Source of the DNA: Deltaproteobacteria bacterium
GTDB taxonomy: Bacteria; Desulfobacterota; Syntrophia; Syntrophales; UBA6807
Assembly (NCBI GenBank): GCA_016935565.1
Contig: JAFGQS010000024.1
Span: forward strand, 1 to 32,338
Direction of reading: 5' to 3'
Length of the DNA: 32,338 bases
The notes below the pieces were generated by a model. That model was not told the DNA's origin and searched no databases. It worked only from the letters and a program-made list of their open reading frames with translations. Below are positions 1 to 32,338 of this stretch, in pieces. How positions within the stretch are numbered: the first letter of the stretch is position 1; each line of letters starts with the position of its first letter. The translations under genes were made by a program, and so were the position numbers.

Positions 1-30
1 CCTCACTTCTATGATGATGAAGAAAAATAA
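1..30 (+). CDS. possible 3' end of a plus-strand gene
   Basis: Frame 1 reads PHFYDDEEK and then TAA at 28-30. The stop is followed 24 bases later by a strong rho-independent terminator whose T-run is on the plus strand, which implies a plus-strand transcript entering from the left. A second frame stays open to the stop at 47-49, so the frame is not certain. Nine residues are too few to name a product. Confidence 0.3.
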   Translation, partial: PHFYDDEEK

Positions 31-53
31 ACACTCGTATCATGAATAAACAC

Positions 54-87
54 AAAGGCCGGCAGGTTATCCTGCCGGCCTTTTTTT
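54..87 (+). terminator. rho-independent terminator
   Basis: A 13-bp perfect stem (54-66 with 71-83) around the loop TTAT is followed by a T-run at 81-87. It ends the transcript coming from the left edge. Read on the minus strand it sits 36 bases past the SpoIID-like gene and is followed by a weaker T-rich stretch, so it may serve both convergent genes. Confidence 0.88.
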
Positions 88-122
88 CTCATGATAGAAT
101 CGAATAACCTGTAGAAAGTTCC

Positions 123-1679
123 TTACCTGATTTCAACTCCCGAGTAATAATAACGCAAAATATTCGTATAAGGATGGCCCGACTTTGCCATCTGGCAGGC
201 ACCCCACTGACTCATACCGACACCATGTCCGTACCCCTTTCCGTAGAAACCGACGCCGTTTCCGGAGCGGCGTATCGTAAAGAGCGTACTTTTTATGAGT
301 TTCGGATCCACTTTAATCCTGAAATGATTGCCGCTGAGCGTCGTTTCACCACGGCTATGCCTTATCCTGATATTCCGGACTCTTCCTGACGGACTTATCT
401 CTGCCGGTACAATCTCAAAAATCGTCCCCACATCGACACCCTTCGCCCGCAATGACCGCCCGACACTCACCAGGTCTACATACTTATTCCATTGCGTATT
501 CGGAGCCTGTGCACTGAAATCATCACGGACGCTTTTCAAATACGGGACATCTGCTGTCCAGACATTCTTTGCATCTTCTGTTACCCCTCCGCTGTTTGCG
601 TGAAAGTATGCAAGAATCAGGTTGCTCCCGTAGCAAAGGACCTTTCCCGTCGTATCATTAACGGCCCTCGTCGTCGTTTCTTCTTCGACACCGAATCCCC
701 CGTATACCTGGGAGGATGTTGATGCATACACGTCATGGTCCTTATCCCTGTTTTTCTCCTTCTGATAGAGGGCGTATGTGCGTGCGGCCACCGCCTGAGA
801 CTTCAGGGCTTCCGAGGGCCATTGCGGCGACATCTCCTTCGGAACAACACCATAGAGATACTCTTCTAATCTGACAACATTAATTATATCGATTCCACCG
901 GACGCTCGCTTCAGTATGATTTTCCCGCGATACGGTGATCCATTTATCGTCAGCATTCCGTTCCCAAGGGGGAGGACGGCAATACCGTCACGCCCGAGAG
1001 TTCTGCCGTCAAGTCGAATGTCGTCCCCCTGAGCATCAACGACAAAAGTGCGCCGACCGGGCAAACGCATAATCGTGTTTCTCTCCCGGGGATCTTTAAT
1101 TTCAAAAGAAGCAGAAGCGGCAATATTGAATTGCCTCATTCCTTCGTGGATTAAAACCCGTATAATTTCGTCCGGATGAATTTCTTTAACGGCTTCTTTC
1201 TTCTTTTTAACGGCAGGAGGGGGCTTCATGCAGGTTTCAATCATAAATTGAGCTGTCTGTCTTCTCTTCCCGGCGGGAAATTGTCGTAAATATTCTCTGA
1301 ACTGGACAATTGCATCCTGATACCTGTTCTTCTCATAGAGAATCATACCGGAGTTAAAGTAGGCATTAGCGGCATGAATACTTGAACCGTAATACGTTTT
1401 AACGAAGGTATAATGGTGAAGGGCTCCGTCATAATTATTGAGAAAATAGCTGTAGATATCCCCTATCCTCAAAACAGCTTTCGCCCGCATGTTATAATCT
1501 GCTGAGTGATCCGCCACATCACGGTAGGCACCGATCGCTTCCAGATACATACCCCGTTTAAGATAGGTGTCCGCCGCTTTCATTTCATGCTGAATGTTGT
1601 ATGCATATCCCGAACTGACACAAAGAGGGGCAACACAGAAAAAAACAACGAGAATGATTGCTGGAAACGTGCGGCGCAT
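123..1679 (-). CDS. exported TPR-SpoIID/LytB domain protein, probable peptidoglycan lytic enzyme
   Basis: 518 residues. An N-terminal signal peptide (about 1-26) is followed by tetratricopeptide-like repeats (about 30-150), a Lys/Pro-rich linker (about 152-165), and a SpoIID/LytB domain (about 170-518). The core motif VVPKEM (278-283) contains Glu282, which matches the catalytic Glu of SpoIID, and it is followed by the conserved SQAVAARTYAL. The C-terminal GYGHGVGMSQWGA is also typical. SpoIID proteins cleave denuded glycan strands as lytic transglycosylases. In non-sporulating Gram-negatives they are presumed to act in periplasmic wall remodelling, with the TPR part as a partner-binding module (inference). 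The ATG lies about 50 bases downstream of rnpB on the same strand. No Shine-Dalgarno is visible, and a small hairpin (1683-1696) sits just before the start. The family call is secure; the cellular role is not. Confidence 0.93.
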   Translation of the reverse strand: MRRTFPAIILVVFFCVAPLCVSSGYAYNIQHEMKAADTYLKRGMYLEAIGAYRDVADHSADYNMRAKAVLRIGDIYSYFLNNYDGALHHYTFVKTYYGSSIHAANAYFNSGMILYEKNRYQDAIVQFREYLRQFPAGKRRQTAQFMIETCMKPPPAVKKKKEAVKEIHPDEIIRVLIHEGMRQFNIAASASFEIKDPRERNTIMRLPGRRTFVVDAQGDDIRLDGRTLGRDGIAVLPLGNGMLTINGSPYRGKIILKRASGGIDIINVVRLEEYLYGVVPKEMSPQWPSEALKSQAVAARTYALYQKEKNRDKDHDVYASTSSQVYGGFGVEEETTTRAVNDTTGKVLCYGSNLILAYFHANSGGVTEDAKNVWTADVPYLKSVRDDFSAQAPNTQWNKYVDLVSVGRSLRAKGVDVGTIFEIVPAEISPSGRVRNIRIRHSRGETTLSGNHFRIKVDPKLIKSTLFTIRRSGNGVGFYGKGYGHGVGMSQWGACQMAKSGHPYTNILRYYYSGVEIR

Positions 1680-1730
1680 AATATCACATAGGTGATCGTA
1701 AGCTTAATGATGACAGATGGTTACTAAAAT

Positions 1731-2127
1731 GTCAGAGCAGATCTATAAGCCGAGTCTTGTATCCCCGCCAGGTTTCCCTGAAAGGGGATGATGATCATTA
1801 ATCTGGGACAACAGTTGCCTGTTGCCTCAAGCGACACTACCCGAGAACATCGAGCGGGCAACTCTCAGCGTTCTCCTATTTGGTCTTGCTCCGGATGGGG
1901 TTTACCAAGCTTTCCCGGTCACCCGGAAAACTGGTGAGCCCTTACCTCACCTTTTCACCCTTACTCCGGGAAATGGTACAACAGCCGGTTCCCCAGGGCG
2001 GTATGTTTTCTGTGGCACTTTCCTTAGGGTCACCCCCAGTCGCCGTTAGCGACCATCCTGCCCTATGGAGCTCGGACTTTCCTCCAGCCCGGCAATCCGG
2101 ACCAGCGATCATCCAATCTACTCTGAC
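1731..2127 (-). ncRNA. rnpB: RNase P RNA (bacterial type A)
   Basis: On the minus strand the RNA begins with a 10-nt segment (2127-2118) that pairs with its 3' end (1740-1731). This forms a P1 helix with one G-U pair. Just inside are the conserved GGAGGAAAGTCCGAGCTCC block (about 2093-2070) and, near the 3' end, ACAAGACTCGGCTTATAGA (about 1765-1742). About 397 nt is normal for a type A RNA. It is the catalytic subunit that matures tRNA 5' ends. It lies between rnhA and the SpoIID-like gene on the same strand. No clear consensus promoter is seen immediately upstream. The P1 helix followed by ATTTT may end the transcript. Confidence 0.97.
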
Positions 2128-2140
2128 AAAGAGAATTTCA

Positions 2141-2180
2141 CAAATAAAAGCCTGTGGCTGAGAATTAAAAAAACAGGCCT
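2141..2180 (-). terminator. probable rho-independent terminator after rnhA
   Basis: On the minus strand an 8-bp stem with one G-U pair (2180-2173 with 2155-2148) closes a 17-nt loop and runs into TTTTATTT. It lies between the rnhA stop and the 5' end of rnpB, where it would isolate RNase P RNA from the zinc-ribbon/rnhA transcript. Confidence 0.55.
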
Positions 2181-2208
2181 GTGAATATCAATTGTTTATA
2201 TTACATTT

Positions 2209-2634
2209 TTAACTTCGATTTCGCAATGCCTCATCGATAGCATCATTTGCCAACCGATCCGCCACCTTATTTTTACTTCGTTCGACATGTTCCACCGTAT
2301 ATTCATCAAGAAATGATAACAGCTTTCTGACCTTCTGCATGAGGCTCTGGAGATTCTTATTTTTAACCTTATAAACTCCGTTTATTTGTCGAACGAGCAA
2401 TTCCGAATCGAGAAAGATGGAGAGCCTTCGGCATTTCCTTTTCAAAGACTCTTCTAAACCGAGAATCAGCGCTTTATATTCTGCTTCATTATTGGTACAC
2501 GTTCCGAGAAATTTTTTCGCCGTCGCATGGATGTTTCCGTCCGCGTCATATAAGGCAACTCCGACTCCTCCATTACCCGGATTCCCGCGACTTGCTCCAT
2601 CGGTATAAAGAACGAACCTTTTATGACCCACCAT
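2209..2634 (-). CDS. rnhA: ribonuclease HI family protein
   Basis: 141 residues, a normal compact RNase H fold. The four catalytic carboxylates are visible: Asp12 in YTDGASRGNPG, Glu52 in NNEAEYKAL, Asp76 in FLDSELLV and Asp126 in VADRLAND. Such enzymes cut the RNA strand of RNA-DNA hybrids (R-loops, primers). The YTDGASRGNPG/NNEAEYKAL pattern is that of the short 'RNase HI-like' group (YpdQ/RnhA-like) and not the longer E. coli RnhA with its basic handle, so activity on hybrids is inferred from the residues. The start overlaps the end of the upstream zinc-ribbon gene by 14 bases, pointing to translational coupling. Confidence 0.92.
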   Translation of the reverse strand: MVGHKRFVLYTDGASRGNPGNGGVGVALYDADGNIHATAKKFLGTCTNNEAEYKALILGLEESLKRKCRRLSIFLDSELLVRQINGVYKVKNKNLQSLMQKVRKLLSFLDEYTVEHVERSKNKVADRLANDAIDEALRNRS

Positions 2635-3343
2635 TATCTCTATTATCCCAGTATATAATCCTGTTACAATGCGGGCACAGCATTAATTCTTCATATTTCT
2701 GTAACTCGTTATACATTTGAGGCGGGATGTTCATATGACATCCTCCACAAATTCCTTTCCAGACCGGCACAACGGCCCGATTGTTTCTTTTCTGTTTAAT
2801 AATATCATATCTTCTGAGATGGTCAGCATGAATGAATTCCTTCACGTCTCCATATTTCTTCTGGATAGTGATCAGTACCGAATCGATAGAATTTATTTCC
2901 TCTTCAATTTTTTTGATGTCCGATTGACACTCGGACCGAAAGACAGCATATTCTTTTTCTTCCTGTTCCAACTGCTCTTTGACCGTATCGATGGCCTCCA
3001 GAATGTTGATAATTTCGCTTTCAAGCTCGTCATTCCGTCTATTAATAACCTCTATTTCTTTCAGCAGCGCTTGATATTCTTTATTTGTTTTAACCTCAAA
3101 CAGACGACTTTTTGTCTTTTTCAGGGTTTCATTGCCTTTTTTCAAATCACTTTCCTTAAGCTGGTGCCGTTCATATAAGTCTTCTATTTTTTTCCGTTCT
3201 GTTTCCACCGTTTCTTCAAAATCACGTAATTTTGTGTTCAGTCTTTCCAATTCCACCGGAAGGTCATGTTTTCTCGTTTCTATCCTTTTTTTCTCCGAAT
3301 CAATCTGCTGGAGTTCTACGAGAAGCTCGACTTGTCGTTTCAA
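2621..3343 (-). CDS. coiled-coil protein with C-terminal C4 zinc ribbon
   Basis: 240 residues. Residues about 1-165 are a long Glu/Lys-rich antiparallel coiled coil with no membrane segment. The end carries a zinc ribbon with CGGC (Cys199, Cys202) and CPHC (Cys223, Cys226). This is the widespread zf-RING_7 / 'C4-type zinc ribbon domain' family (CdsZ, HP0958-like), whose members have been tied to RNA or nucleic-acid binding and flagellar regulation; the exact role is not predictable here. The start is TTG, chosen because an AGGGGA ribosome-binding site lies 5-6 bases upstream on the minus strand. It is immediately followed by, and overlaps, rnhA, a pairing that suggests a shared transcript. 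Confidence 0.88.
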   Translation of the reverse strand: MKRQVELLVELQQIDSEKKRIETRKHDLPVELERLNTKLRDFEETVETERKKIEDLYERHQLKESDLKKGNETLKKTKSRLFEVKTNKEYQALLKEIEVINRRNDELESEIINILEAIDTVKEQLEQEEKEYAVFRSECQSDIKKIEEEINSIDSVLITIQKKYGDVKEFIHADHLRRYDIIKQKRNNRAVVPVWKGICGGCHMNIPPQMYNELQKYEELMLCPHCNRIIYWDNRDNGGS

Positions 3344-3372
3344 AATGTTCCCCTTTCATCTATAGAAAATAC

Positions 3373-3405
3373 AAAAAAAAATGCACCAAAATCTGGTGCA
3401 TTTTT
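3373..3405 (-). terminator. bidirectional rho-independent terminator
   Basis: The perfect 8-bp stem ATGCACCA/TGGTGCAT (3381-3388 with 3394-3401) has a 5-nt loop, with A-run on one side and T-run on the other. On the minus strand it ends the tRNA transcript before the zinc-ribbon gene. Confidence 0.82.
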
Positions 3406-3505
3406 CGATAATTCTTAGCCTGTGACGAATATGCGTTTTGCATATGCGCTTTTCTGAACCACATATACATCGGGCAATACACTCCCCTTTTCACATTCAC
3501 TATTA

Positions 3506-3581
3506 TGGTGGGCCCACCTGGGTTCGAACCAGGGACCTACCGGTTATGAGCCGGTGGCTCTTCCAACTGAGCTATGGGCCC
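3506..3581 (-). tRNA. tRNA with CAU anticodon (elongator Met or Ile2)
   Basis: A complete 76-nt cloverleaf on the minus strand. The acceptor is GGGCCCA/TGGGCCC with discriminator A and an encoded CCA (3508-3506). The anticodon stem is CCGG(C)/(A)CCGG with loop CTCATAA, giving anticodon CAU at 3548-3546. The T-arm is CCTGG-TTCGAAC-CCAGG. CAU is shared by initiator Met, elongator Met and Ile2 (read as lysidine). The paired first position excludes a typical initiator. Elongator Met is my first guess, but CTCATAA is also found in Ile2, and TilS determinants cannot be judged by eye. It lies downstream of rpoD with its own promoter. Confidence 0.95.
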
Positions 3582-3619
3582 CACGAGCGTGATCATTTAC
3601 TGCTTTATAACAGAGTAGA

Positions 3620-3646
3620 TTTATATATATTCCAAATTTTTGTCAA
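3620..3646 (-). promoter_or_regulatory. sigma70-type promoter of the tRNA
   Basis: On the minus strand a perfect TTGACA (3646-3641) is followed at 15 bases by TATAAA (3625-3620), or at 17 bases by TAAATC. It lies just after the rpoD stop and about 40 bases before the tRNA 5' end. Confidence 0.6.
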
Positions 3647-3656
3647 GGTTTTTATT

Positions 3657-5411
3657 TCATGTTGCCTTAACTTCTCTTCTTCGTGACGGACCTCTCAGTT
3701 TCTTTAAGACAGCCTTTTCAATTTCTTTGGCCCTTTTTATCGTTGTCGTATCGAATTCTTCGTTCTCTTCTTCAACGTTTACATCGGCTCTCTCTCCGAT
3801 ACCAAATCGCATCCTTAACACTTTTTCCTCTCTCGGTGTCAACGTCGACAGTATCTTTCTCGTCTGCTTTGCAAGATCCATATTGACCGCAGCTTCGGAA
3901 GGAGACATAATTTTTTTGTCTTCTATGAAATCGCCGAGAGAACTATCTTCTTCTTCTCCGATAGGCGTTTCCAGTGATATGGGTTCTTTTGCAATTTTCA
4001 GTACCTTTCGTACCTTTTCCAGAGGGAATTCCATCTTTCCGGCAATTTCCTCAGGGTTAGGTTCTCTGCCCAGCTCTTGTACCAGATACCGTGATGTCCT
4101 GATAAGCTTATTAATCGTTTCAATCATATGCACGGGAATTCTTATCGTCCTGGCTTGGTCGGCTATTGCTCTGGTTATGGCCTGTCGTATCCACCATGTT
4201 GCATAGGTCGAAAATTTATAACCTCTCTGATATTCAAATTTGTCAACGGCCTTCATCAACCCGATATTCCCTTCTTGAACAAGATCGAGGAACTGCAGGC
4301 CCCTGTTCGTGTATTTCTTTGCTATGCTGACAACCAACCTGAGGTTGGCTTCCATGAGTTTTTTCTTTGCATAATCTGCTTTTATCTCACCCCGTTGCAT
4401 ATGTGTAACGACACGCTTTAATGTATCCGCCGGGATACCGATTTCGGATGTTATCTTTCTTCTTTCTTTTCGGGCTCTTTTTATAATCTTTTCATACTCT
4501 CGTAACTTGTCGGCGGAAATTCCCGTTTCCTTGACGACTATCTTTTCCTCTTTAGAATCGTTCTTCATCCGGGCTATATTTTTTTCCAGGATTTTCAGAG
4601 ACAGGCCCGTTTCCTCTCTGCAGCTTCGCAGTGCCTTCTCAGCTTTCTTTACCTCAATGACGGATTTTTTAAGCTGCGAGACCATCTTGTTAATATACTT
4701 CTTGCTGAACTTTGCTTCGGTACACAGTTTTACAATTTTCTTTGAATTCCTCTCTATCTGTGTTGTGATTTTTTTCTCTTCAACTTCGTCGAAATCGTTT
4801 TCTTTTAAACGATAGTTCAGGCTTTCAGTTTTCTTGACAAGTTTTTCTACTTTGTCAATGATTTCAAGCACTCTTTGACGGTGCATATCCTCTTCTACGA
4901 AGCCTTCCTCATCTTCAAGGTTGTCAACAATATTCTTGATCTTGAATTCTCCGCTTCTTAACTTTGCACCGACATCAATCACATCTTTTATAAAAACCGA
5001 TTGTCTGAAGAGAGTCCCCATAACTTCTTTCTCACCCTCTTCAATCTTTTTGGCTATTTCAACTTCTCCTTCACGGTTCAGTAGTGATACAAGCCCCATT
5101 TCACGAAGATACATTTTTACGGGATCACCCGTCTTCCCCAGAACAGGCATAAGCGACGGCATGGCCTGTTCAGATTCTTTCTCATCTTCAGAATCGTCAA
5201 TAATCTTTTTGGCAATAATCTTATCGCCCTTATCTGTGTCAATAATATCTATGTTCTTCTCCCCGAAGAGCATAATGATATTATCCAACTCATCAGAAGA
5301 TATGATATCGGACGGAAGCATATCATTAACGTCGTCATAGGTAAGAAAACCCTTCTCTTCACCCAGCAAAACAAGTTTCTTTACCTCATCCGAATGTAAT
5401 ATTTTTTTCAT
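3657..5411 (-). CDS. rpoD: RNA polymerase primary sigma factor with divergent region 4.2
   Basis: 584 residues from ATG at 5411, preceded by AAGGAG at 8 bases; the reading frame extends 8 codons further up without such a site. Domain order is region 1.1 (about 1-85), region 1.2 ([12 protein letters not shown], about 95-130), a charged non-conserved insert (about 150-345), region 2 with [29 protein letters not shown] and [14 protein letters not shown] (353-430), region 3 (431-520) and region 4 (522-584). Regions 1.2-3 match group 1 sigma factors nearly word for word, including -10 recognition. Region 4.2 does not: after RMRFGIGE (540) it reads [16 protein letters not shown] where the family has FxVTRERIRQIEAK, with one extra residue, and the usual Val-Gly of the HTH turn replaced. 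It is last in a yqeY-dnaG-rpoD block. Identity as RpoD is certain; normal -35 reading is doubtful. Confidence 0.96.
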
Positions 5412-5489
5412 ACCCGTTTCTCCTTGGAGTTGCATTAATAATTAAATGTACAACAATAAGACATTTCATGGTGCGAATAGTCCCATCCA

Positions 5490-7268
5490 CTATGCCTTCA
5501 ACGCCTTTTCTTCCTGTAACAGCCTTCCCTTTTCCATCACGAGCCTTTCACATAATTGCATATCACCCGTTCGCTGGGCCTTGATCAATTCTCTCTGCAG
5601 AGATTTCCGTTTCATATCATACCATCTCAGCCGTATCTTTTTTACTGTATCTTCAAGAATTTTGTCAATGATGTCGTCATCATAGGGCCGTTCTTCGACG
5701 CTCAATTTCAAGAGTTTCTCTCGAATATCTTGATCGGTAAGATCATTTATAACATGAGCCAGGATTTTATTTTCTCCCTCATGGTATGATCGTATGAATG
5801 ACTCTCCGATTTCCTTCAACGGCCTGCTCAAAAAATAATCAAATATTCTATTATTTGCCACGACCGGTATCCTGTCAGGATATTCCATAATCATGTGAAT
5901 GAGGTTCAACTCGATCTGATCCACGATCTCTCTTTTCTTCGCAGGCACCACTCGTTGCCCTGACGATGACTTATGACGAGCCAGTTTCTTGCTCACCTCA
6001 TCTTTTAATATCCCCTGATCGATACCAACCTTTTCTGAAACTCTCTTTATAAACAGGTTTCTCTGAACAGGATCACTGATGTTTCCAATAAAGGAAACCG
6101 AATCCCTGACGGAATCACGTTTGTCTTCGAGTGTATTCCCACCGCCGATTATTTCTTCAATATAATAATCTACCATAGAGGACGAACGGGCTATGAGCTC
6201 TTCCAGTGATTCCCGTCCATATTTCCTCACATATTCATCAGGATCGTAACCGCCGGGGAGGATGACCACTCGCGCGCGGATTTCTTCTTCCAGAAATAAT
6301 TTCAGGCTTCGTTCGACAGCACTTTTCCCGGCTTCATCGGGATCAAATATAATCGATACGTTTCTTGTAAATCTCCTGACCAGCTCGATTTGTTCTTTTG
6401 TGAGAGCCGTTCCGAGGGTGGCGACAACATTGCCGATTCCCGCACTCCACAGCGCAAAGAGATCCAAATATCCTTCTACAATAATTGCTTCATCTTTTCG
6501 CTTTATCTCATTTTTTGTTCTGTACAGACCGTACAGGATTTTACCTTTTATATATATCGGCGATTCCGGAGAATTGAGATACTTGGGTTCCCCATCACCG
6601 ATAATCCTTCCACCGAAGGCAACCGTGTCACCGCTGAGATTCTCAATGGGAAACATAAGGCGACCTCTAAACCTGTCATAACTTTGACCGTTGTCCTTTA
6701 TAATAATCAAGCCTGCTTTCCGAACAAGGTCAACGGCAACTCCTTTTCCATCAAAACTATTCTTGAGGTGTCTCCACTCGTCCGGCGAATATCCGAGACC
6801 GAATTGTTTTACAACAGTATCGTCAATCCCCCTCTTCTCGAGATACCTCCTGGCCGCCTCTCCTATACGGGACATGAGGTTGTGCCGAAACTGATCTGCC
6901 GCCATTTTGTTGATTCTGATCAGTGTTTCCTTTTCACTCGCTTTCCTTCTCTCTCCCTCAGTCACCTTTTTAACTGGTATCGTTATCCCCATCCTGCCGG
7001 CCAGGTGTCTTATTGATTCGGGAAACGACATATTATTTATTTTCATTAGAAAGGAGATAGCATTACCACCTTCTCCGCATCCGAAACAATAAAATATCTG
7101 TTTCTCGGGATTAACGGTGAAAGACGGTGTTTTTTCCCTGTGAAAGGGACAGAGACCAATGAAATTTCTCCCGGCTTTTTTTAAAGTAACGTATTCAGAG
7201 ACAACATCAACAACATTTACCCTGGCTTTCACCTCTTCTATTTTGTCTTCAGGAATATGCCCTTTCAA
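5490..7268 (-). CDS. dnaG: DNA primase
   Basis: 592 residues, normal length. The N-terminal CHC2 zinc site is Cys40, His43, Cys61, Cys64, in the same positions as E. coli DnaG. The RNA polymerase core and Toprim domain carry IIVEGYLDLFAL and the acidic FDPDEAG. The C-terminal part (about 440-592) is the helical DnaB-binding region. It makes RNA primers for Okazaki fragments at the replication fork. The start codon is TTG, supported by AGGAG seven bases upstream. A promoter lies in the 150-base gap after yqeY, and rpoD follows after 78 bases, so dnaG and rpoD probably share a transcript. rpsU, often the first gene of this operon, is absent and yqeY takes its place. Confidence 0.97.
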   Translation of the reverse strand: MKGHIPEDKIEEVKARVNVVDVVSEYVTLKKAGRNFIGLCPFHREKTPSFTVNPEKQIFYCFGCGEGGNAISFLMKINNMSFPESIRHLAGRMGITIPVKKVTEGERRKASEKETLIRINKMAADQFRHNLMSRIGEAARRYLEKRGIDDTVVKQFGLGYSPDEWRHLKNSFDGKGVAVDLVRKAGLIIIKDNGQSYDRFRGRLMFPIENLSGDTVAFGGRIIGDGEPKYLNSPESPIYIKGKILYGLYRTKNEIKRKDEAIIVEGYLDLFALWSAGIGNVVATLGTALTKEQIELVRRFTRNVSIIFDPDEAGKSAVERSLKLFLEEEIRARVVILPGGYDPDEYVRKYGRESLEELIARSSSMVDYYIEEIIGGGNTLEDKRDSVRDSVSFIGNISDPVQRNLFIKRVSEKVGIDQGILKDEVSKKLARHKSSSGQRVVPAKKREIVDQIELNLIHMIMEYPDRIPVVANNRIFDYFLSRPLKEIGESFIRSYHEGENKILAHVINDLTDQDIREKLLKLSVEERPYDDDIIDKILEDTVKKIRLRWYDMKRKSLQRELIKAQRTGDMQLCERLVMEKGRLLQEEKALKA

Positions 7269-7365
7269 TATGATTCTCCTCTTTCGGGCACGATTAAAAG
7301 AATAAATGTATTGAACGTTAAGAAAAACAAAAAGAATTTCAACGCAGGAATGCGATACTACAGGA

Positions 7366-7395
7366 ATTATACATAATAATTATTTTGGATCTCAA
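7366..7395 (-). promoter_or_regulatory. promoter upstream of dnaG-rpoD
   Basis: On the minus strand TTGAGA (7395-7390) and a perfect TATAAT (7371-7366) are 18 bases apart, about 100 bases before the dnaG TTG. A 6-bp hairpin (7411-7426) overlaps the yqeY stop codon just upstream. Confidence 0.6.
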
Positions 7396-7418
7396 TATTG
7401 TATTTCCCAACCTCTTGG

Positions 7419-7859
7419 TTAAGAGGATAGCTTTTCTTTAACCTTTTGACTTACAAGCTTTCCGTCGGCCTTACCCGTCACTATCGGCATAAGAACCTTC
7501 ATAACCTTGCCCATATCACGAGGATTGGTTGCACCTACTTCCTCGATAGCCTTGACGATCTCTGCCTCAATATCTTCCCCCGACATCTGTTCAGGCATAA
7601 ATTCCTGTATTACCTGTAACTCTTTCTCTTCCTTTTCGGCAAGATCCATCCTTCCGCCGTTGGTAAACTGCTCGATCGAGTCTTTTCTCTGTTTCACCAT
7701 GGAAGATAAAACCTGAAGAATCTCTTCCTCTTTAAGTTCTCTCCTCGCATCGATTTCTTTGTTATGCAAAGCAGACTTCATCAAACGAAGAGCAGACAGT
7801 CTAAGCTTATCCTTACCCTTGGCCGCAGCGACCATTCCAGCTTCGATTTTTTTGATCAT
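7419..7859 (-). CDS. yqeY: GatB/YqeY domain protein
   Basis: 146 residues from ATG at 7859, which has AAGGTGAG about 10 bases upstream; a TTG three codons earlier would sit on top of that site. It is all-helical, with the YqeY pattern: an N-terminal stretch with RLMKSALHNKEID, a central VLSSMVKQRKDSIEQF, and the C-terminal KVMKVLMPIVTGKADGKLV. The domain is shared with the tRNA-binding tail of GatB amidotransferase subunits. Stand-alone YqeY is common next to dnaG-rpoD or rpsU, but its function is not settled; tRNA binding or misacylated-tRNA handling is a family-based guess. Confidence 0.92.
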   Translation of the reverse strand: MIKKIEAGMVAAAKGKDKLRLSALRLMKSALHNKEIDARRELKEEEILQVLSSMVKQRKDSIEQFTNGGRMDLAEKEEKELQVIQEFMPEQMSGEDIEAEIVKAIEEVGATNPRDMGKVMKVLMPIVTGKADGKLVSQKVKEKLSS

Positions 7860-8012
7860 TTCTACCAACTCACCTTATCTTTTCTCTAATAGTTTCACGC
7901 AAATCCCCAAACGCGATTTTATTTCACCATTAAATCCGAATGTCAAGACATATATTAAATGTAATAATTATTGTTAATTTGTCAATTCCGGCACAACAAT
8001 TTTCACAGCCTC

Positions 8013-8357
8013 CTAGGCCAACTCATCTTGCAATTTTTTTCCACCCAACACGTGCAGATGAAGATGAAAAATGACCTGTCCCCCCTCTTCGTTACAATTT
8101 ATGACGGTCCGGAACCCCTTTTCATCGATACCCTTAATCCGCGCCACCTCAGTAACAGCGGAGAATATGTCACCCATCATGTCAACATGTTCTGGTATTA
8201 CATCCAGTAGTGTGGCGACATGTTTCTTTGGTATGACAATAACGTGGACGGGGGCCATGGGATTAATATCGTCAAAGGCCAGAACCTTATCATTTTCGTA
8301 AACAGTGTTACTGGGTATGTCCCCTCGTGCAATTTTACAAAATATACAGTCTTTCAT
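8013..8357 (-). CDS. HIT (histidine triad) family nucleotide hydrolase
   Basis: 114 residues, the usual HINT size. The N-terminal CIFCKIARGDIPS has the two zinc-associated Cys (4 and 7) of the Hint branch, and the C-terminal histidine triad reads FHLHLHVLGG. Proteins of this branch (HinT, protein kinase C inhibitor-like) hydrolyse adenosine 5'-phosphoramidates and lysyl-AMP. A GGAAGAG ribosome-binding site precedes the ATG. It follows hisA by about 107 bases in the same direction. Confidence 0.94.
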   Translation of the reverse strand: MKDCIFCKIARGDIPSNTVYENDKVLAFDDINPMAPVHVIVIPKKHVATLLDVIPEHVDMMGDIFSAVTEVARIKGIDEKGFRTVINCNEEGGQVIFHLHLHVLGGKKLQDELA

Positions 8358-8464
8358 CGACTCTTCCTCCTTCTTTGCTCACTTTCAGTGGTCAGCTCTC
8401 AGCAATCTGCCGGAACGTACCAGTTCTGATTGTTTAACGTGCTACAAAGAACTTACATGTGACA

Positions 8465-9193
8465 CTAGGAATGCAAAACTATCTCAAGCGCATCCTCCAG
8501 TTGTAAGGCACCGGTATAGAGAGCTTTTCCGGTAATGACGCCGATAACCCCGTAACGTTCGATTTTCATGAGTTCTTCAATATCCTTAAGGCCGGATACC
8601 CCGCCTGAAGCAATCACGGGAATATCAACAGATTCAGCAATATTTTTCGTTGCCTCGACATTGACACCGATTTCCATACCATCCCGCTTAATGTCGGTAT
8701 AGACAATTGCGTCTATTCCTGATCCTTCATAGCTCTTCGCTACTTCTATCGCCGATTGACCCGTTTCTTCCGTCCATCCCTCAACTTTTATATTGCCGTC
8801 ACTTGCATCAATACCGAGAATAATCTGCCCCGGATAAGCAGAACATGCTTCCATCACAAATTGCCTGTCTTTGAGAGCGGCAGTTCCCACTATGACACGA
8901 CTTACACCCATTGCAAGGTAGTGCTTAATCGTTTTCATTTCTCTTATTCCGCCACCAACCTGAATGGGAACATTGATTCGACGAATGATATCTTGAATGA
9001 CTTCCCCATTGTGAGGCACACCGGATCGAGAACCATCGAGATCGACAATGTGTATCCTCTCGGCTCCTTTTTCCTGCCAGGCTTTCGCAACCTCACCGGG
9101 ATGGTCTGAATAAATGGTTTCCCGGGAAAAGTCACCTTGTAGGAGTCGAACACATTTCCCGTCTTTTAAATCTATTGCCGGTATAATAATCAA
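8465..9193 (-). CDS. hisA: phosphoribosylformimino-AICAR ribotide isomerase (histidine step 4)
   Basis: 242 residues, a single TIM barrel. The start MIIIPAIDLKDGKCVRLLQG holds the first catalytic Asp (Asp8), and GIDASDGNIKVEGW in mid-barrel holds the second. Phosphate-gripping loops include IQVGGGIR and VIASGGVSG. The enzyme opens the ribose ring of ProFAR to give PRFAR, the substrate of HisF-HisH. Those two genes do not follow here, which is unusual since hisA and hisF are often adjacent. A weak terminator and a 160-base gap separate it from the lipoprotein gene upstream, so it may have its own promoter. Confidence 0.96.
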   Translation of the reverse strand: MIIIPAIDLKDGKCVRLLQGDFSRETIYSDHPGEVAKAWQEKGAERIHIVDLDGSRSGVPHNGEVIQDIIRRINVPIQVGGGIREMKTIKHYLAMGVSRVIVGTAALKDRQFVMEACSAYPGQIILGIDASDGNIKVEGWTEETGQSAIEVAKSYEGSGIDAIVYTDIKRDGMEIGVNVEATKNIAESVDIPVIASGGVSGLKDIEELMKIERYGVIGVITGKALYTGALQLEDALEIVLHS

Positions 9194-9243
9194 AGGTTAC
9201 CTCCGTATCGTTGCGACTGAACCAACAGGCGGTTGTGATCCAT

Positions 9244-9267
9244 AAAAAAAGAGAGGACAAAGTCCTT
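9244..9267 (-). terminator. possible short terminator before hisA
   Basis: On the minus strand the stem AGGAC/GTCCT (9266-9262 with 9258-9254; a flanking G-U adds one pair) with loop TTT leads into CTCTTTTTTT. The stem is short, so it may be only partly efficient. It lies between the lipoprotein gene and hisA. Confidence 0.42.
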
Positions 9268-9353
9268 ATCACTGCTGAGGTCAACACATTACGCATATTC
9301 TTACGTTTCTTTTTCCCATGAATGCGCCTCTGTGCTTATCTATAAACACGTGC

Positions 9354-10064
9354 TTATTTCAAACCAGGGAAGGTCTTTACAACATTGTCCATACCTTTTT
9401 CAGCCAATTGCTCTGTCGTAAGCCATTTCCCGCCCCCTTTTATAAACGATACTACATCGAGGATGTTCTCCATGAGAGACGTCTGCGTTTTGTCAAAAAC
9501 ACCTTTCCACACAAATTTACCATCCTTCACTCGTAATAAATGAATGTCGAATGCGACTGAAGCAGGCTGCTCAACTCCATATTCATAACCTTTTCTTTCA
9601 CGGTACCGAAATATATACCCTGCTACAATTCCATCAACGCCAAGTTCCTCGCCAACTTTCTTCAATATCTCATCGGGTTTTGCATTGAATGAATCGGCGT
9701 GAATTCTCGTATAGGCACCTCGGGCTCTATCAATTGAAACAAGATCGATCTTTGCGTATACCGCCATAAGTTTTTTCACAAAGATCGTTTCAATTATTTT
9801 CTCCGGATTGCCCGGGTATGGCAACGTCGAGTAAAAAGCCCCACAAATGGGACATCGTACAGATGTGACTGAGGGATCTTCCGGAATGAGATTTTGAAAC
9901 GGAATGACTGCAATCTTCTGAAAAACAAGTGCGTCTTCACTCTGCACGGCTTGTTTTGTCCCCTGCCGGGGAGAACAGCCGGACAGAAGAAGGATCACAA
10001 TGGTGATGGTCAGTAAAACGAAACAATGTTTCACAAAATTATAAGGATTTCTTTTTATATACAC
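9354..10064 (-). CDS. predicted lipoprotein of unknown function with a CPIC motif
   Basis: About 236 residues from GTG at 10064, which follows a GGGGGG run. The reading frame extends to a TTG at 10097 without a ribosome-binding site, so the start is uncertain. A basic N-terminus (KRNPYNFVK) and hydrophobic stretch end in the lipobox LLSGC, so the mature protein is probably lipid-anchored. The exported part starts with KIAVIPFQNL, as in TolB-N/CsgG-like lipoproteins that begin with an 'AVLPF' strand. It then carries RCPICGAFY, followed by a segment with VDGIVAGYIFRY and a C-terminal FIKGGGKWLTTEQLAEKGM. No catalytic motif is recognised. It sits between hisB and hisA in the same direction, but nothing links it to histidine synthesis. 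Confidence 0.85.
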   Translation of the reverse strand: MYIKRNPYNFVKHCFVLLTITIVILLLSGCSPRQGTKQAVQSEDALVFQKIAVIPFQNLIPEDPSVTSVRCPICGAFYSTLPYPGNPEKIIETIFVKKLMAVYAKIDLVSIDRARGAYTRIHADSFNAKPDEILKKVGEELGVDGIVAGYIFRYRERKGYEYGVEQPASVAFDIHLLRVKDGKFVWKGVFDKTQTSLMENILDVVSFIKGGGKWLTTEQLAEKGMDNVVKTFPGLK

Positions 10065-10249
10065 CACACCCCCCACAGTTGTATTCAGTTCCGACAATCG
10101 TTGCCGTTGAAAACGTGTGATAGGATATAAAGAATTCTCTTACACAAGCACTGTCATGCTCATGCTATTACTAAAAGAATGTGCAACTTGTTAACGATGA
10201 ATCTTTCTGCTTTTTGGTGTCAAAAAGCAAATATGTCCGTTTCGATACT

Positions 10250-10837
10250 TCACAGGGTACCTTTCGTAGACATGACACCGGATATCCGTGAATCCATAGA
10301 AACTGCTTTGTTTAATGAGCGTGCAAATGCCTTGAAGACTGACTCTATCACGTGGTGCGGGTTATTACCATACATGACATTAATATGCAATGTCATTCCA
10401 CTATGGTCACTCACAGCCTTAAAAAACTCACCGAATAAAAGGGGATCGAAATCTTTTATCGTTTTATTACCAAAGTCGGCATTAAAAATTAAATATGGCC
10501 TCCCTGAGATATCCATGGTGACACCGCACAAACTCTCATCCATAGGAACGGTGGCTGATCCGTATCGTGCAATACCTTTCTTATCGCCCAGCGCCTCTTT
10601 TAATGCCTCTCCGAGGCATATCCCCATGTCTTCCACCAGATGATGATAATCGACATCGGTATCTCCCCGCCCCTGCACGGTTAGATCGATAAATCCATGT
10701 TTCGCCAGAAGGGTCAGCATATGATCGAGAAAGGGAATGGTCGTTACTATGTCTGCTTTCCCTTTTCCATCAAGGTTGATCTGAATAACTATATCCGTTT
10801 CCTTCGTTTTTCTCTCTATTGTGGCTGTCCTTGTCAC
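10250..10837 (-). CDS. hisB: imidazoleglycerol-phosphate dehydratase (histidine step 6)
   Basis: 195 residues, the monofunctional form without the HisB-N phosphatase domain. Two metal-binding repeats are visible: DYHHLVEDMGICLGEAL (His65, His66, Glu69 region) and NNPHHVIESVFKAFARSL near the C-terminus. IPFLDHML near residue 35 is also diagnostic. The enzyme is a Mn-dependent 24-mer that dehydrates IGP to imidazole acetol phosphate. The start follows the hisG stop by 13 bases, so the two are co-transcribed. A separate histidinol-phosphate phosphatase must be encoded elsewhere. Confidence 0.97.
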   Translation of the reverse strand: MTRTATIERKTKETDIVIQINLDGKGKADIVTTIPFLDHMLTLLAKHGFIDLTVQGRGDTDVDYHHLVEDMGICLGEALKEALGDKKGIARYGSATVPMDESLCGVTMDISGRPYLIFNADFGNKTIKDFDPLLFGEFFKAVSDHSGMTLHINVMYGNNPHHVIESVFKAFARSLNKAVSMDSRISGVMSTKGTL

Positions 10838-10850
10838 GACCTTTATCCTT

Positions 10851-11723
10851 TCAGATAACTTTATTCAGGCAATACTCTATGATTCCTTCCGCCCCGGCTT
10901 CCTGAAGAATGGGAATTAGCTCTCTTACAATACTCTTATCCACAACCGTCTCTACGGCAAACCACTCTTCATTATACAATCCTGACACAGTTGGTGCCTT
11001 GAGTGACGGAAGCAACAACATGACTCTCCCGAGATTTTCCTTCGAAACATTCAACTTCAATACAACTTTACCGACTGCCAAAAGAGACCCGTTAAGCAGC
11101 GTCTGAATCTGCATTATTTTTCTTTTCTTCCATGGATCGGACCAGGCTTCATTGTTGGCAATGAGCTGGGTATTTGTCGTCATCAGTTCATGGATAATTT
11201 TCAGTTTATTTGCCCGCAGAGTCGATCCTGTTTCGGTCACTTCAACGATTGCATCGACGAGGCCCTCAACAACCTTAGCTTCAGTAGCTCCCCATGAAAA
11301 TTCAATATGAACGTTAATTCCTCTTTCTTTAAAATACTTACGAGTAAAATTGACCAGCTCAGTAGAAATTTTCTTTCCCTCCATATCTTCAATACTCTGG
11401 ATGGATGAGTCCTCTCTCACTACCAGAACCCACCGTGCCTGTTTCACCGATGCCCTTGAATAAACGAGATCCTCAACCACGGTTATATCCGATTCATTTT
11501 CGATAATCCAGTCCCTTCCCGTAAGGCCAAGATCGAGGGTTCCATCTTCAACATACCGAGACATTTCCTGAGCCCTTACAAGGGCACAGGAAATTTCTTC
11601 ATCGTCTATCTCAGGGAAATAGCTTCGACTATCATAAGAAATCTGCCATCCAGCTCTTCTGAAAAGTTCAATCGTGCTTGATTCAAGACTCCCCTTCGGT
11701 ATTCCCAACTTCAATTTTTTCAT
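10851..11723 (-). CDS. hisG: ATP phosphoribosyltransferase, long form (histidine step 1)
   Basis: 290 residues, so it is the long HisG with a C-terminal ACT-like regulatory domain (about 215-290) and needs no HisZ. The N-terminus [20 protein letters not shown] and the PRPP-site strand [17 protein letters not shown] (near residue 160) are typical. It condenses ATP and PRPP and is feedback-inhibited by histidine through the C-terminal domain (family knowledge). It overlaps the hisI stop by 4 bases, an ATGA-type coupling, and is followed closely by hisB. Confidence 0.97.
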
Positions 11724-12097
11724 TTTTTATATACTTCCTCCGGATTAAATACTTTTTCCCCGATTACCTCCGTCTTCCCATGAGATACCTTGTTATGGAA
11801 ACATGATGCGTACCCCGTATGGCACGCTGCTCCACCTATTTGTTCGACCATTAACAAAATAGCATCATTGTCGCAGTCTATTCTGATTTCCTTGACCAAC
11901 TGTACATTACCTGATGTCTCACCTTTCACCCACAGCTCATTCCTCGTTCGGCTCCAGAAGGTTGCTTTTTTTGTTTCTATCGTTTGTAACCACGACTGCC
12001 GGTTCATATAGGCAAGCATCAGAATCTCTTTGGTTTCATAATCTTGAACAATAGCCGGTAAAAGGCCGCCCCCCTTGTCAAAATCGAGTTCTACCAT
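11720..12097 (-). CDS. hisI: phosphoribosyl-AMP cyclohydrolase (histidine step 3)
   Basis: 125 residues, the single-domain cyclohydrolase without the HisE pyrophosphatase part, which must be encoded elsewhere. The metal site IDCDNDA gives Asp74, Asp76 and Asp78, and the zinc cysteines are Cys75, Cys92 and Cys99 (CHTGYASCF). [12 protein letters not shown] is the substrate loop. It opens the adenine ring of PR-AMP. It is the first gene of the hisI-hisG-hisB run. GAGGAG lies about 11 bases before the ATG, a little far. A 39-codon open frame in the leader ends across the hisI start but contains no histidine codons. Confidence 0.96.
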
Positions 12098-12258
12098 GAA
12101 TCAAATCTCTCCTCACTGACGATGACACATGTCTGATTTTCCATAAAGCAGAAAGATAACATGCTTATTTGAATAGCATAACCATATTGCCGTTCTTTTA
12201 CTGTAGCCATTTAACCTAATTTAAGATTTTTGTTTTCGCAAGTATTATTTTCTCAATT

Positions 12259-12302
12259 TTGAACTTGCCTCGATACACTTTTTATGTTAGCAAGAATTCT
12301 TG
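12259..12302 (+). promoter_or_regulatory. promoter and start-point palindrome for the small membrane-protein gene
   Basis: TTGAAC (12259-12264) and TATGTT (12283-12288) lie 18 bases apart. A perfect 12-bp palindrome CAAGAATTCTTG (12291-12302) covers the predicted start point, where a dimeric repressor could bind. The leader then has a 7-bp hairpin with one G-U pair (12322-12328 with 12339-12345) and AAGGAGG (12381-12387) before the ATG. The rest of this 300-base divergent gap carries the unresolved hisI promoter. Confidence 0.5.
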
Positions 12303-12397
12303 AAGAAAAATTAGAAATTTTTACTGCGTGGTAATCGCCGTAGTATTATTCTGATCGCTGAAATCTAAATTTTTTTTAAAAAGGAGGTTATTACATT

Positions 12398-12718
12398 ATG
12401 CAGGTGTTGATTGGCGGTGTTGTGGCGGCAGTATTGGGGCTCGTCGGCCTTATAGCCTGGTGGAAAGAATTCCTACTCATACTGATGGGTGGTATCCCAG
12501 TTGCCTTGCTTCTTGGAGGCGCCCTTGCCATTTATGTCGGTTATGATGAATTAAAAGACCAGATGCGTGAGAAAAAAGATAAAGCAAAAGAAGCCAAAGA
12601 AAAGAGCGATGAACTTGCCAAAGCAAAGGAAGAACTAGAGAAAGCAAAGGCCGAAGCAGAAAAATATAAGGCCGAAGCAAAGCAGGCATCAAAATCGAAG
12701 AAAAAAGAAGATTCATAA
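12398..12718 (+). CDS. small membrane protein with Lys/Glu/Ala coiled-coil tail, function unknown
   Basis: 106 residues. Two hydrophobic segments (about 4-20 and 25-47) separated by WWKEF form a probable helical hairpin in the inner membrane. The remaining half (about 50-106) is almost entirely Lys, Glu and Ala in heptad-like order (KAKEELEKAKAEAEKY) and should form a cytoplasmic or periplasmic coiled coil with a basic end. I recognise no family. It has a strong ribosome-binding site (AGGAGG), its own promoter and a strong terminator, so it is a single-gene unit divergent from the his genes. A membrane scaffold or stress-type envelope protein is possible, but nothing in the sequence decides it. 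Confidence 0.82.
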   Translation: MQVLIGGVVAAVLGLVGLIAWWKEFLLILMGGIPVALLLGGALAIYVGYDELKDQMREKKDKAKEAKEKSDELAKAKEELEKAKAEAEKYKAEAKQASKSKKKEDS

Positions 12719-12735
12719 TAAATTATATATTCAAT

Positions 12736-12766
12736 AAAAATAGGGGCTCTCAAGCCCCTATTTTTT
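12736..12766 (+). terminator. rho-independent terminator
   Basis: The perfect 8-bp stem TAGGGGCT/AGCCCCTA (12741-12748 with 12753-12760), loop CTCA, has an A-run before it and six Ts after it. It ends the small membrane-protein transcript. Confidence 0.9.
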
Positions 12767-12984
12767 ATGTTACGGCATTATATAATTCATCGCTTTACTG
12801 CGTAATCTATTTGTCATAAATCATGAACATTATCACCCCTCTCTTACTATGTATTGTGCAGTCATACTACATCAGTGGGAACCCTTGATCTCAGTCGACC
12901 TTACCAAGAACGGTACATCCAGAACACGAACAGGCAACCACGCTACTCACACATACCCTTGTGTAAATTACCTTAAAATAATTC

Positions 12985-13013
12985 TTGACAGAATTATGTT
13001 GGTTACATATAGT
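12985..13013 (+). promoter_or_regulatory. near-consensus sigma70 promoter in a gene-free region
   Basis: Perfect TTGACA (12985-12990), exactly 17 bases of spacer, and TATAGT (13008-13013, five of six). The predicted start is near 13020. The closest downstream gene begins only at 13299 and has a closer promoter of its own. Confidence 0.65.
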
Positions 13014-13019
13014 GTTTTG

Positions 13020-13170
13020 CAGTTTTTTCAAACACATGTAGTATAGAATGAGCACTATGATAAACAAAGAATACACAATCCAGTCTATTAAACTCACCTA
13101 CAACAACTACAAGTATTAATGCCTGCTGCCGTCTGTTATGATGGTCAAGCAGGCCTTTCACAACCTTTTT
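13020..13170 (+). ncRNA. candidate small RNA or long leader
   Basis: The stretch 12767-13298 holds no credible gene. From the promoter at 12985 a transcript would start near 13020, run through an A/C-rich, probably unpaired stretch (about 13090-13115), and meet a strong hairpin. In that hairpin GCCTGCT (13121-13127) pairs with AGCAGGC (13148-13154), and an inner CCGTC/GATGG pairs around a TGTTAT loop. A loose T-rich stretch (CTTTTT, 13165-13170) follows. The hairpin would make either a terminator, giving an RNA of about 150 nt, or an attenuator in a dctP leader. There is no sequence family I recognise. Confidence 0.3.
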
Positions 13171-13177
13171 ATCAGTC

Positions 13178-13207
13178 TTGAGTTTTCCAATGTATTAGTA
13201 ATATTAT
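13178..13207 (+). promoter_or_regulatory. probable promoter of the TRAP operon
   Basis: TTGAGT (13178-13183) and TATTAT (13202-13207) are 18 bases apart, about 90 bases before the dctP ATG. Confidence 0.5.
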
Positions 13208-13298
13208 ACGCGGATGAGTCATTTTCACAAGCTGATATCTGTCTTTTTGACGGGGGATAGGTTTCAGTTACAGTTAAATTCAATCACCGGAGGGAAAA

Positions 13299-14336
13299 AT
13301 GAAAAAAAGATTTTTTTTGATAATAATAGCGGCAGTGTTCGTCGTATCATCATTTACGCCTGTCAGTATCACCGCTGTACAGGCAAAACCGATCGATCTT
13401 TCCTACAGCATATTCTTTCCGGCCACTCATGGTCAGTGCAAGGCCGGAATCGACTGGGCTCGTGAGGTAGAAAAACGCACCAATGGCAGGGTAAAAATTA
13501 CGGTATTTCCCGGAGGGACCCTGACAAAGGCCAACCAGTGCTATGACGGAGTGGTCAACGGAATATCCGATCTTGGAATGTCCTGTTTTGCTTACACCAG
13601 GGGACGTTTTCCTGTTATGGAAGCCATCGATCTTCCCCACGGATATCCCAACGGCCAGGTTGCGACTCACGTGGCGAATGGATTCTACGCAGTAATGAAG
13701 CCGGCAGAACTCAATGACGTCAAGGTCCTGTACATACACGCTCATGGACCCGGCCTGCTTCACACGAAAACGCCGGTACATAACCTGAAAGAGCTGAAAG
13801 GAATGAAGATCAGATCGACCGGCTTGAGTGCAAAGGTAACAGAGGCGCTCGGAGGCGTTCCCGTCGCCATGCCTCAAGGAGCCACGTATGAAGCTCTTCA
13901 AAAGGGTGTCGTTGAAGGTACGTTCACTCCCATTGAAACACTCAAGGGATGGAAACAGGCCGAAGTGATCAAGTACACGACAAACTGCACCGGTGTCGGT
14001 TACACCACGGCCATGTTTGTCGTGATGAACCTTAAAAAATGGAACTCGCTCCCGAAAGATATTCAAAAAATTATTGAAGATACAAGCACGGAATGGGTTG
14101 ATGTCCACGGAGCAGTCTGGGATAAAGGTGACATCGAAGGTCGCGAATACACCTTAAGTCTGGGTAACAAAATTATCCAATTATCCGACGATGAGAACAA
14201 CCGATGGAAAGCGGCGGTTCAGCCGATTATCAATGGCTTCATACAGGCAGCGGACGAGAAAAATCTCCCCGGGGGCAAAGCCGTGGATGAAGTCAAGAAA
14301 TTGATCGAGAAATACAGTCAAAAGTACATACAATAA
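13299..14336 (+). CDS. dctP: TRAP transporter solute-binding protein (DctP family)
   Basis: 345 residues with a clear Sec signal peptide (KKR, hydrophobic core, cleavage likely after VQA near residue 29). The mature part is a periplasmic DctP fold: an N-terminal strand [11 protein letters not shown], then [21 protein letters not shown], the hinge strand [10 protein letters not shown] with the conserved carboxylate-binding Arg, and [15 protein letters not shown]. It delivers a ligand to the DctQM membrane pair. The usual ligands are C4-dicarboxylates or other organic acids; the substrate cannot be told from sequence alone. GGAGGG precedes the ATG. It is the first gene of a complete dctP-dctQ-dctM set. 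Confidence 0.95.
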
Positions 14337-14353
14337 AAAAATAAATTTCGATC

Positions 14354-14387
14354 AACCCCCTTTTCGGATATACTCCGGAAGGGGGTT
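14354..14387 (+). promoter_or_regulatory. intercistronic hairpin between dctP and dctQ
   Basis: A 9-bp stem AACCCCCTT/AAGGGGGTT (14354-14362 with 14379-14387), with an inner CGGA/TCCG stem, lies 18 bases after the dctP stop and has no T-run. In TRAP and ABC operons such hairpins hold 3' ends and raise binding-protein mRNA over the membrane genes; that role here is inferred. Confidence 0.6.
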
Positions 14388-14422
14388 AATCATTTGAGCA
14401 ATTCTTCGATATACCGTGAACT

Positions 14423-14908
14423 ATGTTTCGCATAGAGAGAATTACCTATTTTTTGACTGATAGATTTAACTGGATTGCCGCCGGAGCTGTTGTTGCAATG
14501 ATGTGTCTCACGTGCGCCGACGTGATTCTTCGCATATTCCGCCACCCCATCCCCGGCACCTATGAAATTGTAGGCCTTCTCGGATCTGTCGTTATCGCAT
14601 TTTCGATCGGATACACGTCGGTGGAAAAAGGACATATTGCCGTTGAGTTTCTTGTCCAGAAATTCCCCGTCAGAGTTCAAACATTTATCGATACATTCAA
14701 TGATCTGATCAGTACATGTCTTTTCGCCCTGATAACCTGGCAAAGTATCGTATACGCGTCCGACTTGAAACAAAGCGGAGAGGTGTCACTGACCATACAG
14801 ATGCCCATTTATCCTTTCGTTTATGGAATATCTCTTGGTTGTGGGCTCCTGTGCCTTATTCTATTGCTTAATTTTGTGAAATCATTAAAGAGGATTGGTG
14901 AAAAGTGA
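14423..14908 (+). CDS. dctQ: TRAP transporter small permease subunit
   Basis: 161 residues with four predicted membrane helices (about 17-36, 50-68, 88-107, 128-150) and the family motif TYEIVGLLGSVVIAF followed by GHIAVEF. DctQ partners the large subunit DctM. A stop codon directly precedes the ATG in frame, so this is the first possible ATG; no good ribosome-binding site is visible, consistent with lower expression than dctP. The end overlaps the dctM start by four bases. Confidence 0.93.
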   Translation: MFRIERITYFLTDRFNWIAAGAVVAMMCLTCADVILRIFRHPIPGTYEIVGLLGSVVIAFSIGYTSVEKGHIAVEFLVQKFPVRVQTFIDTFNDLISTCLFALITWQSIVYASDLKQSGEVSLTIQMPIYPFVYGISLGCGLLCLILLLNFVKSLKRIGEK

Positions 14909-16206
14909 GTCCAACCGCTGTCGGTCTTATCGGTATTGTTGCCCTTTTTCTCTTTATTTTTTCCCGAATTCCCGTCGGTTATGTTATGGCTATCATCGGT
15001 TTTCTGGGCTTCGGTTACTTAGTTTCATTTGACGCCTCCTTAAACTTGATTGCAAAAGATATTTTTTCTGTTTTTGGCTCCTATAACCTGACCGTTATCC
15101 CCCTCTTTGTTCTCATGGGACAGCTTGCCTATCATTCAGGTATCAGCACCAGACTCTTTGACGCCGCCTACAAATGGATCGGTCACGTGCCGGGCGGACT
15201 TGCCATTGCGACCATCGGTGCATGTGCCGGCTTTGCCGCCATCTGCGGATCTACAAATGCGACAGCAGCCACGATGGCAGCTACAACGCTGCCGGAAATG
15301 AAACGATACAACTATAAACCGGAACTGGCCACGGGGGTTGTTGCCGCCGGGGGAAGTCTCGGCATTCTGATTCCACCCAGTGTCATCTTTATCGTCTATG
15401 GAATTATGACCGAACAATCGATCGGCAAACTCTTTATCGCAGGTCTTATTCCCGGACTCCTTCTCACAATCTTGTTTATCCTGAGTATCATGATCTGGAC
15501 AAGACTGAAACCTGATCTCGGCCCGCCCGGCCCGAAAACTACCTTCAGAGAAAAAATAACCTCTCTTCTAGGTCTCACAGAAACCATCCTTCTCTTTCTC
15601 TTAGTCATGGGAGGACTCTTTGCGGGTTTTTTCACCCCGACGGAAGCGGGGGCGGTGGGAGCTCTTGGCACGTTAATACTTGCCGTGATGAGACGCACTT
15701 TATCCTGGAAAGGTTTTGTTACGTCTCTCTTTGAAACGACACGGAGCTCCTGCATGATTCTCGTCATTGTTGCGGGTGCTACTATTTTCGGACATTTCCT
15801 CGCCATATCGAGGATTCCTTTCGATACGGCAAACTGGATATCGTCACTCCCATTACCTCGCGATGCCATCATGCTCATGATAATTCTGCTCTATCTGATG
15901 GGAGGTTGTTTCATTGACTCACTGGCCCTGATTATGCTGACAGTACCGATCTTTTACCCCGTCGTTATTCATCTTGGCTACGACCCGCTCTGGTTCGGAG
16001 TTATCATTGTTCTCATAACGCAAATCGGTGTCATAACACCACCGGTGGGAATCAATGTGTACGTCGTGAGCGGCGTGGCCAGAGACGTGCCTCTGCAGGT
16101 CATCTTCAGGGGTGTGATTCCTCTTCTTATCGCGCTAATCATCGGGACTTTCCTTTTGATTCCCTTTCCGCAAATCGCACTTTTTCTTCCCGGTTTGATG
16201 AGATAA
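14905..16206 (+). CDS. dctM: TRAP transporter large permease subunit
   Basis: 433 residues, about a dozen hydrophobic helices, normal DctM length. Signatures are IPVGYVMAIIGFLGF at the start, SGGxxAGFAA-like GACAGFAAICGSTNATAAT, GGSLGILIPPSVIFIVYG, FTPTEAGAVGALG, and TPPVGINVYVVSG near the end. It forms the ion-coupled (Na+ or H+) transport channel with DctQ. The start is GTG, inside the GTGA overlap with the dctQ stop, so translation is coupled. It is last in the operon; only a weak possible terminator follows. Confidence 0.96.
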   Translation: MSPTAVGLIGIVALFLFIFSRIPVGYVMAIIGFLGFGYLVSFDASLNLIAKDIFSVFGSYNLTVIPLFVLMGQLAYHSGISTRLFDAAYKWIGHVPGGLAIATIGACAGFAAICGSTNATAATMAATTLPEMKRYNYKPELATGVVAAGGSLGILIPPSVIFIVYGIMTEQSIGKLFIAGLIPGLLLTILFILSIMIWTRLKPDLGPPGPKTTFREKITSLLGLTETILLFLLVMGGLFAGFFTPTEAGAVGALGTLILAVMRRTLSWKGFVTSLFETTRSSCMILVIVAGATIFGHFLAISRIPFDTANWISSLPLPRDAIMLMIILLYLMGGCFIDSLALIMLTVPIFYPVVIHLGYDPLWFGVIIVLITQIGVITPPVGINVYVVSGVARDVPLQVIFRGVIPLLIALIIGTFLLIPFPQIALFLPGLMR

Positions 16207-16308
16207 CGTCGCAAGAATTCAACTTCCGGCAATCAGGAATCAGCGTTTGACGGGAGAGGGAGGAAGGATCACTATATCCCAGGTTCCTGGCTCTCGCGCT
16301 CTCATTCA

Positions 16309-16335
16309 CAGGCGACTGTTCGCTTGATGACTGTT
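16309..16335 (+). terminator. weak possible terminator after dctM
   Basis: A 7-bp stem with one G-U pair (16309-16315 with 16320-16326), loop CTGT, has a TTTT about 7 bases later. It lies in the convergent gap between dctM and lspA. It is poor as a terminator but is the only candidate I see there. Confidence 0.25.
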
Positions 16336-16360
16336 TTATAATTTGGGAGGGAAGTAAGAC

Positions 16361-16855
16361 TTAAATAGTTTCGTCGGTCTTTGTTTTCTTCTTGACCATC
16401 TCAAGAACAAGAATAATTGCTCCAACCGTAATGGCACTGTCGGCAACATTAAAGGCCGGCCAGTGATAAGAAAAAAGATAAAAATCGAGAAAATCAATAA
16501 CTTCACCAAAGCGTACCCGATCGATCAGGTTTCCCACGGCACCACCTAAAATCAATGACAGGCAAAGGGTGAGGAGCAGTCTTTCATCACTGATCTTCTT
16601 TATCAAATAGAGAATCATAATGATGGCCATCACTGCTATAGCGACAAAGAAAATTGAACGAAATGCAGGGGAAGAATCGGCAAGGAAACCGAAGGCGGCT
16701 CCGGGATTCCTGATGTAGGTAATGTTAAAGAATCCGTCGATGACAATAATAGAATCACGGAGAGACATATGCGACATGACATATATTTTTGTTACCTGAT
16801 CCAGCAGGAGAATGATTCCTACGGGAATAAAAAAGAGTGTGTATTTTTTTTTCAC
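16361..16855 (-). CDS. lspA: lipoprotein signal peptidase (signal peptidase II)
   Basis: 164 residues from GTG at 16855, which has GGAG 8 bases upstream and gives the normal length; the open frame runs 27 codons further without support. Four membrane helices. Conserved blocks are DQVTK near residue 20, YIRNPGAAFGF (48-58), GGAVGNLIDR (104-113), and the catalytic Asp pair Asp121 (EVIDFLDFY) and Asp139 (FNVADS), spaced as in E. coli. It cleaves diacylglyceryl-prolipoproteins before the lipobox Cys, and would process the LLSGC lipoprotein in this window. It follows ileS on the same strand, a classic pairing. Confidence 0.96.
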   Translation of the reverse strand: MKKKYTLFFIPVGIILLLDQVTKIYVMSHMSLRDSIIVIDGFFNITYIRNPGAAFGFLADSSPAFRSIFFVAIAVMAIIMILYLIKKISDERLLLTLCLSLILGGAVGNLIDRVRFGEVIDFLDFYLFSYHWPAFNVADSAITVGAIILVLEMVKKKTKTDETI

Positions 16856-16973
16856 GGTTGCACTCCACTTCAGACAGTCAGCTCCCTGCATTCGGGTAAC
16901 TGACTGCCCGCTCTTTAATTTTAAAAACGTTTTCAAACCACAATCAAATCAGCGAATCGCAGAGCTTTTCATC

Positions 16974-19775
16974 TTACATGAGATTGCCGACACATCGTTC
17001 ACAGATGGTCGGATGATCGCTACTCACACCCACAGTCTCGCTGTAATTCCAGCACCGTTCACATTTTCGCCCCACAGCCTTTGACACACCAATTTTCAGG
17101 CCTTCAATTTCTGTGCTTTCATAGGGATTTTCGATTCTGTCCTCATCGAGAATATTTATTTCGGAGACAATCAACAGTGCTCTCACATCCTGATCATAGC
17201 TCACCAGAAGCTTTCGTAATTTCTCAGGGGCATAAACATCAACGTTACTGTCGAGAGAATGTCCCACCAGTTTCTTCTGCCGTGCCAGCTCTATCGCTTT
17301 TGATACCTCACTCTTAAAGTCGACAAGGGTCAGCCATGTTTGTCCGAGGTCCTGATCAACATAGTCAGTGTTGACTTCAGGAAAGAGCGTCATATGGACA
17401 CTCTCTTCCTTGCCTTCATATGCAGGAAGGTTTTCCCATATTTCCTCCGCGGTAAAGCTGAGAATGGGTGCCAGGAGCCGTACCATAGTATCGAGGATAA
17501 TATACATAGCACTCTGAGCTGATCGCCTTTCCCTGGATTTTGCCTTTGATGTATAGAGCCTGTCCTTTAAAACATCGAGATAGAGGGCACTCAGATCGAC
17601 GACACAGTAATTGTGCAGTGTATAATACACTACATGGAACTGATAATTTTCATAGGCCCGCCTGACACGCCGGATAACATCTTGAAGCCTGTTGAGAGCC
17701 GCCTTGTCCATCTCCTTCATATCTTCGTAGGAAACCATATCTTTCTTGATTTCGAAATCATACAGATTGCCCAGGATATACCTGCTTGTGTTGCGAATCC
17801 TCCTATAGGCATCGATGAGACGTTTCAGAATCTCATCAGAGATCCTGATATCAACGGTATAATCTTCAGCGGCCACCCAGAGTCTCAATATTTCCGCCCC
17901 GTATTCATTAACCAGTTCCTGGGGGTCAATAACATTGCCCACAGACTTGGACATTTTTCTTCCTTCTCCATCGACAACAAACCCATGGGTCAGAACCGTT
18001 GTATACGGAGCCCTCCCCCTCGTTCCAACCGACTCGAGAAGGGATGAATGAAACCATCCCCGATGCTGATCGCTTCCCTCAAGATACATGTCTGCCGGCG
18101 ACCGAAGAGTCTCCCACTTTTTTACGTTTTCCAGTACTGCCGCATGACTCACACCCGAATCAAACCAGACATCGAGAATGTTCGATTCCTTGGTGAAATC
18201 ATCGCCATCACAGTGAGGACATACCGTTCCTTCAGGCAAGAGATCTTTGACGTCCCTCTCATACCACACATCGGCACCATGTTCCTTCACCAGTTGTACA
18301 ACATGGTCGATCGTCTCTTTCGTATACAGCGGTTCGCCGCACTGTCTGCAGTAAAATATTGTAATGGGAACCCCCCACAAACGTTGCCGTGAAATACACC
18401 AATCGGGTCTGTTTTCAATCATACCGTAGATGCGATCACGACCCCATGCTGGTATCCACGAAACACTATCTATTGCTTCGAGTGCTTTCTTTCTCAATTC
18501 ATTCTTTTCCATGGAGATAAACCATTGCTCGGTCGACCTGAAAATAATGGGATTTTTGCAACGCCAGCAGTGAGGATACTGGTGCTCGATATCGACGAGA
18601 CCGAGAAGGGCACCAACTTCTTTTAACTTTTCATTCACGAGATCGTTGGCATCAAAAACGAACTGTCCGGCAAAGAAATCAACATCAGGAGTAAAATTGC
18701 CATCGTCATCAACAGGAGCATACACCTCTAAATCATATTCCAGCCCAATTTCATAGTCCTCCTGACCATGCCCCGGTGCAATGTGAACGGTTCCCGTCCC
18801 CGCATCAAGTGTCACAAACGGCGCCAGTATCAGGACACTTTCACGATCAATAAAGGGATGCTTACATTTGAGTCCTTCTACAACCTTGCCTTTGAACTCA
18901 TCAATGATTTCGTATGGCTCATCTTTGTACCCGAACGCATCCATGCAATAATCAAGGAGTTCCTTTGCGAAAATCAAAGTTTCACCATTCACCCTCACGG
19001 CAACATAGTCAAAATCCTCATGAAAGGCGATGGCAAGATTGGCGGGTATCGTCCAGGGGGTCGTCGTCCAGATAACAACACTGACATTTTCTCCTTTGAG
19101 CTTGGGAAAAACCGAAGATATATCGGACATCATGGGAAATTTCACATAGATGGACGGCGTCGAATGATCTTCATAGTCAACTTCCGCTTCGGCCAGTGCT
19201 GTTTTGCAGGAGGCACACCAGTAAACCGGTTTTTTCCCCCTGTAAATGGCATCCTTCAGCAGAAGCGTTCCCAGTTCCTCAACAGTTTTCGCTTCGTACT
19301 CATAATCCATGGTGACATAGGGGTTTTCCCATTCGCCGACGCACCCGAGTCGCTTGAACTGCGTACGTTGTAGGTCAAGGTACTTCTCGGCATAAGAACG
19401 GCAGAGCTTTCTCTTCTCGGCAGGTGCAAGGCTGTATTGTTTATCCCCCAGCTCTTTATCGACCTGATGCTCAATGGGAAGACCGTGGCAGTCCCATCCG
19501 GGAACAAAGATACTGTCAAAACCAATCATATTCTTCGATTTAACAACTATATCCTTGATGATCTTATTCAATGCCGTGCCGAGATGTATGTCACCGTTCG
19601 CATAGGGAGGTCCATCATGAAGTATGTACTTCGTTCTTCCCTTTGATACGTTTCTTATCTTCCCATAGATACACATTTCTTCCCACTTTTTCAGGATTTC
19701 CGGTTCTTTCGTGGAAAGATTCGCCCTCATGGAAAAACCGGTCTTCGGCAAATTCAAGGTATCTTTATAATCCAT
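16974..19775 (-). CDS. ileS: isoleucyl-tRNA synthetase
   Basis: 933 residues from ATG at 19775 with GGGAG about 8 bases upstream; the open frame begins 20 codons earlier without a site. Class I features are [19 protein letters not shown] near the N-terminus (the HIGH motif appears as HLGT), the editing (CP1) domain with [19 protein letters not shown], and KMSKSVGN. The C-terminal zinc ribbon is CERCWNY then CERCVGN. It charges tRNA-Ile and hydrolyses Val-tRNA-Ile. lspA follows after about 120 bases in the same direction. There is no room for a T-box: the groEL terminator lies less than 100 bases upstream. Confidence 0.97.
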
Positions 19776-19853
19776 GGAAATTCTCCCAATTTTTATTATC
19801 CAGGGACAGTACCACAATTCATAATTGATACGCAATCATTTCCTTAAACAAAA

Positions 19854-19884
19854 AAAGCCCCCTGCCATAAAGCAGGGGGCTTTT
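19854..19884 (-). terminator. strong bidirectional terminator of groES-groEL
   Basis: A 12-bp perfect stem (19854-19865 with 19872-19883), loop of six, has T-runs on both strands. On the minus strand it ends groEL and insulates ileS. Confidence 0.9.
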
Positions 19885-19915
19885 ATCATCGGTAGATTTC
19901 CGGTGGAAAACCGAA

Positions 19916-21872
<1,957 letters not shown>

Positions 21873-21965
21873 CCTTAAACTTCTCCTTTCCTATCAAATT
21901 GTTTTGAATAAAATTCTTTTAAATGCCAAAACCTTACCTATTGCATTCCCTCCGTAATCAAACTT

Positions 21966-21993
21966 AAAATAAACATGAATTTGATTCTGTCAA
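21966..21993 (-). promoter_or_regulatory. probable groES-groEL promoter
   Basis: On the minus strand TTGACA (21993-21988) and TATTTT (21971-21966) are 16 bases apart. No CIRCE element is present. The remaining gap up to 22163 contains only an A/T-rich imperfect inverted repeat near 22118-22142. Confidence 0.45.
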
Positions 21994-22163
21994 GTTTCGT
22001 AAAAATATTTTTTTGTTCTCCCGCTCGTGAAATGAATCCGTATCGCCACATGATAAAAAAACTGGACAGATTGTCACTGAATGATATTCCGGTAATGACC
22101 TTCTCAGAGTATCAACAAAACGGAACACCTTTTCGTTTTTGAAAAATCGGCATTTTCTTTTGG

Positions 22164-22778
22164 CTACTGATTGCGCGGAGGTATAATCTCTACCGCAACA
22201 TCGCAAAGATCTTTAAACTTTTTTGCATCATCCAGCGAGCCCACGATATCACCATAATGAATAGGAATTGCAAGCTCCGGTTTCACAGCGTTAACTGCCT
22301 GGACCGCCTCTTCAGCGGTCGTGGTATAGGTCCCACCGACCGGCACAATCATTATGTCAGCTTTGATATCTTTCATCTCGGGAATAACATCCGTATCACC
22401 ACAATAGTAGATTCTCTTTCCCTCCATGGTTATGACAAAACCGATCCAGCAGTTTGCCTTCGGATGAAAGATCTTGTTCGTATTGTACGACGGGACTGCC
22501 TCTACTTCAATGTCCCCCACCTGAACCACATCTCCCGGTTTCACCGCTCTCACGTCACCCGAAACCTGAGAAGCACAGTCCGATGTTGTGATAATGACCG
22601 TGTCTTTTTTCTGTATCTTTTTAACATCCTCCGGCGAAAGGTGATCATAGTGGGAATGACTGATGAGAATAAGATCGGCAGGATCGGAATCCTGGAGTTT
22701 CCATGGATCGATATAAACAGTCTTATCGCTTTTTATCTTAACACTCGAATGCCCAAACCAGGTTATTTTCTCTAACAT
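22164..22778 (-). CDS. metallo-beta-lactamase-fold metal-dependent hydrolase (UPF0173-like)
   Basis: 204 residues. The start WFGHSSVKIK has the early His of this family; the metal motif is SHSHYDHLS (His41, His43, Asp45, His46), with later ligands in YCGDTDVIPEM and AIPIHYGD. This is the YtkL/UPF0173-like branch, also related to UlaG-type lactonases; the substrate is unknown. It has an AAGGGGG ribosome-binding site and lies alone between the phosphate symporter gene and groES, all on the minus strand. Confidence 0.9.
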   Translation of the reverse strand: MLEKITWFGHSSVKIKSDKTVYIDPWKLQDSDPADLILISHSHYDHLSPEDVKKIQKKDTVIITTSDCASQVSGDVRAVKPGDVVQVGDIEVEAVPSYNTNKIFHPKANCWIGFVITMEGKRIYYCGDTDVIPEMKDIKADIMIVPVGGTYTTTAEEAVQAVNAVKPELAIPIHYGDIVGSLDDAKKFKDLCDVAVEIIPPRNQ

Positions 22779-22870
22779 GTTTTACCCCCTTACAAAAATG
22801 CATGAAATAATTCTCACCATGTATTAAAAATTCTGGCTTCCGACTACCGTTTTCCGGATTTATGCTTTCG

Positions 22871-24478
22871 TTATCTCTTCCCGATATGTAATATGCCCTT
22901 TGTGATATTACACAGGTGATCGTTCAATCGTTCGATATCTGTTACTATATCAGAGAATATCAGGCCTGCATCACTGACACACACACCTTCCTCAAGTCTC
23001 CTGATATGATTGAGCTTATACTGCGTGGTCAGTTCATCAATTTCCTGTTCTATATTCAAGGTAATACTGGCGGCTTTATGATCATCACCGAGAATGGCCT
23101 TCTTGGTATGCCGCATCAGGGTCTCAGTTTTGTCAAAGAGTTTCTCGAGTTCCATGACGGCGTGAGGAGAAAAAGTCAAATCGTATTCATACGCTCTCTG
23201 AGCCAACTTGACAATATTTTCACAGTAATCGCCTACTTTCTCAATATCATTCACGCTATGGAGGATTGCCGGAACCAATCTTCTCTGCTTATCCATAAGC
23301 TCATTTTGCGTCATCTCAACAAGATATTCCGTAATGCTCTTCTGCATCTCATCAACGGATTCTTCATCAAAGGAAATTTCATTTCGCAGCTTATGATTAT
23401 AATTTATCGTACACTTTCTTGCCTTATCCAGCATTTCCTGACAAATGCTCAGCATCGCGGCCAGCTCTTTAACAACCGCCTTGATCGCCAGATGGGGTGT
23501 CACCAATAAATTTTTATCAAGATGTCTCGCTTCCTTCTTTTCATATTCAATACCCGGAATACATTTGTTTAAAATATTTACCAGGTATGACACGAAGGGA
23601 AGAAAGATAATGGTGTTGATCACATTGAAGATTGTATGCGTATTGGCAATCTGCCGGGCAACATCACCCGAGATTACGGGAATATACGTCAGGTAGTAAC
23701 TCACCAACGGTAAGGCAATTATCACACCCGCAACATTGAAAAGGGTATTACCAAGTGCGAGCCTTTTGCTTGACAAGTTTCCACCGATACTTGCAATATA
23801 TGCCGTAACACACGTACCGATATTGGTTCCGAATATAAGATAAATAGAAGACGACAGATCCAGCAAGCCGGCCGATGCAAACGCTATGATCATACCCATT
23901 ACCGTTGAGCTGCTTTGCAATATGGCCGTCACCGTGAGACCAGCTAAAATCCCGAAGAACGGTTGGCTGCCAAATCTCAAAAAGATATCTTTCGTTGTTC
24001 CATTATCCGCCAGAGGTTTCACTGCAGTGCTCATCATGGCAAGTCCCAGGAATAAAAAACCGAATCCCAGCAAGGCCAGACCTTTGTTTTTATTCTTGTC
24101 TTTCTTGGCAAAAAAGAAAATCATAGCCCCGACAAAAACAAAGAATGGGGCAATAGTTGTAAATTTAAATGCGATTAACTGAGCAGTGACCGTAGTCCCG
24201 ATATTGGCACCAATCATAATGGCCAATGCAGCACCGAGTTGCATGAGACCTGCATTTAAAAAACCTATGAGCAATACAGAGGTCGCACTGGAGCTCTGTA
24301 TTATTGACGTCACAGCCATCCCGATAAAGGCTGATCTGAATCTGTTTGATGTCATCTTTTCCAGCATTGTTTTCAACAATGTTAACGATAACTTCCTGAG
24401 CGAATCGCTCAAAAGATACATGCCGTATATAAACAGACCCAGTCCGCCGATAACACCCAACGCTATTTTATAATCCAT
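22871..24478 (-). CDS. Na+/phosphate symporter family protein with PhoU-like tail
   Basis: 535 residues. The N-terminal 310 residues carry two inverted Na/Pi-cotransporter repeats, each with the QSSS signature (VTSIIQSSSATSVLL near residue 61 and AILQSSSTVMGM near residue 187), plus the paired GANIGTTVTAQ and GTNIGTCVTAY. The C-terminal 200 residues are a helical PhoU-like domain (NDIEKVGDYCENIVKLA, DIERLNDHLCNI). This is the YjbB/NptA-with-PhoU architecture, linked to phosphate transport or efflux at the inner membrane. An AGGT site precedes the ATG. A nearly 400-base leader region lies upstream; two CTGTCAY half-sites there recall Pho boxes but are not spaced like one. Confidence 0.94.
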   Translation of the reverse strand: MDYKIALGVIGGLGLFIYGMYLLSDSLRKLSLTLLKTMLEKMTSNRFRSAFIGMAVTSIIQSSSATSVLLIGFLNAGLMQLGAALAIMIGANIGTTVTAQLIAFKFTTIAPFFVFVGAMIFFFAKKDKNKNKGLALLGFGFLFLGLAMMSTAVKPLADNGTTKDIFLRFGSQPFFGILAGLTVTAILQSSSTVMGMIIAFASAGLLDLSSSIYLIFGTNIGTCVTAYIASIGGNLSSKRLALGNTLFNVAGVIIALPLVSYYLTYIPVISGDVARQIANTHTIFNVINTIIFLPFVSYLVNILNKCIPGIEYEKKEARHLDKNLLVTPHLAIKAVVKELAAMLSICQEMLDKARKCTINYNHKLRNEISFDEESVDEMQKSITEYLVEMTQNELMDKQRRLVPAILHSVNDIEKVGDYCENIVKLAQRAYEYDLTFSPHAVMELEKLFDKTETLMRHTKKAILGDDHKAASITLNIEQEIDELTTQYKLNHIRRLEEGVCVSDAGLIFSDIVTDIERLNDHLCNITKGILHIGKR

Positions 24479-24874
24479 ATTGATACCTGATTTTCTTCAT
24501 CCTGCATCTCAACGAGACATGCCAAGACATTGTGACAGAGCGCACATGCTAATAGCCCAAAATGACAGAATATATCTTTAATATTAAGTACTTATATTTT
24601 TACAGACACGGGTGTTTTGTTACCAGAGAATAAGGCTGATAGTCAACCCTAAAGTAACTGTTCATGACAAAAGGCCTCAGAAACGGGGCACGGAATATCG
24701 GCAAACACGCAATGAGGAATATAATTTTCCGGAACTCTAAAGGATGTCGCCGCGAGTGGGGTACCTTTTGGAAACGAAGTCGGGTTGAAATAAAAGATTA
24801 CCTTACAACATTACTGACCGATATAAATGTATCACCCCACTTACAAGGCGGGACACCTTGTCGGGCCCTCGTGG
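24479..24874 (-). other. 396-base gap between radA and the phosphate symporter gene
   Basis: No gene is supported. Near the symporter start are CTGTCAT (24568-24562) and CTGTCAC (24538-24532) on the minus strand. Further up is TTGACT followed 18 bases later by TAACAA, a weak promoter match. Next to the radA end a short hairpin CAAGG/CCTTG (24844-24860) lacks a T-run. The middle 200 bases show nothing I can name. Confidence 0.5.
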
Positions 24875-26233
24875 TTAAAAAAGCTCATCGATCAACTCTT
24901 TGAGATTGCTGATTCTGATTAATGAAATATCGGTTTCCGAAAAGACATCGCTCGAAACGATTCTGGGAAGGATACAGCGGTTAAATCCCATTTTGGCGGC
25001 TTCTTTTATCCTCGTTTCAATATGACCGATCCCTCTCACCTCTCCCGTAAGCCCCACTTCACCGCAGACAATGGTACCCGCATCGATGGGCCTGCCGAGA
25101 AAACCGGACACTAAAGACGATACGATCCCCAGATCTACTGCCGGCTCATTCAACCTGACACCGCCGGCTACATTGATAAAGATATCATGGTTCACGAGAT
25201 GCAGGCCGCATATCTTATCAAGGACGGCAGCCAACAACGAGACCCTGTTGTGGTCAACACCGATGGTCGTCCTCCTGGGCACACCGAAGTTTGTCTCACT
25301 GACGAGCGATTGAATTTCTACCAGGATCGGTCTCGTACCTTCCATACTGGGCACAACGACGGAACCGGCTGCGCCTTTCGGACGCTCCGACAGGAAAAGG
25401 GCGGAAGGATTTGTAACTTCGAACAGACCATGGTCTCTCATCTCAAAGACACCGATTTCATTCGTCGGTCCGTACCGGTTTTTGACCCCCCTGATGATTC
25501 GAAACGTATGGCCCGAATCTCCCTGAAAATAAAGAACGGCGTCCACCATGTGTTCCAGTACCTTCGGCCCCGCTATTGCCCCGTCCTTTGTTACGTGACC
25601 GATGAGGAAGATGGGCACACCCGTCTTTTTTGATAGCAATATGAGCCGTTCAGACGATTCTCTCACCTGTCCCACACTGCCCGGTGCCGATGAAAGCTTT
25701 GATGAATATATTGTCTGGATTGAATCAACCACCACAACATCCGGTTTTAGATACTCAATCTGATGCATGATAGCTTCAAGGGAAATCTCAACATATATCA
25801 TGAGATTGTTTGATGAGGCACCGATTCGATTGCCCCGAAGTTTTATCTGCCGTGCCGATTCTTCTCCGGAAATGTATAAAACCGTATGTCCCGCATGGGC
25901 AAGATTCTGCAGTACCTGGAGCAGCAACGTCGATTTACCGATTCCGGGATCACCACCCACAAGCACGGATGAGCCTTTTACGATTCCCCCGCCAAGAACC
26001 CGATCCATTTCAGCGATTCCGATTTTGATTCTCTCGTTATCATCCAGCTCAATCGCTTCAATCGGCATCGGTGATTCGTTAAATCCAATCTGAAAAGGAT
26101 CACCCTCATCGACTTTTCGCATTTCTTCTTCCGCAAACTGATTCCATTCACCGCATGCGGGACATCTTCCCAGCCATTTCGGCGATTGGTAGCCGCAGTT
26201 CTGACAAAAAAAGACGGTTTTGATTTTTCTCAC
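24875..26233 (-). CDS. radA: DNA repair/recombination protein RadA (Sms)
   Basis: 452 residues from GTG at 26233, supported by GAGAGG about 8 bases upstream; the open frame starts 16 codons earlier. The N-terminal zinc ribbon has Cys10, Cys13, Cys24 and Cys27. Next come the RecA-like core with Walker A GGDPGIGKSTLL, Walker B VVVVDSIQT, and the RadA-specific KNRYGPTNEIGVFEM, and a C-terminal Lon-like domain. RadA is a hexameric helicase that promotes branch migration in recombination. It is transcribed away from serC. Confidence 0.97.
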   Translation of the reverse strand: MRKIKTVFFCQNCGYQSPKWLGRCPACGEWNQFAEEEMRKVDEGDPFQIGFNESPMPIEAIELDDNERIKIGIAEMDRVLGGGIVKGSSVLVGGDPGIGKSTLLLQVLQNLAHAGHTVLYISGEESARQIKLRGNRIGASSNNLMIYVEISLEAIMHQIEYLKPDVVVVDSIQTIYSSKLSSAPGSVGQVRESSERLILLSKKTGVPIFLIGHVTKDGAIAGPKVLEHMVDAVLYFQGDSGHTFRIIRGVKNRYGPTNEIGVFEMRDHGLFEVTNPSALFLSERPKGAAGSVVVPSMEGTRPILVEIQSLVSETNFGVPRRTTIGVDHNRVSLLAAVLDKICGLHLVNHDIFINVAGGVRLNEPAVDLGIVSSLVSGFLGRPIDAGTIVCGEVGLTGEVRGIGHIETRIKEAAKMGFNRCILPRIVSSDVFSETDISLIRISNLKELIDELF

Positions 26234-26358
26234 ACTCGAAACCTCTCGATGTATTGCGAACACTTCAATATGAGAACTCACGGAAACAGCTGGCCGCGCA
26301 TCAATCGGGATAGCGAAGGATTCATCTGAAGCACTATTCGTGCCTGATATTATGGTTA

Positions 26359-26382
26359 TTTTGTGTTCTCGTCAACACAAAA
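26359..26382. repeat. 9-bp perfect inverted repeat between radA and serC
   Basis: TTTTGTGTT (26359-26367) and AACACAAAA (26374-26382) flank CTCGTC. It lies between divergent genes and upstream of the serC promoter. There is no T-run after it on the plus strand, so it looks like an operator or a cruciform and not a terminator. Confidence 0.5.
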
Positions 26383-26410
26383 CGAAAACGCTTGAGGAAA
26401 AGAATCAATT

Positions 26411-26439
26411 CTGATAGTAGTTTTAAGTTGAATTATAAT
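26411..26439 (+). promoter_or_regulatory. probable promoter of serC-serA-purA
   Basis: CTGATA (26411-26416), 17 bases, then perfect TATAAT (26434-26439), 25 bases before the serC ATG. Confidence 0.5.
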
Positions 26440-26464
26440 AAAAAGTGGAAGGTTTGTACCAATT

Positions 26465-27592
26465 ATGAATAATCCAAATTTTAGCTCGGGCCCTTGCAGC
26501 AAGAGGCCGGGGTGGAATCTCAATACTTTAAAAGATGCGGCCATAGGCCGTTCCCACCGAAGCTCCCTGGGACGGAAAAAACTGGCCATGGCAATCAATG
26601 AGAGCAAGCGATTACTTGAAATCCCGGAAGGATATCTTCTCGGCATACTGCCCGCATCAGATACGGGAACTTTTGAGTTAGCCATGTGGTCTCTTCTTGG
26701 GCACAGGCCGGTAACCGTCCTCGTGTGGGAAAGTTTCAGTGAAGGATGGGCGACAGACGTGACCAAGGAACTCAAGCTTAATCCAACGATTCTGAGGGCT
26801 GATTATGGTAAGATCCCCGATTTAGCGGACGTCGACTGGTCTCATGATGTTGTATTCGTCGCCAATGGAACCACCAGCGGCGTTAAAATACCGAACTGGG
26901 ACTGGATCTCACCAACAAGAGAAGGATTAACACTCTGCGATGCGACCAGTGCAGCATTTGCCATGTACATTGATTGGTCGAAGGTGGACGTCCTTACCTA
27001 TTCCTGGCAGAAATGTCTCGGTGGAGAAGCCGCTCACGGAATACTCGTTCTCAGTCCACGGGCAGTCACTCGCATTGAATCCCACGACACCCCGTGGCCG
27101 ATGCCGAAGATATTTCGCCTCAAGAAAGGTGGAAGGCTGAACCGGGCTATCTTCGACGGCGACACCATTAACACCCCTTCTATGCTCTGTGTCGAAGACT
27201 ATCTCGATGCACTCAAATGGGCGGACCACATCGGTCTCGGAGGTCTCATAGAAAGAAGCCTGAAAAACTTGAGGATGATTGAAGAGTGGGTCGAAAAGAC
27301 GGACTGGATAGACTTTCTCGCCGAATCCCCGGAAATTCGATCAAACACATCTGTCTGCTTGAAGGTGGTCAACGAAACATTTCAGGCCATGTCCAGGGAA
27401 GACCAGACATCATTTATCAAGGACGTGGCAGGCACTTTGAGTAAAGAAAATATCGCTCACGACATAAGCTCTTACAAAGACGCACCTCCGGGTTTTCGCC
27501 TCTGGTGCGGCCCGACGATTGACGTATCAGATGTGAAACAGGCAATCGACGGATTGGAAAGAGTATGTTCTCAAAAGTTGAGCGCTCAATAA
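26465..27592 (+). CDS. serC: phosphoserine aminotransferase, archaeal/alphaproteobacterial type
   Basis: 375 residues. Class V PLP aminotransferase that starts NFSSGPCSKRPGW, has the PLP Lys in SWQKCLGGEAAHG, and contains ESHDTPWPMPKIFRL and DGDTINTPSMLCVEDYLDAL, features I associate with the Methanosarcina-type SerC and not the E. coli form. It makes 3-phosphoserine from 3-phosphohydroxypyruvate and glutamate, the product of the next gene, serA, 30 bases downstream. A GGAAGG lies about 12 bases before the ATG. Confidence 0.93.
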   Translation: MNNPNFSSGPCSKRPGWNLNTLKDAAIGRSHRSSLGRKKLAMAINESKRLLEIPEGYLLGILPASDTGTFELAMWSLLGHRPVTVLVWESFSEGWATDVTKELKLNPTILRADYGKIPDLADVDWSHDVVFVANGTTSGVKIPNWDWISPTREGLTLCDATSAAFAMYIDWSKVDVLTYSWQKCLGGEAAHGILVLSPRAVTRIESHDTPWPMPKIFRLKKGGRLNRAIFDGDTINTPSMLCVEDYLDALKWADHIGLGGLIERSLKNLRMIEEWVEKTDWIDFLAESPEIRSNTSVCLKVVNETFQAMSREDQTSFIKDVAGTLSKENIAHDISSYKDAPPGFRLWCGPTIDVSDVKQAIDGLERVCSQKLSAQ

Positions 27593-27622
27593 GAAAACAC
27601 ACATATCGGAGGAATACTTTTA

Positions 27623-29206
27623 ATGAAGAAAGTTCTTGTAAGTGATTCCCTTGCTGAAGAGGGTATAAAAATATTTGAAAATGCTCCCGGTATCGAAGTC
27701 GATGTATTGACGAACCTCACCCACGATGAACTGAAAGGAATTATCGGCAACTACGACGGTCTCGCCATACGGAGTGCAACCAAGGTTTCGAGCGACGTCA
27801 TTGAGAAGGCGGACAAACTCGAGGTAATCGGAAGGGCGGGAATAGGACTCGATAATGTCGATGTGGCATCGGCAAGTAAACGGGGTATCGTTGTCATGAA
27901 TACCCCCGGCGGAAATACGATAACCACAGCGGAACACACAATATCGATGATGCTTTCCCTGGCCAGGAAAATACCCCAGGCAACGATTTCCATGAAATCG
28001 GGAAAGTGGGAAAAGAAACAATTCATGGGTTCAGAAGTTTATAATAAAACCCTCGGTATCATCGGTATCGGTAGAGTCGGAGCGATCGTCGCCAACAGGG
28101 CACAGGGTCTGCGGATGAATGTTATCGCCTACGATCCTTTTATATCTCCGGAGGCAGCGGAAAAGATGGGAATTACCCTCGTTTCATTCGACGAGGTCCT
28201 GGCAAATTCCGACTTCATTACCGTGCATACTCCTCTGACAAACGAAACCAGGGGACTGATTAACAGCGAGACTATTGCCAAGATGAAAAACGGTTCCTTT
28301 GTTATTAATTGTGCACGGGGAGGAATCGCAAACGAAAAAGATCTCTACGATGCTCTTATATCGGGAAAACTCGGAGGGGCTGCCCTGGACGTCTTTGAAA
28401 AAGAACCGACTCCTAACAAGGATCTACTTTTATTACAGAATGTTATCTGCACACCTCATCTCGGGGCATCAACCGACGAGGCACAGAGAAATGTCGCCAT
28501 AGCCATTGCCCAGCAGATTGTCGATTACCTCACCAGTGGGGAGATCAAAAATGCCGTCAACTTCCCTTCAGTCAGCGGGGAGGTCCTTGTACTGATACGG
28601 CCTTATTTGAACCTGGCACAGAAATTGGGGAAATTCGAGGCTCAGCTTGTCAAGGGAGGAATAAAAGAGGTTCTCATAGAATACAGCGGCGATATACTGG
28701 AGTATGATGTAGCTCCGATTACCGTTGCTCTCATCAAAGGCCTTCTTACACCGATTCTGAAGGAAAACATTAACTTCATCAATGCTCCAGTCATAGCAAG
28801 AGAGCGAGGAATAAAGGTAATCGAGTCAAAGAGCAGTGAGGAAAAAGATTACAAGAGCATGATATCTCTTACGGTTAAAACGAGTCGGGAAGAGTTATTT
28901 GCTTCAGGGGCTATCTTCGGCAGACAGGATCCGAGAATTGTTATGATCGATAAGTTTATACTCGATGTCATTCCCGAGGGTATCATGATTGTCCTGTACA
29001 ATTATGACAAACCGGGCGTTATCGGTAACATTGGGACGACTCTCGGAGATAACAATATCAATATTGCAAGGCTCCATCTGAGTCGAGAACAGGTCGACGG
29101 GCAGGCACTTGTCGTGCTCAGCACCGACAGTCTGCTCCCCGACGATGTGCTCAAAAAGCTCAGAGAGCTCCCCAATGTAATATCGGTCAACCAACTTGAA
29201 ATGTAA
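27623..29206 (+). CDS. serA: D-3-phosphoglycerate dehydrogenase, long form with ASB and ACT domains
   Basis: 527 residues. The catalytic half carries the NAD motif GIIGIGRVG (145-153) and the Arg-Glu-His set: Arg232 in CARGGI, Glu261 in FEKEPT and His279 in TPHLGAST. It is followed by an allosteric substrate-binding (ASB) domain (about 310-450) and a C-terminal ACT domain (about 453-527, IMIVLYNYDKPGVIGNIGTTLG), so serine feedback is likely. It oxidises 3-phosphoglycerate for serine synthesis. GGAGG precedes the ATG; purA follows after 18 bases. Confidence 0.98.
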   Translation: MKKVLVSDSLAEEGIKIFENAPGIEVDVLTNLTHDELKGIIGNYDGLAIRSATKVSSDVIEKADKLEVIGRAGIGLDNVDVASASKRGIVVMNTPGGNTITTAEHTISMMLSLARKIPQATISMKSGKWEKKQFMGSEVYNKTLGIIGIGRVGAIVANRAQGLRMNVIAYDPFISPEAAEKMGITLVSFDEVLANSDFITVHTPLTNETRGLINSETIAKMKNGSFVINCARGGIANEKDLYDALISGKLGGAALDVFEKEPTPNKDLLLLQNVICTPHLGASTDEAQRNVAIAIAQQIVDYLTSGEIKNAVNFPSVSGEVLVLIRPYLNLAQKLGKFEAQLVKGGIKEVLIEYSGDILEYDVAPITVALIKGLLTPILKENINFINAPVIARERGIKVIESKSSEEKDYKSMISLTVKTSREELFASGAIFGRQDPRIVMIDKFILDVIPEGIMIVLYNYDKPGVIGNIGTTLGDNNINIARLHLSREQVDGQALVVLSTDSLLPDDVLKKLRELPNVISVNQLEM

Positions 29207-29212
29207 CAGTAA

Positions 29213-30532
<1,320 letters not shown>

Positions 30533-30590
30533 CTGTCCCGTTCCTATACGCTTTGTGATATAGTTATATGAAATTGATGAAAAAAAACTG

Positions 30591-30599
30591 TGATATAAT
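30591..30599 (+). promoter_or_regulatory. extended -10 promoter of rsfS-comF-rfaE2
   Basis: TGATATAAT is an extended -10 (TGn-TATAAT) with no good -35 at the normal distance. GTGATATA also occurs 35 bases earlier (30555-30562), where TGATATAGT would be a second extended -10. The predicted start lies only about 15-20 bases before the rsfS coding region. Confidence 0.5.
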
Positions 30600-30621
30600 C
30601 CTCAAATAACCATCGAGGGAG

Positions 30622-31023
30622 GTGATAGTCGTTACCAACAAGTCAGATACAAAAAAGACCGTTCTCAAGTGTACAAACGCGGCACTGGACAAGAAAGCAA
30701 AAAATCTCATCATTTTAAAAGTTAAAGAGCTATCATCCTTTACCGATTATTTTATTATATGCAGTGGAACGTCTGATCGTCAGGTCAAAGGAATCGCGGC
30801 ATCCATCGAGGAGACACTCAAGAAGTCAGGGATACAACCACTCGGAATTGAAGGAGAAAACACTGGGAACTGGGTACTCATGGATTATGGAGATGTAATT
30901 ATCCATATCTTTTATGAACCCACGAGAGAATTTTACGATCTTGAAAGGTTATGGTCAGATGTTCCCAGTATGTCCGTTAATGAAGATATTGACAAGATCA
31001 CTTCCCTGAATGATGGCATGTGA
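30622..31023 (+). CDS. rsfS: ribosome silencing factor RsfS (Iojap/YbeB family)
   Basis: Up to 133 residues. The Iojap core is clear: AALDKKAKNLIILKVKELSS, FTDYFIICSGTSDRQV, GNWVLMDYGDVIIHIF and REFYDLERLW. RsfS binds uL14 on the 50S subunit and blocks joining during starvation. The start is odd. GTG at 30622 is the only usual initiation codon before the core, but it lies inside the Shine-Dalgarno (GGAGGTGAT, 30618-30626). An in-frame stop at 30607 rules out anything earlier. At normal spacing the in-frame codons are GTC (30628) and GTT (30631). It overlaps or abuts comF. Confidence 0.93.
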   Translation: MIVVTNKSDTKKTVLKCTNAALDKKAKNLIILKVKELSSFTDYFIICSGTSDRQVKGIAASIEETLKKSGIQPLGIEGENTGNWVLMDYGDVIIHIFYEPTREFYDLERLWSDVPSMSVNEDIDKITSLNDGM

Positions 31024-31024
31024 A

Positions 31025-31747
31025 ATGAAAAAAATCATAACAGGCCTCGTCGACATTGTATTCCCTCCCGGGTGTATTCTTTGTGGGGCTTTTATGGACG
31101 AACATTCACATCCTTCATTCTGCCCGCACTGTTTTTCACAGATACATTTCATGCAATCCCCTCAGTGTACATGCTGCGGGTTGCCTTTTCTTGATAGAGA
31201 AGGTGAGGATCACCTGTGCGGAGACTGTATTACATCTAAACAGTTTTTTTCAGTGGCACGGTCCCTCGGAAAATATGACAGCGTATTGCTCGAAGCTATT
31301 CATCTGTTTAAATATCGGGCAAAGTTGACCGTAGGAAAAGCCTTGGGAATGCTTATGACTGAACATGAATACAGAGACTTTACTATTCGTGACTATTCAT
31401 TAATAATCCCCGTTCCGCTTCATAAAAGACGATTGAAAGAACGGGGTTTTAATCAATCACTGATACTGGCACGTGAACTGTCAATACACTTTTCAATACC
31501 GCTTGATTTCTCTTCCCTGAAGAGAACCATCCACAGAAAACCGCAAACGATGTTGAAACAGAAGGAGCGGTTGGCTAATGTGAAAGGCGCTTTTGAGGTA
31601 AAAAGTGCCGAAAGAATCAAGGGGGAAAAAATCTTATTGGTTGATGATGTCTATACCACGGGAAGTACGGTTAAAGAATGTTCACGTATGTTACTCCGAC
31701 ACGAGGCAGATGAAGTAGCAGTTCTGACCCTTGCCAGAACCTTATAA
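31025..31747 (+). CDS. comF: ComF family amidophosphoribosyltransferase-like protein
   Basis: 240 residues from ATG at 31025; two other ATG codons begin up to five residues earlier (31010). The N-terminal zinc region has CILC (Cys17, Cys20), CPHC (Cys33, Cys36), CTCC and CGDC. The C-terminal phosphoribosyltransferase domain has PVPLHKRRLKERGFNQ and the PRPP loop ILLVDDVYTTGSTV. ComF is needed for uptake of transforming DNA in competent species; related GntX acts in other contexts. The natural role here is unknown because no com uptake genes are in the window. It begins within 2 bases of the rsfS stop, so translation is coupled. Confidence 0.93.
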   Translation: MKKIITGLVDIVFPPGCILCGAFMDEHSHPSFCPHCFSQIHFMQSPQCTCCGLPFLDREGEDHLCGDCITSKQFFSVARSLGKYDSVLLEAIHLFKYRAKLTVGKALGMLMTEHEYRDFTIRDYSLIIPVPLHKRRLKERGFNQSLILARELSIHFSIPLDFSSLKRTIHRKPQTMLKQKERLANVKGAFEVKSAERIKGEKILLVDDVYTTGSTVKECSRMLLRHEADEVAVLTLARTL

Positions 31748-31771
31748 CTACAATAGTGCGAGAATATTACT

Positions 31772-32254
31772 ATGAATAAAATATTATCAAAAGATCGTCT
31801 GAAGAAAACCATTGAGGAATATAAAAAAGAAGGGAAAAAGATAGTTTTCACCAACGGTTGTTTCGATATCATTCATGCCGGGCATGTACGATATCTCAGC
31901 GATGCGAAAAAATTGGGAGACATTCTTGTTCTTGCGCTCAACAGTGACTCATCAGTTCGGTCGATCAAGGGCAAGCCGAGACCTTTTGTTCCACAAGCAG
32001 AGAGGGCCTATGTTATTGCTTCACTTGAATCGGTGGATTATGTCACCATCTTCGACGAAGACACACCCCTGCTCCTTATCGAAGATCTGAAACCACATAT
32101 CCTCGTCAAGGGGGGGGACTGGACCGAAGAAACCGTCGTCGGTCGAAATTCCGTAACAAAATGGGGTGGTCGTGTGGTCATCATGCCCGAAGTAAAGGGA
32201 ATATCAACGACAAATATCATTGAAAAAATAAAAAAAGCCTTCGCCGGTACCTAA
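31772..32254 (+). CDS. rfaE2: D-glycero-beta-D-manno-heptose-1-phosphate adenylyltransferase
   Basis: 160 residues, a stand-alone version of the C-terminal half of HldE. The cytidylyltransferase fold has VFTNGCFDIIHAGHVRYL with the HxGH motif (His35, His38), LNSDSSVRSIKG, VKGGDW and the C-terminal KGISTTNIIEKI. It makes ADP-heptose for the LPS inner core, which supports a Gram-negative envelope. The kinase half (RfaE1) is not adjacent. It follows comF by 24 bases, with only a weak ribosome-binding site. Confidence 0.96.
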   Translation: MNKILSKDRLKKTIEEYKKEGKKIVFTNGCFDIIHAGHVRYLSDAKKLGDILVLALNSDSSVRSIKGKPRPFVPQAERAYVIASLESVDYVTIFDEDTPLLLIEDLKPHILVKGGDWTEETVVGRNSVTKWGGRVVIMPEVKGISTTNIIEKIKKAFAGT

Positions 32255-32261
32255 ATTTTTC

Positions 32262-32290
32262 TTTACAAAAAAATAATCATTGTATATATG
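32262..32290 (+). promoter_or_regulatory. promoter of a gene beyond the right edge
   Basis: TTTACA (32262-32267) and TATATG (32285-32290) are exactly 17 bases apart. The leader has a 7-bp hairpin ATTGTAA/TTACAAT (32301-32307 with 32316-32322). Confidence 0.5.
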
Positions 32291-32334
32291 GGGACATCGA
32301 ATTGTAAGTTGGGCTTTACAATAAAAAAGGTGGG

Positions 32335-32338
32335 ATGA
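32335..32338 (+). CDS. possible first codon of a gene cut by the window edge
   Basis: ATG at 32335-32337 directly follows a purine-rich AAAAAAGGTGGG, with only 1-4 bases of spacing, and a promoter lies 45 bases upstream. Only one codon is visible, so this is a hint and not a gene call. Confidence 0.3.

Follow-up and report, generated by a model that had tools for sequence, protein, structure and literature searches.

The DNA analysed here, a stretch of 32,338 nucleotides referred to as the window, carries on its forward strand the genes of a TRAP transporter, i.e., dctP (13299-14336), dctQ (14423-14908), and dctM (14905-16206). By sequence and fold comparison, the solute-binding protein (SBP) encoded by dctP is nearest to aromatic-acid-binding TRAP SBPs. 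The name of the small membrane subunit DctQ rests on its position and on tblastn with relatives, that of the large membrane subunit DctM on position and sequence. A Shine-Dalgarno sequence of dctP, GGAGGG, was read at 13289-13294, and the stretch 12985-13298 is very probably a regulatory 5' leader upstream of dctPQM. On the forward strand, this leader comprises a sigma-70-type promoter, TTGACA-17-TATAGT (12985-13013), with a predicted transcription start at about 13020; a 20-codon leader ORF (uORF; 13057-13119), whose final codons TAC AAG TAT TAA (13108-13119) give a conserved Tyr-x-Tyr (YxY) end and a stop, the proposed arrest site; and a two-tier hairpin (13121-13154) with outer arms GCCTGC/GCAGGC and a covarying upper stem. 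The hairpin is flanked by two C-rich, G-poor segments, one formed by the last 40 nt of the uORF (13077-13116) and the other lying behind the hairpin (13155-13194), which are possible first and second halves of a rut site.

In searches against Rfam, only RNase P and tRNA scored above the gathering score in the window, and nothing relevant was obtained across 12940-13320 at E values up to 10. The RNase P RNA is located at 1730-2124 and the tRNA gene at 3509-3581, both on the minus strand. By the tests made in this study, the element is a leader-peptide regulatory element that matches no Rfam family.

Promoter and leader peptide

The promoter of the leader scored 11/12 in a consensus promoter scan. 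The initial annotation had called it the best in the window, a rank for which it ties with a minus-strand site at 7395 that also reached 11/12. In 74 of 89 unique relatives, an exact TTGACA lay 104-137 nt ahead of the uORF stop, and in one more it lay at 200 nt; three would be expected from shuffles. The retention of TTGACA at this place indicates that the leader promoter is real and conserved. A separate promoter of dctP after the hairpin, which had also been proposed, was not supported: the candidates in the window were weak (9/12), and in the gap between hairpin and dctP of 78 relatives the best promoter match was at chance level (8.0 versus 7.9 in shuffles).

The region behind the promoter had been described as non-coding, with no gene for 280 bases, a description that is contradicted by the conserved 20-codon ORF running from the ATG at 13057 to the TAA at 13119. 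It encodes the peptide MINKEYTIQSIKLTYNNYKY, which ends in NNYKY and has four Tyr among its 20 residues, and its stop codon lies one base ahead of the first base of the hairpin. For parsing of the uORF, 162 records were pooled into 92 unique copies of the element. All 92 had the YxY C-terminus, a figure that is partly built in because the search pattern by which the copies were parsed required YxY; the two covariance models described below, which did not strictly demand it, recovered one copy without YxY (L186). Among the 92 copies, the first Tyr codon was TAT in 48 and TAC in 44, the second was TAT in 90 and TAC in 2, and the residue between them was Met in 70, Lys in 9, Thr in 5, and another in the remaining 8. 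The next codon was a stop in 86 copies (TGA in 58 and TAA in 28) and a sense codon in six. In 86 of 91 unique copies the frame was open back to an ATG lying 14-30 codons upstream, as against 3 of 91 in each of two control frames, and the median and the modal length of the uORF were both 20 codons.

Close pairs of copies differed 158, 262, and 271 times at codon positions 1, 2, and 3, respectively. Purifying selection over the whole uORF peptide was not seen, positions 2 and 3 differing about equally often. Constraint is thus visible only on the start, the frame, the length, and the three final codons, a pattern to be expected of a leader peptide and not of a small protein. Upstream of YxY, Tyr was only slightly enriched (1.21-fold). 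The Shine-Dalgarno sequence of the uORF was weak, with a mean of -2.4 kcal/mol across copies versus -8.9 kcal/mol for the transporter genes, and strong Shine-Dalgarno sequences were found in the binding-protein genes of the family (74 of 79 at -4 kcal/mol or better). The start, frame, and stop of the uORF are conserved and it has stayed in cis with functionally related genes behind it, as is expected of a regulatory uORF. The conserved element and its translated uORF are well supported, and judging from the sequence comparisons 12985-13298 is very probably a cis-acting leader with a functional uORF.

In six of the 92 copies (L097, L098, L099, L100, L058, and L096) and in L188, a sense codon replaces the stop after YxY, and the frame, as read by eye from the sequences, continues to a stop inside the hairpin. 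A second ORF, starting from an ATG that overlaps the stop (TGATG or TAATG), was considered and set aside: the stop is followed by T in only 76 of 92 copies, and the inner length of the hairpin varies over 10-30 nt without a three-base periodicity.

Hairpin and flanking segments

The two-tier hairpin was found at exactly the position given for it in the initial annotation, with a folding energy of -21.1 kcal/mol and a z-score of -4.9; none of 200 shuffles was as stable. It is the sole hairpin of the form GCCTGC...GCAGGC in the window, and none was obtained in 100 shuffles. The outer arms were nearly invariant among the unique copies (GCCTGC in 90 and GCAGGC in 86 of 92). Covariance in relatives was also present: the seventh pair was T-A in 65 copies, A-T in 6, C-G in 5, T-G in 4, and mismatched in 12, and the inner stem varied in sequence with its pairing kept (mean z-score of -3.0 versus a shuffled inner part; rank of 5% or better in 84 of 92 copies).

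The hairpin was not followed by a U-tract. The mean was 2.4 T in 8 nt, at least five T in 8 nt occurred in only 2 of 92 copies, and no terminator-like site was found in 12000-14500. An intrinsic terminator, or an attenuator built on one, was rejected for these reasons. Similarly, an antiterminator or any other alternative pairing of either arm with leader or downstream RNA was rejected, since no excess complementarity was seen in 76 leaders (z-scores of -0.40 to 0.33).

The segment before the hairpin had been noted as A/C-rich and likely unpaired; it proved to be the uORF itself, with a C-over-G bias that is conserved and that may be the sign of a Rho site and not of an antisense seed. Of 92 unique copies, 91 had more C than G over the 40 nt preceding the stop, compared with 17 of 89 in a control window upstream. 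Behind the hairpin, C exceeded G over 40 nt in 88 of 90 copies, compared with 20 of 90 in a control window placed still farther downstream. When C over G was measured over 78 nt, 25% of 1314 control segments reached the median of the leaders and only 8 of 90 leaders exceeded the 95th percentile of the controls, probably because the non-template strands of the neighbouring genes are also C-rich. As the measure was not exceptional, the 78-nt bubble was rejected as stand-alone proof of Rho action. A rho gene is present in the genome.

Distribution and downstream transporters

When 41 relatives were searched by BLASTN, every one of the five other family members and some further genomes matched significantly, but only over about 13095-13163. 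A first covariance model, R1, made from eight aligned copies, detected the element in 86 genomes out of 149 searched in the order and in 87 out of 155 searched in the class. A second model, R2, built from 51 sequences, covering the last codons and the hairpin, and applied at a threshold of E 0.05 or better, placed it in 94 of 155 Syntrophales genomes and 39 of 53 genera, usually once per genome, and the conservation in relatives to which the initial annotation had looked was thereby found. Eight of 395 genomes spread over the phylum matched, all in Syntrophales; only 13 candidates were scored per genome in this search, and therefore weak matches outside Syntrophales can be missed. A pattern scan of GTDB species genomes with no taxon limit gave 74 stretches, from organisms labelled Syntrophaceae, Smithella, Syntrophales, and Deltaproteobacteria, and including three records labelled Desulfobacteraceae or Desulfobacterales with dctP downstream (L117, L137, and L160). 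Two of the 74, from Arenicella (L116) and Rufibacter (L132), were set aside by judgement as chance matches. Ten genomes without the element were also searched for DctP: eight had no such protein at E 1e-80 or better, and in the other two, which have a DctP paralogue of 47-55% identity, no such leader was seen by eye. In the accessible parts of the open-access literature on leader peptides, TRAP transporters, structured RNA, and Syntrophus, no prior report of the element was found.

At 98 places, the element was followed by a TRAP dctP in 75, by an ABC binding protein gene in 19, and by dctQM in one; two of the others lay at contig ends and one preceded unrelated genes (L186). The count of 75 is made up of 73 of 90 loci, including L095 (a partial, displaced match) and L069 (cut by a contig end), together with L188 and L189, and the 19 ABC loci are the sum of 15 and 4 from two rounds. 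The ABC binding protein is of the LivK type, is unrelated to DctP, and is encoded at the same position after the leader. One of the two binding-protein types was also found 62-335 nt downstream of 70 of the 74 pattern matches, and the transporter genes followed the uORF and hairpin after a median of 118 nt. In one genus, the leader of a dctP locus (L089) and that of an ABC locus (L085) were identical at 243 of 255 aligned positions (95%) from TTGACA to the start codon, and further upstream at 287 of 300, and the coding sequences then diverge. Such near-identity before different transporters suggests that the transporter was exchanged while the leader stayed, which argues for one shared cue.

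A few copies lie in other settings. L187 (1549-1609 of the reverse strand in genome G008) is the second leader copy of its genome and stands upstream of dctQM without dctP. L186 (1542-1600 in G015) is a diverged copy with a duplicated short uORF, located before heterodisulfide-reductase-like genes, and may represent decay, reuse, or chance. In L095 (G067), the partial or displaced dctP match behind the leader possibly belongs to a decaying operon.

The relatives of both binding proteins point to aromatic substrates. The structure model of DctP (pLDDT 88.6) had fold neighbours at Z 39.5-32.3 for ranks 1-15, the next one being at 30.8. Most of these 15 were TRAP SBPs for aromatic acids, and TarP was among them with coumarate, caffeate, cinnamate, ferulate, or 4-hydroxyphenylacetate as ligands, although the titles of ranks 1 and 3 (4n6d and 4nap) show no ligand. 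By phmmer, the DctP sequence was likewise nearest to aromatic-acid SBPs. In sequence, the nearest proteins to the ABC binding protein were 3sg0 and 4dqd, of which 4dqd is a complex with 3-phenylpyruvate; the model of the ABC protein (pLDDT 71.3) had a fold near CouP (Rp1789) and relatives, with the amino acid-binding LivJ tying with aromatic SBPs by Z. Four of the five ABC operons listed end in a gene for a PaaK-like ligase, and the fifth is on a contig that ends within livF. This ligase matched a solved phenylacetate-CoA ligase at E 2.9e-127 and, with 536 of 646 bits, was below the NCBIfam cut-off. It was reported for Rhodopseudomonas palustris that the binding proteins of an ABC/TRAP pair, CouPSTU and TarPQM, bind the same aromatic acids (PMC3610893). 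Both transporter types here probably take up aromatic acids as well. Because relatives of both binding proteins bind aromatic acids, the cue of the leader could be an aromatic compound or amino acid, a suggestion for which we consider the balance to be even.

Proposed mechanism and alternatives

Based on the results of this study, the element could be a leader-peptide attenuator that works like TnaC, with arrest at Tyr-x-Tyr-stop; we give this reading as a whole about an even chance of being right. The conserved promoter would give a transcript with the uORF of about 20 codons, the hairpin, and the transporter genes. Without the cue, the ribosome would complete the uORF and depart, and the hairpin would close; the C-rich, G-poor RNA on both sides of the closed hairpin would then allow Rho to bind and to end transcription ahead of dctP. 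When the cue is present, the nascent chain ending in YxY would sense the aromatic compound or amino acid, and the ribosome would stay at or near the stop. The stalled ribosome would cover the 5' arm, so that the hairpin could not form, Rho would be kept off, and the transporter genes would be transcribed.

Given the footprint of a ribosome, one that stands at the stop codon must also cover the 5' arm of the hairpin, which begins only one base later. The hairpin and a terminating ribosome should therefore be mutually exclusive, and whatever delays the departure of the ribosome should keep the hairpin open. That the position of the ribosome at YxY-stop controls the hairpin is considered likely. 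The absence of a U-tract and the C-rich, G-poor composition of the two flanks make Rho the most probable effector, a proposal that we put at somewhat less than an even chance. TnaC and CruR provide precedents for competition between ribosome and Rho (PMC8429421, PMC9426467). As a tentative and rather doubtful extension, the leader may be a sensor for plant- or amino-acid-derived aromatic acids, in which the 20-residue chain ending in YxY stalls the ribosome at the stop beside the hairpin, the two C-rich half-sites are brought together by the hairpin as a single loading site for Rho, and the whole acts as a portable module behind which TRAP and ABC transporters were exchanged in an order made up mostly of uncultured syntrophs. 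The copies with a sense codon after YxY (six of 92 and L188) are an outcome that strict arrest at the stop does not predict; they fit a stall at YxY itself as well as one at the stop, and are the main unexplained point.

The same features could be read in other ways. In classical attenuation, the two Tyr codons would sense charged tRNA-Tyr; when Tyr is short, the ribosome would wait, the hairpin would stay open, and a transporter for tyrosine or a precursor of it would be expressed. The invariance of the Tyr codons, the further Tyr or other aromatic residues often found at positions -5 and -6, and the four Tyr of the window peptide agree with this possibility. However, Tyr is barely enriched further upstream, the intrinsic terminator and the alternative partner of an arm that are usual for such attenuators were both missing, and codon counting leaves the Met between the Tyr codons in 70 of 92 copies unexplained, so that we regard it as unlikely. 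Quite unlikely, too, is a hairpin that serves in RNA processing, stabilisation, or protein binding, with the uORF only setting ribosome traffic and the nascent chain sensing no small molecule. The outer arms, conserved beyond the needs of pairing, and the freely varying body of the peptide would suit such a function, whereas YxY and the exact spacing between stop and hairpin would be left unexplained.

The initial annotation had offered two possibilities, of which the dctP leader with an attenuator is retained in that the element lies directly upstream of a dctP or an ABC gene across the order. The other one, a trans-acting small RNA of about 150 nt from the promoter at 12985, could draw on the strong promoter, on a hairpin at about 100-134 nt, and on the C-rich unpaired segment, but the conserved uORF with its fixed C-terminus, the scarcity of T-rich tails (2 of 92), the fixed place in cis before transporter genes of two unrelated types, and the lack of a conserved single-stranded seed outside the end of the uORF make it very unlikely, and it was rejected as the main reading. 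It is just as improbable that the 20-residue product is a functional small protein, e.g., a modulator of the transporter. Its fixed length and C-terminus and its place beside the transporters would be compatible with such a role; on the other hand, the sequence varies freely except for YxY, the uORF was kept when the transporter type was swapped (L089/L085), its Shine-Dalgarno sequence is weak, and it always adjoins the same hairpin.

The preferred TnaC-like reading can be compared with several known systems. Few ligand-sensing arrest peptides are known, and most are from a handful of model bacteria. An aromatic acid, if it is the true cue, would to our knowledge be a new ligand class for nascent-chain sensing. 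In the classical trp, his, and phe leaders, the leader peptide has codons of one amino acid near its end. Unlike these attenuators, the element described here has no U-tract terminator, no antiterminator pairing, and only two invariant Tyr codons. In the tR1 terminator of lambda (rutA-boxB-rutB), a hairpin stands between two C-rich Rho-binding segments, which resembles the bipartite layout of C-rich segment, hairpin, and C-rich segment found here; no translated ORF ends at the hairpin in tR1, and the likeness is one of resemblance only.

In E. coli, the leader of tnaCAB encodes TnaC, which has Pro24 before its stop; there is no intrinsic terminator, and Rho gains access near the stop (PMC8429421). 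The element resembles TnaC in a leader ORF of about 20-24 codons, in arrest at the stop (proposed here), in the genes for aromatic uptake or use downstream, and in the absence of an intrinsic terminator with Rho access near the stop, Rho being our inference for the element. It differs from TnaC in that all 92 copies end in YxY without Pro24 before the stop, and also in the strong hairpin 1 nt after the stop and in the families of the transporters; ligand and arrest in the element are putative. On sequence grounds, the element is neither a TnaC homologue nor an intrinsic attenuator. CruR (Bp2923) of Bordetella is a DUF2946 protein of more than 140 residues that senses copper by CXXC and in which the ligand relieves arrest (PMC9426467). 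It shares with our element a uORF with a short conserved C-terminal motif, a C-over-G bubble, and a proposed competition between ribosome and Rho, but the peptide here has 20 residues and there is a hairpin at the stop. CouPSTU, an ABC transporter, and TarPQM, a TRAP transporter, overlap in their aromatic-acid ligands, as is predicted here, and few solved proteins are nearer to the two binding proteins than CouP and TarP; this likeness concerns the transporters, and the abstract of the report makes no mention of leader-peptide control (PMC3610893).

What is new here, judging from the literature searched, is the sequence family and the architecture, in which the stop codon abuts the hairpin, and the cue is probably new as well. 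The element is retained in 39 of the 53 Syntrophales genera searched. The natural exchange of transporters behind a near-identical leader points to one shared cue, and an aromatic acid, if this is the cue, would provide a handle on the control of aromatic uptake in uncultured syntrophs. Moreover, leaders that pass as 'non-coding' in metagenome-derived genomes hide conserved uORFs that are missed by annotation.

In most loci, the upstream neighbour of the leader is a gene for a 106-aa membrane/coiled-coil protein (12398-12718 on the forward strand of the window) beside hisI/hisG, with an N-terminus weakly similar to MamI, below the cut-off. Just after this gene, at 12736-12765, a perfect 13-bp inverted repeat, AAAAATAGGGGCT/AGCCCCTATTTTT, forms a terminator-like site that separates it from the leader.
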